NCBI GenBank assembly: GCA_020832545.1
Contig: JAFIEK010000008.1
Span: 1-64,000, forward strand
DNA: 64,000 bases
Direction: 5' to 3'
DNA from: Pararhodobacter sp.
GTDB taxonomy: Bacteria; Pseudomonadota; Alphaproteobacteria; Rhodobacterales; Rhodobacteraceae
In this document: piece after piece, positions 1-64,000 of the stretch
How positions within the stretch are numbered: position 1 is the first letter of the stretch
Layout: the number at the start of each line of letters is the position of its first letter
Translations under genes and position numbers: made by a program
Notes under the pieces: model-generated
Databases searched by the model: none
What the model saw: only the letters and a program-made list of their open reading frames with translations
Told to the model about the DNA's origin: nothing

Positions 1-4
1 GGTG

Positions 5-24
5 CGGGGGGCGGCAGCCCCCCG
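5..24. repeat. G-rich intergenic hairpin, copy 1
   Basis: A perfect 8-bp inverted repeat (CGGGGGGC, loop GGCA, GCCCCCCG) lies just past the stop codon of the TRAP binding-protein gene. It belongs to a small family of similar hairpins at 7394, 43126 and 59193. Being at a gene 3' end it could act as a transcription stop, but no T tract follows on either strand. Confidence 0.6.
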
Positions 25-34
25 CTGGCCCCCG

Positions 35-1072
35 TCAACCGTAGCGATAGGGCCGCCCGGCCCGGTCCATCGCGGCGTTGTAGTCCTTGAAGATCTGCAC
101 CACCCGCGCCTTGGTCTCGCTCTCTTCCGCGATCTCTTCCCAGAATTCGCGCGCGGCACTTTCCACTGTCGCCCAATCGGCATCGGGGATCGAGGTGAGT
201 TCCAGCTTGTCGCCCTCGGTGCGCAGCCGCGCCTCACCGGCCCAGTACCAGTGCTGGCGGTAGTAATGTGACTGCTCGAAACAGGTGGCCATCAGGTTCT
301 GCAAATGCTCGGGCAACTCGTTCCAGCGGTCCATATTGGCAAAGAAATGCCCGATCCATGCACCCGAGATATTGTTGGTCAGGAAATGCGAGCAGATATC
401 GGCCCAGCCCACCTCATAGGCTTCCGTGATCCCGCACCATGCCACGCCGTCAATTTCGCCGGTTTGCAACGCGATTTCCACGTCTTCCCATGGCACAGTC
501 ACCGGCACCACGCCGAACTGGCTCAGGAAGCGCCCTGCCGTGGGGAAGGTGAAGACCCGCTTGCCCGACAGATCGGCCAGCGAGGTGATCGCCGACGAGG
601 TGATGAAATGGCACGGATCCCATGACCCGGCCGAGATATGCTTGACGCCGACCCTTTCATACTCCTCGGCCCAGATCTCATTCAGGCCCCAATCGTTGAA
701 GAGCGCAGGTACATCGAGCGAATAGCGGCTGGCAAAGGGAAAATAGCCGCCAAAGACCGTCACTTCGGTCGGACCGGCCATCGAATCGTCGTCTGACTGC
801 ACGGCATCGATTGTGCCGCGCTGCATGGCCTGGAACAGCTCTTCGGTGGGCACGAGTTGATCGGCATAAAAGAGGTCGATCTGCATCTCGTCACCGGCAA
901 TGGCGTTGAACATGTCGATCGCCGGTTTGGCGACTTGTGCGCCCAGCGAAGTGCCGGCATAGGTTTGCAGCCGCCAGCGGATGGTCGATTGCGCCTTGAC
1001 TGCCGGGGCCGCCAGAGATGCCGCGCCTGCCAGCGCGCCGGTGGTCAGAAACTTCCGTCTTGTGGTCGTCAT
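35..1072 (-). CDS. TRAP transporter substrate-binding protein (DctP family), Tat-type signal
   Basis: Periplasmic solute-binding protein of a tripartite ATP-independent transporter, 345 aa. The N-terminus carries TTTRRKFL followed by an alanine-rich segment ending near AVKAQS, which fits a twin-arginine signal peptide of about 28 residues. The remainder has the DctP pattern (IDGVAWCG around residue 205, and the helical region after it). A GGAGGT ribosome site precedes the ATG by about 6 nt. It is the last gene of a minus-strand run: N-formylglutamate amidohydrolase, small permease, large permease, binding protein. The ligand cannot be read from sequence; the amidohydrolase suggests an acidic or amino-acid-derived substrate, which is inference. 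Confidence 0.93.
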   Translation of the reverse strand: MTTTRRKFLTTGALAGAASLAAPAVKAQSTIRWRLQTYAGTSLGAQVAKPAIDMFNAIAGDEMQIDLFYADQLVPTEELFQAMQRGTIDAVQSDDDSMAGPTEVTVFGGYFPFASRYSLDVPALFNDWGLNEIWAEEYERVGVKHISAGSWDPCHFITSSAITSLADLSGKRVFTFPTAGRFLSQFGVVPVTVPWEDVEIALQTGEIDGVAWCGITEAYEVGWADICSHFLTNNISGAWIGHFFANMDRWNELPEHLQNLMATCFEQSHYYRQHWYWAGEARLRTEGDKLELTSIPDADWATVESAAREFWEEIAEESETKARVVQIFKDYNAAMDRAGRPYRYG

Positions 1073-1134
1073 GGTCTTACCTCCGTTGGGTCTTCTTGGG
1101 GGACTTTTTTGGTCTCGGTCGTGGTCGTGTCGTC

Positions 1135-2463
1135 TCAGGGATTATACAGCGTTTGCGGCAGCCACAGCGCGATTTGCGGAAAGATCATGATCAGCGCCAG
1201 CCCCAGCACCATCACCGCCACGAACGGCAGGATCGAGCGGTAGATATCCACCAGAGTCACCTCGGGCGGGGCCATGGCGCGCATCAGGAACAGGTTGTAG
1301 CCGAAAGGCGGGGTCATGTAGGCGATCTGGCAGGTGATGGTGTAAAGCACACCATACCAGATCAGATCGAATTCCAAGAGCCGCACGATGGGCACATAGA
1401 GCGGCGCCACAATCACCAGCATCGCCGTGTCATCCAGAAACGTGCCCATCAGGATGAACGACAGCTGCATCAGGATCAGGATCTGCCAGCGGTTCAGGCC
1501 CAGATCCTCGATGAACAGCGCGCGCACGAAATCGACTGCGCGCAACCCGTCGAATATGGCACCGAAAGCCAGCGCCGCCAGAATGATCCACAGGAACATG
1601 CAGCTGATCGCCAGCGTGCGCCGGGTGCAGTTTTCAAATACCTGCCAGTTCATCCGGCCCTTGGCCACCGAGGCGAGGAACGCCGCCAGCGCGCCCACGA
1701 CAGAGCTTTCCACCAGCCGCGTGTAACCCATCACGAAGGGCACCATCATCACGGCAAAGATCGCCAGCGGCAGCAGACCCGCCAGCAGCAGACGATACTT
1801 CTCTGCCTTTGAGACTGCGGCCAGTTCCTCGCGTGAAATCGCCGGGCCTAACGCCGGATTGATCCGGCAGCGCAGCCAGATATAGCTGATGAACAGCCCT
1901 GCCATCATCAGCCCCGGCAGAATCCCCGCCAGCCACAACTGCCCCACCGGCTGGCGCGCGATCATAGCATAGAGCACCATCACCACCGACGGCGGGATCA
2001 GGATGCCGAGGCTGGAGCCCGCCTGAATGACCCCCGTCACCATCCTTTTGTCATAGCCACGTTTCAGCAGCTCCGGCAGCGCGATGGTCGCACCGATCGC
2101 CATGCCCGCCACTGATAGCCCGTTCATCGCCGAGATCAGCACCATCAGCCCGATGGTGCCCATCGCCAGCCCGCCCGGCACCTGCCCGAACCAGACATGG
2201 AACATGCGGTAAAGGTCATCGGCCAGACGGCTTTCAGACAGCACATAGCCCATGAAAATGAACATCGGCAGCGTGATCAGTGGAAACCAGTTCATCAGCT
2301 TGAAAGCCTGCGAAAAGGCCAGATCATGCCCCCCCCTGTCGCCCCACAGAAACAGCGCCGCCACCACGGCGACAAAGCCGATCACGCCGAACATGCGCTG
2401 TCCGGTCAGCATCATCGCCAGAAGCGAGCCAAACATCAGCATGGCGATCATCTCGGTGGCCAT
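1135..2463 (-). CDS. TRAP transporter large permease (DctM family)
   Basis: Integral membrane protein of 442 aa with about 12 hydrophobic segments and the DctM signatures: an early glycine-rich stretch (ISAMNGLSVAGMAIGA) and the C-terminal TPPFGYNLFLM. DctM subunits form the Na+-coupled transport channel. Its ATG abuts the stop codon of the small permease gene, so the two are translationally coupled. The binding-protein gene follows after 62 nt. The size is normal for stand-alone DctM, so this is not a fused QM protein. Confidence 0.95.
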   Translation of the reverse strand: MATEMIAMLMFGSLLAMMLTGQRMFGVIGFVAVVAALFLWGDRGGHDLAFSQAFKLMNWFPLITLPMFIFMGYVLSESRLADDLYRMFHVWFGQVPGGLAMGTIGLMVLISAMNGLSVAGMAIGATIALPELLKRGYDKRMVTGVIQAGSSLGILIPPSVVMVLYAMIARQPVGQLWLAGILPGLMMAGLFISYIWLRCRINPALGPAISREELAAVSKAEKYRLLLAGLLPLAIFAVMMVPFVMGYTRLVESSVVGALAAFLASVAKGRMNWQVFENCTRRTLAISCMFLWIILAALAFGAIFDGLRAVDFVRALFIEDLGLNRWQILILMQLSFILMGTFLDDTAMLVIVAPLYVPIVRLLEFDLIWYGVLYTITCQIAYMTPPFGYNLFLMRAMAPPEVTLVDIYRSILPFVAVMVLGLALIMIFPQIALWLPQTLYNP

Positions 2464-2979
2464 TCAGATATCCTTCCCGCGCAGCTTGGCGATGTCACGG
2501 ATCAGGAAGGCCGTGCATTGCAAGAGCATCAGCACGATTCCGAACACCATGATGATCTTGATTGGTGCCATATAGGGCCGCCACAGCCCCCGGCGCCGCT
2601 CGCCGTATTCCAGCGCGTACTGCGTGCTGTCGATCCCGCCCCACAGCAGCACGACCAGATAGAAGATCAGCAAAAAGATCGTCACCGCATCAACGGCGGC
2701 CTTGGTGCGATCAGACCATCGCGAATACAGCAGATCCATCCGCACCGCCGAGCCCAGTTGCAAAGCATAGGCCCCGCCCAGCATGAAATAGCCCATCAGC
2801 AGAAACTGGGCCATCTCGTCGGTCCAGATTTGCGGATGAAAGCCCACACGCGCAATCGCGCCCCACAACAACACCCCCATCAGGGCGAAAAGCGCATACA
2901 TCGCTATCCGGCCCACGCCGTAGTTCAGCTTCTCGACCAGCCGTACATAGGTGATCAGAAACTGCGGCATCACAGGCAC
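2464..2979 (-). CDS. TRAP transporter small permease (DctQ family)
   Basis: Four-helix membrane protein of 171 aa of the DctQ type, the accessory subunit that pairs with DctM. Hydrophobic segments lie near residues 20-45, 55-75, 95-120 and 135-160. Its start overlaps the end of the upstream amidohydrolase gene by 10 nt, and its stop touches the start of the large permease, so all four genes probably lie on one transcript. Confidence 0.92.
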   Translation of the reverse strand: MPVMPQFLITYVRLVEKLNYGVGRIAMYALFALMGVLLWGAIARVGFHPQIWTDEMAQFLLMGYFMLGGAYALQLGSAVRMDLLYSRWSDRTKAAVDAVTIFLLIFYLVVLLWGGIDSTQYALEYGERRRGLWRPYMAPIKIIMVFGIVLMLLQCTAFLIRDIAKLRGKDI

Positions 2980-3797
2980 CCGACAGCACTGAGCGCGCGT
3001 TCCAGCACCGGGGCGATCCGCGCCGCCACATCCGCCTGGCCCTGCGGTGTGGCGATCAGATCGTTGCGGATTTCCAGCATCGTGTTTTGCAGTCTCAGGG
3101 GCGTGGCGTGCAGGCGGATCGTATGTGTGACATCCCCTTCGGCCGAATAGGGCTCGTTCAGGCGAGTGACGAGGCCGCTGGTTCCGGCCGCGGCCAACGT
3201 GGCGTCGGTCAGGGCGGTGTCGTCATCATGGATCACCCCGAACTCCACGTCGCGCGTCTGGCCGAAAAACACCGGCGTGAAGGAATGCACGGCGATCAGC
3301 GCCGGGCGGCGCCCCCGCGCGACCAGCGCAGCAATCTCGGCGCGCAGCGTTTCATGAAACGGCAGATAAAGTGCCCGTGTGCGGGCCAGCCGCTGCGCCG
3401 GAGTCAGGTTCTGGTTGCCGGGAATGTCGAACACCTCTGAGCGTTCGGGCATCGCGCCGGGATGGTCCGGCGCGCGATTCAGGTCATAGACCAGTCGCGA
3501 CAGCGGCGCATGGACCAACACCGCCCCGCCACAGGCCGGGGCCAGCCGCAACGCCAGCTCCCGCGACAGGCCCAGCGCGCCGATATCCCAGGCAATATGC
3601 GCGTCGCGCGCCGCCGAATCCAGCCCCAGATCGCCGCCCAGCGCAGGCCAGTCTGCCGCCAGACGGTTCGCGGCATGCTCGCAGATCACCACCACCCCTG
3701 CCGGGCCGTCACCGGTGCCGAAATGCTCGACAATCCCGGGGAACGCCGGGGGCATGACATCGGTTTCGAGCAAAGGCGAAAGCGCGGTCCGGTTCAT
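2970..3797 (-). CDS. N-formylglutamate amidohydrolase family protein
   Basis: About 275 aa, matching the N-formylglutamate deformylase/amidohydrolase family: VVICEHAANRL near residue 35, DLNRAPDHP near 110, AVHSFTPVF near 165 and an EIRNDLI motif toward the end. Such enzymes hydrolyse N-formyl-glutamate or related N-acyl amino acids. The frame extends further upstream, but that extension runs into the promoter region, so I chose the ATG that gives MNRTALSPLL. First gene of the TRAP operon; its position suggests that the imported compound or a derivative is an N-formyl or N-acyl amino acid. The substrate is inferred. Confidence 0.85.
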   Translation of the reverse strand: MNRTALSPLLETDVMPPAFPGIVEHFGTGDGPAGVVVICEHAANRLAADWPALGGDLGLDSAARDAHIAWDIGALGLSRELALRLAPACGGAVLVHAPLSRLVYDLNRAPDHPGAMPERSEVFDIPGNQNLTPAQRLARTRALYLPFHETLRAEIAALVARGRRPALIAVHSFTPVFFGQTRDVEFGVIHDDDTALTDATLAAAGTSGLVTRLNEPYSAEGDVTHTIRLHATPLRLQNTMLEIRNDLIATPQGQADVAARIAPVLERALSAVGCL

Positions 3798-3873
3798 GGC
3801 GCTCCGGGGGATTGGTTTTTTGTCACGAACGCCAGCCTGTTGTATCACCCTGCATCCTGTCAAGAATTTTTCG

Positions 3874-3886
3874 GAAATGTCATTTC
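3874..3886. promoter_or_regulatory. Palindrome GAAATG-T-CATTTC, candidate RpiR-type operator
   Basis: A perfect 6-bp inverted repeat with a 1-nt spacer sits in the 151-bp space between the divergent amidohydrolase/TRAP operon and the RpiR-family gene. Symmetric AT-rich operators are usual for MurR/RpiR regulators. Its role here is inferred from position and symmetry. Confidence 0.5.
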
Positions 3887-3948
3887 TGTTACAAAACCCA
3901 CAAAGCGGTGTATTCTCAGCCAGCCACCCCCGCCAAAGCTGAAGGCCC

Positions 3949-4818
3949 ATGCAAGAAAAAGATACCACTGAAGCCCGCCTGCGCGCCGCCCTGCCCGGCC
4001 TGACCCGCGCTGAGCGGCAACTGGCGGCGCATATGCTGAACAGCTATCCTATGGCGGTGCTGGGGTCGGTGGCTTCGGTTGCGCGCGGGGCTGGCGTGTC
4101 GGGGCCAACCGTGGTGCGTCTGGTACAAAAACTCGGCTATTCCGGCTACCCCGAGTTCCAGCATCAACTGCGTGAGGAGGTGGGCGAGAAACTGGCCTCG
4201 CCCATCGCCAAGCGTGCCAAATGGGCGCAAACCACCGCCACTGACCATATTCTGAGCAGTTTCGCCGCGCAGGTGGTTGAGAACCTGACCGCCACCCTTG
4301 GCCAGATTGACCGCGCCGGGTTCGACCGGGTGGCCGATCTGCTGTCTGATCCGCAGCGGCGGGTCTACATGATGGGCGGGCGGTTGACGCATCCGATCGC
4401 CGATTATTTCACCACCGCGCTCAAGGTGATGCGCGGCGATGTCTCGCTTTTGTCGCACATGCCCAACACCTGGCCGCCTGCGCTGCTGGACATGCGCGCG
4501 GGCGATGTGCTGGTGGTCTTCGATATCCGCCGCTATGAGCAGACCGTGCAGCAAGTGGTGGAACTGGCCCGCGAGCAAGAGGCCGAGGTGGTGCTGGTGA
4601 CCGACCGCTGGGTTTCTCCCGCCGCGAGCTTTGCGCAACATCTTATGCCCTGCCATATCGAGGTGCCCTCGGCATGGGACTCGCTGGCCTCGCTCATGGT
4701 GCTGGTCGAGGCACTGCTGGCGGCGGTGGGGCAACGCAACTGGGATGACACCTCGGAACGCCTGACACGGATGGAGGCGCTTTACGCCCGCACCCATCTC
4801 TTTCGCCGCATGCGCTGA
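3949..4818 (+). CDS. MurR/RpiR family transcriptional regulator
   Basis: 289 aa. The N-terminal 80 residues form the RpiR helix-turn-helix (LTRAERQLAAHML, then SVARGAGVSGPTVVRLVQKLGYSGYPEFQ), and residues about 120-250 form a SIS sugar/phosphosugar-binding fold (VYMMGGRLTHPIADYF, GDVLVVFDIRRYEQ, EVVLVTDRWVSP). It is divergent from the amidohydrolase-TRAP operon with a palindrome between, so it probably senses a metabolite of that pathway. RpiR proteins near TRAP systems are common in Rhodobacteraceae. Confidence 0.93.
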   Translation: MQEKDTTEARLRAALPGLTRAERQLAAHMLNSYPMAVLGSVASVARGAGVSGPTVVRLVQKLGYSGYPEFQHQLREEVGEKLASPIAKRAKWAQTTATDHILSSFAAQVVENLTATLGQIDRAGFDRVADLLSDPQRRVYMMGGRLTHPIADYFTTALKVMRGDVSLLSHMPNTWPPALLDMRAGDVLVVFDIRRYEQTVQQVVELAREQEAEVVLVTDRWVSPAASFAQHLMPCHIEVPSAWDSLASLMVLVEALLAAVGQRNWDDTSERLTRMEALYARTHLFRRMR

Positions 4819-4893
4819 GGCGTGTGCGCTAACATCGCCGCTTGACCGGCCCCGGGCCCGGGCATAACAAGGCGGCTTTCATTGGGGGCTGGC

Positions 4894-6555
4894 ATGCATC
4901 CGCTCGTTGTGCTGCTCAATCTGGCTGCAGCCGTCATGTTGCTGTTGTGGGCGGTGCGCATGGTGCGCACCGGAATGGAGCGTGCTTATGGCAGCGCGCT
5001 CCGCGACGCGTTGCGCAATGCGCGCGGCGGGGCAGCGGGGGCTGCGGGCGCGGGCGCGGTGCTGGCGATCTTGCTGCAAAGCGCCACCGCAGTGGGTGTG
5101 CTGGCCGCCGGGTTTGCCGCCAGCGGCATGCTTGGGGGCGCGATCGGCCTGGCCGCCCTTTTGGGGGCAGATCTGGGTTCGGCGCTCGTGGTGCGGATTC
5201 TGGCGCTGGACCTGACAGCGCTGATTCCTGTGCTGTTGCTGATCGGGGCCACGCTGTTTCTGAAGTTCGAGGCCCGGCGCATCCGTCAAATCGGCCGGAT
5301 CGTGCTGGGGATCGGTTTCATCCTGCTGTCCCTCACCATGATCGGTGCCGCGACCGAGCCGATGCGCGAAAGCGCCGTCCTGCCCGCCACCATCCGATAT
5401 CTTGAGGGCGATCCACTGACCGCCTTTGTCGTGGTCGCCTTGCTGACCTGGGGAATGCATTCTTCGGTGGCGATGGTACTGTTGCTGGCGGCGCTTGCAC
5501 TGGGCGGCGTGTTGCCGATGTCAGCGGCGCTGCCAATGCTGCTGGGGGCCAATTTTGGTGCCGGGCTGATCGCCGTTTGGCTGACCCGCGACATGGCCGC
5601 CGAGGCGCGGCGCATTCCGCTGGGCAACCTGATCCTGCGCGGTTCGGCGGCGGTTCTGGGGCTTGCCGCCTTTTGGGCGCTGAACCCACAGATGCCCGCC
5701 TGGCTGGGCAGCCGCGCCGATATCCAGCTTGTAAACGCGCATCTGCTGTTCAACGCGGCGGTGGTGGTGCTGGGCCTGCCTTTCGTCAGCGTCGTTTATC
5801 GGTTGACCGAAACGCTGCTGCCCACCCCGCCCGAGGCCCCGAAACCCGAACGCCGGCCACGCTCGGCGCTCGATCGCAACACCCTCGCATTGCCCTCACT
5901 CGCGCTGGCCTCGGCCAAGCGTGAGCTGCTCTTGATGGGCGAAACCGTCGAAGAAATGCTGCGCCCGGTCATCGATGTGCTTGACGAAAGCAACGCCACC
6001 CGGATCGCTGAGCTGCGCGCCCTCGATGACGAGGTGGATCGCCGCCAGTCCGATATCAAGTTGTTTATCGCCGAACTCAATCGCGGTGAGCTGAGCGACG
6101 AAGATGCCAGGCGCAGCATGGAACTGACGGATTTTTCCATCAACCTGGAGCATATCGGCGATATCATCGCCAAGACACTGCTGCCGCTGGCCGACAAGAA
6201 AAGCACCGAGAAACGCCGCTTCTCTGATGAAGGCTGGCGCGAAATCCGCGAGTTGCACGCCCGCGTTCTGGCCAACACCCATCTGGCGATGAATGTGCTG
6301 ATTTCCGGTGACACGGCCTCGGCCCGGCAGTTGATGCTGGAGAAAGAAGCCATGCGGCGGCTGGAGCGTGAAAGTCATGAGCGCCATCTTGAGCGGCTTC
6401 AGCGCGGCAATGCCGACAGTCTGGCCACCAGCAACTGGCATCTGGAGGTGGTGCGCGCGCTCAAAGAGATCAACTCGCTTCTGGTCACGGTCGCGGTGCC
6501 GATCCTGGAAGAACGTGGGATGATCCTGAAAAGCCGGTTGGCGGACCCCCGCTAG
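4894..6555 (+). CDS. Na/Pi cotransporter family protein with PhoU-like tail
   Basis: About 553 aa. Residues 1-310 contain two Na/Pi-cotransporter repeats with the QSAT motif (LLQSATAVGV) and its counterpart (WGMHSSVAMVLLLAALA). Residues about 340-540 are a charged helical PhoU-like domain (LLLMGETVEEML, SINLEHIGDIIAKTL). Members of the NptA/YjbB group export or exchange phosphate. A TTG four codons upstream is possible; I prefer the ATG giving MHPLVVLL because a GGGGG sequence precedes it at suitable spacing. Its stop codon overlaps the stop of the convergent prepilin peptidase gene. Confidence 0.92.
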   Translation: MHPLVVLLNLAAAVMLLLWAVRMVRTGMERAYGSALRDALRNARGGAAGAAGAGAVLAILLQSATAVGVLAAGFAASGMLGGAIGLAALLGADLGSALVVRILALDLTALIPVLLLIGATLFLKFEARRIRQIGRIVLGIGFILLSLTMIGAATEPMRESAVLPATIRYLEGDPLTAFVVVALLTWGMHSSVAMVLLLAALALGGVLPMSAALPMLLGANFGAGLIAVWLTRDMAAEARRIPLGNLILRGSAAVLGLAAFWALNPQMPAWLGSRADIQLVNAHLLFNAAVVVLGLPFVSVVYRLTETLLPTPPEAPKPERRPRSALDRNTLALPSLALASAKRELLLMGETVEEMLRPVIDVLDESNATRIAELRALDDEVDRRQSDIKLFIAELNRGELSDEDARRSMELTDFSINLEHIGDIIAKTLLPLADKKSTEKRRFSDEGWREIRELHARVLANTHLAMNVLISGDTASARQLMLEKEAMRRLERESHERHLERLQRGNADSLATSNWHLEVVRALKEINSLLVTVAVPILEERGMILKSRLADPR

Positions 6556-7334
6556 GGTGTGAAGGGCAATAGCCAGATAGCCGCCGCCGCCAGCGCCAGA
6601 AAGGCACCAAAGGGCACCCGCCCGGTGCGGCGCAGTCCTCGCCCCCGCCGCCATGCCCTGAGCGCGGCCAGCACCAGCGCCGACAGCCCCGCCAGCAGCG
6701 TGACCATCGGCAAAGCCGCCGCGCCCAGCCCGGCGCCGATTCCGGCCATCAGCTTGACATCGCCCATCCCCATCCCTTCGCGCCCAGTGATCTGGCGATA
6801 GGCCAGTCGCAAAGCCCAGAAGCTGCCGCCGCCCACCACCGCGCCGATCACGGCAGCGCCCAGCCGCTCAGGCCAGTGTGGCCAGCCAGAGCCATCGCCG
6901 GCCAACGCGAGCGCAAAACCAATCAGTGCCAGCGCAGCTGTCAACGGGTCGGGCAGGCGGAAAAAGCGCAGATCCGACAGCGCCAGTGCCAGCAGGCACC
7001 ATAGAAACAACGCGCCCAGAAACGCGGCTGCGGCAGTCGGCGCGACAAGCGCCGCGCCCAGCCCGAACATCAGCCCCACCAGTTCCGCCTGCAAAAGCTG
7101 CGCCGAGATCGGCGCGCCGCAGCTGCGGCAGCACCCGCGCTGGCGCAGCCAGGACCAGATCGGCACCAGTTCGAACCACCGCAACTGCGCCCCGCAACTG
7201 CGGCACCTTGACCTGACCAGCCCGACTGCCTCGCCGCGCGGCAACCGGTCCGCCAGCAGTGCTGCGAACGACCCCGCCGCCGGACCAGCCAGCGCTAGAA
7301 ATATCCGTGCCCCGTCCTCAACAAGCGCACTCAT
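6552..7334 (-). CDS. gspO: Prepilin peptidase, A24 family (GspO/PulO)
   Basis: Inner-membrane aspartic protease of about 260 aa that cleaves and N-methylates type II secretion pseudopilins. Visible signs are the N-terminal domain with two CxxC zinc pairs (CRSCGAQ, CRSCGAP), the first catalytic aspartate in DLRFFRLPD, and the second in the GMGDVKLM motif. The start giving MSALVEDG fits the family better than the longer frame. It is divergent from gspG, 174 bp away, and would process the pseudopilins encoded there. Confidence 0.93.
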   Translation of the reverse strand: MSALVEDGARIFLALAGPAAGSFAALLADRLPRGEAVGLVRSRCRSCGAQLRWFELVPIWSWLRQRGCCRSCGAPISAQLLQAELVGLMFGLGAALVAPTAAAAFLGALFLWCLLALALSDLRFFRLPDPLTAALALIGFALALAGDGSGWPHWPERLGAAVIGAVVGGGSFWALRLAYRQITGREGMGMGDVKLMAGIGAGLGAAALPMVTLLAGLSALVLAALRAWRRGRGLRRTGRVPFGAFLALAAAAIWLLPFTP

Positions 7335-7393
7335 CACCCATTCACCTGCTCTGAAATATCCTCGATGGGGTGAACGGGCCGCAGGGCCCGGAG

Positions 7394-7412
7394 GGGGGGC
7401 AGACAGCCCCCC
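7394..7412. repeat. G-rich intergenic hairpin, copy 2
   Basis: GGGGGGC, loop AGACA, GCCCCCC, followed on the plus strand by TTTT. It lies in the divergent gspO-gspG spacer. The hairpin plus T run would resemble a plus-strand terminator, though no plus-strand gene ends here. Same family as the hairpins at 5, 43126 and 59193. Confidence 0.6.
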
Positions 7413-7508
7413 TTTTGCCGCCAGCACAGTTGTGCGACCAGCCGCGATTGGCTAGTCTGCGCACAAGGGTCTTGCAAGTATGGGTTCGGTGATGGGGTCG
7501 ATTGGGGC

Positions 7509-7976
7509 ATGACAGGTATTGCTAGCAAAACAGGGCGATCGGGGAAAGCTGCGCGTTCCGATCGTGGCCTGACATTGATCGAATTAATGGTGGTGGTGGT
7601 CATCTTGTCGATTCTGGCAGTTGTCATCGTGCCACGTGTCATCGACCGCCCGGATCAGGCGCGTGTCGCCCGCGCCCAGGCCGATATCGCGGCGCTGACC
7701 GGCGCGCTCAATCTCTACCGGCTGGACAATGCCACCTATCCCACCACTGAACAGGGTCTTGAGGCCCTGGTTTCGCGGCCCACATCGCAGCCGGTGCCCA
7801 GGAACTGGGCGCAAAACGGCTATATCGACCGTATCCCGGCCGATCCCTGGGGTCGGCCCTATCAGTATCTCGCGCCCGGAGTGCATGGCCCGTTTGATGT
7901 GTTCAGCCACGGCGCCGACGGTCGCTCAGGGGGAACAGGGGTCAATGCGGTTATTGGAAACTGGCAGCTTGACTGA
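7509..7976 (+). CDS. gspG: Type II secretion system major pseudopilin GspG
   Basis: 155 aa. After a basic leader comes the prepilin cleavage site in the form RGLTLIEL, with the conserved Glu at +5 and a hydrophobic helix (MVVVVILSILAVVIVP). The C-terminal half has the GspG signature (YPTTEQGLEALV, DPWGRPYQYL, FSHGADGRSGGTG) that provides the calcium-binding loop. GspG builds the periplasmic pseudopilus. First gene of an eight-gene run; gspH starts 32 nt before its stop. Confidence 0.97.
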   Translation: MTGIASKTGRSGKAARSDRGLTLIELMVVVVILSILAVVIVPRVIDRPDQARVARAQADIAALTGALNLYRLDNATYPTTEQGLEALVSRPTSQPVPRNWAQNGYIDRIPADPWGRPYQYLAPGVHGPFDVFSHGADGRSGGTGVNAVIGNWQLD

Positions 7977-8472
7977 CCGCGCGTCGCGGCGCGCGAAGGG
8001 TTTCACGCTCATCGAACTGGTTGCGGTGACGACGATCATTTCGGTTCTGTCACTGACACTGATCGTCGGTAGCCGGGCGGATTCGCTTTTCGGGCGCGAC
8101 CGGCCAGATGATCCTGCCCGCATCGCCCGCAGCTTCGCCGAAACCATTGAACGCGCCCGCAGTCAGGCATTTCACAGCCGCCTTCCCTACGCGATTCTAC
8201 CGCAGCCTGAGGGCTGGTTGCTGTTGCAACGCGACCGTGATGCGGGCGCGTGGCGCAGTATTGGCGATGGCACAGCGCCGGGAACGGCGTGGGTCATCAG
8301 CGGCACCGTGCATTTCCCCACTCCATTGGCCCCGGACACGCCCCTGCGCCCGCGCATTCTGTTGGCCAGCGACGGGCGCATCACACCCTTTGTGGCGGAA
8401 TTTCACACCGGGCAGGGCCGCTATCGCTGCCAGACCGACGGGTGGGAGGCCCTGCAATGCGCCCGCCCCTGA
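7945..8472 (+). CDS. gspH: Type II secretion minor pseudopilin GspH
   Basis: About 175 aa with a prepilin leader ending at KGFTLIEL and a hydrophobic helix. The rest is weakly conserved, as is usual for GspH (prepilin-type N-methylation domain protein). The ATG giving MRLLETGSL has an AGGGGGAA sequence upstream and lies within the end of gspG. Minor pseudopilin at or near the pseudopilus tip; assignment rests on motif and gene order G-H-I-J-K. Confidence 0.88.
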   Translation: MRLLETGSLTDRASRRAKGFTLIELVAVTTIISVLSLTLIVGSRADSLFGRDRPDDPARIARSFAETIERARSQAFHSRLPYAILPQPEGWLLLQRDRDAGAWRSIGDGTAPGTAWVISGTVHFPTPLAPDTPLRPRILLASDGRITPFVAEFHTGQGRYRCQTDGWEALQCARP

Positions 8473-8837
8473 CCACGCAGCCGGATCATGGGATGACACT
8501 GGTTGAACTGGTGCTGGCCATTGCCATCCTGTCGATCGGCATGACCGCCGCATGGCGCAGCTTTGAACAGGCGCAGCGCGGGATCGGCGGACAGGTGGGT
8601 CGTGTGCTGGCGCAGCAGGTCGCGCTGAATCAGGCCGCCGAGCTGCGCCTGAGGGGGCGGTCCGGGGCCAGCACCCAGCCCGCCGAGGCACGGATGGGGC
8701 CTTTCACCTGGCGCATCGAGGTGATTGATGCAGAAACCCGTGGGGGGCTGATCGAGGCTGCGATAACCGTCTCCGCACCTGGTCAGCCCGGCGCGCGGCT
8801 GGTCGCCTACCGGCCCGCGTTCGAGGCCACCCAATGA
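8457..8837 (+). CDS. gspI: Type II secretion minor pseudopilin GspI
   Basis: About 126 aa: short leader, HGMTLVELVLAIAILSIGM cleavage/helix region, and the GspI-like FTWRIEVID segment near residue 85. It overlaps the end of gspH by 16 nt. GspI nucleates the tip complex with GspJ and GspK. The short leader and small size agree with the family. Confidence 0.9.
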   Translation: MRPPLTTQPDHGMTLVELVLAIAILSIGMTAAWRSFEQAQRGIGGQVGRVLAQQVALNQAAELRLRGRSGASTQPAEARMGPFTWRIEVIDAETRGGLIEAAITVSAPGQPGARLVAYRPAFEATQ

Positions 8838-9412
8838 CTGTCGCGCGACAAACCGGCTTCACCCTGATCGAACTGATCGCAGTTCTGGCGATCTTCGCGC
8901 TGGTTTCGGTCATGGCGCTGCAAGGGTTGACCGGGGCAATCTACCAGCGCAGCGTGCTGGAGCGGGTCGACAACGAGGCCGAGACGCTGAGCCGCGCCCT
9001 GACCCTGCTGCGCCGCGATCTTGAAGCGGCGATCCCCGTCGCATTCCGTCCGCCGCTCTCAGACCCTGAACCCGCGCTCCATACGATTGAAGGCAGCGGC
9101 CGCTTCGCGCTCAGCATCGCCGGGCATCCCCGCCTGCCCGGCTCACCGGGCGCGGGTGCGGCGCGGGTCATCTGGCGGCATGACCCCGTCGCGGGCACGC
9201 TGGTGCGGCAGGTCTGGCCGGTGCTGGAACCCGCGCGCGGCACTGTCATCGAGCCAGAGCGGGTTATCCTCAGCGGTATCACCGGGCTGACCCTCACCCC
9301 GCTGGGAACATGGGAAGAGCGCACGACCACAAACGCCAGCCTTCCCGCCGGGCTTGAGGTCAACCTGACCTCATCGCAGCATGGCCCGCTCAGAGTGGTG
9401 GTGGCGCGATGA
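8834..9412 (+). CDS. gspJ: Type II secretion minor pseudopilin GspJ
   Basis: 192 aa with prepilin site TGFTLIELIAVLAIFAL, then the GspJ pattern (ALTLLRRDLEAAI, ARVIWRHDPVAGTLVRQVWP). Starts by an ATGA overlap with gspI and ends by an overlap with gspK. Part of the I-J-K tip trimer. Confidence 0.93.
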   Translation: MTVARQTGFTLIELIAVLAIFALVSVMALQGLTGAIYQRSVLERVDNEAETLSRALTLLRRDLEAAIPVAFRPPLSDPEPALHTIEGSGRFALSIAGHPRLPGSPGAGAARVIWRHDPVAGTLVRQVWPVLEPARGTVIEPERVILSGITGLTLTPLGTWEERTTTNASLPAGLEVNLTSSQHGPLRVVVAR

Positions 9413-10329
9413 GGGGGCGGTTGAACCGGGGTATGGCGCTGATCAATGCGTTGATCGTCGTGGCGGCCCTTGCGGCGGTCTCGGTGGCGCTGATCGCGCG
9501 CACCGACGCGGCCCGCCAACGGCTGGAGCTTCGCCAGCAAGCCGATCAGGCGACGCGGTATCTGGATGGCGCAGCGTTGCTCACGCAGCGCCTGATCGAG
9601 AACGCACCGCCTGAAACCATACACCTCCGGCAAGCATGGGCGCTGCCGCGCCGTGGCGAAGCGATTGACCGTGGCACGGTCAGTTGGGAAATCACCGATC
9701 TGCAAGGGCGATTCAATGTCAACTGGTTGATGCGAACCGACGCGATGGGTGAGGCCGCCCGCATTGCGCTGCCGCTTCTGGCCCGCGCGCAGGATGTGCC
9801 TGCCGCTGTCGCCGGGCGGCTGCAAAATGCGCTCGACCCTCTGAACCTTTTCCGCGACAGCGCTTTTGGCGGCAGTGCCGGTGTCAGCAGCCCGCCCGAT
9901 CTGCCGCTTGCAATGCCCAATGCGTTGCGCCTTGTCACCGGCGCGGGCGAGGCGCAGCTGGACGCGCTGATGCCCTATCTCGCCGCCCTGCCCCACAACA
10001 GCGCGCTCAATATCAACACCACAAGCCCGCAGGTTCTTGCGGCCTTTCTCCCTTCGCTGCGCCCCCGCGATCTGGCCTTGTTGCAGGAACGGCTGGAGGA
10101 GGCGCCCTTTCAGGACATTCAGGATTTTCTGGAATGGGCCGAACTTGCGTTTGGCGAACAAAGCCTCCTCATACTGGAAGGGCTGGACCTGACCACCGGG
10201 TCTGACTGGTTCGAGGCCCGACTGTCTGCACGCCTTGACACAGTCGCGCTGCAACGCTCTGCTGTGCTGCACCGCCGCGAGGACACGGGGCGCAGCGAGA
10301 TCGTCATGTCCATACCCGAGGTCGATTGA
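9409..10329 (+). CDS. gspK: Type II secretion minor pseudopilin GspK
   Basis: 306 aa, the large tip pseudopilin. The leader is MRGRLNRG, followed by a hydrophobic helix (MALINALIVVAALAAVSVALI) that lacks the Glu+5 (an Asn-Ala at that point), as in other GspK proteins. The body contains the SAM-like domain features WEITDLQGRFNVNWL and ALNINTTSPQVLAAFLPSL. Overlaps gspJ and gspL by a few bases. Confidence 0.92.
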   Translation: MRGRLNRGMALINALIVVAALAAVSVALIARTDAARQRLELRQQADQATRYLDGAALLTQRLIENAPPETIHLRQAWALPRRGEAIDRGTVSWEITDLQGRFNVNWLMRTDAMGEAARIALPLLARAQDVPAAVAGRLQNALDPLNLFRDSAFGGSAGVSSPPDLPLAMPNALRLVTGAGEAQLDALMPYLAALPHNSALNINTTSPQVLAAFLPSLRPRDLALLQERLEEAPFQDIQDFLEWAELAFGEQSLLILEGLDLTTGSDWFEARLSARLDTVALQRSAVLHRREDTGRSEIVMSIPEVD

Positions 10330-11561
10330 TGCCTGACACCGGCCCCGCCAGCGCGACACGTCGTTTCGGCCGGTTTTTCGGGCGCGGGGACCGTGTGCCC
10401 GGGTTCTGGCGGTTGGGGCAGGAACCCGCGCCACCGCCAGGGGCATTTGTTGCGCTGGTTCCGGGGGCCGAGGTTCCGCTTCTGAGCGTGACCTTGCCCG
10501 AGACGCTGAAGGGCACCGCGCGCGACAGCGTTGCCCGGCGGCAGTTGCAAGACCGGCTTGGCCCGGATGCCGCGCGGATGACCCTGCGCCCGGCGCGTCT
10601 GGACGGGAACGAAGGTTGGAGCCATCTTCTGAGCGCCGAGCGCGCGTTGGTCGCCCGCTGGCGGGCGCAGGTGCAGGCCGCGCGCGGCCGCTGCCGGGCC
10701 ATTTTGCCGGACTACCTGGCGCTACCCACCGCCCCCGGTCTGTGGACCATTCGCACCGAAGCTACCGGCGACGCGGTGATGGTGCAGGCACGGCTTGGCC
10801 CGGGCGATGGCTTCAGCGCCGAAGGACCACTTGCCGCGCTGCTTCTGGGGCAAGCGCTGGAGCGGGCGCGCACGCAAAGCAACGTGCCCGTGGCGGTGTT
10901 GCGCCTTGGCCCGCCTGACCCCGCACTTGATACGGCTATTGAGGGCGTGCCGGTTTTTTCTGACATCACTGCACTTCCCGCCTCGTTGTCGCGCCCGCGC
11001 GTGCTGGCGCATGGCGAAGCCGCACTTGATCTCGGCACGGACCCTCTCGCCACCGCCGAGATCACGCAGCAACGGCTGGTGGCGCTGCGCTGGCCACTGG
11101 CGCTGGCCGCGCTTGGCATGGTGGCCTGGGGGCTGTCGATCGAGGTTCAGACCCGGCGTGACCTTGCCTACGCCGCCGCCCTCGATACAGCAACGACTGA
11201 GGCCGTAAGGCGTGATTTTCTGCCTTCGGGCCCGCTTCTGGACATTCCCGCACAGATCACCCGCGAACTGGAACGCCGCCGCACGCCGGATGGTAACACC
11301 TCGGACCAACCCGCCCCGCTGGACCTGCTGCACGCCAGCTCCGGTCACATTGTCACCAGCCCGGCACGTCTGGTCTCGCTGGTGATGCAGCCCGGAAGCA
11401 GTCTGACCTTCGAACTGGAGATGGACGATTTCAGCACACTGGAGGCGTTGCTTGAGGATCTGCGTGCCAGTGATCTGCCCGCAAATGCCACCCGGTCAGG
11501 GACCGAGCCTGACGGGCGGGTGACCGCCACCTTGCTGATCACGATGGAGGGCGGGCAATGA
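10329..11561 (+). CDS. gspL: Type II secretion system protein GspL
   Basis: About 410 aa. The N-terminal part is the cytoplasmic actin-like domain that contacts GspE (VPLLSVTLPE near residue 55, AILPDYLALP near 130). A single membrane segment follows near residue 260 (WPLALAALGMVAWGLSI), then a periplasmic ferredoxin-like domain. The ATG overlaps the gspK stop; a TTG one codon earlier is possible. The GspE partner is not in this window. Confidence 0.88.
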   Translation: MPDTGPASATRRFGRFFGRGDRVPGFWRLGQEPAPPPGAFVALVPGAEVPLLSVTLPETLKGTARDSVARRQLQDRLGPDAARMTLRPARLDGNEGWSHLLSAERALVARWRAQVQAARGRCRAILPDYLALPTAPGLWTIRTEATGDAVMVQARLGPGDGFSAEGPLAALLLGQALERARTQSNVPVAVLRLGPPDPALDTAIEGVPVFSDITALPASLSRPRVLAHGEAALDLGTDPLATAEITQQRLVALRWPLALAALGMVAWGLSIEVQTRRDLAYAAALDTATTEAVRRDFLPSGPLLDIPAQITRELERRRTPDGNTSDQPAPLDLLHASSGHIVTSPARLVSLVMQPGSSLTFELEMDDFSTLEALLEDLRASDLPANATRSGTEPDGRVTATLLITMEGGQ

Positions 11562-12061
11562 CCGACCGTCTTGTGCAGTTTCTGGCCGCGATGAGCGGGC
11601 GCGAGCGCCTTCTGGTCGCACTTTTGCTGATCATCGCTATCCCTGCCGGGTTGGTGCAGGGCGTGGCGATGCCGCTTCTGGCCCGACAGGACGCCGCGCG
11701 CCTTGCGGTGGCCGAGGCCGAGGCCATGCAGGACTGGCTGCGCGCGCGACAGGCCGAGCTGGCGATGCTACCCGCCATAAACAACGCCGGACCCGCCCAG
11801 GAACAGACCCCGCCCGCAGGCCTGAGCGCGCTTGAAACCGGGCTGGTCAGCGCCGGCTTGCGCGAGCCGCTGGTCACATTGACCAACCCTTCCGGTGGCA
11901 GTGTGTCCCTTCGGTTTCAGGCCGCCCCGTTCACCCGTCTGATGCCATGGCTTGAAGAGGTCGAGCAACGAATGGGGTATCGGCTGACCATGCTGCGGCT
12001 GTCGCAGACCGACGCGCCGGATCAGGTGGATGCTGAAATCCAGTTGGAGCCGCGGCAATGA
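11558..12061 (+). CDS. gspM: Type II secretion system protein GspM
   Basis: 167 aa, single-span inner-membrane protein with the helix near residues 17-35 (LLVALLLIIAIPAGLVQG), a short coiled coil and a periplasmic domain ending with the GspM-like LMPWLEEVEQRMGYRLTMLRLSQT. It partners GspL. ATGA overlaps with both neighbours. Confidence 0.88.
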   Translation: MTDRLVQFLAAMSGRERLLVALLLIIAIPAGLVQGVAMPLLARQDAARLAVAEAEAMQDWLRARQAELAMLPAINNAGPAQEQTPPAGLSALETGLVSAGLREPLVTLTNPSGGSVSLRFQAAPFTRLMPWLEEVEQRMGYRLTMLRLSQTDAPDQVDAEIQLEPRQ

Positions 12062-12792
12062 TCCGCGCACTGCTCCTCATATTCGGTCTTGCCCTGGGCC
12101 TTGCGCTTGCGCTTCTGGCCGAGGGGCGCATGGCGCATCTGCGCGCGATCGCCAGTGACCGGCTGCCGGCCTGGACCAAGTTCATCAGCCCCGACACACG
12201 GTTCTGGCATGGTCAGACCACACCCTTGCCCGGCCCCGTGAATCTGGCCGCCGAGTGGCGGCTGGCAAGGCTGGATCGCGCGGGTCCCGTCTGGCAGTTG
12301 CAGCTTGCCGCCCCAGGTTTGTCCCTTTCTGGCGCGGTGCGACTGGGCACCGATGGCCGGATGTCGCTGGAGCAGTTGCAAGGCCCGGTCAACGTGGCCG
12401 CGCTGGAGATCTGGGAAACCCCGCCTGCCTTGAGCGGCGTTCTTCAGATCACCCGCGCCGATGCGGCCTTTGACCCCGATACTGGCATGCTGGCAAGGCT
12501 GCAGACCGAAGGATACGCCGCAGATGTGATGCTGGATCAGACGCCCTTTGGTGAGGGCCGCTTTGCATCGCAGCTGGATTCCGGCGGCCGCTGGCAACTC
12601 AGCCTGACATTGCCCGACAGTCAGGCCGAAGTTGAGGTTGAGGGCGATACCCTCGGTGGCATCCTGCGCGCGCATGTTCCCCAGGACCGAGCAGATGCCC
12701 TGCCCCCCGGCTGGGGCAATCCACTGCCCTTGGGCGACGACCGGGTGATGGTCAGCTACCTGCTGCCGCTGATTGTGGGCGACAGCAGATAG
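12058..12792 (+). CDS. gspN: Type II secretion system protein N (GspN)
   Basis: 244 aa with an N-terminal membrane anchor (ALLLIFGLALGLALALL) and a periplasmic beta-rich region fitting the GspN family (GPVNLAAEWRLARLD, LQGPVNVAALEIWETPPALSGVLQI). GspN is a non-universal T2SS component of unclear role. It ends the operon; the convergent hydrolase gene stops 9 nt beyond. Confidence 0.8.
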   Translation: MIRALLLIFGLALGLALALLAEGRMAHLRAIASDRLPAWTKFISPDTRFWHGQTTPLPGPVNLAAEWRLARLDRAGPVWQLQLAAPGLSLSGAVRLGTDGRMSLEQLQGPVNVAALEIWETPPALSGVLQITRADAAFDPDTGMLARLQTEGYAADVMLDQTPFGEGRFASQLDSGGRWQLSLTLPDSQAEVEVEGDTLGGILRAHVPQDRADALPPGWGNPLPLGDDRVMVSYLLPLIVGDSR

Positions 12793-12801
12793 AACGCCCG
12801 G

Positions 12802-13635
12802 TCAGGGCCGGATCAGTCGATATCCACTGCCTTTGCGCTCAACCGCATGAAATGCCGGGTGCAGGAAATGGCCGCCGGTGAACAACGCGCCATCACTGGC
12901 CAGTTCATCAAGCAACCGCTTGCGGGTATCGCGTGCGGTGTTCATGTCGATGTCAAAGACGATGCCAATTTCGGGGTCAGGCACCTGTAGGGCGGGCGCA
13001 TGAACGATGTCACCGACATGGATCAGTTGTTCACTGCCCGATGACAAGCGCCACCCGCTGTGGCCCGGCGTATGCCCTGGCAGCGCGACCGAGGTCAGGC
13101 CCGGCGCGATCTCGTCGCCATCCCCGATGATCCGCAGCCGGCCGGCATAGGCGGCAAGCACGGCACGTGCCAGCCCACCCCATTCCGAAACCGGCTCGCC
13201 TGCACCTGCGGTGGTGGCCTCGTTGCTCCAGAAATCATATTCGCCCTTTGTGATGCACAATTCGGCATTGGGGAAGGTGGCCTTGCCGTCAGGTGTGATC
13301 ATCCCGGCGATATGATCGGGGTGCAGATGGGTTGCGAACAAAAGATCGATGTCTTCTGGCTGGGTGCCCGCTTCCTTCAGCGCCTCAGGCAGGAACCCGG
13401 CGCTGGGACCAAACAGGTCGCGCGGCCCGGCATCCGCCAGAATCAGCTTGCCGCCATTGCGAATCAGGACCGCATTGAAATTGGTAGCAATTTCGCCGGT
13501 TCCGGCTTTCGCCAGCAACGCATCGATATGCGCGCCATCGGTTTCGGGGAAATAGTCAGCCGGAAAGGCAAGGCCCCCGTCGGTCAGGATGGTCACGTCG
13601 GCCGAGCCAATCTTGCGGGTGGCGGTTCTGGACAT
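12802..13635 (-). CDS. Metallo-beta-lactamase fold hydrolase
   Basis: 277 aa. It has the MBL zinc motif in FATHLHPDHIAG near residue 105, the ALPGHTPGHSGW histidine near 185 and IHVGDIVHAP near 208. The family includes lactonases and other hydrolases; substrate unknown. No signal peptide is seen. It is divergent from the ArsR-phosphatase gene with a 96-bp spacer, so it could share arsenic control, but an arsenic role is not indicated by its sequence. Confidence 0.88.
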   Translation of the reverse strand: MSRTATRKIGSADVTILTDGGLAFPADYFPETDGAHIDALLAKAGTGEIATNFNAVLIRNGGKLILADAGPRDLFGPSAGFLPEALKEAGTQPEDIDLLFATHLHPDHIAGMITPDGKATFPNAELCITKGEYDFWSNEATTAGAGEPVSEWGGLARAVLAAYAGRLRIIGDGDEIAPGLTSVALPGHTPGHSGWRLSSGSEQLIHVGDIVHAPALQVPDPEIGIVFDIDMNTARDTRKRLLDELASDGALFTGGHFLHPAFHAVERKGSGYRLIRP

Positions 13636-13683
13636 CGTATGCTCCCTTTTTCGTTTGGCCGGATGCTAGCACGGTGCAGTTTC

Positions 13684-13713
13684 CTGACAAGGCCATTGCG
13701 TTGTCGATATTAT
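13684..13713 (+). promoter_or_regulatory. Candidate promoter of the arsenic operon
   Basis: CTGACA at 13684-13689 and TATTAT at 13708-13713 are separated by 18 nt, 18 nt upstream of the ArsR-fusion ATG. The surrounding AT-rich spacer is the expected place for self-repression by the ArsR domain. Prediction from consensus only. Confidence 0.4.
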
Positions 13714-13731
13714 TTCTTTATTTCACGAATC

Positions 13732-14541
13732 ATGGAAAAAGAAATCTCGCAGCTGTCCGCCCTTGCCCACCCTCAACGGTTGGCCATCTTCCGCCTGCTG
13801 ATGCGCCGCTTTCCAGACAGGTTGCCTGCGGGCGAAATTGGCGCGGTTCTCGCGATCAGACCCAGCACGCTTTCGGCGTATCTCTCTGCCCTGCATGGCG
13901 CCGGGCTGATCACCCAGGAACGCAGGGGCACCTCGCTGCTCTACTCGGTTGCGCGCGACAGCGCCGAGGAGTTGATCAGCTTTCTGTTTCATGACTGCTG
14001 CCGCGACCGCGCCGATCTGAGCGGCACCGATCCTGACCATGCCGGGCGAACCGGGCCGCGCATTCGCAACGTACTGTTCCTGTGCTCTGGCAACTCGGCG
14101 CGCTCGCTGATGGCTGAGTCCCTTTTGCGTCAGATGGCGGGCGACCGCTTTGAGGTGTTCTCCGCCGGGACCGAGGCGCGAAGCGCGCCTCATCCCATGG
14201 CGTTGGACCTGCTGACGACAAAGGGCCACGATACCGCCTGTCTGTGGTCAAAGCCGGTCAGTACACTTCGCGCCGGGGACGGGCCTCGCATGGACTTCGT
14301 CTTTTCGGTCTGCGACCGCGCCGCCAATGCCGACCTGGGTAATTGGACCGGCCATCCACTCCAGGGCCACTGGGCCGTGCCGGACCCGGTGGGCGACGAC
14401 GCCCCCGATGCCTTCGCCCGCAGCTACGAGGCGCTGCAAAACCGTATCGCCCGCTTCGCCGATCTGCCCGACGACATGCCCCGCCCTGTCCTTCAGCGCC
14501 AGATCGACGAGATCGCGCTTCTCTCCCTTGCCGCAAGTTAA
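13732..14541 (+). CDS. ArsR-type regulator fused to arsenate-reductase-like low-MW phosphatase
   Basis: About 269 aa. Residues 1-90 are an ArsR winged helix (LAHPQRLAIFRLL, IRPSTLSAYLSALHGAGLI), ending in a vicinal cysteine pair (C89, C90). From about residue 111 follows a low-molecular-weight tyrosine phosphatase/ArsC domain: C118-SGNSA-R124 is the Cx5R loop and VPDP (D218) is the acid loop. Two further cysteines (C170, C194) could serve a redox relay. The vicinal Cys pair resembles the C-terminal As(III) site of the Acidithiobacillus-type ArsR; that comparison is from memory. It leads an operon with the ArsJ-partner GAPDH (9-nt gap) and arsJ. Confidence 0.88.
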   Translation: MEKEISQLSALAHPQRLAIFRLLMRRFPDRLPAGEIGAVLAIRPSTLSAYLSALHGAGLITQERRGTSLLYSVARDSAEELISFLFHDCCRDRADLSGTDPDHAGRTGPRIRNVLFLCSGNSARSLMAESLLRQMAGDRFEVFSAGTEARSAPHPMALDLLTTKGHDTACLWSKPVSTLRAGDGPRMDFVFSVCDRAANADLGNWTGHPLQGHWAVPDPVGDDAPDAFARSYEALQNRIARFADLPDDMPRPVLQRQIDEIALLSLAAS

Positions 14542-14550
14542 GGATTTTTC

Positions 14551-15549
14551 ATGACCACCTATGCTATCAATGGCATGGGCCGCATGGGCAAGCTGGCGCT
14601 GCGCCCGCTGCTTGAGCGCGGTGCCCGGATTGCGTTTGTAAACGATGCAACCGGCGATCCGCAGATGCACGCGCATCTGCTGGAGTTCGACAGCGTCCAC
14701 GGTCGTTGGCCCGCGCACTTCGCCCATGACACCCACAGCCTCACCATTGATGACACGCAGATCGCTGTCGCAAAAGCCCGCCAGATCCAGGACCTGCCGC
14801 TTGCCGGTGTCGATGTGGTGATCGATTGCACCGGTGCGTTCAAGACCGCCGCCGCGCTGCAACCCTACTTCGACGCCGGGGTGAAACGCGTGGTCGTATC
14901 GGCCCCGGTGAAAGAGGCTGAGGCCATCAATATCGTCTATGGCGTCAATCACGACCGGTTCGACCCCGCTCGCCACCGCATCATCACCGCTGCCAGTTGC
15001 ACTACCAACTGTCTGGCGCCGGTGGTGAAGGTTCTGCATGAGAGCATCGGCATCCGCCACGGGTCTATCACCACGATCCATGATGTCACCAACACCCAGA
15101 CCATTGTCGACCGCCCGGCCAAGGACCTGCGCCGCGCGCGCTCGGCGCTGACCAATCTCATCCCCACCACGACCGGCAGCGCCACGGCGATCACGCTGAT
15201 CTATCCGGAACTCAAGGGCCGTCTGAACGGCCATGCGGTGCGCGTGCCCTTGCTGAACGCCTCGATCACCGATTGCGTGTTCGAGATGAATCGCGACACC
15301 AGTGTGGACGAGGTGAATGCTCTGTTCAAAGCCGCCGCTGAAGGCGCGCTCAAAGGCATTCTGGGCTATGAAGAGCGCCCGCTGGTGTCATCTGATTATA
15401 CCAACGACCAGCGCTCAGCGATCATTGATGCCCCGTCGACCATGGTGATTAACGGCACACAGGTGAAAATCTATGCCTGGTATGACAATGAGATGGGGTA
15501 TGCGCACCGGCTGGTGGATGTGGCGCTGATGGCCGGGGCAGCGGGATGA
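14551..15549 (+). CDS. ArsJ-associated glyceraldehyde-3-phosphate dehydrogenase
   Basis: 332 aa GAPDH-fold enzyme. An N-terminal NAD fold ([15 protein letters not shown]) is followed by the catalytic cysteine in [11 protein letters not shown] and the [11 protein letters not shown] segment, which sets ArsJ-linked enzymes apart from glycolytic GAPDH. Known role: in the presence of arsenate it forms 1-arseno-3-phosphoglycerate, which ArsJ exports and which then decays to arsenate outside. Sits directly between the ArsR fusion and arsJ, which confirms the assignment. Confidence 0.95.
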
Positions 15550-15637
15550 AGCGCGGGGCCGCACGTCCGGGCCGGGCGGAACCGGAGGCGTTCCGAGCTG
15601 TGCCAGTCTTGCGCCCATACTTGCAGGGGCGCGCGTG

Positions 15638-16885
15638 ATGTCATCGGACGCCCGCCCGCTGGCCGCCTATATCACCGTCACCGCCGCCTACTGGGCCTTC
15701 ATGCTCTCGGACGGTGCCTTGCGGATGCTGGTGCTGTTGCACTTCCACATCCTCGGCTTCTCGCCCGTCCAGTTGGCCTATCTGTTTCTGCTCTACGAAC
15801 TGGCAGGGATTGTTACCAATCTGTCCGCCGGTTGGCTGGCCGCACGCTTCGGGCTGACCCGTACGCTTTATGCCGGGCTTAGCTTGCAAATTATCGCGCT
15901 ACTGGCGCTGGCGCTTCTTGATCCGGCGTGGACGCTGGGGTTCTCGGTTGTTTATGTGATGCTGGTTCAGGGTCTGTCCGGTGTGGCCAAGGACCTGGCC
16001 AAGATGTCATCGAAAAGCGCGGTCAAGCTGCTGGCACCTACCAGCGGTGACGGCTTGTTCCGCTGGGTGGCTGCGTTGACCGGATCAAAAAACGCGGTCA
16101 AGGGTCTGGGCTTTCTGGCCGGGGCGGCCTTGCTGGCAACACTTGGTTTTGTCCCGGCGGTTCTGGCGATGGCTGCGGTTCTGGCGCTGATTCTGATCGC
16201 GGTCATCTTGCGGATGCCGCCGGGCCTGCCGACCGGGCGCAAGGATACCCGGTTCCGTGAGGTCTTCTCGAAGGATGCCAATATCAACCGCCTGTCGCTG
16301 GCCCGCGTCTTTCTGTTCGGCGCGCGCGATGTGTGGTTCGTGGTCGGTATTCCGATCTACTTCTACGCCGTCCTCTCGGATGGCACCCCTGAGGGCAACC
16401 GGGCGGCGTTTTTCCTGATCGGTGGCTTTATGGCCGCGTGGATCATCCTTTACGGGGGCGTGCAGGCCCTCGCGCCCCGCATCCTGCGCGCCGCGCGACG
16501 CCCCCTGCCCGAACTGGCGGCTTCAGCCCGAGACTGGGCGGCAGTGCTGAGCGTGGTGCCCGGCGTTCTGGCGCTCACCGTCTGGCTGGCCGGCGCCCCC
16601 GCGCCGTGGCTGACGGGTGTGCTGATCGCTGGGTTGCTGCTTTTTGGGGTCCTGTTTGCCGTAAATTCGGCGTTGCACTCTTTCTTGATTCTCGCCTTCT
16701 CACAGGGCAGCCGGGTGACGATGGATGTGGGGTTCTACTATATGGCCAATGCGGCCGGGCGGCTTTTGGGCACGTTGCTTTCAGGCGTCAGCTATCAGGT
16801 GGGCGGCTTGGCGCTGTGTCTGGGCACGGCGGCGATGATGCTGGCGCTGAGCGCGCTGTCCGCCGCGCGACTGGGTGTGCGCTGA
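15638..16885 (+). CDS. arsJ: ArsJ organoarsenical efflux MFS transporter
   Basis: About 415 aa, with about 12 membrane segments of the major facilitator type. It fits ArsJ by pattern (LSGVAKDLAKMSSKSAVKLL, GSKNAVKGLGF) and by its place after the specialised GAPDH gene. ArsJ exports 1-arseno-3-phosphoglycerate. A GTG lies one codon upstream of the chosen ATG; the AGGGG site is 9 nt before the ATG. It is separated from the GAPDH gene by 88 bp, longer than other gaps in this operon. Confidence 0.94.
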   Translation: MSSDARPLAAYITVTAAYWAFMLSDGALRMLVLLHFHILGFSPVQLAYLFLLYELAGIVTNLSAGWLAARFGLTRTLYAGLSLQIIALLALALLDPAWTLGFSVVYVMLVQGLSGVAKDLAKMSSKSAVKLLAPTSGDGLFRWVAALTGSKNAVKGLGFLAGAALLATLGFVPAVLAMAAVLALILIAVILRMPPGLPTGRKDTRFREVFSKDANINRLSLARVFLFGARDVWFVVGIPIYFYAVLSDGTPEGNRAAFFLIGGFMAAWIILYGGVQALAPRILRAARRPLPELAASARDWAAVLSVVPGVLALTVWLAGAPAPWLTGVLIAGLLLFGVLFAVNSALHSFLILAFSQGSRVTMDVGFYYMANAAGRLLGTLLSGVSYQVGGLALCLGTAAMMLALSALSAARLGVR

Positions 16886-16947
16886 CAAGTGCCCCAACGC
16901 CTAGGGCCCCCAACGAGATGAGGCCCCCAACGGTTGCCCGGCTGAAT

Positions 16948-17685
16948 TCACGCCCGGCTGCGCTCACGCCACCAAAGAAAGGCCAGAAGCGCGGCGCACA
17001 GCACTGCAAGCACCATAACCTCAGCATGCCGCCCGGCGTTGGCCACTGCGATCCCGGTCAGCCCCCAGCCAGCGCCAATCGCATAGCTGCCGACCGGTTT
17101 CAGGCGCAGCATCACCCATGCCGCCACCGCCGCCGCCAGCACGATCATCACCAGCGCAGCCGCCTGCCCGCCGATCAGCCCGTAGCCCGCCACCACCGCC
17201 CCCAACGAAACGAAAGCCGCCGCCGTCAGCCACCCTGCATAAAGGCCAACTGGCGCGCGCAGCAGCCAGAAATCCTGCGACGGGGTGCGTCTGAGCGCCA
17301 GAAGTGCCAGTGCGAGCATGGCAAAAATGGATATCGTCGCTGCGATCGGGCTGACCAGCGCCAGCCATATCCACCCTGCCCCCAGCAACATGGAGCCGAT
17401 CAGCGCCCAGCGGTGCCGGTTCCATTGCCGGTTCTCGGCGCGCTGCAACAGCCCGAAACCCGCGCTGATCAGCAGCCAGAGATAGATCACACCCCAGAGA
17501 GCAAAGGCATAACCGGCGGGCTGCACGGGCGGTCGCGGCTCGGCCTGGGGCATCTGATCGGTGGAATAACCCTGAAAATCCGGCGCGGCATAGGACAGTG
17601 CAATAAAGGCAACCGCTGCCGCCAGCGTCAGGATGGCACGCATCCGGGCGCTGTCGACCCGGTCAGAGTGAGCTTGGTCTGGCAT
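16948..17685 (-). CDS. TspO/MBR-related membrane protein (tryptophan-rich sensory type)
   Basis: About 245 aa. Hydrophobic throughout, with the sequence PAGYAFALWGVIYLWLL near residue 60, which resembles the TspO-like family, and about six or seven membrane segments. An AGAGG sequence precedes the ATG chosen (MPDQAH). It is longer than five-helix TspO (about 160 aa), so it belongs to the extended group of unknown function. Convergent with arsJ; no link to arsenic is evident. Confidence 0.7.
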   Translation of the reverse strand: MPDQAHSDRVDSARMRAILTLAAAVAFIALSYAAPDFQGYSTDQMPQAEPRPPVQPAGYAFALWGVIYLWLLISAGFGLLQRAENRQWNRHRWALIGSMLLGAGWIWLALVSPIAATISIFAMLALALLALRRTPSQDFWLLRAPVGLYAGWLTAAAFVSLGAVVAGYGLIGGQAAALVMIVLAAAVAAWVMLRLKPVGSYAIGAGWGLTGIAVANAGRHAEVMVLAVLCAALLAFLWWRERSRA

Positions 17686-17762
17686 GGTACCTCTATCTGA
17701 ATGATCGCAGCAGCACACGGCATGGTAGCACCCAACCCACCAAATTCAACTGCAATAGGGGC

Positions 17763-18284
17763 TCAGGGTGTGTCCGGTGCCGGACCCGTTTCATTGATCA
17801 ACAGCGGATTGTTCGGCAAGGCCCCTATCAGATACGCCAGCGACTGCTTCAGCCGTTGACGCTCAACAGGGGGAAGCAGGGCCATGATCCGTGCCTCATG
17901 TCCGCGCGCCTCGATAACCAGCGCATCCGCCAGCGCGCGACCCGCAGGGGCCAGATACACCCTGACCCGCCGCCGGTCGCGGGTATCGCCCCGCCGCTCG
18001 ACAAGCTTGCGCTCTTCCATCCGCTCGATAACGCGGGTCATGGCCGATTGTTCCATCAATGCAAGCGCGGCAAGGCGGGTGATCATCTGTCCATCCTTGT
18101 CATGCAGGGAGGCCAGAGCGCGCCATTCCGGCACTCTGAGCCCGTGATCACGGATGATATGATGGAAGCCCGCGCTGGCCGAAGCGCTGGCCGCAGCCAG
18201 CAGAAACAGCAGGTAATCTTCCAGAAACCGTTGGTCACAGCCATCCTCGGATGGGGTTTCAGAGGCGATCGGCATGTGCGGCAT
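17763..18284 (-). CDS. MarR family transcriptional regulator
   Basis: 173 aa winged-helix regulator: VPEWRALASLHDKDG, then LALMEQSAMTRVIERMEERKLVERR and the wing DTRDRRRVRVYLAPAG are typical MarR. It diverges from the reductase-oxygenase-ligase operon, and the 159-bp spacer has a palindrome, so it likely controls that operon and itself in response to an aromatic or CoA-linked ligand, as HcaR/BadR-type MarR proteins do. The ligand is inferred. Confidence 0.93.
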   Translation of the reverse strand: MPHMPIASETPSEDGCDQRFLEDYLLFLLAAASASASAGFHHIIRDHGLRVPEWRALASLHDKDGQMITRLAALALMEQSAMTRVIERMEERKLVERRGDTRDRRRVRVYLAPAGRALADALVIEARGHEARIMALLPPVERQRLKQSLAYLIGALPNNPLLINETGPAPDTP

Positions 18285-18398
18285 CAGAGTTTTCCCACGA
18301 ATTGCCCAAACTTACGGCAGGCTGGTGGCCCGGCGCAATCGCAAACCCATATAATATGATTTTTCATCTTTTCCGACTCAAAATGCTTGACGCAAGTT

Positions 18399-18414
18399 GC
18401 ATGATATTTCATGC
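18399..18414. promoter_or_regulatory. Palindrome GCATGA-TATT-TCATGC, candidate MarR operator
   Basis: A perfect 6-bp inverted repeat with a 4-nt spacer lies about 30 bp upstream of the reductase start. It is flanked by ATGCTTGA (18383-18390) and ATGCTTCA (18411-18418), a near direct repeat. A TATAAT hexamer occurs at 18350-18355. The size and symmetry suit a MarR dimer. Confidence 0.5.
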
Positions 18415-18443
18415 TTCAATAATCCAGCCGGGGAATCGTTACC

Positions 18444-19400
18444 TTGCCAGAACTGACACTCAGCCTTTTGTCTGTCCGCGATGTTGCCGAAAGGGTGCGG
18501 GAGTTCACGCTTGCCGCACCGGATGGCGCAAAATTGCCGGGCTTTGCCGCCGGGGCACATGTCGAAGTCCGGCTGCCCGATGGCGAGACACGCCCCTACT
18601 CGCTGGTTGATCTGGACGCGACCGCCGCCGGGCCGGATCGTTATGTTCTGGGTGTGCTGCTGGAACGCGACAGCCGGGGCGGCTCGCGCCACATGCATGC
18701 GCTGCAGCCGGGCGACACACTGACACTCAGCGCGCCAAAGAACAGCTTTGCCCTTGCCGAGGGCGCGGCCCCCGCGCTGCTGATCGCGGGCGGTATCGGC
18801 ATTACGCCGATCGTCTCTATGGCTACGGCGCTCAAGGCAGAAGGGCGACCTTACCGGATGGTGTATGCCGGGCGCCACGCCGGGGCGATGGCCTTTGCCG
18901 ATGTGCTGCGTGATCACCACGGCGCTGCCCTGACGCTGCATCACGACGATGTGGCGGGCGGCCCGCTGCCGCTCGCACCCATCATCCAATCCGCTGCGCC
19001 TGAAACGCACATCTACGTCTGTGGCCCGCGCGCCATGATTGAGGCTGCGCGCGAGGCCGCGACTGCCGCTGGATTCACCCCCGAACAGGTGCATTTCGAA
19101 CTGTTTGAACAGGCCGCGCTCCAGACCGGCGACCAGCCGTTCGAGGTTGAAATCGCCTCGACCGGGCAGGTTTTCACCGTTCCCGCCGACAAGACCATCA
19201 TCGAGGCGCTGGAGGATGAGGGGATCGACCTGATCTATGACTGCCAGCGCGGCGATTGTGGCATCTGCCAGACCGGCCTGTTGGAAGGCGAGGCCGATCA
19301 CCGCGATGTCGTGCTGACCGATGCCGAGCGCGCCGCCAATACCCTGATCCATATTTGCGTCAGCCGTGCGCGCTCTGCCCGGTTGAAACTGGACCTTTGA
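18444..19400 (+). CDS. PDR/VanB-type oxidoreductase (FMN, NAD, 2Fe-2S), electron donor of the ring oxygenase
   Basis: 318 aa. Domain order is that of phthalate dioxygenase reductase: flavin-binding barrel (ETRPYSLVD near residue 50), NAD domain (LIAGGIGITPIVSM near 112, YVCGPRAMIEAA near 190), and a C-terminal plant-type ferredoxin (DCQRGDCGICQTG, with the last Cys in IHICVSRAR). It feeds electrons from NAD(P)H to the Rieske oxygenase encoded next. The start is TTG, which begins the protein at the expected PELTLSLLS; a GGGGAA lies about 10 nt before it. Confidence 0.93.
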   Translation: MPELTLSLLSVRDVAERVREFTLAAPDGAKLPGFAAGAHVEVRLPDGETRPYSLVDLDATAAGPDRYVLGVLLERDSRGGSRHMHALQPGDTLTLSAPKNSFALAEGAAPALLIAGGIGITPIVSMATALKAEGRPYRMVYAGRHAGAMAFADVLRDHHGAALTLHHDDVAGGPLPLAPIIQSAAPETHIYVCGPRAMIEAAREAATAAGFTPEQVHFELFEQAALQTGDQPFEVEIASTGQVFTVPADKTIIEALEDEGIDLIYDCQRGDCGICQTGLLEGEADHRDVVLTDAERAANTLIHICVSRARSARLKLDL

Positions 19401-19414
19401 GGGAGGAAATGAAC

Positions 19415-20761
19415 ATGCAGACCCCCGAAAACCGCCAAGCGATGGCCGCCATGGTGCAACCGCAACAGGTGCATCGCGACCTCTACATCAGCCCCCGGCT
19501 GTTCCAGCTGGAGGTCAAGCATCTGTTTTCCAACGCATGGGTCTATATCGGCCACGACAGCCAGACACCGAAGAAGGGTGACTACTACACCACCCAGATC
19601 GGTGATCAGCCGCTGATCATGGTGCGCCATAGCGATGATCAGATCCACGTTCTGTACAACCGCTGCCCGCATAAAGGCACCAAGATCGCAATTGACCGCA
19701 CTGGCAATACCGGCAAATTCTTCCGCTGCCCCTATCACGCCTGGAGCTTCAAGACCGACGGTTGCCTGTTGGCGATCCCGCTGAAGAAGGGCTACGAGGG
19801 CACCGGGCTGGACCAGACCGAAGCCGCCAAGGGCATGACGCCGGTGGGCGCGGTGGAAAACTATCGCGGCTTCATCTTTGCCCGCCTCGCGCCCGAGGGG
19901 ATCTCGTTTGCGGATTACTTCGGCGATGCGCTGTCGTCGCTCGACAACATGGTGGACCGCTCGCCTGCCGGTCGACTGGAAGTGGTCGGCGCGCCGCTGC
20001 GATATATGCACAAATGCAACTGGAAGATGCTGGTCGAGAACCAGACCGACACCTGCCACCCGATGGTCGCGCATGAATCCTCGGCCGGGACGGCGGTGAA
20101 GATCTGGGAGAGCATGGACAAGCCCGAGGGCACCCCCACGCCTGCCGCGATGGAGATCATCGCGCCCTTCATGTCGCCCTATGAATTCTTTGAGAACATG
20201 GGCATCCGCACCTGGCCCAACGGCCACGGCCATACCGGTGTGCACCATTCGATCCATTCCGACTATTCCGCCATTCCGGGTTATTTTGAGCAGATGGTCG
20301 AAGCCTATGGCGAAGAGCGCGCGCAGCAGATTCTGGGCGAGAACCGGCACAACACGGTCTATTTCCCGAACATCATGATCAAGGGGCCGATCCAGCAGCT
20401 GCGCAACTTCATCCCGCTCGCGCATGACCGCACGCTGGTGGAAAGCTGGATCTTCCGGCTGGTCGATGCGCCCGATGAACTGGTGGCGCGCACGGCGATG
20501 TATAACCGGATGATCAATGCGCCCACTTCGATGGTCGGGCACGATGATCTGGAAATGTACGAGCGCGCGCAGGAGGGGCTTGCGGCGCAGGGATCAGACT
20601 GGGTGAATGTGCAGCGCCTCTATGAGGAGAGCGAGAATTTCGACGAGGAGGCTGTGCTCAACGGCACCACGGAACGCCAGATGCGCAACCAGTTCCATGC
20701 CTGGCTGAAGTTCATGACCATGACCATGCCGGACGCCGAACCACAGGAGGCCGCAGAATGA
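19415..20761 (+). CDS. Rieske non-haem iron aromatic-ring-hydroxylating oxygenase, alpha subunit
   Basis: About 448 aa. Rieske cluster ligands C84, H86, C105 and H108 are visible (CPHKG and CPYHAW), and the mononuclear iron facial triad region is ENQTDTCHPMVAH (H215, H220, with bridging D212). An upstream ATG at 19409 is only 2 nt from the GGAGG site, so I prefer the ATG at 19415 (8 nt spacing). With the beta subunit it should form a dioxygenase acting on an aromatic ring. Substrate unknown; the CoA ligase downstream suggests an aromatic acid. Confidence 0.93.
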   Translation: MQTPENRQAMAAMVQPQQVHRDLYISPRLFQLEVKHLFSNAWVYIGHDSQTPKKGDYYTTQIGDQPLIMVRHSDDQIHVLYNRCPHKGTKIAIDRTGNTGKFFRCPYHAWSFKTDGCLLAIPLKKGYEGTGLDQTEAAKGMTPVGAVENYRGFIFARLAPEGISFADYFGDALSSLDNMVDRSPAGRLEVVGAPLRYMHKCNWKMLVENQTDTCHPMVAHESSAGTAVKIWESMDKPEGTPTPAAMEIIAPFMSPYEFFENMGIRTWPNGHGHTGVHHSIHSDYSAIPGYFEQMVEAYGEERAQQILGENRHNTVYFPNIMIKGPIQQLRNFIPLAHDRTLVESWIFRLVDAPDELVARTAMYNRMINAPTSMVGHDDLEMYERAQEGLAAQGSDWVNVQRLYEESENFDEEAVLNGTTERQMRNQFHAWLKFMTMTMPDAEPQEAAE

Positions 20762-21264
20762 CCGATACCCTGACCGCCACCCGCGCCGATGTCACGCGAG
20801 AGCAGTTGATCGATTTCGTTTATGCCGAAGCGCGGATGCTTGATGAGGGCCGGTTTGATGAATGGCTGACGCTCTGGGCGCCAGAAGGCATCTACTGGAT
20901 GCCGCTGGACTGGAACCAGCAGGACGCCATCCACGAGACATCGCTGCTCCATGAAGATCAGTTCATGCTGCGGCTGCGCGTTGAGCGTTTGAATGGCGCA
21001 CGCACCTTCAGCCAGAAGCCGAAAAGCCGTTGTCTGCATGTGCTCAATCGCCCCGATGTCGACCTGATCGACAACGAGGCCGGGCGCTACACGGTTGTCA
21101 CCCGCATGACCTATGTTGAGACCCGTCTGGATGAGCAGTTCCTTCTGGCGGTCACCGCCACGCATGATCTGGCTTGGCAGGAGGGCGCGTTGAAGATCCG
21201 CCAGAAGCGTGTCGATATCCTGAACTGTGACGCCGCTTTCGGCAACATTCAGCTTCTGCCGTGA
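20758..21264 (+). CDS. Aromatic-ring-hydroxylating dioxygenase beta subunit
   Basis: 168 aa, NTF2-like fold of the small oxygenase subunit: LIDFVYAEARMLDEGRFDEWLTLW and the end segment IRQKRVDILNCDAAFGNIQLL are typical of BenB/HcaF-type proteins. It is structural and has no metal ligands. ATGA overlap with the alpha gene and overlap with the ligase gene show translational coupling. Confidence 0.93.
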   Translation: MTDTLTATRADVTREQLIDFVYAEARMLDEGRFDEWLTLWAPEGIYWMPLDWNQQDAIHETSLLHEDQFMLRLRVERLNGARTFSQKPKSRCLHVLNRPDVDLIDNEAGRYTVVTRMTYVETRLDEQFLLAVTATHDLAWQEGALKIRQKRVDILNCDAAFGNIQLLP

Positions 21265-22862
21265 TGCTCATGCAGGGCACAACCGTCTTTGAGGCGTTCA
21301 CCGAAACCGCCCGGCTTTGGCCTGCGCGGCCCTTTCTGAACGTCCTGCCAGAGACGGCTACGGTTTACGCGATCGAGCCGGGTGAAATAGCCTATGGCGA
21401 TGCGCTGACTGAGGTAGAGCGACTGCGCAATGCGCTATCAACCGCCGGTCTGACTCGTGGCCACCGCGTCATGCTGCTGCTGGAAAACCGGCCAGCGTTC
21501 TTTCTCTGGTGGCTGGCCGTAAACGCACTTGGGGCCTCGGTCGTGCCGGTAAACCCGGATCTGCGCGCGGCTGAGCTGGAGTATATGGCAGGCCATGTCA
21601 CCCCCGCGCTGGCCGTCGCCATTCCCGCGCGCGCAGCCGATCTGCAAACGGCAGCGCTGGCGGCGGGCATCACCATGCCGGTGATATCCCCCGATGCGCC
21701 CCTGCCCGCCATCACCACCGCCCCGGTTTTCGACGGCGACGAGGCGGCGGTGCTTTATACCTCGGGCTCCACCGGGCGGCCTAAGGGCTGCGTATTGGGC
21801 AATGATTATTTTCTGGGCGCAGGCCGCTGGTATGCCGCCGAGGGCGGGCTTTGCGCCCTGCAAGACGGCGACCGGATGATCACGCCGCTGCCGATCTTTC
21901 ACATGAATGCCATGGCCTATTCCTTCATGGCCATGATCGCGGTTGGCGGCTGCCTGACCGCGCTGGACCGTTTTCACCCGCGCAGCTGGTGGCAATCAGT
22001 CCGCGACAGTGGTGCCACCTGCCTGCACTATCTGGGCGTCATGCCCTCGATGCTGATGGGGCTGCCCGCCAGCCCGGATGACCGCGCGCACAAGGTCCGT
22101 TTCGGCTTTGGCGCGGGGATCGACCCCAAGCTGCACGCGGGTTTTGAAGAGCGCTTCGGCATCCCGCTGGTCGAGGCCTGGGCGATGACCGAAACCGGCG
22201 CAGGCGCGGTGATCGCCGCCAGCCAGATGCCGCGCCGGGTGGGCGAAAGCTGTCTGGGCAAGCCGGGACCAGAGATGGAATTGCGCATTGTTGGCGATGA
22301 CGGCGCTCCGGTGGCAGCGGGCCAGCCGGGTGAGTTGCTGGTGCGCGCCGCCGGGCCAGACCCGCGCGCGGGGTTCTTTCGAAACTATCACCGCGATGAA
22401 GAAGCCACCACCGAGGCCTGGGAGGGCGGCTGGTTCCATACCGGCGACATCGTCCGGCAAGAGCCATCTGGCGAAGTGTTCTTCGTCGATCGCAAGAAAA
22501 ACGTCATCCGCCGCTCGGGCGAGAATATTGCGGCGGTCGAGGTGGAATCGGTGCTGATGCGTCACCCCGCCGTGCGCGCCGCCGCCGTTACCGCCGTGCC
22601 CGATACTATGCGCGGCGACGAGGTCTTCGCCTGCATCGTCACCGATAATCCCACACCCGCACTTGCACGCGGCATCGCCGAATGGGCACTGGGCCAGATG
22701 GCCTATTACAAAGTGCCCGGCCATATCGCCTTTGTCGATTCGCTGCCTCTGACCGCCACCAACAAACTGCAACGCGCCGAGCTGAAGGCGCTGGCCGCGC
22801 GTCTGCTGGCTGATCCTTCGACCGTGGACACAACCGCCCTCAAACGCCGACAGGTTGCCTGA
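21264..22862 (+). CDS. Acyl-CoA synthetase/AMP-dependent ligase
   Basis: About 532 aa ANL-superfamily enzyme: P-loop-like LYTSGSTGRPKGC, AWAMTETGAG, GWFHTGDIV and the C-terminal hinge DRKKNVIRRSGENIA with PLTATNKLQR. It activates a carboxylic acid to its CoA thioester through an acyl-adenylate. A GTG one codon earlier is an alternative start; both overlap the beta-subunit stop. Within this operon the substrate may be the aromatic acid or a side-chain acid produced by the pathway (inference). Confidence 0.92.
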   Translation: MLMQGTTVFEAFTETARLWPARPFLNVLPETATVYAIEPGEIAYGDALTEVERLRNALSTAGLTRGHRVMLLLENRPAFFLWWLAVNALGASVVPVNPDLRAAELEYMAGHVTPALAVAIPARAADLQTAALAAGITMPVISPDAPLPAITTAPVFDGDEAAVLYTSGSTGRPKGCVLGNDYFLGAGRWYAAEGGLCALQDGDRMITPLPIFHMNAMAYSFMAMIAVGGCLTALDRFHPRSWWQSVRDSGATCLHYLGVMPSMLMGLPASPDDRAHKVRFGFGAGIDPKLHAGFEERFGIPLVEAWAMTETGAGAVIAASQMPRRVGESCLGKPGPEMELRIVGDDGAPVAAGQPGELLVRAAGPDPRAGFFRNYHRDEEATTEAWEGGWFHTGDIVRQEPSGEVFFVDRKKNVIRRSGENIAAVEVESVLMRHPAVRAAAVTAVPDTMRGDEVFACIVTDNPTPALARGIAEWALGQMAYYKVPGHIAFVDSLPLTATNKLQRAELKALAARLLADPSTVDTTALKRRQVA

Positions 22863-23596
22863 TGAACACCGAGAACGACTACACCGCCGTCATCACCGGG
22901 GGAAACAAGGGCATCGGCGCTGATCTGGCGCAAGCCTTGCTCGCGCGTGGCTGGCGCGTGGTTTCCATCGCGCGCCACAAGGGCGAAGTCAGCCACCCGG
23001 CCCTGGAGCATGTCGAGGCCGATCTGATGGACCCTACCGCCGTTTCCCGCGCGGCCACCGAGATTGCCGCGCGCCACAAAGTCACGCATTTCATCCATAA
23101 CGCGGGCGTTATCCTGCCCAACCTGATTGAGGATGCGACACCCGAAGACATCACCGCCCTTGCGCAGTTGCATCTGGGTTCGGCACTCACGCTGGTGCAG
23201 GCCTTTCTGCCCGCTATGAAGGCGCGCGGCTTCGGGCGCATCCTGTTCAATGCCTCTCGCGCAGCGCTGGGGGCAAAAACACGCACCGCCTATTCGGCCT
23301 CCAAGGCCGGGATGATCGGCATGGCACGCACCTGGGCGCTGGAACTGGCCGAGCATGGGATCACGGTGAACGTCGTCGCTCCCGGCCCCATCCTGACTGA
23401 CAACTTCTGGGGCATCGTCCCAAAAGGCAGCGAACAGGAGGCTGATCTGGCAAATCGGCTGCCGGTTGGCCGGTTGGGAACGCCCGCCGATGTCACCCGC
23501 GCTTTCGTTTTCTTCGCCGAGCCTGAAAACAGCTTCATTACCGGGCAGACACTGTATGTCTGTGGCGGTGCCAGCATCGGCGGCGTGCCTATCTGA
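22862..23596 (+). CDS. SDR family oxidoreductase
   Basis: 244 aa classical short-chain dehydrogenase with TGGNKGIGA, HNAG, the catalytic Ser in LFNASRAAL and YSASK, and a typical C-terminus (GQTLYVCGGASIGG). By position after a ring dioxygenase it may act as a cis-dihydrodiol dehydrogenase that restores the aromatic ring, like BenD; inferred. ATGA-type overlap with the ligase gene. Confidence 0.92.
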   Translation: MNTENDYTAVITGGNKGIGADLAQALLARGWRVVSIARHKGEVSHPALEHVEADLMDPTAVSRAATEIAARHKVTHFIHNAGVILPNLIEDATPEDITALAQLHLGSALTLVQAFLPAMKARGFGRILFNASRAALGAKTRTAYSASKAGMIGMARTWALELAEHGITVNVVAPGPILTDNFWGIVPKGSEQEADLANRLPVGRLGTPADVTRAFVFFAEPENSFITGQTLYVCGGASIGGVPI

Positions 23597-23658
23597 CACG
23601 AAAGCATTTTGCGAACGGGTATTTCGAGCTTAAACATTCCTCAGACGAACCACCGAAT

Positions 23659-23675
23659 CCGGTTCATGAAACCGG
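23659..23675. promoter_or_regulatory. Inverted repeat CCGGTT-N5-AACCGG before the second TRAP operon
   Basis: A perfect 6-bp inverted repeat between the SDR gene and the TRAP binding-protein gene. It could be a weak terminator of the catabolic genes (no T tract follows), a processing site or an operator for the transport genes. Confidence 0.35.
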
Positions 23676-23704
23676 AACACTGACAACAAACAGGGAGATC
23701 AGCG

Positions 23705-24736
23705 ATGATCATACACAAAAGCCTTCACAGCCTGACCGCCGGGTGCGCGCTTCTTGCCTTCGCCGGTGCGGCACAGGCTGAAACCGTGCTTACCTTCAAC
23801 TGGTGGATACCGCCCACCCATCTTCAGCGCACCGAGGTGATGAACCCTTGGGCCGAGGCCGTGGCAGAGGCCACGGGCGGCGAAGTCCGCATTGAGTTCA
23901 CCACCACCTCGTTGGCCCCGCCGCCGCGCCAGCCGGAGCTGGTGGCCGATGGCGTGGTCGATCTGGTGCTGGGCGTTCATGGCTATACGCCGGACCGTTT
24001 TGTCAATGCGGGCGTGATGGAACTGCCCTTCATGGCCACCACTGGCGAGCATGCCTCGATTGCCTACTGGCGCGCTTATGAGGAATTCTTCGCGGCTACC
24101 GGCGAGCATGAAGGCGTGCGCGTTCTGGCGCATTTCGTCCACAGCCCCGGCACCGTGATGGCGCGTGAGCGGGTTCTGGAATCGATCGAGGATTTCAGCG
24201 GCCTTCTGACCCGTGGTGGCGGCGGCACTCAGGACCGGGTGCTTGAGGCGCTGGGGGCTGCTGTTGTCTCGTCACCCGCACCGACCACCTATGAGCTTCT
24301 GGCCAATGGCGTCGTCGATGCCACGCTGATGACGCCCGATGGCTATACCTCGTTCAATCTGGCTGATCATGTGCAGACCCAGCTTCTGATCCCGGGCGGG
24401 CTGTTCAACTCCAGCTTCTTCGTTCTGATGAACGAAGACGCCTATGCCCGCATCCCCGAAGAACACCGCGAGGCCTTTGATGCGCTGACCGGCGAGTATC
24501 TGTCGGCGCTGGGTGGGCGCGGCTTTGACACCGTGTCGAATGCCGCCCTTCAGCAGATGATTGACGACGGGCGCACCGTGAACACCGCCGATGAGGCACT
24601 GGTCGCGGCCATTCAGGAACGTGTCGCGTTTCTTGAAGAGGAGTGGATCGAACGCGCAAGCGCCGAGCGCGGGTTGGACGGGCGTGAAGTGATCGACTTC
24701 CTGCGCGCGCAGATGGCCGACCTGGCTGACGAATGA
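23705..24736 (+). CDS. TRAP transporter substrate-binding protein (second system)
   Basis: 343 aa. A Sec signal peptide (LTAGCALLAFAGAAQAE) precedes a DctP-like domain (FNWWIPPTHLQRTEVMNPWAEAV, LVLGVHGYTPDRF, GVVDATLMTP near residue 203). A GGGAG site precedes the ATG. It starts a TRAP operon placed right behind the aromatic-acid genes on the same strand, so the likely ligand is the substrate of that pathway. It differs from the first system in signal type and sequence. Confidence 0.93.
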   Translation: MIIHKSLHSLTAGCALLAFAGAAQAETVLTFNWWIPPTHLQRTEVMNPWAEAVAEATGGEVRIEFTTTSLAPPPRQPELVADGVVDLVLGVHGYTPDRFVNAGVMELPFMATTGEHASIAYWRAYEEFFAATGEHEGVRVLAHFVHSPGTVMARERVLESIEDFSGLLTRGGGGTQDRVLEALGAAVVSSPAPTTYELLANGVVDATLMTPDGYTSFNLADHVQTQLLIPGGLFNSSFFVLMNEDAYARIPEEHREAFDALTGEYLSALGGRGFDTVSNAALQQMIDDGRTVNTADEALVAAIQERVAFLEEEWIERASAERGLDGREVIDFLRAQMADLADE

Positions 24737-25329
24737 CGCAAGACGATACCAAAACCCCCGGCGCATTGCCGGGGGTACTTGCCGCAGCCGACCCTGAATC
24801 GGATGATTTTGGCGGCCCGGCCGGGCTGATCGACGAGGCGCGGTGGATGGTCTGGCTGGAGCGGGCGGTGGGTATCCTGCCTGCCGCAATCTTGCTGGCG
24901 ATGATGGCGCTGACCTTTGTCAATGTCTTCATGCGATACCTGTTCCGGCAACCGATTTCGGGCGCGTTTGAGCTGATGTCCTACATGCTGGGGCTGATGG
25001 TGTTTCTGTCGCTGGTGCTGGTTGCCGCGCGCTCAGAGCATGTGCGCATCAGCGTGTTGGACGGCCTTTTGCCAGACTGGTTTCGAAGGGCACGGGCGGT
25101 GCTGGTCAACCTGATCCTGGCTGCGGCCTCTTTCGGGCTGGGCTGGCGGATGTGGCTTTACGGTGTGCGGCTAGAAAGCTGGGGCGAAAAGACACAGATG
25201 TACGGGCTGCCCACCGGCCTTCTGGCCAAGATCATGGCGCTGTGCACACTGATCTGTGCCGTGCTTTTCATATTGCTGGCCCTCAAGGTGATGTTGAGGC
25301 GCGACGCGCTCAACCAGGTGGAAAACTGA
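24733..25329 (+). CDS. TRAP transporter small permease (second system)
   Basis: 198 aa, four membrane segments after an N-terminal cytoplasmic extension of about 35 acidic residues. The core pattern (MALTFVNVFMRYLFRQPISGAFELMSYMLG) is typical DctQ. Overlaps both neighbours by ATGA junctions. Confidence 0.93.
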   Translation: MTQDDTKTPGALPGVLAAADPESDDFGGPAGLIDEARWMVWLERAVGILPAAILLAMMALTFVNVFMRYLFRQPISGAFELMSYMLGLMVFLSLVLVAARSEHVRISVLDGLLPDWFRRARAVLVNLILAAASFGLGWRMWLYGVRLESWGEKTQMYGLPTGLLAKIMALCTLICAVLFILLALKVMLRRDALNQVEN

Positions 25330-26618
25330 TGACGTCAGGTGCGTTGGCCCTTCTGGCCCTACTGGTTGTGTTGCTGGCTGGTCTGCCCATTGCCTTTGCG
25401 CTGGGCCTGTTTGGCTATTTCGGCATCTGGTCACTGCGCAACATGGGCGCGGCCAATACCGTGACCGTGAACCAGATCTTCGATCTGGCGCAGACCCATA
25501 CCTTTACAGTGCTGCCCTTGTTCATCCTGATGGGCAACTTGATCGCCCGGGCGCGCATCAGCCATGACCTTTACGCGGCCTCGAACGCGTTTCTGGGCCA
25601 TTACCGGGGTGGGCTGGCAATGGCGACCATCGCGGCCTGCGGCGGGTTCTCGGCAGTGTCGGGTTCCAGCATGGCGACCGCCTCGACCATGTCGCGTGTG
25701 GCCATGCCGCCGATGCGCAGGCATGGCTATTCCGATGCGCTGGCGGCCGGGTCGATCACGGCAGGTGGCACCCTTGGTATTCTGATCCCTCCCTCGGTGA
25801 TCTTGCTGATCTATGGCATCCTGACCTCCACCAACATCGGCAAGTTGTTCATCGCCGGTATTGTGCCCGGTGTTCTGGCGATTATCGGCTATATGGCCGC
25901 CATTGCCGTGATGACCCGGCTGGACCCAAAGGCAGGACCCGCCGGGCCGAGGGTGGCATGGCCCGAGCGGTTGCAGCTTTTGCGTGCCGTCTGGCCGATT
26001 GTTGCGCTGTTCGTGCTGGTTCTGGGCGGGATTTATTTGGGGGTCTTCACCCCGACTGAAGCCGCCGGGATCGGCGCGGCCGGGGCGCTGGCCTTCGTGC
26101 TGATGCGCCGCCGCCTGACCTGGGGGTCGCTGCTGGATATCCTGGCCGAGTCTGCGCGCACATCGGCGATGATGATCGCACTTTTGTTCGGCGCGACGCT
26201 GTTCAACAACTATCTGGATATGCTGGGCTTTGCCCGCGCGCTGGCTGACTGGATGGACGCCATGCAGATGACGCCGATGACCGCGCTTCTGGCAATGATG
26301 GCGGTCTATCTGGTGCTGGGGCTGTTTCTGGAAAGCCTGTCGATGATGCTGCTCACCATTCCGATCTTCTTCCCCATTGTACAGATTCTGGGGATAGATC
26401 CGGTCTGGTTCGGAATTCTGGTGGTGGTCGCCATCGAGATCAGCCTGATCACGCCGCCCGTGGGGCTGAATGTGTTTATCCTGAAGATCATGGTCAAGAA
26501 CATCACCCTGATGACAATCTTTCGCGGCATCGTGCCGTTCTTCATTGCCGATCTGGTGCGGCTGGCGCTTTTACTGGCGTTTCCCGCGCTGGTCTTGTTC
26601 CTGCCAGAGATGATGTAA
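25329..26618 (+). CDS. TRAP transporter large permease (second system)
   Basis: About 429 aa DctM channel subunit: GLPIAFALGLFGYFGIW at the start, AACGGFSAVSGSSMATASTM near residue 100, GTLGILIPPSVILLIYG near 145 and ITPPVGLNVFILK near the end. The ATG overlaps the small permease stop. Last gene of the unit. Confidence 0.95.
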   Translation: MTSGALALLALLVVLLAGLPIAFALGLFGYFGIWSLRNMGAANTVTVNQIFDLAQTHTFTVLPLFILMGNLIARARISHDLYAASNAFLGHYRGGLAMATIAACGGFSAVSGSSMATASTMSRVAMPPMRRHGYSDALAAGSITAGGTLGILIPPSVILLIYGILTSTNIGKLFIAGIVPGVLAIIGYMAAIAVMTRLDPKAGPAGPRVAWPERLQLLRAVWPIVALFVLVLGGIYLGVFTPTEAAGIGAAGALAFVLMRRRLTWGSLLDILAESARTSAMMIALLFGATLFNNYLDMLGFARALADWMDAMQMTPMTALLAMMAVYLVLGLFLESLSMMLLTIPIFFPIVQILGIDPVWFGILVVVAIEISLITPPVGLNVFILKIMVKNITLMTIFRGIVPFFIADLVRLALLLAFPALVLFLPEMM

Positions 26619-26729
26619 CAGGCAAGAATGTCAGCGCACTGGCAGGCGCTGGCGGCTGGTGTCAAAGGTGACGTGCCCCACCTTGACGCCAAGAACCTGC
26701 GGGCGCGGTCTCGTATTGACGAAGAGGCT

Positions 26730-27794
26730 TCACGCCAGACATCGGTCGAGGCAGGCGAGCCAGTTGTCGCGTGCCAGTTTCGTCAGAAGCGCATTGTCGT
26801 AGCCATGCGCAGCCATCGCTGTGAAAAGCGCCTGGACGCCAGTTACGTCGCCGATAAGGTCAGGCAGAACGCAGCCGTCAAAATCAGAACCAAGGCCCAC
26901 ATGATCCTCGCCCAGTTCGGTGATCAGATGGTCGAGATGGCGCAGCATCACATCCCACCCGACACTGATGGTGGCAGTGCCGTTGGCGGCAAGATAAAAG
27001 TTGGCAAAGTTCAGCCCCACCATACCGTCGCGCTCGCGGATCATGTGCAACTGCCGGTCGGTCAGGTTGCGCCGCGAAGGGCAGAGCGCATGGGCGTTGG
27101 AATGGGTGGCGACCAGGGGTGCGGTTGAAACCCGGGCGACATCGTCGAAGCCCTTCTCGTTGAGATGCGAAAGGTCGATCATGATACCCAACTCATCGCA
27201 GAGCCGGATCAGATCACGGCCCTTGTCTGTCAGTCCCGGCCCGATATCCGGGCTTCCGGGGAAGGCCATGGGGACGCCATGACCAAAGATCGTCGACCGG
27301 CTCCAGACCGGGCCAAGCGATCGCAAGCCCATGTCATGAAAAAGGTATAGTGTGTCGAGGTCCGGGCCAATGGCCTCGGCCCCCTCAAGGTGCATGACGC
27401 CTGCGATCACGTCTGAATCCATGGCTGCACGAATATCTGGCACCGAGCGGCAGACACGAAACTCCCCAGGTGCTGCGCGCTCCATCCAATGTAGCAGCCC
27501 CGCCATGGTCAGGGCATCTGGCTGGGCTTCGATATGCGTCATAGCCGGAGGCATCGGAAGCGCATAGGGTGTCTTGGCCATGAGCGCCTTAAAATCGGGC
27601 GGCGGGCCACTGGTTGCGGGTGGCACGAAGATCGCGAACAACCCGCCCGCGAACCCCGAAGACTTCATACGCGGAAGGTCGAGGTGGCCGGTGCCGGTGT
27701 CTCCAAGCCAGATTTCTTCGCGCGCGGCAGGGGATTTCATCAGGCGCAACAGAAAATCGTTGTGCCCGTCGAAAAAGCGCAGGGGTTCGTTCAT
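26730..27794 (-). CDS. Membrane dipeptidase (peptidase M19 family)
   Basis: About 354 aa renal-dipeptidase-like zinc enzyme: HND metal motif in FFDGHNDFL, bridging Glu in VMHLEGAEAIG, histidines in LSHLNEKG and ATHSNAHAL, and GSDFDG near the C-terminus. I use the internal ATG giving MNEPLRFF because the family starts just before the HxD motif. Convergent with the TRAP operon; it may be a catabolic partner or unrelated. It marks the left border of the decayed accessory region. Confidence 0.92.
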   Translation of the reverse strand: MNEPLRFFDGHNDFLLRLMKSPAAREEIWLGDTGTGHLDLPRMKSSGFAGGLFAIFVPPATSGPPPDFKALMAKTPYALPMPPAMTHIEAQPDALTMAGLLHWMERAAPGEFRVCRSVPDIRAAMDSDVIAGVMHLEGAEAIGPDLDTLYLFHDMGLRSLGPVWSRSTIFGHGVPMAFPGSPDIGPGLTDKGRDLIRLCDELGIMIDLSHLNEKGFDDVARVSTAPLVATHSNAHALCPSRRNLTDRQLHMIRERDGMVGLNFANFYLAANGTATISVGWDVMLRHLDHLITELGEDHVGLGSDFDGCVLPDLIGDVTGVQALFTAMAAHGYDNALLTKLARDNWLACLDRCLA

Positions 27795-28636
27795 CAGGGT
27801 GCCTATGTGCAGATGTTCGGGTTGGGACAAAGCGCAGTGCAAGCGACGCACAGCAGCGAGCCGCAGGCGAAAACGTATAAGTCACCGCTGATTTTGGCCA
27901 GCCCCTCGGCCCGGGCAGCCACGCACTGCATGTCCGGACACAGGACCACGGCCCGGCAGAGCATCGTTACTCAAGAGTTTCAGCCACCCCTGACGAAACC
28001 TTTCGCTGCTGATCTCTTGCAACCTGATTGCGGCGAATTCCACTGCGGTCAGTGGTCACACTTTTCCAAGCATGTCGCAGCTCCATATGGTGCAGCAGCC
28101 TTTTAGCCGCAAATCAATAAAATTCCCAACCGCCAGCTTGTCCGCCAGCGTCAGCACCAGATGGTTGCGACCAAGTTCAGTTACCTGCGATTCAGGTTGT
28201 CGATAACCATCTATACATCGACAGAAAGACAAAGCCTGATTTCTGTCTGGCGCACATGTATGAAAAAGAGAAGGTGGTAGCGGAGGGTCGTCTTATACCG
28301 CCCCCCCCAATTTCTTTAGGGCGCTTCGTTGCCTGATATGCTAGCGAAATGAGGCGCTTCGAGCTCATGCCCACGCTCGCTTGCATTCTGTATACGCACG
28401 GCGAGCATGCTACTACCTCCAAACAGGCGAAGCGATGCACTGGGCCGTCGACGGGAGATGCTGAACGCTTGGGCGGCGTGTCTCGACGGAGGCGCAGGGG
28501 GACAGGTTGTCCCGTTGCGTCGGGAAACGATCAGCATTTAGCGAACCGGTCTGGGGTGCAATCGAGCAAGCTGCCAGCGGACGGACATTTGAGGTTTGGG
28601 ATGGGTCTCGTCCACCGACCGTGCGGCGTCATAGTT
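27795..28636. other. Gene-poor 842-bp stretch with decayed coding traces and the left att candidate
   Basis: No intact gene is supported. Codon-like traces change frame repeatedly. One open stretch on the plus strand at about 28200-28337 reads YIDRKTKPDF, AHMYEKEKVVAEGRL and ends at TGA, but it has no start and matches nothing I recognise. The stretch is visibly more AT-rich than flanking genes near 28100-28320. It contains the 12-bp copy of the tRNA-Met 3' end described separately. Confidence 0.5.
28275..28286 (+). repeat. Candidate left attachment site: 12-bp copy of the tRNA-Met 3' end
   Basis: TGGTAGCGGAGG here is identical and in the same orientation to 36323-36334, the 3' terminal 12 nt of the tRNA-Met gene (minus strand, CCTCCGCTACCA). 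Islands that integrate in a tRNA 3' end leave such a direct repeat at the far border. Two integrase remnants lie between the copies. The match is short, so this remains a candidate. Confidence 0.5.
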
Positions 28637-29512
28637 CTATCGAGCATCGGCCTTTTCTGCCCGATGTCGTTCGATCGCTTCTATCGCTTCGGTTGGTAGT
28701 TCCTCTACAAGTTGAGAGACCAGGTGAGGGATGACAGCCTGCTGGTTAGGTAGAACCCAGTCCGCGGGGACACGGTCTCTCAGTCCAGCCAAAACCAACA
28801 GTTTACAATATGACTTGTCTGAATTCGAAATGTCCTCCGGGTTCCAGTCTGATGCCATTTGTTTCGAAAACACTTCTTGGGCCAATGAAAGGAAAGGTTG
28901 TCGCAGAACGTCGCGCTGAACATTTCGAATGAAATACTTTCGGACTTCATCCGCAATGGAGGCTATTGCCAAACCTCGATACTCGAGGCTTCCTTCGTGC
29001 GCCTCGTAATCGAAATCGTCAAACGCCTGGTTCATGAATGGGTCGTCGCAAGGGAGGCGAGACAGGTGACCATCAGGATCAAGGTCGGCCCATCCTTCGG
29101 TTACGTCGACAGATCCCGCGCCCGACCAGAAACTCCTCCGCAATCGAGATATTTCTGGTGTGTTGTGCCGACGACTTCCTCCGAATACCTCAGGATTGGC
29201 TAAATTTTTGTTACGACGGATGTCTCTGTTAATCATCATCGCCGCTACAAGGGCATAGTTCTCTGCATCCTTTCGTTTCTCGAAAATGACACCGGCGTCG
29301 CCGATCCTAGCGCTCGGGATACCTCCCGCTTCGCGTGGGCCAATTCGGCCAATGCGATGAATATGATAGTAACTTCCATTGGAGGCACTAACGCCGACTT
29401 TATCCCCCCATGGATAGCCGGTATCAGCTTCGGCAATATAGATCCAAACATACCCCGTCACGTCTTCATGGCTTTTGTAGCGTCTGGCAGGTATGGATGA
29501 GATTGGTGGCAT
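28637..29512 (-). CDS. Hypothetical protein, accessory region
   Basis: 291 aa. I chose the ATG giving MPPISSIPARRYKS because a GGAGGT site lies 4-5 nt upstream on the minus strand; the frame is open further but without a good site. I do not recognise the family. The N-terminal 95 residues (GYVWIYIAEAD, then KVGVSAS, and EKRKDAENYALVAAMM) have a layout faintly like GIY-YIG/MUG113-type nucleases, but the tyrosine pair is not clear. The C-terminal half is helical and charged, ending RHRAEKADAR. No signal peptide. Its intact frame among pseudogenes suggests it is recent or maintained. Confidence 0.65.
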   Translation of the reverse strand: MPPISSIPARRYKSHEDVTGYVWIYIAEADTGYPWGDKVGVSASNGSYYHIHRIGRIGPREAGGIPSARIGDAGVIFEKRKDAENYALVAAMMINRDIRRNKNLANPEVFGGSRRHNTPEISRLRRSFWSGAGSVDVTEGWADLDPDGHLSRLPCDDPFMNQAFDDFDYEAHEGSLEYRGLAIASIADEVRKYFIRNVQRDVLRQPFLSLAQEVFSKQMASDWNPEDISNSDKSYCKLLVLAGLRDRVPADWVLPNQQAVIPHLVSQLVEELPTEAIEAIERHRAEKADAR

Positions 29513-29524
29513 CTGCACCTCCGA

Positions 29525-29799
29525 GTGATTGACCAGTCCATCCTGCCCGACTTTCCGCGTGGACCGCAGTTTGACGGCAAGGGTCGCCTGATCTTGTACT
29601 CCGGTCAAGGTTCTTGGTCAGCGACGATCGACGGCGGTCGAACCCGGCAGGGCCGCCTCAACGAAATCGTCAAGAACCTGCACCGCAGGACGATCAGCGA
29701 GATCGAGCGGGCCGAGTTGATGGCCCGTTGGGTCAAGATCGCCGCGAACAGGAAATGGCCGGAGCCGCCGAGCTGCGCCAAGCCGGTGCTGGCCGGGGA
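29525..29799 (+). pseudogene. Fragment resembling a ParB-like nuclease-domain protein
   Basis: The plus-strand frame contains LNEIVKNLHRRTISEIERAELMARWVKIA (about residues 44-72), which resembles the end of ParB-like domains (ENLHRxxLTxxERAE pattern). It has no proper N-terminal domain and runs out of frame into the integrase remnant that follows, so it looks like a short relic of a plasmid or phage-type gene. Identification is from one motif. Confidence 0.4.
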
Positions 29800-30045
29800 G
29801 GTTGGCCTCGACATGACCTGCGACGAACATCAGCCACTCTGATGCAGTCACTGAACGTTGCGGTCTCGATGATCGACCAGATCCTCGGTCACTCGGATCT
29901 GCTCCGCCGAAAAAACGTTAGCGGCGCCGGATCGGCGTATGTCTGGCTGACGCGCGTTGTTAGGAGTATCAAATATCCCCAGACGGCTGCGCTGGATGAG
30001 TTGGCCCGGGTGCTCGGTATGATCAAGCGTGGTGAAATTTTCTGA
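29800..30045 (+). pseudogene. Tyrosine recombinase (phage-type integrase), C-terminal remnant
   Basis: The frame RHDLRRTSATLMQSL, then MIDQILGHSD, keeps the box II Arg region (H-x-L-R-R-T) and the following GH motif of tyrosine recombinases. A tyrosine follows in AYVWL. The N-terminal two thirds of the integrase are missing and the upstream frame is unrelated. The 3' end carries a normal-looking helical tail (AALDELARVLGMIKRG). Confidence 0.7.
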
Positions 30046-30255
30046 GAGCAATCGAATTTTTTCCTGCGCAGATGCCGTCAAGTGGATAACAGCTGGTTCG
30101 CCGCTCACCTTCGCCTGATATCCGCAGAAACAGCAGCACCAGTTCCATGATGATGTAGTAGTTTTGTTTCTCGGCCTGTTGCTTTTCGACATAGTCGCTC
30201 TTGGACAGTGTATCGAGATAGCGTGTGACGGTTCGGCGCGAGCCAAAGTGAAGGC
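30023..30255 (-). pseudogene. Remnant of a Fic-family protein C-terminus (winged helix)
   Basis: On the minus strand, a frame bounded by stop codons reads SRRTVTRYLDTL, then YVEKQQAEKQNYYI and MELVLLFL. This resembles the C-terminal winged-helix part of Fic (filamentation induced by cAMP) proteins, where RKTAxRYLDxL...GRNNYYIN patterns occur. The Fic catalytic domain (HPFxxGNG) is absent. It partly overlaps the integrase remnant on the other strand. The assignment rests on one short motif. Confidence 0.4.
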
Positions 30256-30286
30256 TGGCCTCAAAGGTTACCTAGATCAGCGATCC

Positions 30287-30443
30287 GGCCGTCAAGCGGT
30301 CCCGCATGGTCTCCACTCGACATTCTGCGACTGGGCCGCAGAGATGACGTACTACCCGCGCGATATGGCCAAGAAGGCGCTGGCCCAATTCATAGGCACT
30401 GATGTCGAGCGAGCCGACCTGCGCGGTGACCCGGCGCCGTACC

Positions 30444-30466
<23 letters not shown>
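30287..30466 (+). pseudogene. P4-type integrase, C-terminal remnant
   Basis: The frame AVPHGLHSTFCDWAAEM, then YPRDMAKKALAQFIG and VERADLRGD, clearly matches the end of P4-like integrases (VHGFRSTFRDWAAE...YPREVAEMALAH...VEAAYRRGDL). The catalytic Arg of HGxR is replaced by His and the catalytic Tyr of the AYRRGD motif is lost, so it is inactive besides being truncated. Its last 23 bp overlap the end of chrA on the opposite strand. Confidence 0.8.
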
Positions 30467-31811
<1,345 letters not shown>

Positions 31812-31875
31812 AGGTATCAATCCGGTGGTTCTGGGGGTGATGGTTGCGCCGCCCCGGTTCAGCTTGCAAGCCAGC

Positions 31876-32532
31876 TTAGCCCGGTTGTCTGGTCTTGCGC
31901 AAATAGGGCAACACACGCTCGAAACTGTCGAAGCGCGCCGTTGCATCCTCATCTGATACCGCCGCCGTGACAATCACATCCTCGCCCTGTTTCCAGTTCG
32001 CCGGGGTGGCGACCTGGTGCTTCGCCGTCAGCTGAATAGAATCCAGCGCGCGCAAGGTCTCGTCGAAATTGCGCCCGGTCGTCATCGGATAAGTCAGGCT
32101 CAGCTTGATGCGCTTGTCGGGGCCGATAATGAAAACGGTGCGCACGGTCGCGTTGTCCGCTGGGGTGCGCCCTTCCGAGGTGCCCTCTACACTGGCGGGC
32201 AGCATGTCGTAGAGCTTGGCAACCTTCAGATCGGTGTCGCCGATCAGCGGATAGGCGGGCTCAAACCCCGTCGCCACCTTGATATCGCCCTCCCATTTGT
32301 GATGGCTTTCAACCGGGTCGACCGAGATGCCGGTGATCCTGGCGCCGCGCCTGGTGAACTCGGGCGCAAGACCCGCCATTACGCCCAGCTCCGTGGTGCA
32401 GACCGGCGTGAAATTCTTGGGATGGCTGAAGAGAATGGCATAGCCATCGCCGATCCAGTCATGAAAGCGGATCGGACCTTCGGTGGTGTCGGCCTCTAAA
32501 TCGGGGGCGATATCATTGATGTGCAGGGCCAT
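31876..32532 (-). CDS. Peroxiredoxin, 1-Cys (Prx6) type
   Basis: 218 aa. The peroxidatic cysteine C45 is in FTPVCTTELG, with Arg in NATVRTVFIIGP near 130. The long C-terminal region (LTAKHQVATPANWKQGEDVIV) is the dimerisation arm of the Prx6/AhpC2 group. It reduces hydroperoxides in the cytoplasm. It sits between chrA and a truncated rhodanese gene; chromate reduction generates peroxide, so this gene may be linked to chromate stress (inference). Confidence 0.95.
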   Translation of the reverse strand: MALHINDIAPDLEADTTEGPIRFHDWIGDGYAILFSHPKNFTPVCTTELGVMAGLAPEFTRRGARITGISVDPVESHHKWEGDIKVATGFEPAYPLIGDTDLKVAKLYDMLPASVEGTSEGRTPADNATVRTVFIIGPDKRIKLSLTYPMTTGRNFDETLRALDSIQLTAKHQVATPANWKQGEDVIVTAAVSDEDATARFDSFERVLPYLRKTRQPG

Positions 32533-32544
32533 GGGGCGTCCTTT

Positions 32545-33059
32545 TCAGGTTTGGGTGGCGATGGGGCAGCTTTCGTCAGCCGCCCAGTCGGAAAAGCTCA
32601 GATAATAGACCGAGACGGGTGCAAACCCCGCCCGCACCGCTGCGACCGCCGCCAGCGCGGCACGGCCGCCGCCGTCGCAATGGGTGGTGATTGGCTTGCC
32701 GGGCGTGAAACCGGCAGCGGTCAGCCGCGCGCGCAGATCATCGGGCGGGCGCAGGCGGGTACCGTCAAGCAGATCGGCATGGGGCAGCAAAACCGCGCCC
32801 GGCAGATGGCCGCCCCGTACATTGGCCTTCAGGTCGTGGCCGCGGTATTCGGCCTCGGTGCGGGCATCGAAAACAGTTCGCCTGTCCAGCGCCCCCTTTA
32901 GCCGCGTGCGATCCATCAGGCCCACGCTGCCGCTGCCCGGTCGCAGGATGCGCGGACGCGCATCGGGCTCAACACCGGTGAGACCGGCGGCTTTCACTGC
33001 CGCCCAGCCGCCATTCAGGATCACGGCGGGCACGCCGAAATACTGCAGGATGAACCAGA
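32545..33059 (-). pseudogene. Rhodanese (sulfurtransferase) gene truncated at its 5' end by an IS fragment
   Basis: About 170 codons remain. The frame keeps the end of the inactive first domain (WFILQYFGVPAVILNGGWAA) and the complete second rhodanese domain with VFDARTEAEYRG and the active-site loop HCDGGGRAAL (Cys then Arg five positions on). Proteins of this type are normally about 280 aa, so roughly the first 110 codons are missing. At 33060 the sequence switches to an IS3-type orfA. A Met codon (33033) could start a short protein, but no ribosome site is evident. It lies 12 nt upstream of the peroxiredoxin gene. Confidence 0.85.
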
Positions 33060-33292
33060 TCCTTGAGCCGCGCCCGCTCGTCCCTGGTCAGACCAGCGCG
33101 CTCACCAGCATCTCGTGCCGCCTGCAAGCACCAGGCCCGCAAAGTGTCGTGGGAGCAGCCAAGCTTCGAGGCGACTGCCCGGTAGGCGGCGTTGTCGCTG
33201 GTGTAATCGGACCGGTGTTCGCGATACAGCCGAACGCCGCGCTCGCGGAACTCGGCCGTGTATGTCGGGGTGTGCTTCTTCTTCGATTCCAT
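33060..33292 (-). pseudogene. IS3-type transposase OrfA, truncated
   Basis: About 77 codons. MESKKKHTPTYTAEFRERGV, then VASKLGCSHDTLRAWCLQA and GLTRDERARLKDL, is the helix-turn-helix and the start of the leucine zipper of IS3 OrfA. It stops matching at the position where REVRELRQANEIL would follow, and reading continues into rhodanese sequence. An upstream ATG at 33301 is possible; GAGG is better spaced for the ATG at 33292. Confidence 0.75.
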
Positions 33293-33342
33293 AAGGGTCA
33301 TCCTCTGAGAGTTTTACCCTCTCGGAAACCCGGGGCGGTTCA
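33060..33342 (-). mobile_element. IS3-family insertion sequence remnant (left end and 5' part of orfA)
   Basis: The right edge carries TGAACCGCCCCGGGTTTC on the minus strand (ending at 33342), the usual terminal inverted repeat of an IS3-family group. An orfA start follows inside. The rest of the element, including orfB and the other inverted repeat, is absent; the break at about 33060 joins directly to the rhodanese gene. So this is a one-ended remnant produced by deletion, not a simple insertion. Confidence 0.75.
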
Positions 33343-33918
33343 GGTTGCGACGCACGTGATCTGTAGATCGTAATGTCTTGAACACAAGGCCGGATGACTG
33401 CGCCAGCGCATCGAGCGCTTGAGCCGAGTTGGACAGCATCCACCGGAGGTGCCGGACGAGATTGACGCGAGGGCGTTACGCGTAAACTCTTGGAAACGCG
33501 GCCTGGGCGCCCCCCTACTCAAGGACTCCCTTCTCCATGCCCGCTTCGAGCACGAGATGCCGGCGTTGAGTCGCCCTGGCGAGCCTGAGAGGTATCTGCA
33601 GCCTGAGCCTCACTCCCTCCCCGCCGGATAGGCGGCTGAGAGAAAGCATGTGCGCGCAACAGATCATGTCGTGGACCTCCCGCCGGATACTCTATACCGC
33701 CAGCGGTTCGGCTCCGGCATGTGCGGTTCGGCCATGGCAGCGCGCAGTTTTTGATCGATCCGATGCCCTGCGAGCAGGGCACCTATCCGCCCTTTTCGGG
33801 CACGCCCGACCACCTCCGCAACCCGCTCATGGCGCTGGTGACGCCCGTGATCTCTTTGGTGCCGATGCAATGATCGTATCCCATCTGCATGCAGAGAACT
33901 AGGACGCTGCAGCCGCTG
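33343..33918. other. 576-bp stretch without a supported gene
   Basis: Several short open frames overlap here on both strands, and none has a start with a ribosome site or a family I can name. One plus-strand frame ends at a TGA near 33871 and reads IDPMPCEQGTYPPF, then GTPDHLRNPLMALVTPVI; it looks codon-like but unrecognised. The stretch also holds one copy of a diverged 41-bp repeat (33568-33608). Confidence 0.45.
33568..33608. repeat. Diverged 41-bp repeat, copy A
   Basis: Shares about 34 of 41 positions with 35664-35704 in the same orientation, including a perfect 13-mer GAGTCGCCCTGGC. On the minus strand both copies can be read as a similar peptide (AADTSQARQGDS here, VADASQTCQGDS there), and several differences are synonymous-like transitions. 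They may be two pieces of one former gene or element. Confidence 0.5.
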
Positions 33919-34740
33919 TTACGACTGGCCTTCGATCCGGCTCGCAATGATCGCGATGGCGCGCTGATAGACTGTCGCGGCATTCCAGGCCTGGATTGCC
34001 GCAAAGTTGGGCTGGCCTTCTTGATAGCCCTGGCCCGGCTGCCAGCCTTTCTGGCGCAGGAAATTCGCGGTCGAGGCCATGGCGTCGCTGAGATTGTTCA
34101 GATCGACGCGCCCGTCGCCGTTGCCATCCACGCCGTAGCGCAGGATGTTGCCCGGCAAGAATTGCGTATGGCCCAGTTCGCCATGCATCGCGCCGATTGC
34201 GGCGGGGCTGATCGCGCCGCGATCCACGAGGATGAGCGCAGCCAAAGCATGTTCGCTGAAAAAGTCAGAGCGGCGGCAATCATAGGCCAGCGTTGCAATG
34301 GCCGAGACGACATTTGCATCGCCCATGAAATTGCCGAAGCCGGTTTCCATTCCGTGAATGGCGACGAGCACTGCTGCTGGCACGCCGTAGGCGCGCTCAA
34401 GCGAGGCGTAAAATTCAGGGTTCGCCGCGATCCGCTGACGGCCTTGCCGCACAATCGTATCGGCACCACGAATTCGCATGAACTCTTCGAGCGAATAGCG
34501 AAAGGAGCGCTGGTTACGGTCTGCCGAGATCGTGCGCGTAGCGTAGGTCGTATTGGCCAGAGCTTGCAGCCCGGCTTGACCGACACCTGCTGCGGCAGCT
34601 TCCGCTGCGAATTCCTGCTTCCAACGCTCGAAACCGGAGGCGTCATTGCCGCAGGTGGCGGCCATGGCCCCTACGGGTGCGCCGAGTAAGAGGAAGGTCA
34701 CAATGGCGCTGCGAAGGACGCGGATCGGGCGTGTGTGCAT
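33919..34740 (-). CDS. Lytic murein transglycosylase, MltB-like (short form)
   Basis: About 273 aa. Signal peptide (VLRSAIVTFLLLGAPVGAMAA), then an SLT_2/MltB domain: FERWKQEFAAEAAAAGV, catalytic Glu in AIHGMETGFGNFMGD, CRRSDFF, and GELGHTQFLPGNIL with DGNGDGRVDLNNLSDA. It cleaves peptidoglycan between MurNAc and GlcNAc. The C-terminal peptidoglycan-binding domain found in many relatives is absent. The start giving MHTRPIRVL has a GGAG upstream. It is intact inside the otherwise decayed region. Confidence 0.92.
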   Translation of the reverse strand: MHTRPIRVLRSAIVTFLLLGAPVGAMAATCGNDASGFERWKQEFAAEAAAAGVGQAGLQALANTTYATRTISADRNQRSFRYSLEEFMRIRGADTIVRQGRQRIAANPEFYASLERAYGVPAAVLVAIHGMETGFGNFMGDANVVSAIATLAYDCRRSDFFSEHALAALILVDRGAISPAAIGAMHGELGHTQFLPGNILRYGVDGNGDGRVDLNNLSDAMASTANFLRQKGWQPGQGYQEGQPNFAAIQAWNAATVYQRAIAIIASRIEGQS

Positions 34741-34960
34741 GAGATATCTCCGAGGGCAACTAGATGACTTTGGCGTAATCGCGCAAAGGCTAGCACAGAA
34801 CGAACGCTCATGGGCATGACATCGTTCCGTGAATACATCGCGCCTTTGAAATGTGTTGCCCACAGTTGTGCACAGTCCGCTTCGTCGGTTTCTATCTTGG
34901 TCACAAAGCCTTAGAGTGATCTACACTTCAGAACGCGACCATATAGATAGATCCACGCAG

Positions 34961-35446
34961 ATGGTGGACCGCAGCAACATCTATTTCGAGCGCCGCTTGG
35001 AGAAGGCCCACCTTCTGACCTTTGCGGACTGGAAGGCTGGTAAGCTCAAGAGCTTTACCGCAGCCAGGCACAGCGTCGGCCTGGGCAAACCGCGAACCCG
35101 GCTGCAAGAGATCATCAACGCGTGGGACAAGGCCAGCACGCAGGGGCGAGATGACTTCCTGGATCATCTTCGCAAACAGGGGGGGCATTGCGCGAGCGCT
35201 ACGGCAGTGGTCACCCCACCACCCGTCACACCTGCCACCGATGGTGCCAAAACTGGTGGGTTGGGATACCAGGTTGTGATCGACGGCTATCGGACCTCGT
35301 CAGCGAAGAACCGAATTCTTGAGATCGTAGACCGGCGCGAGTTGCGGACAAAGCAAGGCAGCATTGGAACCGGACAGATTAGGGACGAACTCCAGCCACC
35401 GTTTCCTCGGCTGAAGCCCGCCCTCGGTTTGGCGCTGACGCGATGA
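34961..35446 (+). CDS. Hypothetical protein, accessory region
   Basis: About 161 aa if started at the ATG giving MVDRSNIYFERRLE. The first 75 residues look like a real domain (LTFADWKAGKLKSF, GKPRTRLQEIINAWDKAS, RDDFLDHLRKQGG); then a Pro/Thr linker and a basic tail. I do not recognise it. It may be a small DNA-associated protein of mobile elements, but that is a guess. No clear ribosome site. Divergent from the transglycosylase. Confidence 0.5.
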   Translation: MVDRSNIYFERRLEKAHLLTFADWKAGKLKSFTAARHSVGLGKPRTRLQEIINAWDKASTQGRDDFLDHLRKQGGHCASATAVVTPPPVTPATDGAKTGGLGYQVVIDGYRTSSAKNRILEIVDRRELRTKQGSIGTGQIRDELQPPFPRLKPALGLALTR

Positions 35447-36322
35447 TCTCGCGTGGCACCGAATATGGTTCAGGCTCTGGAGCGATGGCTGCAGGACAAC
35501 CGTCCAGTGTAGTGGCCTCTAAACCTCGGGGGCGTCGCCGTGCTGGTGCATAACATCCCGGATGAGCGTGCTGTGCCCACAGACTTTGGGAGACTCGGTA
35601 GAGGCGCCCGAAAGCGCAGGTGCCACCCCCCCTCTTCCTATGCCGCATCGCCTTGCCGTTCCAGAGTCGCCCTGGCAAGTCTGAGAGGCATCCGCGACCT
35701 GATCGTCAATCACTGAGACCGCCAAGACGCCTCAGGTGATGATGAACCAGAAATTTCCGGTGGCCGGGAATATCGGCCGGATCTTCCGAGGACCTGAAGG
35801 CGGCGAGGAAGAACGCTGGTATCAGGATGATGCTGAGCCCCACTGAGCACTCCTTTCGATACTTGCTTTGATTTGTTCGGCCCTACGCACTCCAGTCAAG
35901 CGCAGTGGCGCAGGACCAGATCGCCGTTGCCCCAGTCCTTAGGATGTGCACCAATCCATTTCCGCTTATAGCGTTCGCGCTCACGAGAGCGCCGCGCAGC
36001 TCAATGATATCTGCCCGCAAACACTTCGATACAGAGGCGCGTTGCCGAACTGCGACACAAGCGTTTTCGCCGTATCGGCCAGCTGCATGACAGTTGGGAG
36101 TGGTTTGGGAGCCGCGAAGGACTGCATTCTGACGCATCGATGCAATGCGATCCACGATTTCGTGCTTCCCCTCGACTGCGGCACCCCGGAGGACGAGATA
36201 CATTACGGGCAATTAGATTCGCTTGGCCGGTTGCTGATCCTGTGGAATGTAGCCCAGCGTAAAAAGCGCCTTGCTGCTCCAAGGTCGCTTGAAAATTTCG
36301 GCTTAATTTTTAATAGTTTAAA
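35447..36322. other. 876-bp stretch next to tRNA-Met without a supported gene
   Basis: Open frames are short and mutually overlapping. A 35-codon frame at 35739-35846 (MMNQKFPVAGNIGRIF, ending DDAEPH) is possible but has no support. Copy B of the diverged repeat is at 35664-35704. The right end abuts the 3' end of tRNA-Met, where an integrated element would have its attachment junction. Confidence 0.45.
35664..35704. repeat. Diverged 41-bp repeat, copy B
   Basis: Partner of the copy at 33568-33608, about 2.1 kb away in the same orientation. The shared core is GAGTCGCCCTGGC and CTGAGAGG. The flanks diverge. Confidence 0.5.
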
Positions 36323-36334
36323 TGGTAGCGGAGG
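36323..36334 (+). repeat. Candidate right attachment site within the tRNA-Met 3' end
   Basis: TGGTAGCGGAGG, the reverse complement of the tRNA terminal 12 nt including CCA, exactly repeated at 28275-28286. With the tRNA kept whole on this side, the element would occupy the roughly 8.0 kb to the left. Confidence 0.5.
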
Positions 36335-36399
36335 AGGGATTTGAACCCCCGACACGCGGATTATGATTCCGCTGCTCTAACCAACTGAGCTACTCCGCC
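36323..36399 (-). tRNA. tRNA-Met (anticodon CAT), probably elongator
   Basis: 77 nt with encoded CCA. On the minus strand it reads GGCGGAG acceptor arm, D arm AGCTCAGTTGGTTAGAGC, anticodon stem GCGGA/TCCGC around loop ATCATAA (anticodon CAT), and T arm GGGGGTTCAAATCCC. The first acceptor pair is a G-U. Initiator features (a C1-A72 mismatch, GGG/CCC anticodon stem pairs) are absent, so it is the elongator; the Ile2 (lysidine) alternative is less likely because its acceptor and anticodon stems usually differ. Its 3' end borders the accessory region. Confidence 0.93.
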
Positions 36400-36536
36400 A
36401 CAGGCTGGCGGTGTCGTAAGTCAGCGCACCCGCCACGTCAAGCGCAAAAACTGCGGCCAGCGCGCGGCTTTGTCCACTCGCCTTTGCGTGCCGCGCGCGC
36501 TATCGCTCGTGTGGAAACGGAGGGCCCGGAAACACC

Positions 36537-38723
36537 ATGCTCACCTTGCCTGTAACACGCGATCTGGTGCTGGTTGGCGGCGGTCATGCGCATGCGCTGG
36601 TTCTGCTGAACTGGGCAATGAAACCCCTGCCCGGCGCGCGCCTGACGCTGATCAACCCGCCCCCCACGGCCCCCTATACCGGCATGCTGCCCGGCCATAT
36701 TGCAGGCCATTACCCGCGTGCCGCGCTGGAAATGGATCTGGTGCAACTGGCTCGTCATGCCGGGGCGCGGCTGGTTCTGGGGCGCGCCGAAGGGCTGGAC
36801 CTGTCCGCGGGCACGGTTCACGTGCCGGGCCGGCCAGCCATTGGCTTCGACGTGGCTTCGGTGGATATCGGCATCACGTCAGACCTGCCCGAGCTTACGG
36901 GCTTTCAGCACCACGCGATCGCCGCCAAACCGCTGGGGGGTTTTGCCAGCCGCTGGGCAGGCTTTCTTGCTGCCGTCGAGGCCGGGCAGGAACGCCCTGA
37001 GATTGCGGTGCTGGGCGGCGGGGTTGCCGGGGTCGAACTGGCGCTGGCGATGGATCACCGGCTGCGTGCCCGGCCTGAACGACGAATTACCATTCTGGAA
37101 AGCGGCACGCAGGCGCTGCCGCATCTGGGGAAAGCCGCGCGCCACTGCCTTCTGGCACTGCTGGCGGATCGCGGGATCATCGTGAAAACGGGCGCGCAGG
37201 CTGAAGCGATCGAGCCTGGTGCTGTGCGGCTGGCCGGGGGCGCGAATCTGCCTGCCGCGCTGATCCTTGGCGCTGCGGGCGCGCGCCCGCAGGACTGGTT
37301 GCAAGCAACCGGCCTGCACCTGACCGATGGCTTTATCACCGTTGATCCCTATCTGCGGGCGCAGGATCAGTCGCATGTTTTTGCTGTCGGGGATTGCGCG
37401 CATATGGCACAGACGCCACGCCCAAAGGCCGGGGTCTTTGCCGTGCGGCAGGCTCCGGTTCTGGCGCACAACCTGCGCGCCGCGCTGACGGGTGGGACGA
37501 TGAAACGCTATGATCCGCAGCGCGACTACCTCAAGCTGATTTCGCTGGGCGGGCATGCGGCGCTGGCCGAGAAATGGGGGGTGCCGCTGCAGGGCCGTTG
37601 GCTTTGGCACATCAAGGACCGCATTGACCGTCAGTTCATGCAGAAGTTTCACGCCCTGCCCGCCATGCCCGCCCCCGCCCTGCCAACCCCAGCCGCGCTC
37701 GGACTGGCCGAGGCCATGGGCGACGCGCCGCTTTGCGGTGGCTGCGGTGCCAAGATCGGCCCCGGCACGTTGCGTGCGGCACTGGCCGGTCTGCCCGGCC
37801 CCTCGGTCGCAGGCCTGAGCCTTGGTACGGGCGATGATGCGGCGGTGCTGCGCCACGGCGACGCCCTGCAGGTCATTGCCACCGACCACCTGCGCGCCTT
37901 CACCGAGGACCCCTATCTGATGGCCCGCATAGCTGCGACACATGCGCTGGGGGACATCTGGGCGATGGGCGCTGCGCCGCAGCTTGCGCTGGCCAGCCTG
38001 ACCCTGCCGCGCCTGTCAGAGCCGTTGCAGGCACGCAGCCTGCGCGAAATCATGGCGGGCGCGGCTGAGGTGTTCACAAAGGCCGGGGCAGATATTGCCG
38101 GGGGGCATACAGCAATCGGGGCGGAATTGTCGATCGGCTTCACTGTCACCGGCACGGCGCTGGGGCGGGTGCTGACCAAGGCGGGCGCGCAACCGGGCGA
38201 GCGGCTGATCCTGACCAAACCGCTGGGCAGCGGAACCCTGCTGGCAGCGGAAATGCTGCGCAAGGCCAATGGGCGCGACATCGGTGCGCTCTGGCCTTAT
38301 CTGACCCAGCCACAGGGCACAGCCAGCGCGATTCTGGCACCGGAGGCCAGCGCCATGACCGATATCACCGGCTTCGGGCTTGCCGGGCATCTGGACGAGA
38401 TGCTGCGCGCCAGCGGGCTGCGGGCCGTGATCGATGTGGCCGCCCTGCCCCTTTACGCCGGTGCCGAGGCGCTGGCAGCACAGGGTGTCGCCTCCAGCCT
38501 GGAACCGGCGAACCGTGCAGCTTTGCTTGGGCGCATTCACGCCCCCGACAGCCCCCGCACACGCCTTCTGTTCGATCCGCAAACTGCAGGCGGGTTGCTG
38601 GCCAGCGTTCCGGCCAAGCGCGCCGAGGCACTGGTGGCACAGTTGACCGACGCGGGCTACACCGCCGCCATGATCGGTGTTCTGGAGGCGGCAAGCGAAG
38701 CGCCCGCAATCACCGCGCGATAG
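36537..38723 (+). CDS. selD: SelD selenide,water dikinase with N-terminal NADH-dehydrogenase-like flavoprotein domain
   Basis: 728 aa fusion. Residues 1-380 are a pyridine-nucleotide-disulfide oxidoreductase fold: FAD motif LVLVGGGHAHAL, NAD motif IAVLGGGVAGVELA near 160, and VFAVGDCAHM near 285. From about 395 comes selenophosphate synthetase: LCGGCGAKIG with C403 and K406 at the positions of the E. coli catalytic C17 and K20, then GDDAAVL and GGHTAIGAELSIG. It makes selenophosphate from selenide and ATP; the flavoprotein part may supply or manage reduced selenium (inference). Such fusions are known in bacteria. The consumer in this window is MnmH at 43.2 kb. Confidence 0.95.
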   Translation: MLTLPVTRDLVLVGGGHAHALVLLNWAMKPLPGARLTLINPPPTAPYTGMLPGHIAGHYPRAALEMDLVQLARHAGARLVLGRAEGLDLSAGTVHVPGRPAIGFDVASVDIGITSDLPELTGFQHHAIAAKPLGGFASRWAGFLAAVEAGQERPEIAVLGGGVAGVELALAMDHRLRARPERRITILESGTQALPHLGKAARHCLLALLADRGIIVKTGAQAEAIEPGAVRLAGGANLPAALILGAAGARPQDWLQATGLHLTDGFITVDPYLRAQDQSHVFAVGDCAHMAQTPRPKAGVFAVRQAPVLAHNLRAALTGGTMKRYDPQRDYLKLISLGGHAALAEKWGVPLQGRWLWHIKDRIDRQFMQKFHALPAMPAPALPTPAALGLAEAMGDAPLCGGCGAKIGPGTLRAALAGLPGPSVAGLSLGTGDDAAVLRHGDALQVIATDHLRAFTEDPYLMARIAATHALGDIWAMGAAPQLALASLTLPRLSEPLQARSLREIMAGAAEVFTKAGADIAGGHTAIGAELSIGFTVTGTALGRVLTKAGAQPGERLILTKPLGSGTLLAAEMLRKANGRDIGALWPYLTQPQGTASAILAPEASAMTDITGFGLAGHLDEMLRASGLRAVIDVAALPLYAGAEALAAQGVASSLEPANRAALLGRIHAPDSPRTRLLFDPQTAGGLLASVPAKRAEALVAQLTDAGYTAAMIGVLEAASEAPAITAR

Positions 38724-38724
38724 G

Positions 38725-39159
38725 TCAGACCGCCACTAGTTTGCGCAAATTACTGGCAATCTCGACCATCTCGCTATCGGGCAGACGCGGCGGGATGGTG
38801 TAACCCTCGGGCCCGTCGGACAGATAGGCCTGCGACGAGACATCATGCGGATGGTGCATCGGCACCACATGCGCATGGACATGCGCCACATGGATGCCGG
38901 TGTAGAACAGCGCCACCCGCTCGACCTTGTAAATCCGCTTCATTCCCCGGGCCAGCGACTGCGCACAGCTGGTCACACGGGTGGCCACATCGACAGGCAT
39001 GTCCTCGAACCAGACATGGTGGTCTTTCGGAATCACCAGCGTGTGCCCCGGCCGGATCGGGTGCAGGTCCAGAAACGCCAGCACATGGTCATCTTCATAG
39101 ACCTTGTGCGCCGGGATCTCGCCCGCAGCGATCCGGCAAAACAGGCAATCCTCGCTCAT
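38725..39159 (-). CDS. HIT family protein
   Basis: 144 aa histidine-triad nucleotide hydrolase/transferase: CLFCRIAAGEIPAHKVYEDD at the start (with two Cys and likely zinc) and the triad HVHAHVVPMHH near residue 94. Acts on nucleoside phosphoramidates or dinucleotides in the cytoplasm. Convergent with selD by 1 nt, and its ATG overlaps the arylesterase stop. A second HIT protein is at 58.7 kb. Confidence 0.93.
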   Translation of the reverse strand: MSEDCLFCRIAAGEIPAHKVYEDDHVLAFLDLHPIRPGHTLVIPKDHHVWFEDMPVDVATRVTSCAQSLARGMKRIYKVERVALFYTGIHVAHVHAHVVPMHHPHDVSSQAYLSDGPEGYTIPPRLPDSEMVEIASNLRKLVAV

Positions 39160-39881
39160 GACCCGGTACCCTCTTCCATGGCCTCCAGAAATTGCGATAC
39201 CACGGGGCCCAGCCCTTCGACAATCAGCGAAACGCCGAACGCGTTGGGATGAATGTGATCCCCCTGCATCAACTCAGTGTAGCGCATGCCCTCATCGTGC
39301 TTGTCGCTGATCGGTTGCAGGAGGTTTGGGTAGAATACCGCAGAGTATTCTGCGGCCAGTTCCGGGTACATCGCCTCGAATGCCGCCTGAAACTCGGGGC
39401 CGTAATTGCCGGGCGCGGGCATACCGACCAGAAGCGCCGGAAGCCCCTCAGCCTGAAGGCGGGCCAGAATACCGTCCAGATTGGCGCGGCTGGTGGCGGG
39501 GTCGATGCCGCGCAAGAGATCGTTGCCGCCAAGGATCACCATCATCGCATCGGGGTTGTCCGCCAAGGTCCAGTCCATCCGCGACAGCCCGCCCGCAGTG
39601 GTGTCGCCACTCACACCGGCGTTGAGAACCTCGACGTCATGGCCCGCCGCGCGCAGCCATTCCTGCAACTGCGGTACCAACCCCTCGCCCTGCGCCAGAC
39701 CATATCCCTGCGTCAGAGAATCACCCAGCGCGGCCAACCGGATCGTCTGCGCCTCGGCCCCTGCGACGGAAAAAAGCGCGGCCAACGTGAAAACCATGGT
39801 CGCTGCGCCGCGGCGCAGCTTGCCTGTGGCGCGCGCGCACCCATATGGCAAGGTAACCCAAGTTTCGAGGAATGCATTCAT
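39156..39881 (-). CDS. Arylesterase / TesA-like SGNH hydrolase, secreted
   Basis: About 241 aa from the ATG giving MNAFLETW. The signal region is KLRRGAATMVFTLAALFSVAGAEA; then block I GDSLTQGYGL, block III VILGGNDLL and block V DHIHPN, the Ser-Gly-Asn-His set of GDSL hydrolases. It cleaves acyl or aryl esters, or lysophospholipids, in the periplasm. The start is uncertain: this ATG overlaps the divergent ABC gene start; a TTG at 39851 or the ATG at 39797 (without the basic n-region) are alternatives. Divergent pairing with a LolD-like/FtsX-like exporter is a common arrangement in proteobacteria (tesA-ybbA-ybbP). Confidence 0.88.
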   Translation of the reverse strand: MNAFLETWVTLPYGCARATGKLRRGAATMVFTLAALFSVAGAEAQTIRLAALGDSLTQGYGLAQGEGLVPQLQEWLRAAGHDVEVLNAGVSGDTTAGGLSRMDWTLADNPDAMMVILGGNDLLRGIDPATSRANLDGILARLQAEGLPALLVGMPAPGNYGPEFQAAFEAMYPELAAEYSAVFYPNLLQPISDKHDEGMRYTELMQGDHIHPNAFGVSLIVEGLGPVVSQFLEAMEEGTGS

Positions 39882-40578
39882 GTCCGATCCTGTTCTGTCG
39901 CTTTCAGATGCAACGCTGACCCTGCAAGGCAATGCCGGCCCTGTCGAGATCCTGCGCGGCATTACACTGGATGTTGACCGCGGCGAGACCTTGGGTCTGG
40001 TGGGGCCTTCGGGGTCTGGCAAGTCATCGCTCCTGATGCTGATGGGCGGTTTGGAACGCGCCACGGGGGGCGAGGTGCACGCCCTTGGCCATGACCTGAC
40101 GGCGCTGGACGAGGACGCGCTGGCACGCTTTCGCAGAGGGAATATGGGGGTGGTGTTCCAGTCTTTCCACCTGATTCCGACGATGACAGCACTGGAAAAC
40201 GTAGCAACCCCGCTGGAACTGGCGGGCCGGGCCGATGCGTTTGAGCGCGCGGAAGAGGAATTGCGCGCCATGGGGTTGGGCGAACGGATGCACCATTACC
40301 CGGCGCAGATGTCGGGTGGTGAGCAGCAGCGCGTGGCGCTCGCGCGCGCCGCCGCCCCCCGCCCGGCGATCTTGCTGGCGGATGAGCCCACGGGCAATCT
40401 GGATGGCGTCAATGGCGAAGCCATCATGGACCTGCTGTTTGGCTTGCGTGACCGACACGGCGTCACGCTGGTGCTGGTGACCCACGCGACCGATCTGGCC
40501 GCGCGCTGTGACCGCATTGTGCGGTTGCGTGACGGGCAGATCGAAAGCGAAGAGCGCCAGCTTGAGGCTGCTCAATGA
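39880..40578 (+). CDS. ABC transporter ATP-binding protein, YbbA/LolD type
   Basis: About 232 aa ATPase: Walker A GPSGSGKSS, Q-loop VVFQSFHLI, signature MSGGEQQRVALARA, Walker B ILLADEPTGNLD, H-loop VTHATDLA. MacB/LolD group. A GAGG lies about 10 nt upstream of the ATG. It overlaps the permease gene by 4 nt; together they resemble YbbA-YbbP, a type VII ABC pair thought to act on envelope lipids with TesA. The transported compound is unknown. Confidence 0.93.
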   Translation: MSDPVLSLSDATLTLQGNAGPVEILRGITLDVDRGETLGLVGPSGSGKSSLLMLMGGLERATGGEVHALGHDLTALDEDALARFRRGNMGVVFQSFHLIPTMTALENVATPLELAGRADAFERAEEELRAMGLGERMHHYPAQMSGGEQQRVALARAAAPRPAILLADEPTGNLDGVNGEAIMDLLFGLRDRHGVTLVLVTHATDLAARCDRIVRLRDGQIESEERQLEAAQ

Positions 40579-43109
40579 GCGTTTTACCCGTTGCATGGCG
40601 GCTGGCGCGGCGCGAATTGCGCGGTGGGTTGCAGGGGTTTCGCATCTTCCTTCTGTGCCTTGCGCTCGGCGTAGGGGCAATCGCCGCCGTCGGCTCGGTC
40701 CGCGCGGCGATCGAGGCCGGGCTGGCGCGCGAAGGGGCCGCGCTGCTGGGGGGGGACGCCGAGTTGCGCTTCACCTACCGCTTCGCCGACCCCGAGGAAC
40801 GCGCCTGGATCGATGAACGGACTGGCGCGGTATCGGAAATTGTCGATTTCCGCTCAATGGCGGTGACAGGTGAAGGGCAAGCGGCCGAGCGCGCGCTGAC
40901 CCAGGTCAAGGGGATTGACGGCAACTGGCCACTGATCGGCGCTGCCGAGTTTGACCCGCCGTTGGACGTGGCCGAGGTTCTGGCCGGGCAGGATGGCCTG
41001 CCGGGCGGCGCGATGGATCGCTTGCTGGTCGAACGGCTGGGCCTGTCTTTGGGCGACAGCTTTCGCCTGGGTGTGCAGGAATTCACCCTCATGGCGGTTC
41101 TGGTGCGCGAACCCGATGGCGTGACCTCGCAATTCGGATTCGGCCCACGTACGCTGGTCGCGACCGAGGCCCTGGCCACATCGCAGCTTCTGGGCGCAGG
41201 CACCTTGTTCGACGTGGCCTACCGCGTCACGCTTGGCGAAGGGGACAGCATCGCCGCTCTGCGCGCGGGCGTGGAAACCCGTTTCGAAGGGGCGGGCGTG
41301 CGCTTTCGCGATGCCAGCCGTGGCGCGCCGGGTGTCGCGCGCTTTGTCGAGCGGATCGGCGCATTTCTGGTGCTGGTGGGGCTGGCAGGGCTGGCCGTGG
41401 GCGGTGTCGGCGTCTCGGCGGCGGTACGCGCCTATCTTGACGGCAAGACCTCGGTCATCGCCACACTGAAAACGCTGGGGGCCGAGGGACGGGTGATTTT
41501 TGCCACATACTTCCTTCAGATCGGCGTGCTGACGGCATTTGGCATCACCGCCGGGCTGGTGCTGGGGGCGGGCGTGCCACTTCTGGCTGCGCCACTTCTG
41601 TCGGCACAATTGCCAGTGCCCTTCGCAGCGGGCATCCATCCGGCCCCGCTGGCCGAAGCCGCACTTTACGGGGCGTTGACTGCGCTGGTCTTCACTCTCT
41701 GGCCGCTGGCACGGGTGGAGCAGGTGCGCGCAGCGGCGCTGTTTCGCGGCATGGGCGGCGACGCGCAGCGCTGGCCAAGGCCACGCTACTTGATCGCGCT
41801 GGCACTGGCGTTGGCGGGACTGGTTGGCGCGGCGACGTGGTTTTCCAGCGTCTGGCAGCTGGCGATCGGTACGGCGGCGGGGATCATCGCTGCGCTGGTG
41901 GTTCTGGCGCTGGCGGCCCTTGCTCTGCGCGGGCTGGCCCGGCGCATGGCGCGGTTGCGGGTGATGCGCGGGCGCACCGCGCTGCGGCTGGCGCTGGGGG
42001 CGGTGGGCAACCCGCGCGAAGGCGTGGTGGCCGTGGTGCTGTCGCTGGGGCTGGGGCTGACGGTTCTGGCCACGGTTGGCCAGATCGACGCCAATCTGCG
42101 CAATGCCATCGCCGGTGACCTGCCTGACCGCGCGCCGTCGTATTTCTTCATCGACATCCAGAACGCGCAGCTGGAGGGCTTTCTGGACCGATTGCGCAAC
42201 GACCCCGGCGTGTCCGACATTGAAACTGCGCCACAGCTGCGCGGCATTGTGGTGGCAGTCAACGACACGCCAGCCAGCGCGCTGGGCGACCACTGGGTCC
42301 TGCGCGGCGACCGGGGGCTGACATACGCAGACCGCATGCCCAGCGGCACCACACTGGTTGAGGGCGAATGGTGGCCCGAGGATTACGAGGGACCGCCGCT
42401 GATCAGCTTCGGCATCAACGAGGCACGCGATCTGGGTTTGCAACTGGGCGACAGCGTGACCGTGAACGTGATGGGCCGCGACCTGACCGGCACCATCGCC
42501 AATTTCCGCGAACTGGATTTCCGCACCGGCGGCATCGGCTTTGTGATGACCTTCAACCCCGCCGCCCTTCAGGCCGCGCCGCACACACATATCGTTACCG
42601 TTCACGCTTCGCCTGACACCGAGGGCGCGATCATGCGCGATCTGTCGAATGCCTATCCCAACGTCACCGCGATCCGCATCCGCGAGGCGGTGGACCGGGT
42701 GGCCGAGGCACTGACCGCGCTCGCCGCCGCAACCTCGTTCGCCGCGCTCGCCACTTTGCTGACGGGCTTTGTCGTGCTGATAGGTGCCGCAGCGGCGGGC
42801 GAGCGTGCGCGGGTGTTCGAGGCGGCGGTGCTGAAAACCATTGGCGCGACGCGGGCGAACATCCTGCTCAGCTTCGCGCTGCGCTCGGCCCTGATGGGGG
42901 CGGCGGCGGGCGCGGTGGCGATCGGCGCGGGGGCGCTGGCGTCCTGGGTGATTCTGACGCGGGTGATGGAGTTGTCCTACCGGTTCGAGCCGGTCTCGGC
43001 GCTAGTCATCGTTCTGGGCGGCGTTCTGGCGACTCTCTTGGCCGGGCTGGTCTTTGCACTGCGCCCGCTGTCGGTGCGGCCCGCACGGATTTTGCGCGCG
43101 CAGGAGTGA
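40575..43109 (+). CDS. ABC transporter permease, FtsX-like (YbbP type)
   Basis: 844 aa with two FtsX-type permease units: membrane segments near residues 15-40, 255-285, 310-345 and 355-380, another set around 410-450 and 475-500, and a final cluster of three from about 715 to 835. The extracytoplasmic domain between (PDRAPSYFFIDIQNAQLEGFL) is of the MacB/YbbP periplasmic type. Works with the ATPase upstream. No terminator with a T run follows, but a G-rich hairpin does. Confidence 0.93.
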   Translation: MSVLPVAWRLARRELRGGLQGFRIFLLCLALGVGAIAAVGSVRAAIEAGLAREGAALLGGDAELRFTYRFADPEERAWIDERTGAVSEIVDFRSMAVTGEGQAAERALTQVKGIDGNWPLIGAAEFDPPLDVAEVLAGQDGLPGGAMDRLLVERLGLSLGDSFRLGVQEFTLMAVLVREPDGVTSQFGFGPRTLVATEALATSQLLGAGTLFDVAYRVTLGEGDSIAALRAGVETRFEGAGVRFRDASRGAPGVARFVERIGAFLVLVGLAGLAVGGVGVSAAVRAYLDGKTSVIATLKTLGAEGRVIFATYFLQIGVLTAFGITAGLVLGAGVPLLAAPLLSAQLPVPFAAGIHPAPLAEAALYGALTALVFTLWPLARVEQVRAAALFRGMGGDAQRWPRPRYLIALALALAGLVGAATWFSSVWQLAIGTAAGIIAALVVLALAALALRGLARRMARLRVMRGRTALRLALGAVGNPREGVVAVVLSLGLGLTVLATVGQIDANLRNAIAGDLPDRAPSYFFIDIQNAQLEGFLDRLRNDPGVSDIETAPQLRGIVVAVNDTPASALGDHWVLRGDRGLTYADRMPSGTTLVEGEWWPEDYEGPPLISFGINEARDLGLQLGDSVTVNVMGRDLTGTIANFRELDFRTGGIGFVMTFNPAALQAAPHTHIVTVHASPDTEGAIMRDLSNAYPNVTAIRIREAVDRVAEALTALAAATSFAALATLLTGFVVLIGAAAAGERARVFEAAVLKTIGATRANILLSFALRSALMGAAAGAVAIGAGALASWVILTRVMELSYRFEPVSALVIVLGGVLATLLAGLVFALRPLSVRPARILRAQE

Positions 43110-43125
43110 GTATTGCGCCCGCAAA

Positions 43126-43144
43126 GGGGGGCTGTTTGCCCCCC
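43126..43144. repeat. G-rich intergenic hairpin, copy 3
   Basis: GGGGGGC, loop TGTTT, GCCCCCC, located 17 nt after the ABC permease stop and before mnmH. Same design as copies at 5, 7394 and 59193. It may limit read-through into mnmH. Confidence 0.6.
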
Positions 43145-43240
43145 ATGCCGCTGCGCCCCCCCCCGAGGAGACTTTCAGACAGAGAATGAACAGGACGCCC
43201 CCCCTGTTGTGGCAGGCATTTTATGGGGTAAGGGCAGTGT

Positions 43241-44293
43241 ATGCGGATGATCACCCTGACCTCGCTCGCCGACCTGGACCGCCTTGGCTTTGACGAGGTG
43301 ATCGACGTGCGGTCGCCTGCGGAATATGCCGAGGATCACGTGCCGGGTGCGGTAAACCTGCCGGTGTTGAGCGATGATGAGCGCGTGCGGGTGGGGACGG
43401 TCTATACCCGTGAAAGCCGGTTTCTGGCGCGGCGCATGGGGGCGGCGCTGGTGGCACGCAATGCCGCGCGGCATCTGGAGGGGTATCTGGCTGACAAGCC
43501 TAACGGCTACCGTCCGCTGCTCTATTGTTGGCGGGGCGGGCAACGGTCAGGTTCGTTCGCGCTCATACTGGGTCAGATTGGCTGGCAGGTGGGCGTGATC
43601 GACGGCGGTTGGCGCAGCTACCGACGGCTGGTTGTCGATGCGTTGTATGACACCCCGTTTCCTGCTCCGGTCTTCGTGCTTGATGGCAACACCGGCACTG
43701 CCAAGACTGCGATCCTGCAACTTGTGGCGGCGCAGGGCGGGCAGGTGATAGATCTGGAGGCACTGGCGGGGCACCGTGGCTCTATCTTCGGTCAGGTGCC
43801 GGGGGACGTGCAGCCATCCCAGAAGACCTTTGAGAGCGTGTTGGCGATGGCGATTGCGCAGCTGGACCCAGGGCGTCCCGTGCTGGTCGAGGCCGAATCC
43901 AACCGGATTGGTGCCCTGCGGCTGCCGCCCGCGCTGTGGCAGGCGATGCGCGCCGCGCCACGGTTGGTGATCGACGCACCATTAGCGGCGCGGGCACAAT
44001 GGCTGGCTACGGCCTATCGCGATCTGACGCTGGACCAGGCGCAGTTGCAACACCGTATTGCGGCGCTGGCCCCCTATCAGCCCCGCGCGCGGATCGCAGC
44101 CTGGCAAGCAATGGCAGAGGCGGGTGATTTTCAGGCACTGGCTGCAGAGCTGATGGCGCAGCATTATGACCCGCGCTATGGGCATTCGCGCGGTCAATCG
44201 GCGGGCGAAGTGGCGGAAACTTTCGTGGCCGAAACCCTGGAATCCGCTGACCGAGACCGACTCGCCATCGCTATCACGGCATGGATGGGCTGA
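43241..44293 (+). CDS. mnmH: tRNA 2-selenouridine synthase MnmH (SelU)
   Basis: 350 aa. N-terminal rhodanese domain with DVRSPAEYAEDHVPGAVNLP and the active cysteine in LLYCWRGGQRSGS, then a P-loop domain (LDGNTGTAKTAIL near residue 147) and ETFVAETLES at the end. It converts 2-thiouridine at the wobble position of tRNAs (Lys, Glu, Gln) to 2-selenouridine using selenophosphate, so it is the direct customer of SelD 4.5 kb upstream. The two are separated here by the arylesterase/ABC genes. Confidence 0.96.
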   Translation: MRMITLTSLADLDRLGFDEVIDVRSPAEYAEDHVPGAVNLPVLSDDERVRVGTVYTRESRFLARRMGAALVARNAARHLEGYLADKPNGYRPLLYCWRGGQRSGSFALILGQIGWQVGVIDGGWRSYRRLVVDALYDTPFPAPVFVLDGNTGTAKTAILQLVAAQGGQVIDLEALAGHRGSIFGQVPGDVQPSQKTFESVLAMAIAQLDPGRPVLVEAESNRIGALRLPPALWQAMRAAPRLVIDAPLAARAQWLATAYRDLTLDQAQLQHRIAALAPYQPRARIAAWQAMAEAGDFQALAAELMAQHYDPRYGHSRGQSAGEVAETFVAETLESADRDRLAIAITAWMG

Positions 44294-44367
44294 GCTCGCT
44301 TATACTTCTTCAATCTAGGTGCAAGGATATGGCGACGAATCCGCGTCGATACTGTCAAGAATGCGAT

Positions 44368-45333
44368 CTATCCCTGCCGCCAGTCGAAAAAGCCTTTCGG
44401 CGCGCGTGCCAGCAGGTTGCGCGCGATGTCTTCGCCCAATGCAGCGCCATCCGAGATCGCCGCCCGGCCCTCGGCGGCGAGGCAGTCCGAGCCGTCAGGC
44501 CGCAGGATTTCGCCACGAAACCAGATCTGATCACCCTCCAGCAAGGCGAGCCCGGCAATCGGCGTCTCACATGAGCCGTCGAGCATGGCGAGATAGGCGC
44601 GCTCGGCGGCCAGCCGCTGCCCGGTCGGACCATCGTGAATCCTGTTCAGCATCGCCTGCGCGCGCGCGTCGCCCACCCGTCGTTCGATGCCGATTGCGCC
44701 CTGCGCCACCGCAGGCAGCATGGTTTCCGGCGGGATTGGCGCAGTGGCGACCTCGGCCATGCCCAGCCGGTTCAGGCCTGCCATGGCCAGAAACGTGCAT
44801 TCGGCCACACCCTCGGTCAGCTTGCGCAACCGGGTCTGCACGTTGCCGCGGAATTCCACCACTTTCAGATCCGGCCTGCGAAACAGAACCTGCGCGCGGC
44901 GGCGAAGGCTGGACGTGCCCACAACCTGACCCGGCTGCAGCGCATCGATCCCGGCCACCCCTTGCTGCGCCACAAAGGCATCGCGCACGTCCTCGCGCGG
45001 CAAATAGCAATCCAGCACCAGCCCCTCTGGTTGCAAGACGGGCATGTCCTTCATCGAATGCACCGCGATATCGATGCCCCCGGCAAGCAGCGCGGCCTCG
45101 ATCTCGCGGGTAAACAGACCCTTGCCGCCGATCTCTTTCAGTGGGCGGTCAGCCGCGATCATCGCGCGGTCGTCGCCGGTGGTCTTGATCACCACAATCT
45201 CGAACGCTTCCAGCGGCAGTGCAAAATCCGCTGCCAGCCGGTCGCGGGTTTCATGTGCCTGCGCCAGTGCCAGCGGCGAGCCGCGTGTACCGATCTTGAA
45301 AGTGTCTGCGGGAGTCGGAAGATTCTGGATCAT
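44368..45333 (-). CDS. hemC: Hydroxymethylbilane synthase (porphobilinogen deaminase)
   Basis: 321 aa. IGTRGSPLALAQA at the start, VHSMKDMP, VGTSSLRRRAQ and the dipyrromethane cofactor cysteine in LDGSCETPIAG are all present. It polymerises four porphobilinogen molecules to hydroxymethylbilane in haem, sirohaem and cobalamin synthesis. The gene is slightly longer than E. coli HemC (313). Not linked to other hem genes within the window. Confidence 0.97.
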   Translation of the reverse strand: MIQNLPTPADTFKIGTRGSPLALAQAHETRDRLAADFALPLEAFEIVVIKTTGDDRAMIAADRPLKEIGGKGLFTREIEAALLAGGIDIAVHSMKDMPVLQPEGLVLDCYLPREDVRDAFVAQQGVAGIDALQPGQVVGTSSLRRRAQVLFRRPDLKVVEFRGNVQTRLRKLTEGVAECTFLAMAGLNRLGMAEVATAPIPPETMLPAVAQGAIGIERRVGDARAQAMLNRIHDGPTGQRLAAERAYLAMLDGSCETPIAGLALLEGDQIWFRGEILRPDGSDCLAAEGRAAISDGAALGEDIARNLLARAPKGFFDWRQG

Positions 45334-45412
45334 GGCGCCTGCATACGCAAGCGCATCGCGGCTGGCAACGGGGTGCGACAGCGCGGCAGATCTGCTGATG
45401 TGGCAGCACCCT

Positions 45413-47500
45413 TCAGGGATGCACCACCTCGCAGGACTGGGAGCGGGCGCTCAGTCGAAGGCAGGCGAGTTCAGCCTGTTCCTGCGTCAAGCTGTGGATC
45501 CCCGCCACAAACCGCCCGGAGCGTTGGCCCACCCGGCGCACACCGCTGCCCAGTGTGTTGTTTTCGGACAGGGCGACCCGCAGGAGCGTTCGCTCGGCGT
45601 CAAAGCGCGAGGGATAGAGCCCCAGATCCACGCTCCAAACGCGCCCGCCCGAGGTTGACACGCGGGTGACGATCTCAGGCATCGGAGGCGGTGCGGCGGC
45701 AGAGACCTCGGCCACGGTGTCGGGGTCGCTTGAGGTAAGAACAATGCGACCATCCAGCACCGGGGCATCGGCGGTGTCTGCCACGGGTGCCGGGGTGTTT
45801 TCAGCCGTGGCCATCAAGACGGGTTCGGAGTTGACCGAAGACACTTCGGCAGAGGCAAAGATCGGCGTAGCGGGCGCATCGGCATGGATCAGGGATGCGG
45901 TATCGACGGCAATCGGCGGCAATCCTGGGATGATCACAAGACCACCCTCGACAACGATGTCAGCCAGCAGTTCCTCGGTCGGAGGCAGTACCGGCATTGC
46001 GGTGGCGGTCAACAGGCTTTCGGCGATGGCGTTGACGATCGCGTCCTCGGTTTCCGGTGCGGGAGCGGCGGCCAGGTCGGTCGGGCCAGAGGGGCTGGAC
46101 TGTTCAGTCAAACCCTCGGACGGATCCGCCGCCGCACCCTCCTGCAGAGTTTCAGAGAGGTCAGACAGCAGCGCCGTGGTCGCAATCACGTCCTCGTCGG
46201 GCGCGGCCGCGCCGCTGCCTTCGGTAAGTTCCAGATACTCCTGCGGATCAATCGTGCTGAAACCTACCGCGCGGGCAACGATCAGATCCTGCTCAATCAG
46301 TGCCGGGTGATCTTCATCCGGGCGGGCGGGTGGCAGGGGCGAGCGGTCTGGGGCCGCAGCCTCTGCCATAGCCGTTTCGGTGGCGGGGGCTGATGGCTGA
46401 TCCTCGGTCAGATCCGCGGCGGGGGTGGCGACCTCGGCCAGAACCGCTGTGATATCGTTTTGCAGCGCCGCCAGCAGCTCTTCCGAGAGTTCTTCGGCAG
46501 GCTGTTCGGACGGCGGCACCGGGCGGCGGGACGGGAAGATACTGCGCTCAGGCGCGGTTTGCAGCCGGATTACACGACCAGCCGACCGCGTATCACCGGC
46601 GCTGGCCACGCGCGGGGCCGAGGAATAGTCAGGCGGTGGCGGACGGCGAACGGCGGCGCGGGTGGGCGCATCGCGAAAGCCACGGTTCATCAGTTGCACC
46701 ACCCGCTCATGGCGGTCCGCGACCGACCGCCCGCCAAAGACGGTGACAAGCACGCGCACGCCATTGCGTTCGGCCATTGCGGTCAGATTGTAGCCTGCGG
46801 CATTGGTGAACCCGGTCTTGATGCCGTCGGCACCGCGATAGGCGTCCAGAAAGCGCCAGTTGGTGTTGCGTACCGTGGCAATCCCGGCATCCTCGGTGCG
46901 GCGCGAAAACAGGTTGTAGTACTGCGGATAATCGAAAAACAGTTGGCGGCCCAGAATGCTCATGTCACGCGCTGTCGAAAGATGGCCCGACTGTGTAAGT
47001 CCATGCGCATTGTGGAAGTTGGTATTGGTCATGCCGATGGCGGCAGCGGTGCGGTTCATCCGCGCGGCAAAAGCCTCGACCGAGCCTGAAATCGCCTCGG
47101 CGATAGCTGTGGCCGTGTCGTTGCCAGAGCGCAGGGCCGCGCCACGGATCAGATAGCGCAGCGCGATTGTCTGACCTTCGCGCAGTCCCAGCCTTGAGGG
47201 CACCTCGCGCGAGGCCCGGCGCGACACGCGCACCCGGGTATCCAGCGTGATCTCGCCATTCTGGATCGCCTCGAAAGCGACATATAGGGTCATCATCTTG
47301 GTCAGCGAGGCCGGGTGCAAACGGGTATCATGGTTGGTTGCATGAAGGATCTCGCCGGTCCGAGCGTCCATCACGACAGCCGCGAAGGGCGTGGCCTCTG
47401 CCCGGTTGATAGGAGCCATCCAGAGCATCAGAAGCGTCACGCAAAAAAGCGCTGCCAACTGATTGCCATGACGGAAAGAACGCCTGAAACGCGCTGCCAC
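45413..47500 (-). CDS. D-alanyl-D-alanine carboxypeptidase (S11) with long linker and C-terminal SPOR domain
   Basis: About 695 aa from a GTG start at 47500 with AAGGA upstream; no closer ATG fits. A signal anchor (LAALFCVTLLMLWMAPINRAEA) is followed by the S11 domain: SLTK (HPASLTKMMT), SGN (RSGNDTATAIAE) and KTG (DGIKTGFTNAAGY). From about residue 300 there is a 300-residue low-complexity region rich in Ala, Pro, Glu, Asp and Thr, then a SPOR-like domain (GRVWSVDLGLYPSRFDAERTLL...SCEVVHP) that would bind denuded glycan at the division site. It trims peptidoglycan pentapeptides. Confidence 0.92.
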   Translation of the reverse strand: MAARFRRSFRHGNQLAALFCVTLLMLWMAPINRAEATPFAAVVMDARTGEILHATNHDTRLHPASLTKMMTLYVAFEAIQNGEITLDTRVRVSRRASREVPSRLGLREGQTIALRYLIRGAALRSGNDTATAIAEAISGSVEAFAARMNRTAAAIGMTNTNFHNAHGLTQSGHLSTARDMSILGRQLFFDYPQYYNLFSRRTEDAGIATVRNTNWRFLDAYRGADGIKTGFTNAAGYNLTAMAERNGVRVLVTVFGGRSVADRHERVVQLMNRGFRDAPTRAAVRRPPPPDYSSAPRVASAGDTRSAGRVIRLQTAPERSIFPSRRPVPPSEQPAEELSEELLAALQNDITAVLAEVATPAADLTEDQPSAPATETAMAEAAAPDRSPLPPARPDEDHPALIEQDLIVARAVGFSTIDPQEYLELTEGSGAAAPDEDVIATTALLSDLSETLQEGAAADPSEGLTEQSSPSGPTDLAAAPAPETEDAIVNAIAESLLTATAMPVLPPTEELLADIVVEGGLVIIPGLPPIAVDTASLIHADAPATPIFASAEVSSVNSEPVLMATAENTPAPVADTADAPVLDGRIVLTSSDPDTVAEVSAAAPPPMPEIVTRVSTSGGRVWSVDLGLYPSRFDAERTLLRVALSENNTLGSGVRRVGQRSGRFVAGIHSLTQEQAELACLRLSARSQSCEVVHP

Positions 47501-47672
47501 CGTGCCTGTCCTTTGCCTCAATGCGCCGGTTTGTCCGGTCGCTCTTTTACTGCTCGACTGAAGGCTATCATGGGAAGGGGCGTGTGAAAAGCCCCTTGCA
47601 ATCAACACTCTTGCGGCAGTTTTTTCAGATTTTCGCACATCTTGTGCCAGCCTGCGCACGCACCACCAGATG

Positions 47673-48374
47673 TCAGATTTCGTCAATCCAACCCAACAGT
47701 TCCGGCAGAGCGGCCAGTGTGGCGATCCTTCGATAGCGCGGATGGGTCGCAGGTGTTTCGGCAAATTCAAGCGCCCATTCCAGCCCATGGGGCACATGAA
47801 CGCCCCAGGCCCCGGCCATGAGGGGCGCAACAACGTCCGAGGCCATCGAATTGCCCGCCATCAGCGCGGCCTCTGCCCCCTCCCCGTGCCGCGCGAAAAT
47901 CCTGGCATAGGCCGCCGGGGTCTTGTGGCTGACGATCTCGACGGCATTGAACATCTCGCCGAGGCCTGATTGCGCCAGTTTGCGCTCCTGATCCAGCAGA
48001 TCGCCCTTGGTGATCATCACAAGATGGTAATCAGGGGCCAGCCGGGCGATGGTGTCCTGCACGCCGGGCAACAGCTCTATCGGCTCGGCCAGCATGGCGC
48101 GCCCGGCCTCCATGATCTCGGCAATGACTGCGCCAGGAACACGGCCTTCGGTCACTTCAATGGCGGTTTCGATCATCGACAGCACAAACCCCTTCACGCC
48201 AAAACCATAATGGCCAAGGTTGCGCCGCTCTGCCTCCAGCAGGCGCGCGGCCAGATGCTCGGGCGCGGCATGATCGGCCAGCAGCGCGGCGAAATGCTCT
48301 TGCGTCAGGTGAAACAGCCGCTCGTTGTGCCAAAGTGTGTCATCGGCATCCAGCCCGATGGTGGTGATCCGCAT
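47673..48374 (-). CDS. HAD family hydrolase
   Basis: About 233 aa: HAD motif [10 protein letters not shown] (DxDxT with Asp nucleophile), motif II MITKGD and motif III lysine/aspartates in [12 protein letters not shown]...[10 protein letters not shown]. The cap insertion between motifs I and II is of the C1 type. Phosphatase or dehalogenase-like; substrate unknown. An AGGGGGG site precedes the ATG used. Divergent from clpS (87 bp). Confidence 0.88.
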
Positions 48375-48461
48375 CCGTGCCCCCCTACGCAGGGTTTTCA
48401 TGCCCCGCCATCACGCTATATACTGTCCATCAAGCGAATCTGTCACCACAAGGCTTTGTCC

Positions 48462-48800
48462 ATGTCCACTACCCCCAAAATGACCGACCGCCCAGAGGGC
48501 CCGGACGGGGAAACCGGCAGCGCCACCAAGACCAAAACGCGGACTCAGCGCCCGCCGATGTACAAGGTCATGCTGCTCAATGATGACTACACGCCGATGG
48601 AATTCGTTGTGCATGTGCTTGAGCGTTTCTTCGGCCTGTCGCATGCTCAGGCGTTCGAGATCATGCTGACGGTGCATAAGAAGGGGCTGGCCGTGGTTGG
48701 TGTGTTCTCCCACGAGGTGGCGGAAACCAAGGTGGCTCAGGTCATGGATTTCGCGCGCCGCCATCAGCACCCGCTGCAATGCACGCTGGAAAAGGAGTAG
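48462..48800 (+). CDS. clpS: ATP-dependent Clp protease adaptor ClpS
   Basis: 112 aa. [51 protein letters not shown] and [10 protein letters not shown] are strongly conserved ClpS segments, including the N-end-rule pocket (N, D and M near the DDYTPMEFV motif, and H in TVHKKG). It delivers N-degron proteins to ClpAP. The first 30 residues are a flexible charged tail. clpA is not adjacent here; the next gene is an rRNA methyltransferase-like gene. Confidence 0.97.
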
Positions 48801-48819
48801 GGCGCAGACGCGTCCGCCC

Positions 48820-49911
48820 ATGAGCACACCCCACCCTGACCCCGCACCGCGTGCGCTGCGGCTCGAACTTGCGTTCGAGGCCGGGCTGACGCTGCCCACT
48901 GACGGTAGGATTGCCGTGTTGTCGCCCCGCGTTGGCGAAAGCCTCGCCCCCCTGCCCCGTGAGCGGGTGCAGGTGGCAACGCCACATTTCCCCGATCACG
49001 CCGCCTTCACCGCGCAGGGATACGCCTGCGCGCGGGCGGCAGACCCTGGGGCAGCGGCGGTGATGGTCTGCCTGCCCCGCGCCCGGGCCGAGGCGTTGGA
49101 CATGCTCGCCACGGCCTGCGCCCTGACCGAAGGGCCGGTGATTGTCGATGGTCAAAAGACTGACGGGGTGGACAGCCTGCTCAAGACCCTGCGCAGCCGC
49201 TTTGCTGTGGGCGAACCAATATCCAAAGGGCATGGCAAGATCTTCTGGTTTCCCTCCCCCGGTGCCGAAGCAGTGGCGAACTGGCGCGCAGACCCCATGA
49301 CGGTGATTGATGCCGAGGGACGGCCCTTTCAGACCCGCGCTGGGATCTTTTCTGCCGATGCGGTAGATCAGGGCTCTGCGCTTCTGGCCGGGGCCTTGCC
49401 AGCCACGATGAAGGGCGAAGCGGTCGATCTGGGGGCGGGCTGGGGCTTTCTGTCGGCGGCGCTTCTGGCCCGAGCGCCAAAGATCACCCGGCTTCACCTG
49501 GTCGAATCGGATGCGCGTGCGCTGGATTGCGCGCGCAGCAATGTCACAGATCCCCGCGCTGTCTTTCACTGGGCCGATGCCACGCTGCCCCTGCCCGGCC
49601 TGCAAGCCGATCTGGTAGTGATGAACCCGCCGTTCCACACCGGGCGCAAGGGCCAGCCGGGATTGGGTATCGCCTTCATCCGGGCTGCTGCCGCACTGTT
49701 GCGACCGGCGGGTCAGTTGTGGCTGGTGGCCAACAGGCACCTGCCCTATGAGGCGGCGATGGCGGCCTCGTTCCGCAGCTATTCCGAAGTTGCAGGCACA
49801 TCCGCCTTCAAGGTGCTGGTGGGCGAAGGCCCGATGCGCCGCGTCACCGCCCGAACCGCACCGGGGCGCGAGCGCCGGGGCGGCAGCCACGCAAGAGGAC
49901 CGCGCGCATGA
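48820..49911 (+). CDS. Class I SAM methyltransferase, RsmC-like
   Basis: 363 aa, two tandem domains as in RsmC/RlmG: a degenerate N-terminal copy (about residues 1-170) and a C-terminal MTS domain with VDLGAGWGFLSAALL (SAM site), LHLVESDARALDCA and the N6/N2-methyltransferase motif VVMNPPFHTGRK. It probably methylates a guanine N2 in 16S rRNA (G1207 in E. coli), by family. The C-terminus ends in a basic RG-rich tail. 19 nt after clpS; overlaps the next SDR by 4 nt. Confidence 0.9.
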   Translation: MSTPHPDPAPRALRLELAFEAGLTLPTDGRIAVLSPRVGESLAPLPRERVQVATPHFPDHAAFTAQGYACARAADPGAAAVMVCLPRARAEALDMLATACALTEGPVIVDGQKTDGVDSLLKTLRSRFAVGEPISKGHGKIFWFPSPGAEAVANWRADPMTVIDAEGRPFQTRAGIFSADAVDQGSALLAGALPATMKGEAVDLGAGWGFLSAALLARAPKITRLHLVESDARALDCARSNVTDPRAVFHWADATLPLPGLQADLVVMNPPFHTGRKGQPGLGIAFIRAAAALLRPAGQLWLVANRHLPYEAAMAASFRSYSEVAGTSAFKVLVGEGPMRRVTARTAPGRERRGGSHARGPRA

Positions 49912-50714
49912 GCTTTTCCATCTCGGGCAAGACCGCGATTATCACCGGCGCTGCCTCGGGCATCGGCCATGCAATCGCCCGGCGTTTTCTGGATGAGGGC
50001 GCGAATGTTGTACTGGCCGACCAAAGCGAGAAGCGCCTGAAATCGGCCTGCGAAGGCATCGCCGAGCGTGAGAACGCGCGCCTGTTCGTCGGTGATCTGC
50101 GCGAACGGCTGACGGTGGCAAACCTTCTCTCGGCCACAATCGATGCCTTTGACCGGGTCGATATCCTGGTCAACGCGTCGCGCGAATTCACGACCACCGA
50201 TCCGCTGGACCCCGCCGACAAGACGGTGGACGAGGCACTGTCGCAAAACCTGATGGTCGCGCTACGCCTGTCGCAGGCCGTGGCGCGGCGGATGATCACG
50301 CAGGCAGAACAAGAGGACGAGCGCCGCGCCGAATACGGGGCAATCGTCAACCTCAGCTCGCTCGCCGCCCAGCGCACGCAACCCGAGCTTCTGGCCTATT
50401 CGATCAGCACCGCAGCCGCCGAGCAGATGACCCGTGCGCTGGCCGTCGCCCTCGCGCCGCACAACATCCGCGTGAACGCAATCGCACTTGGCTCGGTCAT
50501 GAGTGCCAGCCTGCGCGACTGCATCGCCGACAAGCCTGATTACCGCGACAGCATCATCCACGGCACCCCCCTGCGCCGGATCGCCACCGCCGCCGAAGTT
50601 GCAGAGGCGGCGCAGTTTCTGGTGTCTTCGGCTGCGGGCTTCATTACCGGGCAGGTGATCAGCTTTGATGGCGGGCGCGGGCTGCTTGACGCGGTGCAGC
50701 GTCCGGCCCACTAG
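49908..50714 (+). CDS. SDR-fold protein with replaced catalytic lysine
   Basis: 268 aa. The nucleotide-binding motif ITGAASGIGHAIA and the overall classical SDR layout (IVNLSSLAAQRT, FITGQVISFDGGRGLL) are clear. The YxxxK motif reads YSIST: Tyr164 is present but the lysine is Thr168. The NNAG motif reads VNASREF. Both changes would impair normal dehydrogenase chemistry, so it may be a non-classical or non-catalytic member. Translationally coupled to the RsmC-like gene. Confidence 0.88.
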   Translation: MSFSISGKTAIITGAASGIGHAIARRFLDEGANVVLADQSEKRLKSACEGIAERENARLFVGDLRERLTVANLLSATIDAFDRVDILVNASREFTTTDPLDPADKTVDEALSQNLMVALRLSQAVARRMITQAEQEDERRAEYGAIVNLSSLAAQRTQPELLAYSISTAAAEQMTRALAVALAPHNIRVNAIALGSVMSASLRDCIADKPDYRDSIIHGTPLRRIATAAEVAEAAQFLVSSAAGFITGQVISFDGGRGLLDAVQRPAH

Positions 50715-50769
50715 GGCAGTTCGCCATTCCATACCGCCGTTCAGCCCGTCACTAACGCAAATGCAGCGT

Positions 50770-50952
50770 TCACCCCTCGGTGTTTCGCTCGATCCGCGTA
50801 TAAATCGACAGCCGTGGCGCATTCGCTTCGCGCTTGCGCTGGTGCAGTAGACGGCTTGCGCTATGGGGCTGGTCGGCGCGCTCCAGCGACAGGAATTGTG
50901 CAAGGCGCGCGCCCGTGTCCTCGCGCGGGCGATCGAGGATATGTCTGGTCAT
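50770..50952 (-). CDS. Small hypothetical protein (60 aa)
   Basis: MTRHILDRPREDTGARLAQF begins a 60-residue basic/acidic peptide with no membrane segment. A strong GGAGAG ribosome site lies 9 nt before the ATG on the minus strand, and the frame occupies most of an otherwise empty gap between the SDR gene and leuB. I do not recognise a family. Confidence 0.6.
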   Translation of the reverse strand: MTRHILDRPREDTGARLAQFLSLERADQPHSASRLLHQRKREANAPRLSIYTRIERNTEG

Positions 50953-51108
50953 GCGTGCTCTCCTGTTCTGATGAACTTTCTGACGCTATCCTAGCACAAA
51001 TCGGCCCGAATTTCCACTGCGCACACGGGTCGGCGCCCTCTGGTCGGTGGCTTGACGCCTGTGCGCCCACCCGCTACGCGAAGGCAACGCCATTCAAGAG
51101 GTTTTGCA

Positions 51109-52218
51109 ATGTCCAATCCTTCCCTCCTCATTCTTCCCGGCGACGGGATCGGCCCTGAAGTCATGGCCGAAGTGCGCAAGATCATCGATTGGTTCGGCGC
51201 CAAACGGGATCTTGTGTTCGACGTCAGCGAAGATCTGGTAGGCGGGGCGGCCTATGATGCTCATGGCACGCCGCTGACCGATGCCACCATGGCCCGTGCA
51301 CAAGCGGTCGATGCCGTGCTGCTGGGCGCCGTGGGTGGGCCAAAATACGATGCTCTGGATTTCAGCGTGAAGCCAGAGCGCGGCCTTTTGCGCCTGCGCA
51401 AGGAGATGGACCTGTTCGCCAACCTGCGCCCGGCGCAGTGTTTTGATGCGCTGGCCGATTTCTCAAGCCTCAAGAAAGATATCGTCGCGGGCCTCGATAT
51501 CATGATCGTGCGCGAGCTGACCTCGGGCGTCTATTTCGGCGAGCCGCGTGGCATCTTTACCGAAGGCAATGAGCGGGTGGGCATCAACACCCAGCGCTAT
51601 ACCGAATCCGAGATCGCCCGCGTCGCCCGTTCGGCATTTGAGCTGGCGCGCAAGCGCGGCAACAAGGTCTGCTCGATGGAGAAGGCCAATGTCATGGAAT
51701 CGGGGATTCTCTGGCGCGAAGTGGTGCAGAAGATCCATGATGACGAGTACCCGGATGTCGAGCTGTCGCATATGTATGCCGATGCAGGCGCAATGCAGCT
51801 GACCCGCTGGCCCAAACAGTTCGACGTGATCGTGACCGACAACCTGTTCGGCGACCTTTTGTCCGACCTCGCCGCCATGCTCACCGGCTCGCTGGGGATG
51901 CTGCCTTCGGCCTCGCTGGGGCTGCCGATGGCCAATGGTCGGCCAAAGGCGCTGTATGAGCCGGTGCATGGCTCTGCCCCTGACATTGCCGGAAAAGCGC
52001 TGGCCAACCCGATCGCCTGCATCCTCAGCTTCGCCATGGCGCTGCGCTACAGCTTTGATCTGGGGACCGAGGCCGACCGGCTGGAAGCTGCGGTGCAGAA
52101 GGTGCTGGCCGACGGGTTGCGCACGGCTGATCTGATGGGGCCAGAAGGCGGAAGCCCGGTATCGACCGGTGCGATGGGCGATGCCGTCGTCGCCGCGCTG
52201 GATGCCTCGCTCAACTGA
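51109..52218 (+). CDS. leuB: 3-isopropylmalate dehydrogenase
   Basis: 369 aa, normal length. [13 protein letters not shown], the substrate loop [32 protein letters not shown], the metal-binding [15 protein letters not shown] and NAD loop [19 protein letters not shown] are all present. It oxidises and decarboxylates 3-isopropylmalate in leucine synthesis. Start by GAGG upstream of ATG. leuC/leuD are not in the window to the left; a terminator follows. Confidence 0.98.
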
Positions 52219-52244
52219 GACCGGCGCGCCCGGCCAAAACTGCG

Positions 52245-52273
52245 AAACCGCGCCGGACCCGGCGCGGTTTTTT
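52245..52273 (+). terminator. Rho-independent terminator of leuB
   Basis: AAACCGCGCC, loop GGACCC, GGCGCGGTTT followed by more T: a 10-bp stem and a run of six T, 27 nt after the leuB stop. The clearest intrinsic terminator in the window. The AAA on its 5' side gives some two-way function for the convergent thiolase gene. Confidence 0.9.
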
Positions 52274-52298
52274 GTCGCTCGCCGGTGTTTCCAAGCGC

Positions 52299-53477
52299 TC
52301 AGGGCCGCTCGATGGCGATGGCCGTGCCCTCACCGCCGCCAATGCAGATCGCCGCAACCCCGCGTTTTAGTCCACGGCGTTCCATCGCGTGCAGAAGCGT
52401 CACAATAATCCGCGCACCCGAGGCCCCGATCGGATGGCCCAGCGCGCAAGCTCCGCCGTTCACGTTCATCTTCTCACGCGGTACACCCAGCTCTCGCATG
52501 AAGGCCATAGGCACCACGGCGAAGGCCTCGTTGACCTCCCACAGATCGACATCGTCCACCGACCAGCCCAGGCGGTCCAGCAGCTTGCGCGTTGCCGGCA
52601 CCGGCGCGGTTGCAAACCAGCCCGGTTCCTGTGCATGGCTGGCGTGCCCCCGGATCACGGCGCGCACCGAGGCCCCCACGGCTTCAGCCGCCTGGCGCGA
52701 CGCCAGCAAGAGCGCCGCAGCCCCGTCCGAAATGGACGAGGAATTTGCCGCTGTCACCGTCCCGTTCTTGCGGAACGCCGGTTTCAGGGTTGGTATTTTT
52801 TCTGGTTGCGCCTTGCCCGGATGTTCGTCGGCGCTGATGGTAACCTCGCCTTTGCGCGTGCGGACCGTCACCGCCGCGGTCTCGCCATCAAACGCGCCAT
52901 CGGCCAGCGCCGACAGCGCATTGGTCAGCGAACCCAGCGCATAATCGTCCTGATCGGCGCGGCTGAACTGGTATTTCTCGGCGCAATCCTCGGCAAAGGT
53001 GCCCATCAGACGGCCCTTGTCATAGGCGTCTTCCAACCCGTCGAGGAACATGTGATCGATCACGGTCTGATGCCCGATCCGCGCCCCGCCCCGCATTTTC
53101 GGCAGCATATACGGCGCTTCGGTCATGCTCTCCATCCCACCCGCCACGATCATCCCGGCGGATCCCAGCGCGATCTGGTCATAGGCGATCATCGCCGCTT
53201 TCATGCCTGATCCGCACATCTTGTTGATTGTGGTGGCTGGCACCTGCTCGTTCAGCCCCGCCTTGAACCCGGCCTGGCGCGCCGGTGCCTGGCCCTGGCC
53301 TGCCGGCAGAACGCAGCCCATGATCAGCTCTTCAACCAGATCAGGCGTGACACCCGCGCTGCCAATTGCTGCCGCGATCGCCGTACCGCCCAGTTGCGAT
53401 GCCTCAACCCCTGAAAACACCCCTTGAAACGCGCCCATCGGCGTCCGTGCCGCGCCGATTATGACCACCTCTTGCAT
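52299..53477 (-). CDS. Acetyl-CoA C-acetyltransferase (thiolase)
   Basis: 392 aa. Nucleophile Cys in NKMCGSGMKA, His in WEVNEAFAVVPMAF and the second Cys in CIGGGEG, with NGGACALGHPIGASGAR. GGAGG precedes the ATG giving MQEVVIIG. It condenses two acetyl-CoA or cleaves acetoacetyl-CoA; the short-chain biosynthetic (PhaA/AtoB) group is most likely. No phaB or other polyhydroxyalkanoate genes adjoin it. Confidence 0.95.
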   Translation of the reverse strand: MQEVVIIGAARTPMGAFQGVFSGVEASQLGGTAIAAAIGSAGVTPDLVEELIMGCVLPAGQGQAPARQAGFKAGLNEQVPATTINKMCGSGMKAAMIAYDQIALGSAGMIVAGGMESMTEAPYMLPKMRGGARIGHQTVIDHMFLDGLEDAYDKGRLMGTFAEDCAEKYQFSRADQDDYALGSLTNALSALADGAFDGETAAVTVRTRKGEVTISADEHPGKAQPEKIPTLKPAFRKNGTVTAANSSSISDGAAALLLASRQAAEAVGASVRAVIRGHASHAQEPGWFATAPVPATRKLLDRLGWSVDDVDLWEVNEAFAVVPMAFMRELGVPREKMNVNGGACALGHPIGASGARIIVTLLHAMERRGLKRGVAAICIGGGEGTAIAIERP

Positions 53478-53562
53478 TTTCAGCCTCCGGTATCTGTGAA
53501 CCACTTGGAAAGGATTTGACCCTAGGCTGACCATGAATACGCGCTGAATGCGAGAGGGAATT

Positions 53563-53898
53563 GTGGATATCACGTCAAGTCAGACCGCCGCAGGCCTTCT
53601 GATCAAGGTCAATGAGCACCGAATCGATGCCGCAGTGGCAATTGAGTTCAAGGAGGCTGTGCGCGGCGCTGCCGATGGTCTGGAAGGCACGGTGATCCTT
53701 GATCTTGGCAATGTTACCTTTCTGGACAGCAGCGGCCTGGGCGCAGTGGTTGCGGTGATGAAATTGCTGGGACCGCAGCGCCCGCTCCACTTGGCCGCCC
53801 TGACCCCGCCGGTGGCCAAGGTCTTCCGGCTGACGCGGATGGACAGCATCTTCACCATACATCTTCATCCTCCCTGCGGAATAAAGGCCACAGGGTGA
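53563..53898 (+). CDS. STAS-domain anti-sigma-factor antagonist (RsbV/SpoIIAA type)
   Basis: About 111 aa. IDAAVAIEFKEAV, VILDLGNVTFLDSSGLGAVVA (phosphorylatable Ser of the DSSG motif) and RLTRMDSIFTIH define the family. I prefer a GTG start with GAGAGGGA upstream; an ATG five codons earlier lacks a site. It pairs with the overlapping HATPase gene as a partner switch controlling an unseen target. Divergent from the thiolase. Confidence 0.92.
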   Translation: MDITSSQTAAGLLIKVNEHRIDAAVAIEFKEAVRGAADGLEGTVILDLGNVTFLDSSGLGAVVAVMKLLGPQRPLHLAALTPPVAKVFRLTRMDSIFTIHLHPPCGIKATG

Positions 53899-54407
53899 GT
53901 ACCATGGACCTCCCCGCCTCGAACGCGCAAGCCGCGCCCGGTGTCCAGGCTGGCACCGCCCGGCACCGACTTTTCGAGGAGCAAGTGCGCATTCGCCGAT
54001 GCTTCCCTGCCGGTGCCATGGAAACCCGCGCCGCGCTGCTGGCGATCAGTGACAGCCTGCGCTGCAAAGGGTTGACCGAAGATGATCTGAGCAGCGCTGA
54101 ACTGATTCTGGCGGAGGTTCTGAACAATATTGTTGAACACGCCTATGCCAACACCGAGGGTCAGGTGGATCTTTGCATCGACCTGCGGGCCAACGGTCTC
54201 TATTGCGAGGTCCGCGATCATGGCGGTTCCATGCCGAACGGGCAGGCGCCCAACCCCGCGCTTCCGGCCATAAACCCGCCGCAGGACCTGCCCGAAGGCG
54301 GATTCGGTTGGCACATTATCCGTTCTCTGACCACCCAGTTGGGATACCGCCAAGAGAATGGCTGGAACGCCTTGAGCTTCGTTGTGCCGCTGACCTGGAT
54401 GGACTGA
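53895..54407 (+). CDS. Serine kinase / anti-sigma factor, RsbW-type HATPase
   Basis: 170 aa. Single HATPase_c domain: N-box ILAEVLNNIVEHAYA, G1 EVRDHGG and G2 GGFGWHIIRSL, with no histidine-kinase dimerisation domain. Such proteins phosphorylate their STAS partner and sequester a sigma factor or other target. GTG at 53895 overlaps the STAS gene stop; an ATG three codons later is an alternative. No sigma factor or PP2C phosphatase gene adjoins the pair. Confidence 0.92.
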   Translation: MSTMDLPASNAQAAPGVQAGTARHRLFEEQVRIRRCFPAGAMETRAALLAISDSLRCKGLTEDDLSSAELILAEVLNNIVEHAYANTEGQVDLCIDLRANGLYCEVRDHGGSMPNGQAPNPALPAINPPQDLPEGGFGWHIIRSLTTQLGYRQENGWNALSFVVPLTWMD

Positions 54408-54556
54408 CGCGGTGCGCAGCCACCGGTCAGCCCGCTGCGCCAGGACGGAATACCGGAGGCAGCGCGCCATTGCGCGCGCAACAACCGGGCCCCGGTCAGA
54501 TAGGACCACCCACTGTTGCCATAGAGACGAGGCCACTCGGTGGCCGATCCGGCTTC

Positions 54557-54883
54557 TCAGTTCAAGTGAACCTGAAGCGGGTAGAACCCGTCTTGGAAAT
54601 CGCCAAACAGATCCGCAAGGTCCGGGTGATCGACAGGTTCGCCGGTTTCGTCAGGAACCAGATTCTGCTCGGATACATAAGCGATGTAGTAGCTTTGATC
54701 ATTCTCGGCCAGCAGATGGTAAAATGGCTGGTCCCGCGAAGGTCGGCTGTCTTCAGGGATCGCCGTGTACCACTCTTCGGTGTTGGAAAACATTGCATCC
54801 ACATCAAACACGACCCCACGGAAGGGGTGCTTCCGATGGCGCAGAATCTGCCCGATGTGATACTTAGCAAGTGTTTGCAACAT
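54557..54883 (-). CDS. hspQ: Heat shock protein HspQ
   Basis: 108 aa: AKYHIGQILRHRKHPFRGVVFDVD, WYTAIPEDSRPSRDQPFYHLLAEND and YVSEQNLVPD match HspQ (YccV family), a hemimethylated-DNA-binding and Lon protease specificity-enhancing protein. A GGGGAC site is 8 nt before the ATG. The frame is open further upstream, but only the last 108 codons are conserved. Confidence 0.95.
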   Translation of the reverse strand: MLQTLAKYHIGQILRHRKHPFRGVVFDVDAMFSNTEEWYTAIPEDSRPSRDQPFYHLLAENDQSYYIAYVSEQNLVPDETGEPVDHPDLADLFGDFQDGFYPLQVHLN

Positions 54884-55115
54884 GACATGTCCCCGCCGAC
54901 AACCCTTATGCCAATCGCACTTGAGCGTCCAGACAGCAGTCGCAAAGCATATGGAAACAGTTTGTGAAATGTGACCAAACAGTGGCGGAAATTGGGCAGG
55001 CCTGATCACATTTCCAAAAGCAGCCTGCCCAGACTCCGATTTTTTCCGAACAAGCGTTTTCTCGCGCGGCAATTTCGGGTAGAAACAAGACAAAAGAAAA
55101 TAAATTGAGGCAGAC

Positions 55116-55703
55116 ATGGGCACGTTTCTCCGCATTCTGGCGGTGTTGTTGTTAGTTGCGGCTTGCGGCAGCCGCGGGCAGTTTTCAGCGCCACGCAATC
55201 TTGATGACGCCTGCGCACTCGCCAGCGAAAGGCCGCAGTATCACCGCGCAATGCAGCGTGCCGAACGCCGATGGAACGTGCCGGTCCCGGTGCAGATGGC
55301 CATCATTCATGCCGAAAGCCGCTTCATCGGTGATGCACGCACGCCCTACCGCTGGGCGGCCGGGGTCATCCCGATGGGTCGTCAATCATCGGCCTATGGC
55401 TATAGTCAGGCGTTGGACAGGACATGGGAAGAATACCAGGCCGAAACCCGCAGCGCCCGGGCACGACGCGACAATATCCAGGATGCAACAGATTTCATCG
55501 GCTGGTATTCGAACAAGTCGCTCGAACGTAATGGCATCGCGCTCAACGACGCCCGCAACCTGTATCTGGCGTATCACGAGGGTCATACCGGCTTTTCAAA
55601 CCGCAGCTACATGGCCAAGGGCTGGCTGATGAATGTCGCTGACCGGGTTGCCACGCGGGCGGTGATGTATGACGCGCAGCTTCGTAGCTGCCGCCGCCGT
55701 TGA
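55116..55703 (+). CDS. Lytic transglycosylase SLT-domain lipoprotein
   Basis: 195 aa. Lipoprotein signal with lipobox LVAAC (Cys17). A lysozyme-like domain follows: VPVPVQMAIIHAESRF has the catalytic Glu, AYGYSQALDRTWEEYQ is the second motif and NLYLAYHEGHTGFSN the third. It probably cleaves peptidoglycan from the outer or inner membrane surface. Convergent with lolA. Confidence 0.9.
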   Translation: MGTFLRILAVLLLVAACGSRGQFSAPRNLDDACALASERPQYHRAMQRAERRWNVPVPVQMAIIHAESRFIGDARTPYRWAAGVIPMGRQSSAYGYSQALDRTWEEYQAETRSARARRDNIQDATDFIGWYSNKSLERNGIALNDARNLYLAYHEGHTGFSNRSYMAKGWLMNVADRVATRAVMYDAQLRSCRRR

Positions 55704-55725
55704 TGCTGCGGCAAGGCACCGGAAC

Positions 55726-56352
55726 TTATCTGTCAGATGTCAGCCCGCGCCGTTGCAATTCGATATCAACGCTGAACAGGTTTGACGCCAAGGCGCCACC
55801 CAGCCGAAGATCACCCAGAATTACCGTGGTCTCGCGCCCCATGTCATCGGTGATGATCCATTGCCGCAATTCAGTCGGATCAGCGCTGAAGACCAGGCGG
55901 ATCGTGCCGTATTCGGGGTGATCGGGGTCTTGCGCAACCACAACTGTCGTTTGCCCCTCGGCGAAATGATCCACAACCATCCGCTGCCGCGACAGGTCCA
56001 CATTGGCCGCCAGAATCAAATTCAGCGGCGTGCGGCTGAGCGGATAGACCGTCGGCCCCTGATTTGAACGGGAGTCGAAAATATTCACCGACCCCGCCGC
56101 CGCCAGCACCAGATTGGCATCCGGGGGATCATATTCAAACCGGACCCGCCCGGGACGCTGGATCATGATCCGCCCGGTCGAGATGGTTTCATCCGGGTTT
56201 ATCTGGGTAAAGTCACCCTGAGCCGTTTGGAAGCTGTTGAAATAACCAGATATTTCGGACAGCGAAAGCTGCGCGCTCTGGGCATACGCCACTGGCGCCG
56301 CCAGGAGCGCGGGAACGAGAGCGAAGGACAGGAGGAGGCTACGTCTTTTCAT
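55726..56352 (-). CDS. lolA: Outer-membrane lipoprotein carrier protein LolA
   Basis: About 208 aa. Signal peptide (KRRSLLLSFALVPALLAAPVAYAQ), then a LolA fold: FQTAQGDFTQINPDE, GRIMIQRPGRVRFEYDPPD, PLNLILAANVDLS, LRQWIITDDMGRETTVIL and LFSVDIE near the end. It ferries lipoproteins from LolCDE across the periplasm. An ATG three codons upstream is possible; I chose MKRRSL. Confidence 0.95.
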   Translation of the reverse strand: MKRRSLLLSFALVPALLAAPVAYAQSAQLSLSEISGYFNSFQTAQGDFTQINPDETISTGRIMIQRPGRVRFEYDPPDANLVLAAAGSVNIFDSRSNQGPTVYPLSRTPLNLILAANVDLSRQRMVVDHFAEGQTTVVVAQDPDHPEYGTIRLVFSADPTELRQWIITDDMGRETTVILGDLRLGGALASNLFSVDIELQRRGLTSDR

Positions 56353-56511
56353 GCTCAACATCTAACTTCTTTCAGCGCCACTTTCACCTGACAAAACAGC
56401 GACATGCCAACACAAGGCCGCGATTTCACCGAAACAATACGTGTAACGCGAGGCCGTGCTGGCCGGTTCCGAGTTCACGCTTTATTAACCAGTTCCCCAC
56501 ATTCTGACTGA

Positions 56512-57171
56512 ATGCCTGCGATCATCATCGTTCTTTTTCTGATTTCTCTGGCTCTGCCCGCTCAGGCCGGACCCTGGCCGCGCGCGGCGCAAAGCTGGTT
56601 CATGTCCAGTTCACTTGGGCAAGAGCGTCATGCCACTGGATGGCAGCGCTTCGGTGAGGTCTACGGAGAATATGGCGCTACCGCTGAAGTGACGCTGGCC
56701 ATGCACATGCGCCATACACCCGGTACCTGGCGGGGCGATGTTCTGGCGCGCTGGCATCCGGCTTTGGACGGGTTTTCGTTGCCTTTCGGGCTTAGCCTGG
56801 GGGGACGGCTGGAAGGCAGCGGGGCGAACCGGGCGCTCGTGCTGTTGGGCGCTCATCTGGGGCAGGGCTTCGACAGCCGCATCGGCAACATCTGGACCCG
56901 GCTGGACCTTCAGATGCAATCGCGCCCGGCACAACTGACCCGCCCGCTGGAGCTGTCACTGTCCGGCCAGGTGGGCTTGCGTACCGAAGGTGGGGGGCTG
57001 GGCCTTCTCTCGCTGACCCATAAACGCCGGAACGGAACCTCGGCACTGGAATTCTCGCCGGTTATCGGCCATGAGATCGGACGCGCACGCACACTGGTTC
57101 TGGGGATGACGGCCCGGTCGTCAAGCCCCGGCATCGCCTCTGTCCAGCTCTCTCTCTGGTCGCAGTTCTGA
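56512..57171 (+). CDS. Hypothetical secreted, beta-rich protein
   Basis: 219 aa with a signal peptide (IIIVLFLISLALPAQAG). The mature part has alternating hydrophobic and polar residues (EVTLAMHMRHTPG, LPFGLSLGGRLEGSG, SLSGQVGLRTEGGGLG) and ends in aromatic SLWSQF, like the C-terminal Phe of outer-membrane barrels. It may be a small barrel. I do not recognise a named family. No neighbouring partner in the same orientation is close. Confidence 0.65.
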   Translation: MPAIIIVLFLISLALPAQAGPWPRAAQSWFMSSSLGQERHATGWQRFGEVYGEYGATAEVTLAMHMRHTPGTWRGDVLARWHPALDGFSLPFGLSLGGRLEGSGANRALVLLGAHLGQGFDSRIGNIWTRLDLQMQSRPAQLTRPLELSLSGQVGLRTEGGGLGLLSLTHKRRNGTSALEFSPVIGHEIGRARTLVLGMTARSSSPGIASVQLSLWSQF

Positions 57172-57239
57172 ACCGCCCGTCCCCTTGCACCTTCGCCGCC
57201 GCAGTGACAGTGTCATGTCAAAGCGCAATGGAGGATCCC

Positions 57240-58685
57240 ATGCTGGATAAACGCGAATTCTACATCAACGGTGCCTGGGTTGCTCCACAGGCAGGCACCG
57301 ATTGCGATGTGATTGACCCCTCAACCGAAGAAGCCTGCGCCGTGATCTCACTGGGGGGGCAGGCCGATACCGATGCCGCCGTAACCGCCGCCCGTGCCGC
57401 ACTGAACGGGTTCATGTATTCAGATCCGGCCGAGCGGCTGGCCTTGGTCAAACGCATCCTTGAGGTTTACAATACCCGCGCTCAGGACATGGCCAAGGCT
57501 ATATCCATGGAAATGGGGGCCCCGATCGACATGTCGCTGTCCAGTCAGGTGTCCGCCGGAAGCTGGCATATCGAGGGCTTCATCCGCGACTTTGACAAGA
57601 TCGAATTCATTGCCCCCTTGGGTGATCATGCCCCGGAAGACCGGATCATCAAGGAAGCCGTAGGCGTTTGCGCGCTGATCACACCGTGGAATTGGCCGAT
57701 GAATCAGGTCACGCTCAAGGTGATCCCGGCGCTGCTGGCGGGTTGCACGATGGTTCTGAAGCCCTCAGAAATTGCGCCGCTCTCCTCCATCGTCTGGGCC
57801 GAAATCCTGCATGAAGCCGGGGTGCCCAAGGGCGTGTTCAACATGGTCAACGGCGATGGGCCGGGGGTGGGCTCGCAGCTTTCCGCTCACCCGGACATCG
57901 ATATGATCAGCTTCACCGGCTCCAGCCGCGCGGGCATTCTGATATCGAAGAACGCGGCTGATACGCTGAAAAAGGTGCATCTGGAGCTGGGTGGCAAGGG
58001 CGCAAACGTCATTTTTGCCGATGCCGATGAAAAGGCGGTCGTACGGGGCGCGCGTCATTGCTTCAATAACTCCGGCCAATCGTGCAACGCCCCCACCCGG
58101 ATGCTGGTGGAGCGTTCGATCTACGACAAGGCTATTGAAATTGCAGCCGAAACCGCCAACAAGACCCGCGTCGCCTCGGCCCATGACAGCGGCAACCACA
58201 TTGGCCCGGTGGTCAGCGCAGCGCAGTTCGACAAGATCCAGAACCTGATTCAGACGGGCATTGACGAGGGTGCACGGCTGGTTGCAGGTGGCCTTGGGCG
58301 GCCCGAGGGGCTGAATCGCGGCTATTACGTCCGGCCGACCGTGTTTGCCGATGTGAACAACCAGATGACCATCGCCCGCGAGGAAATCTTTGGCCCGGTT
58401 CTTTCGATCATCCCCTTTGACGGTGAGGAAGAGGCGCTCGCCATTGCCAATGACACGCCCTATGGCCTGACCAATTATGTCCAGAGCCAGGACGGCGCCA
58501 AGCGCAACCGTTTGGCGCGCAGGCTTCGCTCAGGCATGGTGGAAATGAATGGCAAGTCGCGCGGGCGCGGTGCCCCCTTTGGCGGCATGAAGGCTTCGGG
58601 CATCGGGCGTGAAGGCGGTGTCTGGGGTATCGAGGATTTCCTTGAGGTCAAGGCGGTCTCTGGCTGGTCGAACGACCACGCATGA
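57240..58685 (+). CDS. Aldehyde dehydrogenase family protein
   Basis: 481 aa. PWNWPMNQVTLKVIPALLAG, the general-base Glu in LELGGKGANVIF and the catalytic Cys in NNSGQSCNAPTRM, with EEIFGPVLSIIPF and GGMKASGIGREGG. NAD(P)-dependent oxidation of an aldehyde to the acid. A GGAGG lies 5 nt before the chosen ATG. Stand-alone; substrate not predictable. Confidence 0.95.
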   Translation: MLDKREFYINGAWVAPQAGTDCDVIDPSTEEACAVISLGGQADTDAAVTAARAALNGFMYSDPAERLALVKRILEVYNTRAQDMAKAISMEMGAPIDMSLSSQVSAGSWHIEGFIRDFDKIEFIAPLGDHAPEDRIIKEAVGVCALITPWNWPMNQVTLKVIPALLAGCTMVLKPSEIAPLSSIVWAEILHEAGVPKGVFNMVNGDGPGVGSQLSAHPDIDMISFTGSSRAGILISKNAADTLKKVHLELGGKGANVIFADADEKAVVRGARHCFNNSGQSCNAPTRMLVERSIYDKAIEIAAETANKTRVASAHDSGNHIGPVVSAAQFDKIQNLIQTGIDEGARLVAGGLGRPEGLNRGYYVRPTVFADVNNQMTIAREEIFGPVLSIIPFDGEEEALAIANDTPYGLTNYVQSQDGAKRNRLARRLRSGMVEMNGKSRGRGAPFGGMKASGIGREGGVWGIEDFLEVKAVSGWSNDHA

Positions 58686-58700
58686 TCACGATCTTGTCGC

Positions 58701-58717
58701 GGGCGGCCCTGCCGCCC
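58701..58717 (+). terminator. Hairpin after the aldehyde dehydrogenase gene
   Basis: GGGCGGC, loop CCT, GCCGCCC, followed by GTCCCTTT on the plus strand, 16 nt after the stop codon. GC-rich stem with only a short T run, so a weak or factor-assisted terminator. Confidence 0.4.
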
Positions 58718-58747
58718 GTCCCTTTACCTTAGCGATCCGGTTGGACC

Positions 58748-59128
58748 ATGGCCTACAATTACGATCCCCAGAATATCTTTGCCCGCATCCTTCGCGGTGA
58801 AATCCCGTGCTCAAAAGTGCATGAGACGCCCCACGCCCTCGCCTTCAACGACATCCGCCCGCAGGCGCCGCACCATGTGTTGGTCATCCCCAAAGGCTCT
58901 TATGTGAATGCCGATCACTTCGCACTTGAGGCCACGGATGCCGAGATCGTCGATTTCACCCGTTGCATCGGCCATATCTGCAAGTCTCTTGGCCTCCAGC
59001 CTGGTGCGGGCGGTCAGGGCTACCGGCTGATCGCCAATTCCGGCGAGGATGGCGTGCAAGAAGTTCCGCATTACCACGTCCATATTCTGGGTGGCCGGGT
59101 ACTGGGGCGCATGCTGCAAAAAAACTGA
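58748..59128 (+). CDS. HIT family protein (HinT-like)
   Basis: 126 aa: NIFARILRGEIPCSKVHETPHALAFNDI, ending in the histidine triad HYHVHILGG. HinT-type purine nucleoside phosphoramidase. It differs from the HIT protein at 38.7 kb, which carries Cys residues at its start and HVHAHVV. Confidence 0.95.
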   Translation: MAYNYDPQNIFARILRGEIPCSKVHETPHALAFNDIRPQAPHHVLVIPKGSYVNADHFALEATDAEIVDFTRCIGHICKSLGLQPGAGGQGYRLIANSGEDGVQEVPHYHVHILGGRVLGRMLQKN

Positions 59129-59192
59129 CCCGCCGCTACAGCCATACATTTTCTGTCGGCAAGTATCCCCGGAGGTGAGCCGCAGAACGGCG

Positions 59193-59211
59193 AGGGGGCA
59201 GGCAGCCCCCT
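59193..59211. repeat. G-rich intergenic hairpin, copy 4
   Basis: AGGGGGC, loop AGGCA, GCCCCCT, between convergent HIT and GAPDH genes. Same plan as copies at 5, 7394 and 43126. Its place between two gene 3' ends suits a two-way stop or mRNA-stabilising hairpin. Confidence 0.6.
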
Positions 59212-59248
59212 GCCCTGTCATTTCGCGGGCAAGCTGGCCTGCCGCCCG

Positions 59249-60229
59249 TCAAACCTGTATCAGCCGCGTCGCCATGTCGAGCATCCGGCAGGAAAACCCC
59301 CATTCGTTGTCATACCAGCCAAAGACCCGCACCATACCACCGTCAGTCACAGCGGTCTCAGGCAGGGCCATGATAACGCTTTCCGGCCGGGCGCGCAGAT
59401 CGGTTGATACCAGCGGTTTTTCGGTCCAGCCGATCACTCCGCCCGCGCGTTTTATCGCCTCATTCACGGCCTGAGAGGTCACGGCGGCTTGCGGCATGAA
59501 GCACAGATCAACCGCTGAGACGCTGGCCGTAGGCACCCGAACCGCCGAACAGACGATGCGCCCGGCAAGATCTGGCAACACCTGATCCAGCAGGCTGCCC
59601 GCACTGGTGCTGGTCGGCACCATGGACAGCGCCGCCGCCCGCCCCCGCGCAAGGTCATGCCCGCGCGGCGCATCCACTGTCGGCTGGCTTCCGGTATAGC
59701 AATGGATCGTCGTCATGTAGCCGGTGCGCACGCCAAAGGCCGTGTCCAGCATCCGCACCAGCGGTGCCAGCGCGTTCGTCGTGCAAGAAGCGTTTGAGAC
59801 CAGCCGGTGCGCGCGCTCCAGCATCGCGTCGTTCGCGCCCATCACCACCGTCACATCCGCCGAGGTCGCTGGCCCGGAGATCAACACCCGCCCGGCCCCG
59901 GCCCGCAGCCCGCGTTCAGCCACATCGCGGCGGTCGGCCTGACCGGTACACTCCATCACCAGATCGATATCGCTCAGGTCAAGCGCCGACAGATCGGGCG
60001 CATGGGTCAGGTTCAGGCGTCGACCGGCGGCTAACAGCGCGCGGTCCTCCAGCGTCACCCCGCCCGGGAAGGGGCCGAAAACGCTGTCGTATTCAAAAAG
60101 GTAGGCGCATGTAGATGCCGGGGCGATATCGTTGACCGCGACAATCTCGATCTGCGGCCAGTGTCCTCGCAGCCATGCCCGCAGCACCGTCCGCCCGATG
60201 CGCCCGAATCCGTTGATCAACACCCGCAT
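59249..60229 (-). CDS. Glyceraldehyde-3-phosphate dehydrogenase family protein (divergent paralogue)
   Basis: 326 aa. INGFGRIGRTVLRAW at the start and WYDNEWGFSCRMLD at the end are normal. The catalytic Cys region is SNASCTTNALAP (second Cys replaced by Ala). The loop after the catalytic His reads TTIHCYTGSQPTVDAP. These changes set it apart from the ArsJ-linked copy at 14.6 kb and from standard glycolytic GAPDH. Phosphate-site residues (SMVPTSTSAGS) remain. It is probably a functional GAPDH or erythrose-4-phosphate-type paralogue. Confidence 0.9.
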   Translation of the reverse strand: MRVLINGFGRIGRTVLRAWLRGHWPQIEIVAVNDIAPASTCAYLFEYDSVFGPFPGGVTLEDRALLAAGRRLNLTHAPDLSALDLSDIDLVMECTGQADRRDVAERGLRAGAGRVLISGPATSADVTVVMGANDAMLERAHRLVSNASCTTNALAPLVRMLDTAFGVRTGYMTTIHCYTGSQPTVDAPRGHDLARGRAAALSMVPTSTSAGSLLDQVLPDLAGRIVCSAVRVPTASVSAVDLCFMPQAAVTSQAVNEAIKRAGGVIGWTEKPLVSTDLRARPESVIMALPETAVTDGGMVRVFGWYDNEWGFSCRMLDMATRLIQV

Positions 60230-60336
60230 GTTCTGTCCCCGCTCGCCGACTCGACCTTACCTCACTGCTACGCCCCGCTGTGCGAAAGCTCAACCGGGGC
60301 ACCGGCGGTGTATTTCTGACTAAAAAAATCGGAATT

Positions 60337-60350
60337 GACTCTTCTGAGTC
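60337..60350. promoter_or_regulatory. Palindrome GACTC-TTCT-GAGTC upstream of hemP
   Basis: A perfect 5-bp inverted repeat with a 4-nt spacer lies 43 bp before the hemP start, within an AT-rich segment and flanked by TTCTGACT at 60314 and TTCTGAGT at 60342. Because hemP genes are iron-controlled in alphaproteobacteria, this could be an iron-regulator site, although it does not match the Irr (ICE) consensus and only loosely resembles an iron-responsive box. Confidence 0.4.
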
Positions 60351-60392
60351 TTTTTGTCAGATATGGATGGCGAACAGCGAAGGAACCCTGAC

Positions 60393-60575
60393 ATGACCCT
60401 GCAATCCATTCCTGACTTTCACTCTGCCGATGCGCTGACGCCCATCGCGCCCGACGTTCCCGTCCACAACGCCAAGGCGCTCACTGGTGGCGGCGCACTG
60501 GCGCAGATCGTGCTGGACGGCAAGGTCTATGCTCTGCGGATTACCCGCGCGGGCAAGCTGATCCTGACCAAGTAA
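60393..60575 (+). CDS. hemP: Hemin uptake protein HemP
   Basis: 60 aa. The C-terminal core (LFGGGALAQIVLDG-like GGGALAQIVLDGKVYALRIT and GKLILTK) is the HemP signature. HemP is a small regulator or partner needed for haem uptake gene expression in several proteobacteria. AAGGAAC lies 7 nt before the chosen ATG. No haem transporter genes adjoin it, so it is a solitary hemP. Convergent with recO. Confidence 0.9.
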   Translation: MTLQSIPDFHSADALTPIAPDVPVHNAKALTGGGALAQIVLDGKVYALRITRAGKLILTK

Positions 60576-60589
60576 TCGCCGGGGCGCGT

Positions 60590-61315
60590 TCAGCCGAATC
60601 GCGCCGCCAGTCGAGCGCGCGCTTCGGGCAACGGGCGATCCCCCAGCGCCGGGGCCAGCACATCCGCCAGAAAGTGACCCAGCAGTCGCAGCCCTGCGCC
60701 CATCTGTGCCCGCAGATCCGGGCCGGTTATTGCCGGTTCGACAAGCAGCGGCGGCAGGGGCAGCAAACGGCTGGTCCATTCGCCCGCCCCCGCCACTGTC
60801 ACCGCTCGGCCAGTCCGGGGTGAGACATAGGCCAGCCCCTCGGTTGCGCCGGTCACAGCGCAGCTCTCAAGGTCCAGCCCATAGCCGGTTTCCTCCAGCA
60901 ACAGCCGTTCCCAGTTCAGATACGCCCCGAACCAGATTTCCCTACCCGCCAGACCATCCAGCAACGCCTGTGCCGCCGCATAGAGCCGCGGCTGCGGTTC
61001 GCGTTCCGGCAGGGCAAAAATGGCCAGCGCGCAGAACGCGCTCAAGGCGGCCAGCCGCTCAGGGTCTGACAAAAGTGCCGCCATCCGGTTGCGCAACGGC
61101 TCCACGGTGAAATGGCCGATATGCGCATCAAGCCGCGCGCGCCAGGTCACTTGCACTTCGCTGCCCGGTTGCAGAACCGGTGCCAGCCGCCGCCCCGTGC
61201 CACCGCGCACCACCCCAGCGTGGCGGCCATATCCAGCGGTAAGCACCTCGACAATGGCGGCATTCTCGCCGTGCGGGCGCGCGGAAAGCACGATGCCCTC
61301 GCCCGCCCATTCCAT
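60590..61315 (-). CDS. recO: DNA repair protein RecO
   Basis: 241 aa. OB fold at the start (EGIVLSARPHGENAAIVEVLT, GRHAGVVRGGTG), then the helical domain (YLNWERLLLEETGYGLDLESCAVTG). The zinc-ribbon cysteines of some RecO proteins are reduced here to one, as in many alphaproteobacteria. It works with RecR to load RecA in the RecF pathway. Minus strand, just after purD. Confidence 0.95.
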   Translation of the reverse strand: MEWAGEGIVLSARPHGENAAIVEVLTAGYGRHAGVVRGGTGRRLAPVLQPGSEVQVTWRARLDAHIGHFTVEPLRNRMAALLSDPERLAALSAFCALAIFALPEREPQPRLYAAAQALLDGLAGREIWFGAYLNWERLLLEETGYGLDLESCAVTGATEGLAYVSPRTGRAVTVAGAGEWTSRLLPLPPLLVEPAITGPDLRAQMGAGLRLLGHFLADVLAPALGDRPLPEARARLAARFG

Positions 61316-61318
61316 GAC

Positions 61319-62581
61319 CTAGAGCGCCCGCCAGCCGATGTCACTTCGGCAAAAGCCCCCCGGCCAGTCAATGCCATCAAGCATCGCATAGGCGCGCGCA
61401 TGGGCCTCGCGCAGGCTGTTGGCCCGCGCGGTCACGTTCAGAACCCGCCCACCATTGGCCACCACCCGGCCATGATCGTTCTTCGTCCCGGCATGGAACA
61501 CCATGTTGCGCGAATCGGCGGTCAGGTCGTCCAGGCCCCGGATCTCCGATCCCTTTTCATAGGCCCCCGGATACCCATTTGCCGCCATCACTACCGTAAT
61601 TGCGTGGTCGTCGGCCCAATTGACCCGGCAACCCTCCAGTCGCCCCTCAGCGCAGGCCAGCATAAGATCGAGCGCCTGCGCGCCCAGCCGCATCATCAGA
61701 ACCTGACACTCCGGATCACCGAAGCGCACATTGTATTCGACCAGCCGGGTCTGTTCCTTGTCGATCATCAGTCCGGCATACAGGACCCCCTGATAGGGCA
61801 TGCCGCGCCGCGCCATCTCAGCCATCATTGGCCGGATGATCTGCGCCATCGCCTGTTCCTGCAGTGCCTCGGTCAGTACCGGCGCGGGCGAATAGGCCCC
61901 CATGCCGCCGGTGTTGGGGCCGGTATCGCCCTCGCCTACACGTTTGTGGTCCTGCGCGGTGCCGATGGGCAGGCAGGTCTCGCCATCGACCAGCACGAAG
62001 AACGACGCCTCCTCGCCCTGCATGAACTCCTCGATCACCACGGTTGATCCGGCGGCATCGTAGTTGCCGCCGAACATGGCTTTGACGGCATCCAGCGCCT
62101 CGTCAATCGTCTCGGGGATCACCACGCCCTTGCCCGCGGCCAACCCGTCGGCCTTGATCACCAACGGCAGACCCTTGTCGGTGATGTAGGATCGCGCATC
62201 AGTGGCATTGTCGAAGCGCGCCCAGCCAGCGGTCGGCGCGCCCACCGCATCGCAGATTTCCTTGGTAAAGGCTTTAGATGCCTCCAGCCGCGCCGCCGCC
62301 GCCGAGGGGCCAAAACAGGCGATCCCGGCGCCGCGCAAGGCGTCCGCGACACCCGCAGCCAAGGGGCCCTCAGGGCCGATCACCACAAAATCAATGGCGT
62401 TTTCTTCGCAGAACCGCACCACCAGCGCACCGTTTTCGGCTTTCAGATCCGCGCATTCGGCGATCAGGGCGATCCCGGCATTGCCCGGCGCGACGATCAG
62501 CCGGTCGCATTTGGGGTTCTGCTTGATCGCCCAAGCCAGCGCATGTTCGCGCCCGCCGCCGCCGAGAACCAGAATGTTCAT
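61319..62581 (-). CDS. purD: Phosphoribosylamine-glycine ligase
   Basis: 420 aa. MNILVLGGGGREHALAWAI, the ATP-grasp region (LPLVIKADGLAAGKGVVIP, VIEEFMQGEEASFFVLVDG) and NTGGMGAYSPAPVL, LVEYNVRFGDPECQVLM are all intact. Second step of purine synthesis. AAGGGG precedes the ATG. recO follows 3 nt after its stop, so the two are probably cotranscribed. Divergent from xseA with a 72-bp spacer. Confidence 0.98.
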   Translation of the reverse strand: MNILVLGGGGREHALAWAIKQNPKCDRLIVAPGNAGIALIAECADLKAENGALVVRFCEENAIDFVVIGPEGPLAAGVADALRGAGIACFGPSAAAARLEASKAFTKEICDAVGAPTAGWARFDNATDARSYITDKGLPLVIKADGLAAGKGVVIPETIDEALDAVKAMFGGNYDAAGSTVVIEEFMQGEEASFFVLVDGETCLPIGTAQDHKRVGEGDTGPNTGGMGAYSPAPVLTEALQEQAMAQIIRPMMAEMARRGMPYQGVLYAGLMIDKEQTRLVEYNVRFGDPECQVLMMRLGAQALDLMLACAEGRLEGCRVNWADDHAITVVMAANGYPGAYEKGSEIRGLDDLTADSRNMVFHAGTKNDHGRVVANGGRVLNVTARANSLREAHARAYAMLDGIDWPGGFCRSDIGWRAL

Positions 62582-62653
62582 GTGCCTCACCCCTTGGCCA
62601 CCGTTGCCCGGCGTTCTAAGGTCTGTTGTGCAGCGTGACAAGCCAGAGGGCTC

Positions 62654-64000
62654 ATGGACCTGATCGACGACAACGAGCCGGGCACAAACGCCCATGATTT
62701 CACCGTGTCCGAAATTTCAGGGGCGGTGAAACGGGTGATTGAGGGTGAATTTGGCCGCGTTCGCGTGCGTGGCGAGGTGGGGCGCGTGGTGGTGGCGCGC
62801 ACCGGGCACATGTATTTCGACCTCAAGGATGACCGCGCGGTGATCGCGGCAATCAGCTGGAAAGGGCAGGTCGCGCGCATGACCGTGCGGCCCGAAGAGG
62901 GGATGGAGGTCATCGCCACCGGGCGCCTGACCACCTTCGCACCGCAGTCGAAATACCAGTTGCAGGTCGAAAACGTCGAACCGGCGGGCGCGGGCGCGCT
63001 GATGGCGATGCTGGAGGCGCGTAAGGCAAAGCTTGCCGCCGAGGGGCTGTTCGATACGGCGCGCAAACGGCCCATTCCGTATCTTCCGCAGGTCGTCGGG
63101 GTCATCACCTCACCCACCGGCGCAGTAATCCGCGACATCCTGCACCGGCTGGCCGACCGCTTCCCGCGCCGGGTGATCGTCTGGCCGGTGGCAGTGCAGG
63201 GGGAGCGTTGCCCTGCCGATGTGGTGCGCGCCATCGAAGGGTTCAATGCATTGGTGCCCGGTGGGCCTGTACCCCGGCCTGATGTGCTGATCGTGGCGCG
63301 TGGCGGCGGCTCGATCGAGGATCTGTGGGGGTTCAACGACGAAGCGGTGGTGCGGGCAGCGGCGGCCAGTGATATCCCGCTGATTTCGGCAGTCGGACAT
63401 GAAACCGATACCACGCTGATCGATTTCGCATCAGATCTACGCGCCCCCACCCCCACGGCAGCCGCCGAACTGGCGGTGCCGGTGCGCGCCGACCTTCTGG
63501 CGCAAGTGGCCAATCTGGGCGCACGACTGGAGCGCGCGGGCAAGGGCGCGGTGCAGACGCGCGGCCAGCGGCTGCGCGACCTGGGCCGCGCCCTGCCCCG
63601 GCTGGAAGCGCTGCTTTCCGGCCCTGCACAGCGCTTTGATCTGGTCGCCGGGCGCTTTGCAGGATCTCTGCGCGCGCTGGCTGACCGCAAGCGGCTGGCG
63701 CTGGGGCAGGCATCGGCGGGGCTGCGGCCCGGCACGCTGACCAGCCGCGCCACCAGCCGATCCGAATCACTTGATCGCCTCGGCACCCGGCTGGCCCCGG
63801 CGCTGCAACGCGGGATTGACCGGCGTGGCGAAAGGCTGGCCGGGCTGCGGCTGAACCGTGCCCGGCTTCTGACCGATATCGCCCGCGCGCGGCCCGGGCT
63901 GACCACCCTGAACGCCCGCATCAGCGCTGCCGCCCATGCGCAACTGCAACGCACTCGCGACAAGCTTGGTGCGCTGGATCGCATGCACCAGTCGCTGGGA
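62654..64000 (+). CDS. xseA: Exodeoxyribonuclease VII large subunit (5' part, runs off the window)
   Basis: At least 449 codons; the 3' end is beyond the window. The OB fold comes first (FTVSEISGAVKRVIEGEFGRVRVRGEV), then GHMYFDLKDDRAVIAAISWKG, the catalytic domain VVGVITSPTGAVIRDILHRL, RGGGSIEDLWGFNDEAVVRA and SAVGHETDTTLIDFASDLRAPTPTAAAE. The start giving MDLIDDNEPG has AGAGGG upstream. It degrades single-stranded DNA with XseB. Pairing of purD and xseA as divergent neighbours is common in Rhodobacteraceae. Confidence 0.97.
   Translation, partial: MDLIDDNEPGTNAHDFTVSEISGAVKRVIEGEFGRVRVRGEVGRVVVARTGHMYFDLKDDRAVIAAISWKGQVARMTVRPEEGMEVIATGRLTTFAPQSKYQLQVENVEPAGAGALMAMLEARKAKLAAEGLFDTARKRPIPYLPQVVGVITSPTGAVIRDILHRLADRFPRRVIVWPVAVQGERCPADVVRAIEGFNALVPGGPVPRPDVLIVARGGGSIEDLWGFNDEAVVRAAAASDIPLISAVGHETDTTLIDFASDLRAPTPTAAAELAVPVRADLLAQVANLGARLERAGKGAVQTRGQRLRDLGRALPRLEALLSGPAQRFDLVAGRFAGSLRALADRKRLALGQASAGLRPGTLTSRATSRSESLDRLGTRLAPALQRGIDRRGERLAGLRLNRARLLTDIARARPGLTTLNARISAAAHAQLQRTRDKLGALDRMHQSLG

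Follow-up and report, generated by a model that had tools for sequence, protein, structure and literature searches.

An ArsR-ArsC fusion protein at the head of a GAPDH-ArsJ operon of Pararhodobacter lacks two cysteines retained by most of its relatives

Introduction

Operons built around ArsJ export arsenate without reducing it. How, then, does such an operon detect arsenate? The ArsR repressors described in the excerpts of the surveyed literature respond to trivalent arsenic, and a study on V. cholerae, as excerpted (PMC9601151), proposes As(V) sensing by the ArsR of that species. A published answer is the fusion of repressor and reductase. For the Paracoccus protein ArsRC it is reported, by way of an excerpt of PMC9479143, that the As(III) arising from As(V) reduction is passed on to the ArsR half (Chen, Galvan, Nadar, Yoshinaga and Rosen 2022, Environ. 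Microbiol. 24:1977). Excerpts of other accounts describe ArsR-ArsC fusions in L. ferriphilum, Microbacterium and Sinorhizobium (PMC6205960) and ArsR-ArsC2 fusions of clusters C4 and C7 in Actinobacteria (PMC6514093); no link of these to ArsJ operons is stated there. Both the fusion form and the concept of a sensor producing arsenite for itself are already known.

Here we describe a fusion gene in a stretch of 64,000 nucleotides from Pararhodobacter sp. (the window). What is new is that this copy and its closest kin are devoid of two cysteines that most relatives keep, and the sequence raises the possibility that they may sense arsenic differently.

Results and Discussion

Domain organization and operon

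The fusion is encoded by a single open frame running from ATG to stop. The features of the locus are as follows.

12802..13635, minus strand: metallo-beta-lactamase-fold hydrolase (profile matches), divergent, on the same intergenic region as the fusion
13712..13731, plus strand: putative operator, imperfect inverted repeat ATTTC-N10-GAATC, its last base adjoining the start codon
13732..14541, plus strand: ArsR-ArsC fusion protein, 269 aa (frame, profile matches, structure model)
13744..14001, plus strand: ArsR winged-helix domain, aa 5-90, with C89-C90 at its end (profiles, structural relative, model)
14002..14064, plus strand: linker, aa 91-111 (pLDDT below 50 at residues 91-107 of the structure model)
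14020-14022, plus strand: codon of S97, replacing the usual third Cys of the ArsR site
14065..14517, plus strand: ArsC / LMW-phosphatase-fold domain, aa 112-262 (profiles, structural matches)
14083-14085, 14101-14103 and 14311-14313, plus strand: codons of C118, R124 and C194 in the ArsC-fold domain
14335-14337 and 14383-14385, plus strand: codons of L202, replacing the resolving Cys, and of D218, in the ArsC-fold domain
14551..15549, plus strand: ArsJ-associated glyceraldehyde-3-phosphate dehydrogenase (GAPDH; NF033735, 562 bits, cut-off 450)
15635..16885, plus strand: ArsJ organoarsenical efflux MFS transporter (NF033734, 531 bits, cut-off 400)

A preliminary description of this DNA had placed an ArsR domain with a C89-C90 pair and a Cx5R/VPDP phosphatase domain in one chain that leads a GAPDH-ArsJ operon. 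The single frame, the profiles and the residues bear out the first part, and the two downstream genes, both above their curated cut-offs, the second; the locus is a GAPDH-ArsJ arsenate efflux operon led by an ArsRC fusion. The ArsR models scored equal to or slightly below their cut-offs (NF033788, 54.2 bits against 55; HTH_20, 26.9 against 27; HTH_5, 22.0 against 22). The best solved relative of this half, chain 6j05, which is the ArsR of A. ferrooxidans (PMC9137774), matches residues 5-96 and includes C89-C90; in the structure model the pair closes helix 75-90 of the domain. The C-terminal half matched LMWPc (PF01451) at 56.2 bits (cut-off 23.2) over residues 114-242, with an intact C118-x5-R124 loop and VPDP at 216-219. 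A chance or frameshift fusion was rejected in view of 111 other full-length homologues in single frames.

The loop and VPDP of the phosphatase domain were as described, and its class is ArsC. A protein tyrosine phosphatase was discarded as the main reading, since ArsC structures rank top and the relatives carry ArsC redox cysteines. In the fold search, whose matches concern the ArsC-fold half and hardly test the ArsR half, PDB 1lk0 was among the tied best matches of the model (Z 19.4, rmsd 1.7, 129 residues).

The locus may be compared with the var operon of V. cholerae (arsR-varG-varH-arsJ), which likewise combines a repressor, an arsenate-using GAPDH, a Cys-based phosphatase-type domain and ArsJ, although VarH stands on its own as a protein and belongs to a different phosphatase type. 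It is conceivable that the window domain is an arsenatase acting on 1-arseno-3-phosphoglycerate, the role proposed for VarH, given the shared operon logic (excerpts of PMC9601151) and the presence of a C-x5-R loop and an Asp. However, VarH is described in those excerpts as a dual-specificity-type phosphatase rather exclusive to Vibrionaceae, the window domain best matches ArsC structures, and the ArsC redox cysteines of the relatives would be superfluous to a hydrolase. We regard this explanation as very improbable.

Redox cysteines of the ArsC-fold domain

Most relatives carry two sets of cysteines: an arsenite site formed by C89/C90/C97 and a reductase relay formed by C118/C194/C202. The fusion of Ruegeria conchae is an example of a relative with the complete relay. 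Across 112 full-length fusions (the window protein and its 111 single-frame homologues), C118 and R124 occur in all 112, C194 and D218 in 111 each, C202 in 107 and C97 in 79; the window protein has Leu at 202 and Ser at 97. In alignments L202 falls on the resolving Cys of B. subtilis ArsC, which is the position of pI258 Cys89, and Cys occupies this position in all 12 other rows of alignment A2. C194 stands at what we take to be the position of pI258 Cys82, the second redox Cys.

The domain shares with the ArsC proteins of pI258, B. subtilis and D. indicus the fold, the oxyanion loop, the first two redox cysteines and the Asp-Pro, but differs from them in having Leu for the third redox Cys and a fused repressor. 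C118, R124 and the second Cys of the thioredoxin type are present and the third, resolving Cys is absent, a point on which the preliminary description was silent; judged by its residues, the protein is not classed as a functional thioredoxin-type ArsC member. The NCBIfam models for thioredoxin- and glutaredoxin-type ArsC all scored below cut-off (51.4 of 157.6, 49.2 of 215 and 39.3 of 174.3 bits), the highest being a glutaredoxin type. It may be noted that 1lk0 is titled 'Disulfide intermediate of C89L Arsenate reductase from pI258'; the Leu at 202 is the same replacement as in that laboratory mutant, which was crystallised as a disulfide intermediate.

The nearest kin, three congeners also situated before GAPDH-ArsJ (L222-L224), likewise lack C202 and C97, and all three retain C118, R124, C194, D218, C89 and C90. 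H213, W214 and P219 are retained together with C118, R124, C194 and D218 in all four members of the window lineage; E200, G215 and G224, otherwise conserved, have changed there alongside C202.

From the domains, the cysteine pattern, its conservation, the operon and the operator-like repeat, all of which are read from the sequence itself, we infer the following. The ancestor would have been an ArsR-ArsC fusion, active like its relatives in reducing arsenate by the relay C118 -> C194 -> C202 and sensing the resulting arsenite at C89/C90/C97. In the window lineage the last Cys of the relay and the third arsenite ligand would have been replaced, and the oxyanion loop, the nucleophile, C194 and the C89-C90 pair retained. 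Arsenate would still enter the C118-R124 loop, reduction being at most slow or occurring once per recharge and leaving a C118-C194 disulfide. The trigger would be that reduction event, through coupling of the two domains, or a trivalent arsenical as ligand on C89-C90; repression would end when the protein leaves a site just 5' of its own gene, so that GAPDH and ArsJ are made. The protein would thus be the autorepressor of the operon, mainly an arsenic sensor, with a compromised reductase. We give this reading an even chance of being correct.

A more specific form of it is rather unlikely in our estimation: a natural single-turnover arsenate switch, in which the trapped C118-C194 disulfide would let arsenate itself release the ArsR repressor. 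If true, an enzyme would here have been turned into a direct sensor of pentavalent arsenic, and the protein would be a stage, visible in one genus, between repressor-enzyme and repressor-pseudoenzyme, while another clade retained the enzyme and lost the arsenite site.

The protein might instead be a working sensor-reductase like Paracoccus ArsRC, turning over many times and passing arsenite to C89-C90. Glutathione or glutaredoxin could replace the missing Cys, by recycling the C118-C194 disulfide or by attacking the C118 adduct, making C202 dispensable. Retention of the seven ArsC-fold residues and of C89-C90 in all four lineage members is consistent with this, as are the Paracoccus precedent (cited in the excerpt of PMC9479143) and the presence of glutaredoxin-type and mycothiol-type arsenate reductases (2myu, 3rh0) among the structural matches. 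Against it stand the near-constancy of C202 among the fusions and the accompanying changes at E200, G215 and G224. Moreover, the cysteines of the ArsR half follow the two-Cys pattern of SpArsR, which excerpts of PMC11868830 and PMC13236881 report to be unresponsive to As(III). We consider a working sensor-reductase possible but doubtful.

The arsenic site of the ArsR domain

As in AfArsR and SpArsR, a vicinal Cys pair ends the last ArsR helix. The third Cys of the three-Cys type 2 site of AfArsR is replaced by S97, and in cysteine pattern only the domain is of the SpArsR type, a pair without third Cys; SpArsR is methylarsenite-specific according to the excerpts at hand. Loss of the third Cys lowers the affinity of AfArsR for As(III) without abolishing binding (excerpt of PMC8470949), which counts against the autorepressor reading given above. 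Unlike the window protein, neither AfArsR nor SpArsR is described in these excerpts as carrying a reductase domain. Paracoccus ArsRC, as excerpted, resembles the window protein in joining ArsR and ArsC in one chain and linking arsenate to an ArsR sensor; the window protein is without relay C202 and the third arsenite ligand, and the comparison with the Paracoccus protein is one of domain make-up. The fusions excerpted in PMC6205960 and PMC6514093 are likened to it in domain make-up, as one-chain ArsR plus ArsC.

Family survey and selection

In the 4 kb downstream of each fusion, genes of the same strand only, GAPDH, ArsJ or both were present for 98 of the 112 (ArsJ in 94; GAPDH only in 4, on short stretches). 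That the fusion is a rare oddity was excluded, as a fusion is present in at least 108 of 198 genomes of the same family, that of the window included. The tree was a quick build that left 63 of its 139 inner branches open, and conclusions are limited to its starred clades.

One clade of 28 members has no Cys at 89, 90 or 97, a complete relay, and GAPDH downstream in every case; because of it, sensing of self-made arsenite is not general. In the clade of the window, six fusions have a dead phosphatase loop (C118 to Gly, R124 to Pro, C194 to Gly) and do not stand before ArsJ, so they may serve another purpose. Together, the 28-member clade and the six dead-loop fusions suggest that the importance of the ArsC-fold domain for the regulator goes further than providing C89-C90 with arsenite. 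Such natural variants, with loss of the relay Cys, of the arsenite site or of the loop, are ready-made mutants and could separate arsenite production, arsenate binding and a redox switch from one another.

By a simple count method on 10 pairs of stop-to-stop frames, which may include bases 5' of the start codon and have partly saturated dS, dN/dS was 0.13-0.24 for both halves in three window-lineage pairs, indicating purifying selection. The dead-loop fusions stay in frame, and their ArsC-fold half gave 0.16-0.38 in four pairs.

These in-frame dead loops could mean that the ArsC-fold domain is becoming a passive structural part, C89-C90 alone regulating, with the neighbouring metallo-hydrolase in the regulon. 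The divergent hydrolase is common to 10 of the 11 rows of the window's clade and, among the loci examined, a strong homologue adjoins the fusion only there. Yet all four ArsJ-linked members have an unaltered C118, R124, C194 and D218, and drift would not keep them. In addition, five of seven dead or partly dead tree loci (G198, G199, G202, G207, G210; the exceptions being G203 and G214) share their genome with a second, complete-relay fusion, so the decay may be specific to redundant copies. A passive domain is improbable on this evidence.

Returning to the autorepressor with a compromised reductase, its loss of C202 may also be plain decay, since four fusions outside the lineage (L084, L088, L115, L139) have lost it too, at least one of which, L084, has a split ArsJ at its locus. 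A further point counts against this reading: of 110 family-sample fusions, 16 have the arsenite pump ACR3 on the same strand in the GAPDH-ArsJ locus, in keeping with genuine arsenite production in the wider family. In the strain of the window the acr3 locus appears to be split. The earlier proposal of a dual strategy or a self-made As(III) ligand thus gains for the family, from these loci and the published precedent, and is weakened for the window protein by Leu at 202 and Ser at 97. A rule that the full reductase occurs only with an arsenite pump was unsupported: when fusion loci with GAPDH/ArsJ and a complete relay were counted in genomes of at least 95% completeness, ACR3 exceeded its cut-off in the genome for 48 loci and did not for 35. 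Of 198 genomes, 8 had ArsB above its cut-off, one of them strongly; the pump survey covered ACR3 and ArsB.

Putative operator and related loci

The family consensus of the operator-like repeat is ATTTC-N10-GAAAT, from which the window copy, at -20, differs in two of ten fixed letters. With at most one mismatch the repeat occurred in 60 of the 90 relatives of the CC/complete-relay type and in 18 of the 29 without Cys (0.002 and 0.000 for single-base shuffles), the motif having been derived from the same sequences on which it was scored. It was not found in the kin L222 and L223, where 3 and 4 letters mismatch, a point against the autorepressor reading.

For GAPDH-ArsJ pairs without a fusion, an upstream ArsR match was seen in 2 of 26 same-family loci; a few of these loci end too early, and the profile, built from fusions, may miss other ArsRs. 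A further locus, beyond the 26 (L313), has an ArsR match. The laboratory strain Cereibacter sphaeroides 2.4.1, whose fusion has a single ArsR-site Cys and the complete relay, shows the same operon as the window in its public annotation, on a plasmid.

A single chain with ArsR and ArsC-fold domains leads GAPDH and ArsJ

The preliminary description had placed an ArsR regulator and a phosphatase-type domain in one polypeptide leading a GAPDH-ArsJ operon, and this was borne out. The gene concerned is:

13732-14541, + strand, ArsR-ArsC fusion, a single chain of 269 residues

Its first ninety residues form an ArsR/SmtB winged helix that scores at or just under curated cut-offs (NF033788, 54.2 of 55 bits) and has the ArsR chain 6j05 as best solved relative; the remainder is an ArsC-fold domain (PF01451, 56.2 bits). 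The AlphaFold2 model (13 sequences, mean pLDDT 81.1) showed a helix at 75-90 ending in C89-C90, disordered residues 91-107, and a second domain from about 112 to 262. The structures closest to the model, all within one Z unit of each other, included D. indicus ArsC2 (Z 19.9; 126 residues at rmsd 1.3), pI258 ArsC (Z 19.6) and 1lk0, which is pI258 ArsC with the C89L change, as a disulfide intermediate (Z 19.4; 129 residues at rmsd 1.7). GAPDH (from 14551) and ArsJ (from 15635) follow, both above curated cut-offs. Since both domains lie in one chain, with GAPDH and ArsJ behind it, the fusion was correctly described.

Divergent from the fusion is a metallo-beta-lactamase-fold hydrolase (12802-13635, − strand), AidB-lactonase-like at 206.6 bits, below the cut-off of 360. 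Tandem frames at 9409-12789 (+ strand) resemble type II secretion GspK-N genes by eye. At 17763-21998, a MarR-family regulator (Pfam) stands beside frames that by eye are Rieske-type ring-hydroxylating dioxygenase-like and reductase-like.

The fusion is common in the family

In 198 genomes of the family, one per genus, ArsJ exceeded its cut-off in 118. Among the matches listed there for the window protein, we examined 118 places covering most of its length, and one named locus. Eight of these had no single full-length frame; the 111 others and the window gave 112 fusions, and no fewer than 108 of the 198 genomes carry one. In 94/112, ArsJ followed on the same strand, no farther than 4 kb downstream. 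In four more, GAPDH was seen on a stretch that ended too early to include ArsJ; at all four, ArsJ was located 1.0-2.1 kb past the fusion. Twelve had neither gene over those 4 kb, and two had too little sequence to judge. In six fusions without ArsJ (L073, L078, L086, L090, L091, L100), another ArsC-type frame, separate from the fusion, follows on the same strand.

ArsJ exceeded its cut-off in 33 of 289 genomes of the class sample. Outside the family, the fusion preceded GAPDH in 11 of 31 fetched ArsJ loci, at a distance of at most 0.7 kb and with both genes on one strand. Among the matches listed from 398 phylum genomes, unbroken fusions were mostly from the window's family, and several other genomes had adjacent ArsR and ArsC genes separated by a stop, which suggests that the fusion arose through stop loss.

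The order fusion, GAPDH, arsJ is found on plasmid pDE of C. sphaeroides 2.4.1, and is extended by ACR3, with overlapping genes, in Ruegeria conchae. On a Paracoccus seriniphilus plasmid (L337), fusion-GAPDH-arsJ directly adjoins a gene pair annotated arsenate reductase (azurin), a name also given to arsenite oxidase. At the family ArsJ loci without a fusion (L242-L261, L265-L270), an upstream ArsR match was seen in 2/26, by a profile built from fusions and with a few loci ending early. Many of these may have no local ArsR; phosphate control of them would be a guess.

Relay and arsenite-site cysteines

Thioredoxin-type ArsC uses Cys10, Cys82 and Cys89 as its relay. When aligned with B. subtilis ArsC, C118, C194 and C202 of the fusions matched this relay. 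Retention among the 112 fusions was C118 112, R124 112, C194 111, C202 107 and D218 111 in the ArsC half, and C89 91, C90 85 and C97 79 in the ArsR half. In a wider set of 142 rows, 90 had C89-C90 and the complete relay, 84 of these also having C97; cysteines at other positions were rare.

The window protein has C89, C90, C118, C170 and C194, with Leu at 202 and Ser at 97. The other four of the 112 lacking C202 are L084 (Ser; ArsJ split), L088 (Ser; leading GAPDH-ArsJ), L115 (Thr) and L139 (Ala; C194 also absent), the last two with no ArsJ nearby.

The opposite loss marks a 28-row clade (SH-aLRT 98) with no Cys at 89, 90 or 97 and C118, C194 and C202 in 28/28. Five carry a single Cys at another position within residues 1-111. 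GAPDH is downstream in all 28 and ArsJ is visible in 27 (in two frames in L117), the last reaching the contig end. Two further rows outside this clade lack both C89 and C90. Judged from their residues, fusions without these cysteines cannot sense arsenite at an AfArsR-type site.

The third Cys matters: AfArsR without it binds As(III) more weakly (PMC8470949), and SpArsR, which has none, reportedly responds to MAs(III), not As(III) (PMC11868830; PMC13236881).

The window's lineage and its dead relatives

The tree covered 142 fusions: the 112, a further 19 of the genus and 11 belonging to other families. Block 89-97 and the key catalytic columns were omitted when it was built. The window fell in an 11-row clade (SH-aLRT 99) exclusively of its own genus. 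Four members stand upstream of GAPDH-ArsJ: the window, L222, L223 and L224. All retain C118, R124, C194, H213, W214, D218 and P219; position 202 is Leu, Leu, Leu and Ala, respectively, and E200, G215 and G224, conserved in complete-relay fusions, are altered in all four. Six others (L229, L234, L236, L237, L239, L240) have lost the catalytic loop, with Gly118, Pro124 and Gly194, and have no ArsJ within the stretch examined. L238 keeps C118 as its sole relay cysteine.

Ten of the 11 rows (not L237) share the same divergent hydrolase, 66-75% identical, which is retained where GAPDH-ArsJ is absent; at the other fusion loci examined, one weak match was found (L120, 61.6 bits). Because of this shared neighbour, the dead fusions probably occupy the window's ancestral locus, with the ArsJ operon absent.

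Three pairs of ArsJ-linked members gave pairwise dN/dS values of 0.13-0.24 in either half, three complete-relay pairs gave 0.04-0.20, and four dead pairs gave 0.16-0.38 in the phosphatase half. By the last values the dead domain is still under constraint, though less.

A probable repressor-reductase family with a derived member

Fusions of this type are named in passages of two reviews (PMC6205960; PMC6514093). For Paracoccus ArsRC (Chen et al. 2022, as cited in a passage of PMC9479143), arsenate reduction supplies the ArsR half. The suggestion in the preliminary description of a sensor making its own As(III), offered beside a dual strategy, is that published idea. As(V) sensing by the V. cholerae ArsR is, in the relevant part of the var operon paper, a proposal. 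The general finding is already known; new here are the variants, which yield testable predictions.

Read most simply, members of the family are repressor-reductases: they link arsenate to an arsenite-type switch and control arsenate export, and sometimes arsenite export too. By its sequence, the window protein belongs to the family as a derived form, with relay and arsenite site both altered. Since it keeps the catalytic loop and has lost the recycling cysteine, and since the laboratory C89L ArsC mutant gave a crystallised disulfide intermediate (1lk0 title), we favour a sensor that would act with slow or single turnover, rather than a full reductase. The strongest rival to such a sensor is that glutathione/glutaredoxin recycles the protein.

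A putative operator

An operator-like motif, ATTTC-N10-GAAAT, was derived from the same sequences on which it was scored. With at most one mismatch, it lay within the 42 bases that precede the start codon, or ran into that codon, in 60 of the 90 fusions with C89-C90 and a complete relay, and in 18 of the 29 no-Cys fusions having an upstream stretch; single-base shuffles gave frequencies of 0.002 and 0.000, respectively. All groups together, 76/84 sites start exactly at −20. The putative site at −20 has two mismatches in the window, none in L224, three in L222 and four in L223; the six dead fusions have no site within two mismatches. The motif differs from the published ATCAA-N6-TTGAT core (PMC9137774).

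Arsenite pumps

Of 110 fusions in the family sample, 18 had ACR3 on the same strand no more than 6 kb downstream, and 16 of these 18 were in GAPDH-ArsJ loci. ACR3 exceeded its cut-off in 78/198 family genomes, and ArsB its Pfam cut-off in 8/198, strongly in one only (500.9 bits; next 98.6). Complete-relay fusion loci with GAPDH/ArsJ were counted in genomes of at least 95% completeness: the genome had ACR3 for 48 of them and lacked it for 35. From these counts, the system can include arsenite export, yet this is frequently not visible.

An ArsB search of the window's genome gave no match. Its ACR3 gene, beside an ArsR-like gene, is split over two frames (L304; G000:C27:63704-64692), which may be an assembly error or a pseudogene. 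The same genome has two other PF01451 genes, in surroundings that by eye are not ars-like, and one PF03960 protein.
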